From Chloroflexota bacterium (GTDB lineage: Bacteria; Chloroflexota; Dehalococcoidia; SAR202; UBA11138), in NCBI GenBank assembly GCA_022566975.1, contig JADFHV010000127.1, positions 1-6,400 on the forward strand: 6,400 bases of DNA. Direction: 5' to 3'. The translations under genes and the position numbers were made by a program. Each line of letters begins with the position of its first letter. Position 1 is the stretch's first letter. The notes beneath the pieces are model-generated. The model was not told the DNA's origin. It ran no database searches and saw only the letters and a program-made list of their open reading frames with translations. Positions 1-6,400 of the stretch are shown here, piece after piece.

Positions 1-2193
<2,193 letters not shown>

Positions 2194-2269
2194 GCGCGAG
2201 GCGCCCTCCGACTTCTACGGGTCTTCGGTGCGTAGCCGTGGTTGCCCCACCGCTGTAGGCGCGCTTCTA

Positions 2270-2299
2270 TTGACCCGGCTCGTGGCCCGTTGCTACACT
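2270..2299 (+). promoter_or_regulatory. Sigma-70-type promoter of tRNA-Val, extended -10
   Basis: The -35 box TTGACC is at 2270-2275 and the -10 box TACACT at 2294-2299, with an 18-base spacer. TG one base before the -10 makes it an extended -10 (TGCTACACT). The predicted start of transcription is near 2306, about 23 bases before the mature tRNA. It is the only good promoter seen in the 135-base gap after rpoC and may also serve the genes downstream of the tRNA. The rest of the gap (2194-2269) shows only a weak CTACG/CGTAG inverted repeat at 2215-2235. Confidence 0.7.
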
Positions 2300-2328
2300 T
2301 GATTCCATGGACCTGGGGGCTGGCGCGA

Positions 2329-2405
2329 GGGCGGTTAGCTCAGTGGTTTAGAGCGCTGCGTTGACATCGCAGAGGTCATTGGTTCAAATCCATTACCGCC
2401 CACCA
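2329..2405 (+). tRNA. tRNA-Val (anticodon GAC), CCA encoded
   Basis: A full cloverleaf can be folded. The acceptor stem is GGGCGGT/ACCGCCC (2329-2335 with 2395-2401), the D stem is GCTC/GAGC and the anticodon stem CTGCG/CGCAG has loop TTGACAT, giving anticodon GAC and hence valine. The T loop is TTCAAAT, the discriminator is A at 2402 and the CCA end is encoded at 2403-2405. The T stem ATTGG/CCATT has one T-T mismatch at its second pair; otherwise the structure is standard. Confidence 0.96.
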
Positions 2406-2427
2406 CCTGTCCGCCGGCGGAGTGAAG

Positions 2428-2814
2428 ATGGTGCCACGAGTGCAGAACGCGGAAATCGAGCAGGCCGGCCACAATCAGGCCTCCGAGGGTACGGAGGCGA
2501 TCGGGGAGCAGCGGCTTCGCGAGCTGATAGTCAACGCCATACCCGCCGAGGCGGGGCTCGTGCCGCTGTCGGGATTCAAGATGGACCTGTCGGCGAATCC
2601 CGGTTTTCATAAGGTCTTCTTCTCGGCTCGGTGCGACTGCGGGACAAGCGCGCTCTTGAGTGTAGAGGTAGCACAGGACAAGACGATAGACCAGGTGCGC
2701 CGAGCGCTGCCTTCCCTGGTGGACAGGCTCCAGGGTCAGGCGCGGGCCTTCCATAACATGCCGTGCGAAGTGCATACGAAGATGCGACTGGGGCCGGCGC
2801 TCGGCCGGCAGTAG
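2428..2814 (+). CDS. Protein of unknown function heading the selenoprotein cluster
   Basis: I do not recognise this family. From ATG 2428 the protein has 128 residues and is soluble, with no signal peptide or membrane segment. The first 25 residues or so are polar and probably disordered. Next come a helical region (IGEQRLRELIVNAIP) and a compact core with an R-C-D-C-G motif at Cys codons 2632 and 2638. A helix (TIDQVRRALPSLVDRLQ) and a second conserved-looking Cys in M-P-C-E-V-H follow. The ATG is chosen because GGAG at 2419-2422 lies 5 bases upstream; GTG 2422 would overlap that site, and GTG 2431 is possible. The gene starts 22 bases after the tRNA-Val CCA and ends 16 bases before the FTR gene, so it is probably co-transcribed with both selenoprotein genes. 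The CxC motif could bind metal or act in thiol chemistry, but this is conjecture. Confidence 0.8.
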   Translation: MVPRVQNAEIEQAGHNQASEGTEAIGEQRLRELIVNAIPAEAGLVPLSGFKMDLSANPGFHKVFFSARCDCGTSALLSVEVAQDKTIDQVRRALPSLVDRLQGQARAFHNMPCEVHTKMRLGPALGRQ

Positions 2815-2820
2815 AATACG

Positions 2821-2826
2821 AAGGAG
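2821..2826 (+). promoter_or_regulatory. Ribosome binding site of the FTR selenoprotein gene
   Basis: AAGGAG lies 4 bases before ATG 2831. It fixes the start of a gene that a conventional reading would end after only 56 codons, at the first in-frame TGA. Confidence 0.8.
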
Positions 2827-2830
2827 TCCG

Positions 2831-3274
2831 ATGCCGCGGGAGCTTACCGAGGAAGAGGCGCTGAAGCGCGCCGTCAAGTTTTCCGAGCGCTACGTGGAGC
2901 GCGGGCCGTACGAGTTCTTCCCGGAACCGGAGGTGGTCCGCTTGGTCCAGGAGGGCCTGGGCGAGAATGAGCAGAATCACGGGTACCGCTACTGTCCCTG
3001 AATGCCTCTGAGCGGCGATCCCGTCGAGGATCGCAAGAAGATATGCCCGTGCGAGCGGCATCACGAGGACATCGAGCGCGACGGCTTCTGTATATGAATG
3101 TTCTTCGTGAGCGAAGAGTTTCTTCGCAAGTATGAGGCTGGAGAGGAGTTCAACCAGACGATAGACGAGGCGGTACCTGTGGGGCAAGAGCTGTTTGAGA
3201 AAACAGGCGGCAAGCGCGAGTTCAACGTCAGACGCAAACAGGAGAGCGGAGAAGGAGACTCGAAGGAGTCGTAG
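2831..3274 (+). CDS. Ferredoxin-thioredoxin reductase catalytic subunit-like selenoprotein with two selenocysteines
   Basis: FTR catalytic subunits take electrons one at a time from ferredoxin through a [4Fe-4S] cluster and reduce a disulfide partner in the cytoplasm. With the TGA codons at 2999 and 3095 read as selenocysteine (U), the frame runs to TAG 3272 and gives 147 residues. The family signature is then complete: Y-R-Y-C55-P-U57, K-I-C72-P-C74, then G-F-C87-I-U89-M-F-F-V. In the plant/cyanobacterial enzyme the four cluster ligands are the equivalents of C55, C72, C74 and C87, and the redox disulfide is formed by the two positions that are U here. No variable subunit is visible, as in many bacterial and archaeal FTRs. 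The His between the last two Cys of the classical enzyme is Ile here. The 50-residue acidic/basic C-terminal tail looks less conserved. Two independent nonsense mutations hitting exactly these two codons is the alternative, and it is unlikely. Confidence 0.9.
3015..3034 (+). promoter_or_regulatory. Predicted SECIS hairpin for the first FTR selenocysteine codon (U57)
   Basis: GCGATCC (3015-3021) pairs perfectly with GGATCGC (3028-3034), closing a 6-base loop CGTCGA. The loop has G at its second position, 22 bases after the TGA at 2999-3001. A short stem just downstream of the UGA with a G at the start of the apical loop is the bacterial SECIS pattern bound by SelB. It lies inside the coding sequence and encodes G-D-P-V-E-D-R, a variable FTR loop. 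Confidence 0.82.
3111..3127 (+). promoter_or_regulatory. Predicted SECIS hairpin for the second FTR selenocysteine codon (U89)
   Basis: GCGAAGA (3111-3117) pairs perfectly with TCTTCGC (3121-3127). Opening the top A-T pair leaves a 6-bp stem with a 5-base loop AGTTT. Its G at 3118 is in the second loop position and 21 bases after the TGA at 3095-3097, close to the 22-base distance at the first site. A competing hairpin (3101-3118) shares the left arm; see findings. Confidence 0.75.
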
Positions 3275-3285
3275 CGAGGCTGGGA

Positions 3286-3292
3286 AGGGGAG
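3286..3292 (+). promoter_or_regulatory. Ribosome binding site that decides the TTG start of seleno-glutaredoxin
   Basis: AGGGGAG sits 6 bases before TTG 3299. No ATG or GTG lies in frame between the FTR stop (TAG 3272) and the selenocysteine codon at 3335. This site therefore selects the TTG start and argues against the ATG at 3350, which falls after the active site. Confidence 0.75.
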
Positions 3293-3298
3293 TCCACT

Positions 3299-3553
3299 TT
3301 GGAGACGGACGTACAGGTATATACATCGGCCGGCTGAGGTCCGTGCCATATGGTGAAAGTGTATCTTTCACGAAAGGGCGTCCCCTTCACGGAGCGTAAC
3401 GTATCCCTGGACCGCGAGGCGCTGAAGAACCTGGTGGGCATGGGATTCCGCACCACGCCTGTCACCGTCATCGGGGAAAAGAGGGTTGTCGGCTACAGCA
3501 CCGCCAAACTGGACGAGGCCCTGGCCGCGGGCGGAATTGAGCCGCAGGGATGA
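3299..3553 (+). CDS. Glutaredoxin-family selenoprotein with U-G-P-C active site
   Basis: This is a small thiol-disulfide oxidoreductase of the glutaredoxin/NrdH type, predicted cytoplasmic. From TTG 3299, with TGA 3335 read as selenocysteine, it has 84 residues, a usual size for a one-domain glutaredoxin. The first strand (V-Q-V-Y-T-S) leads to A-G-U13-G-P-C16-H, where U13 replaces the nucleophilic first Cys of CxxC. Then come helix 1 (MVKVYLSRKGVPF), the second strand with ERNVS, the cis-Pro loop T-T-P54-V, and the last strand and helix (V-V-G-Y-S-T-A-K-L-D-E-A-L). Starting at ATG 3350 would remove the first strand and both active-site residues, so that reading is a misannotation. The gene follows the FTR after 24 bases in the same frame. 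It is probably the FTR's electron acceptor, by inference from linkage. Confidence 0.92.
3353..3371 (+). promoter_or_regulatory. Predicted SECIS hairpin for the glutaredoxin selenocysteine codon (U13)
   Basis: GTGAAAG (3353-3359) pairs perfectly with CTTTCAC (3365-3371), closing a 5-base loop TGTAT. The loop has G at its second position, 24 bases after the TGA at 3335-3337. Stem length, loop size, G position and distance all match the two hairpins in the FTR gene, although the stem sequences are unrelated. Confidence 0.82.
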
Positions 3554-3618
3554 CGGTCCAGGCGCTCTAGTCGTCGACGGGACAGCGCATCGTCGGCGTG
3601 CCTGAAGGCCGGCGCACG

Positions 3619-3648
3619 TTGACCGCACGCCCTCCTCCCGGATAGAAT
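3619..3648 (+). promoter_or_regulatory. Sigma-70-type promoter of tRNA-Asp
   Basis: The -35 box TTGACC is at 3619-3624 and the -10 box TAGAAT at 3643-3648, with an 18-base spacer. The predicted start of transcription is near 3655, about 27 bases before the tRNA. The -35 box and spacing are the same as in the tRNA-Val promoter. The gap 3554-3618 holds nothing else that I can support. Confidence 0.7.
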
Positions 3649-3681
3649 CGAACCGTAGGTCGTCCCTCTGTCTTTCAGCGC

Positions 3682-3758
3682 GGCCCCGTGGTGTAGCGGT
3701 TTAACATATCGGCCTGTCAAGCCGAAGATCGCCGGTTCGAATCCGGTCGGGGTCGCCA
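3682..3758 (+). tRNA. tRNA-Asp (anticodon GTC), CCA encoded
   Basis: The acceptor stem is GGCCCCG/CGGGGTC (3682-3688 with 3748-3754), the D stem GTGT/ACAT and the anticodon stem TCGGC/GCCGA. The anticodon loop CTGTCAA gives anticodon GTC, aspartate. The T stem GCCGG/CCGGT has loop TTCGAAT, the discriminator is G 3755 and CCA is at 3756-3758. The recombinase remnant on the other strand abuts and reads into its 3' half, which marks it as an integration target. Confidence 0.97.
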
Positions 3759-4355
3759 GACAGACTTCCGTCTTGACACTCTTCGGAGATTTGGACGAAC
3801 GGCCTCAACTCGGGCCGCGGCCTCACCGCCACTACCCTCTCGTTCCTTACCCAGACCAGGTCGAACAGCGCCCTGGCTAAGCGGTCCCGCTGTTCCGACG
3901 TAGCTTCCTCCCATGCCGATGAGACATTCTCCAGGAATCCACTCAACTTGGCGAGGATATCTGGGCGCTCTTCCCGAGGGAACAGCCTCGCCAATTCCTC
4001 AGATATGGCATCCCTCTCGGCTAGATACTCTCCCTCAGGCTTATCTCCCCATTCGTAGAGCTTCCGAACCGGTTCGAGTCTCCCCTCCAGTTCCCTGCGG
4101 TTAGGTTCTGGGTCGCCTTCGGCTTCCTGGACGTGCCGGTACAACGCCACAATACGTTCCTGGTAGTCAGTGGGTATCACGAATCAACGAAGATACTCTA
4201 GAACCTGGCCCTCGTAGACATCCAGGAACGTGCCGCGGTTCGTGCACCCTGCGCCTTTGACGCGTTCCCGGCAATATATCCGGGCCCGTCCTTTGACGTT
4301 CTGGTGGACCCACATAGGGCCGCTGCATTTCTTGCACCTCAGGAGGCGCTGTCGG
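3701..4355 (-). pseudogene. Large serine recombinase remnant (C-terminal part, nonsense codon) next to tRNA-Asp
   Basis: Large serine recombinases integrate and excise mobile elements. On the minus strand from about 4355 the frame reads L-L-R-C-K-K-C-S-G-P-M, then I-Y-C and G-C-T-N-R. This is a recombinase zinc ribbon with Cys codons at 4334-4336, 4325-4327, 4271-4273 and 4244-4246. After E-Y-L-R an in-frame TGA (4184-4186) interrupts it, and the frame resumes as F-V-I-P-T-D-Y-Q-E-R-I-V and the charged coiled coil typical of these proteins, then the R-P-D-I-L-A-K-L-S-G-F-L and R-P-E-L-R-P-F-V regions. The N-terminal catalytic domain with its serine is absent: in this frame upstream of 4355 no recombinase-like sequence is seen. 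The last 18 residues (GDPDRIRTGDLRLDRPIC) are antisense tRNA-Asp. It is therefore a truncated, disrupted integrase, probably inactive. Confidence 0.85.
3731..3758 (+). other. Probable integration (att) site in the 3' end of tRNA-Asp
   Basis: The T arm and acceptor end of tRNA-Asp are where the recombinase remnant begins on the opposite strand, an arrangement typical of an element integrated at a tRNA 3' end. The crossover bases cannot be defined because no second copy of this segment occurs in the window. Confidence 0.4.
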
Positions 4356-4927
4356 TCGACGTACCCTTCACCACCCCCATAGCGACACTCCAGCCGACCA
4401 TTACGGGCTGGACCATCGTAAGCGCGGCCGGGCTCCTGTTACTGGCGGCGGTGTACCTCCTGAGTATTTCAGGGGAGGGCGGTGGTAAGACCCTGGCCCG
4501 GGGCCTGAGCGGGCTGGTGGTGGCCGGTACGCTGGACGGCCTCTGGGGTGTAGCGTTAGCCCGGGATGTGGTCGCGGCGGACCTGTTCTGGACAATGCTG
4601 ACCCCCATGGTGGCACCACTGGCCCTGACCCCGATAATGGCTGCACAGGCGGGCCGGGTCCGGCTTCTGGTGCGCCGGAGAAAGGTAAGGCCCTCTTCAT
4701 ACGCCGAGTTGGTGGAGCCCAGGAACGAGGAGGCCCGCGACCGTATCCGCGCCTGGTGGGAGAACACTGCGCTGAGTCGACCGAAAAAGAGCCCGGGAAA
4801 GTTCAAGTGCCCGAGCTGCGGTCATCGGGGTCGTGCGCCGGCGGGGACCGAGCCGATCAAATGCGGCGGCTGCGGGAGGACGTTCGCCCGTGCGACCACA
4901 TCACAGCCCCCCTTCAGCCTAACATGA
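4304..4927 (+). CDS. Membrane protein with C-terminal zinc ribbon, unknown function, 5' end doubtful
   Basis: I do not recognise this family. From GTG 4304 the frame gives 207 residues. Hydrophobic segments at about 36-55, 66-86 and 94-114 suggest two or three membrane helices, followed by a basic stretch (V-R-L-L-V-R-R-R-K) that should stay in the cytoplasm. A polar helix and a zinc ribbon follow, C169-P-S-C172-G and C187-G-G-C190-G-R, suited to metal binding. The GTG has no visible ribosome binding site. Its first 15-20 codons are the antisense of the recombinase zinc ribbon, so the true N-terminus may have been cut away by the insertion; the next in-frame GTG (4451) would remove much of the first helix. 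It may thus be a 5'-truncated gene. Its stop overlaps the end of the convergent LamG gene by 9 bases. Confidence 0.65.
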   Translation: MDPHRAAAFLAPQEALSVDVPFTTPIATLQPTITGWTIVSAAGLLLLAAVYLLSISGEGGGKTLARGLSGLVVAGTLDGLWGVALARDVVAADLFWTMLTPMVAPLALTPIMAAQAGRVRLLVRRRKVRPSSYAELVEPRNEEARDRIRAWWENTALSRPKKSPGKFKCPSCGHRGRAPAGTEPIKCGGCGRTFARATTSQPPFSLT

Positions 4928-6400
4928 AGCACCCGAGGTCACTTCCTGTTTGGTTACCTTGCCGGTAGAGTCCCAGCAGTAGTAATAGGTGGTGATGGCT
5001 TTCCTCAGGGCGTTGGTCAGATCCAGAGTACCCGCACCGCCAGTGAAGACGTTCGTCACGTTGGACGGCACGTCACCACTCGGCAGCGCAGATAGTGAGT
5101 TCTCGGCGATGAAGGTGTCGATGGCCGTCTGGACCGATTCCTTCTCCGAGGTCCTGGCGCCGGACTCGCCTCTTTCCGCCTCGTACATCTCGTTGATGTC
5201 GCCGTAGTTCAGAGCACGATTGTAAATCTTAAGCTCGTCTATTATTCCGCCGAAGTGCTGGCCCGAATCCCCTCCAACAAGGGGCCCAACGCCTCCGATG
5301 AATAGGTCGGAGCCAGACATATCCCCTGGACCGCCGGTAAAGTCTTCGCTTGCGACCGCGAACCCGTCCATGAATAACACGTGAGAATTGCCGCTGCGTA
5401 CGTAGGAGTAGTAATGAAAATCAGAGTCCATCACAGTCGGACCGATTACAAAAACGTCACTGAGACCGACGCCGTCAAACCCTGCTACTATACGGTCCAT
5501 ATCATCGAAGCCAAGTAGATAGGCTGCATGCAGTTCGGCGGTGCCAGCAGAGGTCGAGACCTTAACAACCATGATACGAAAGTCCTCGGGAGTCCTGCCA
5601 AACGCGGTCCGCCGCGCCCAAAGTGCGACCGTGACCTGATCCCCCGAAATGTTGAGGCTGGCGTTATCGCGTACCTGCACGTAGTCATCCACGCCGTCGA
5701 AGGCAAACCCTTGTCCAACCACACCCGGAGCGAATGTTGCCCCGTTCCGAAGAGTGCCGCGGTTGCCCCCCGCGACGTCCTCGGCGGTGCCGTCCCCCGG
5801 CCACCAGGCCACGATCCCCGCAGGCTTCCCCGCTTCGACCGTCGCCTGCACTACGGTGGTGGTGGCTACTTCAATGGTGCTGACTTGGCCAATGGTGGTG
5901 GCTAGGCCAGCGGCAGTGGCTTGTTCAGTGGTGCTGACCAGGCCGGGCGCGGCCGCAGGAGCCGTAGAGGTTGGGGTAGAAATTACCGCCTCGGCGGCTG
6001 GCGAAGAGACCTGCGCTTCGTCTGCTTCCTCTCCACCACTCAACACCACCACCGCGACCACTGCCACTACGGCCACCACCGTTACCCCGATAGCTACCGG
6101 GACGATAGGAAACGCTCGTGCCCTCGGAAGGGCACGGACCTGCCGGTAGGCGACGCGCCCTTCCTTCTCGATGAAAAACTGCTCTTGTCCTGGCCGACCT
6201 TCAAAGTCCCCCGTGGGACGGAAGGACATGGTGACAATATAGTAGTCTTCGCCCTCCTCCTGCTCCATCGCGTCGAAGACCATTCGCACGCTTGCGAAAC
6301 GCGGCCCGTACTCCCCAGGCTCGTCCCTGGCCGCCTGCATAGCCACGACGACGGCCTGCTCCTGGGAAACATAACCAAGCGCCTCGCCGGCCGCGTCGAA
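4919..6400 (-). CDS. Membrane-anchored LamG-domain protein with pilin-like C-terminus (5' end outside window)
   Basis: The frame is open to the right edge, so GTG 6346 is probably internal; 493 codons are visible and the stop is TAG at 4919-4921. Counting from 6346, residues 1-75 form a soluble domain (Y-G-P-R-F-A-S-V, E-D-Y-Y-I-V, E-Q-F-F-I-E) predicted to be cytoplasmic. Residues 79-103 are one Val/Ala-rich membrane helix. Residues 105-175 are a Thr/Ala/Val/Ser-rich linker. Residues 178-390 are a LamG/concanavalin A-like jelly roll, with W-W-P-G-D-G-T, F-D-G-V-D-D-Y-V and the closing G-G-I-I-D-E-L-K-I-Y-N-R-A-L. Residues 403-467 resemble the C-terminal end of pilin-like proteins (Y-Y-Y-C-W-D-S-T-G-K-V). 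The most likely job is extracellular carbohydrate or surface binding; the ligand cannot be read from sequence. No promoter is visible, because the start lies outside the window. Confidence 0.85.
   Translation of the reverse strand, partial: FDAAGEALGYVSQEQAVVVAMQAARDEPGEYGPRFASVRMVFDAMEQEEGEDYYIVTMSFRPTGDFEGRPGQEQFFIEKEGRVAYRQVRALPRARAFPIVPVAIGVTVVAVVAVVAVVVLSGGEEADEAQVSSPAAEAVISTPTSTAPAAAPGLVSTTEQATAAGLATTIGQVSTIEVATTTVVQATVEAGKPAGIVAWWPGDGTAEDVAGGNRGTLRNGATFAPGVVGQGFAFDGVDDYVQVRDNASLNISGDQVTVALWARRTAFGRTPEDFRIMVVKVSTSAGTAELHAAYLLGFDDMDRIVAGFDGVGLSDVFVIGPTVMDSDFHYYSYVRSGNSHVLFMDGFAVASEDFTGGPGDMSGSDLFIGGVGPLVGGDSGQHFGGIIDELKIYNRALNYGDINEMYEAERGESGARTSEKESVQTAIDTFIAENSLSALPSGDVPSNVTNVFTGGAGTLDLTNALRKAITTYYYCWDSTGKVTKQEVTSGASC
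5876..5944 (-). repeat. Imperfect repeat in the linker of the LamG protein
   Basis: GGTGCTGAC followed by two variable bases and GGCC occurs at 5876-5890 and again at 5930-5944, exactly 54 bases (18 codons) apart. Both copies encode the V-S-T part of the Thr/Ala-rich linker. This is probably low-complexity expansion of a flexible stalk. Confidence 0.45.
6044..6079 (-). repeat. Degenerate 9-base tandem repeat encoding the VVA membrane helix
   Basis: Three degenerate 9-base units, each coding V-V-A, followed by V-V-V, make up the core of the single membrane helix of the LamG protein. Synonymous codons differ between units, so this is an old repeat or simple composition bias, not a recent slippage tract. 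Confidence 0.5.

Follow-up and report, generated by a model that had tools for sequence, protein, structure and literature searches.

The 6,400-nucleotide stretch of Chloroflexota DNA analyzed here (the window) encodes ftrB-UU, a member of the already known FtrB double-selenoprotein family, in which selenocysteine (Sec, U) is predicted to take both redox positions of the catalytic chain of ferredoxin:thioredoxin reductase (FTR). On the sequence evidence, we consider it likely that ftrB-UU is a stand-alone ferredoxin-type disulfide reductase of Dehalococcoidia/SAR202-like Chloroflexota that feeds a Sec-containing glutaredoxin (Grx). The identity of the enzyme, taken without the Grx pairing, is held with high confidence; the full reading is held less firmly because it includes that pairing, for which thioredoxin is a rival substrate. 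What this analysis adds is a neighborhood with a hidden Sec-glutaredoxin, strict conservation of both TGA codons, and separate single-Sec lineages. The features of the window are the following.

1-2193, plus strand: 3' part of rpoC, stop codon TGA, no in-frame TGA
2329-2405, plus strand: tRNA-Val, 5' of the F1 frame
2422..2814, plus strand: F1, about 130 aa, of no known family, with C-x-C and C-x-x-H, upstream of ftrB
2831..3274, plus strand: ftrB-UU, FTR catalytic-type selenoprotein of 147 aa, ATG to TAG with TGA read as Sec
2999..3001, plus strand: in-frame TGA, Sec57, first redox position (C-P-U)
3015..3034, plus strand: SECIS-like hairpin behind Sec57, stem of 7 bp (gcgatcc/ggatcgc), loop cgtcga, TGA-to-loop spacing 20 nt
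3095..3097, plus strand: in-frame TGA, Sec89, second, cluster-side redox position (C-I-U)
3111..3127, plus strand: SECIS-like hairpin behind Sec89, stem of 6 bp (gcgaag/cttcgc), loop agttt, TGA-to-loop spacing 19 nt
3299..3553, plus strand: grx-U, a glutaredoxin whose active site is U-G-P-C; it ends at a TGA, and comparison with relatives points to a TTG start
3335..3337, plus strand: in-frame TGA of grx-U, Sec of U-G-P-C
3353..3371, plus strand: SECIS-like hairpin behind the Grx TGA, stem of 7 bp (gtgaaag/ctttcac), loop tgtat, TGA-to-loop spacing 22 nt
4922-6346, minus strand: large protein with a concanavalin-like Laminin_G_3 domain (Pfam, 63.4 bits)

Elsewhere in the window, the minus-strand frames at 3682-4340, next to a tRNA-Asp, resemble on visual inspection what is left of a site-specific recombinase, and the frame at 3704-4180 on that strand has no Pfam match over the cut-off. 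The protein at 4922-6346 has, again by eye, a membrane-spanning stretch.

A ribosome-site-like aaggag lies just 5' of the ftrB-UU ATG, and the product carries the motif C55-P-U57 ... C72-P-C74 ... C87-I-U89, which therefore places Cys at the four cluster ligands (C55, C72, C74, and C87) and Sec at the two redox residues. Read with C in place of U, it matches Pfam FeThRed_B (PF02943) at 76.2 bits over residues 11-105 (gathering threshold 22), and it scores 231 bits against the NCBIfam model NF041072, "FtrB family double-selenoprotein" (FtrB_double_U), whose curated cut-off is 160 bits. In alignments with the solved FTRs 4tpu, 7pwe, and 7bzk, the four ligands and both U fall on conserved Cys, and the ligands are invariant across two further alignments. 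Strong Foldseek and VIA-align matches were to FTR-type structures only, although the lack of other folds among them is not informative. The first-pass annotation had put the two TGA codons exactly on the redox cysteines, kept all four [4Fe-4S] ligands as Cys, and extended homology through both TGA to the TAG; these alignments, the FeThRed_B match, the single 147-residue frame, and strong protein conservation beyond each TGA bear it out on all three points. The match of the Synechocystis chain 1dj7 with ftrB-UU has ranges 11-96 and 11-94, with the second site offset by two, so residue 89 of ftrB-UU is the counterpart of Synechocystis Cys87. In the Synechocystis enzyme, we take the exposed redox residue to be Cys57, with Cys87 lying on the cluster side.

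A scan of one genome per species (84,980 species), using patterns that lie between both U and exclude the two codons, matched 86 stretches, 59 of which encode ftrB-UU relatives, all in genomes labelled Chloroflexi/Chloroflexota, Dehalococcoidia, or SAR202. TGA occupies both redox codons in 59/59 genome loci, in 3/3 viral-contig loci (L060-L062 from IMG/VR, identical over the part that was read), and in the window itself (63/63). Since both TGA are kept across the genome and viral-contig loci, they are neither chance nor sequencing error. When two narrow patterns spelled both sites as Cys or Trp instead, the scan hit 275 stretches, and no relative was encoded in any of them. Across 148 genomes drawn evenly from the class, 69 had some match; the NF041072 cut-off was passed by 9, and all nine genes over it have two TGA. 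One of these nine genomes, G053 (L092), has a Cys-type FTR near the double-Sec ftrB on the opposite strand, so the lack of a Cys backup is not universal; in 10 related genomes tested, the double-Sec gene is the sole FeThRed_B gene found. Among database proteins, two short ones (P0013 and P0014) carry Cys at the first site and break off right ahead of the second; in P0015 the first site is Ser, and some entries read the TGA sites as W. Cys or single-Sec variants of the family may occur outside the scanned genomes.

The double-Sec ftrB on the three IMG/VR contigs stands without F1 or Grx, and in the flanks of L060 two of three proteins have no Pfam match and the third has a weak CarboxypepD_reg match below the cut-off. 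These contigs may therefore be misclassified host DNA. A phage origin of ftrB-UU was considered and rejected: there was no match in phage records at E 1e-5, and the three viral-contig loci carry ftrB without F1 or Grx.

The machinery for Sec is well represented in the relatives. For 29 of the 59 loci the parent genomes were searched: selB exceeded the cut-off in 25/29 and tRNA-Sec in 26/29, versus 2/14 and 5/14 control genomes, respectively; in those 26 relatives the best tRNA-Sec match reaches at least 62 bits, and the next tRNA matches reach 54 bits. Both selA (10/10) and selD (10/10) were found in ten genomes hand-picked from the 29 (G001, G003, G005, G007, G009, G013, G016, G019, G020, and G022). 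The top selD match in each of these ten contains a single in-frame TGA, which makes it probable that their selenophosphate synthetase is a selenoprotein as well. SelB and tRNA-Sec would decode both TGA codons of ftrB-UU, helped by the hairpin after each.

These SECIS-like hairpins were followed in 61 sequences (the window, 59 genomes, and one viral-contig copy, two copies being dropped) and in 45 Grx genes. The six pairs after Sec89 form in 61/61, with a loop that begins AGT in 61/61; the seven pairs after Sec57 form in 47/61 (a mismatch in 14/61), with an NGT loop in 53/61; and those of the Grx hairpin form in 43/45, with NGT in 45/45. As the sequences are related, these counts are not independent trials. 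The stems show few compensatory two-sided changes, and codon choice is the stronger sign of hairpin constraint. The Sec89 stem spells its Leu as CTT in 61/61, whereas CTT makes up 14.8% of the Leu codons in long open frames at these loci, and the Grx stem spells its Ser as TCA in 45/45, versus 13.6%, both backgrounds being approximate because long frames were picked mechanically; at the ftrB sites L43 and L60, where Leu stands in 61 and 56 of 61, CTT is used in 7/61 and 3/61. Against synonymous resampling, mean folding z scores were lowest in the segments that start immediately behind a TGA: -1.66 and -1.88 for the two at Sec57, and -1.42 and -1.37 for those at Sec89, with values between -0.73 and +0.09 at other offsets. 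Energies fell in the lowest 5% of resamples in 25/61 (Sec57), 18/61 (Sec89), and 16/45 (Grx) sequences. The window's own copy is not unusual, with z of -1.1, -1.4, and -0.8 at the three sites, none significant singly, and 13%, 10%, and 19% of synonymous resamples equally low in energy.

Two readings do without Sec, and we give each a negligible probability. If the TGA codons were real stops, this would be a decayed FTR flanked by unrelated frames: under table 11 the frame does stop at 3001, with others opening at 3098 and 3350, the databases hold the short forms that end before the second site (P0013 and P0014), and TGA is a normal stop here, as at the end of rpoC, which has none inside. However, both TGA are kept in 63/63 loci with strong protein conservation past each, a retention on which the pseudogene reading was also rejected. 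A genome-wide reassignment of TGA to Trp (code 4) or another residue could account for the database entries with W at the sites, where we infer that the gene caller chose code 4, but rpoC, with no in-frame TGA and a terminal one, led us to reject it. Against reassignment also stand the coincidence of the TGA sites with catalytic Cys, each then followed by a hairpin, the presence of selA, selB, selC, and selD in relatives, and the TGA at which the Grx frame itself stops.

The frame downstream of ftrB-UU matches the Pfam glutaredoxin model PF00462 at 51.1 bits (gathering threshold 22.9), with U-G-P-C as its CxxC-type site; for none of the 16 NCBIfam models listed does it reach the cut-off. With the Cys form as a tblastn query, a Grx gene was found beside ftrB in 45/63 loci (44/59 genomes and the window, 0/3 viral contigs), and all 45 have the active-site TGA. 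The gene is downstream of ftrB on the same strand in 44/45, at a median of 97 nt from FTR stop to Grx TGA; in L042 it is upstream on the other strand. An adjacent Grx is absent at 15/59 genome loci. One of these genomes, G017, has a close Sec-Grx elsewhere and others have weaker relatives, and in 7/15 no Grx relative was found anywhere at E 0.001, so Grx cannot be the sole substrate across the family. Database relatives of grx-U number 136; among the 120 listed, the window's own included, 119 begin at a Met right after the active site and one reads the TGA as W. The family is thus largely truncated in databases, and the Sec-glutaredoxin active site is invisible to annotation, nearly all listed entries being cut short.

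Upstream, F1 is found within 1.5 kb of ftrB in 44/63 loci (43 genomes and the window), and its C-x-C and C-x-x-H are kept in 28/28 aligned members. F1 in four relatives had no Pfam family over the cut-off, and the best Pfam match of the window copy, DUF7570 (E 0.02), is also below it. F1 and Grx are both present in 43/63 loci (42 genomes and the window), a count that includes L042 with its divergent Grx. Our literature search returned no account of an F1-FtrB-Grx neighborhood or of the UGPC pairing, but that search is incomplete and the cassette may already be published. The Sec-Grx neighbor is probably the partner of ftrB-UU, judging from this gene arrangement.

In the pathway that we favor, an electron donor, probably ferredoxin, would reduce the [4Fe-4S] cluster on C55, C72, C74, and C87. 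The cluster would hand electrons to a diselenide between U89, which would face the cluster, and the exposed U57, and U57 would then attack the selenenylsulfide (Se-S) bond of the neighboring U-G-P-C glutaredoxin. Reduced Sec-Grx would go on to reduce cellular targets, with F1 (CxC...CxxH) as a putative accessory or client. The diselenide, and any changed redox potential in ftrB-UU, are predictions from the motif. The competing view is that the double-Sec FTR acts as described on thioredoxin, Sec-Grx and F1 being merely co-located redox genes that act elsewhere. The family name, the FTR-thioredoxin complexes among the structural matches, and the 15/59 genome loci that have no adjacent Grx speak for it; the retention of both neighbors in 43/63 loci and a known Grx/reductase fusion (7pwe) argue against it, and we regard it as less likely. 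Thioredoxin may also be reduced by a different route, since a thioredoxin-reductase-like flavoprotein was found at E 1e-40 in 9/10 related genomes, with 4 scoring over its cut-off.

Sec is not confined to the double-Sec family among FTRs of the class. The draw of 148 genomes also gave 21 weaker FTR rows with one TGA, of which 19 (L073-L091) were inspected, G114 and G122 being left out; all 19 have Cys at the first redox site and TGA at the second. Seventeen are canonical (C-H-U), and two (C-Y-U) have, by eye, a rubredoxin-like tail. The TGA is followed by GGAAGGTCTTCC in all 17 C-H-U genes; of the C-Y-U genes, L091 has a hairpin with an agttt loop and in L073 none could be placed. Of the single-Sec FTRs, three were scanned against NCBIfam: all score well short of the NF041072 cut-off, and no other model there matches them. 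In an FTR tree of 100 sequences, built on few columns, with L006 left out for unread bases and L091 as a long branch, 60 double-Sec rows form one clade (99/98), the 17 single-Sec rows a separate clade (100/99), and the two C-Y-U rows are placed among Cys rows. Sec at the second site alone is thus present in at least two lineages apart from the double-Sec clade, and cluster-side Sec seems to have arisen more than once, as far as this tree can be read; the first redox site was Sec in no clade but the double-Sec one. For the [4Fe-4S]/disulfide chemistry of FTR, such recurrent gains of Sec at the cluster-side position alone serve as a natural experiment.

A broader proposal, which we advance tentatively and at somewhat less than even chances, is that FtrB-UU and the U-G-P-C Grx form one selenium electron relay that runs from cluster through diselenide to selenenylsulfide, with ferredoxin as its source of electrons and the metal-site-like F1 as a helper. 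Cluster-side Se, acquired separately by several FTR lineages of the class, would give an Fe-Se-linked intermediate and might make this step faster or resistant to over-oxidation. With a clade, strict Sec-codon conservation, and a conserved neighbor pair, the double-Sec FTR becomes a testable pathway.

The catalytic chain of chloroplast and cyanobacterial FTR works with a variable subunit. This subunit (PF02941) was found in 0/10 related genomes and, among the 14 controls, in Synechococcus only; the related genomes thus do not show the classical heterodimeric ferredoxin:thioredoxin reductase. The chloroplast/cyanobacterial chains (1dj7, 2pu9, and 7bzk) share the fold of ftrB-UU, and in 7bzk six redox/ligand positions align with those of ftrB-UU, but they have Cys at both redox sites where ftrB-UU has Sec. 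In 7pwe, from Desulfotalea psychrophila, glutaredoxin and ferredoxin disulfide reductase are fused in one chain, whereas here they are separate genes; 7pwe was not among the sequence matches of grx-U at E 0.01. NF041072 is the same family as ftrB-UU, with Sec at both redox sites and no material difference in the FTR itself, and its name and description are silent on the Grx and F1 neighbors found beside ftrB-UU. FTR is listed among C-x-U selenoproteins in the available excerpts of PMC9312934 and of PMC13188914, the latter with NF041072 and two Sec. The first-pass suggestion that an FTR with both positions replaced might be new does not hold given this family model and the earlier account of a double-Sec FTR by Zhang and Gladyshev (2008; PMC2398784, as excerpted), and in the excerpts of the literature found the double-Sec FTR is a prediction from sequence. 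The excerpted account gives two FTR selenoproteins in GOS ocean reads, one read having two Sec placed precisely on the redox Cys pair, together with a predicted SECIS, as in ftrB-UU. The GOS FTRs, in the same excerpts, are two sequences from marine reads, given with no host or gene neighborhood.
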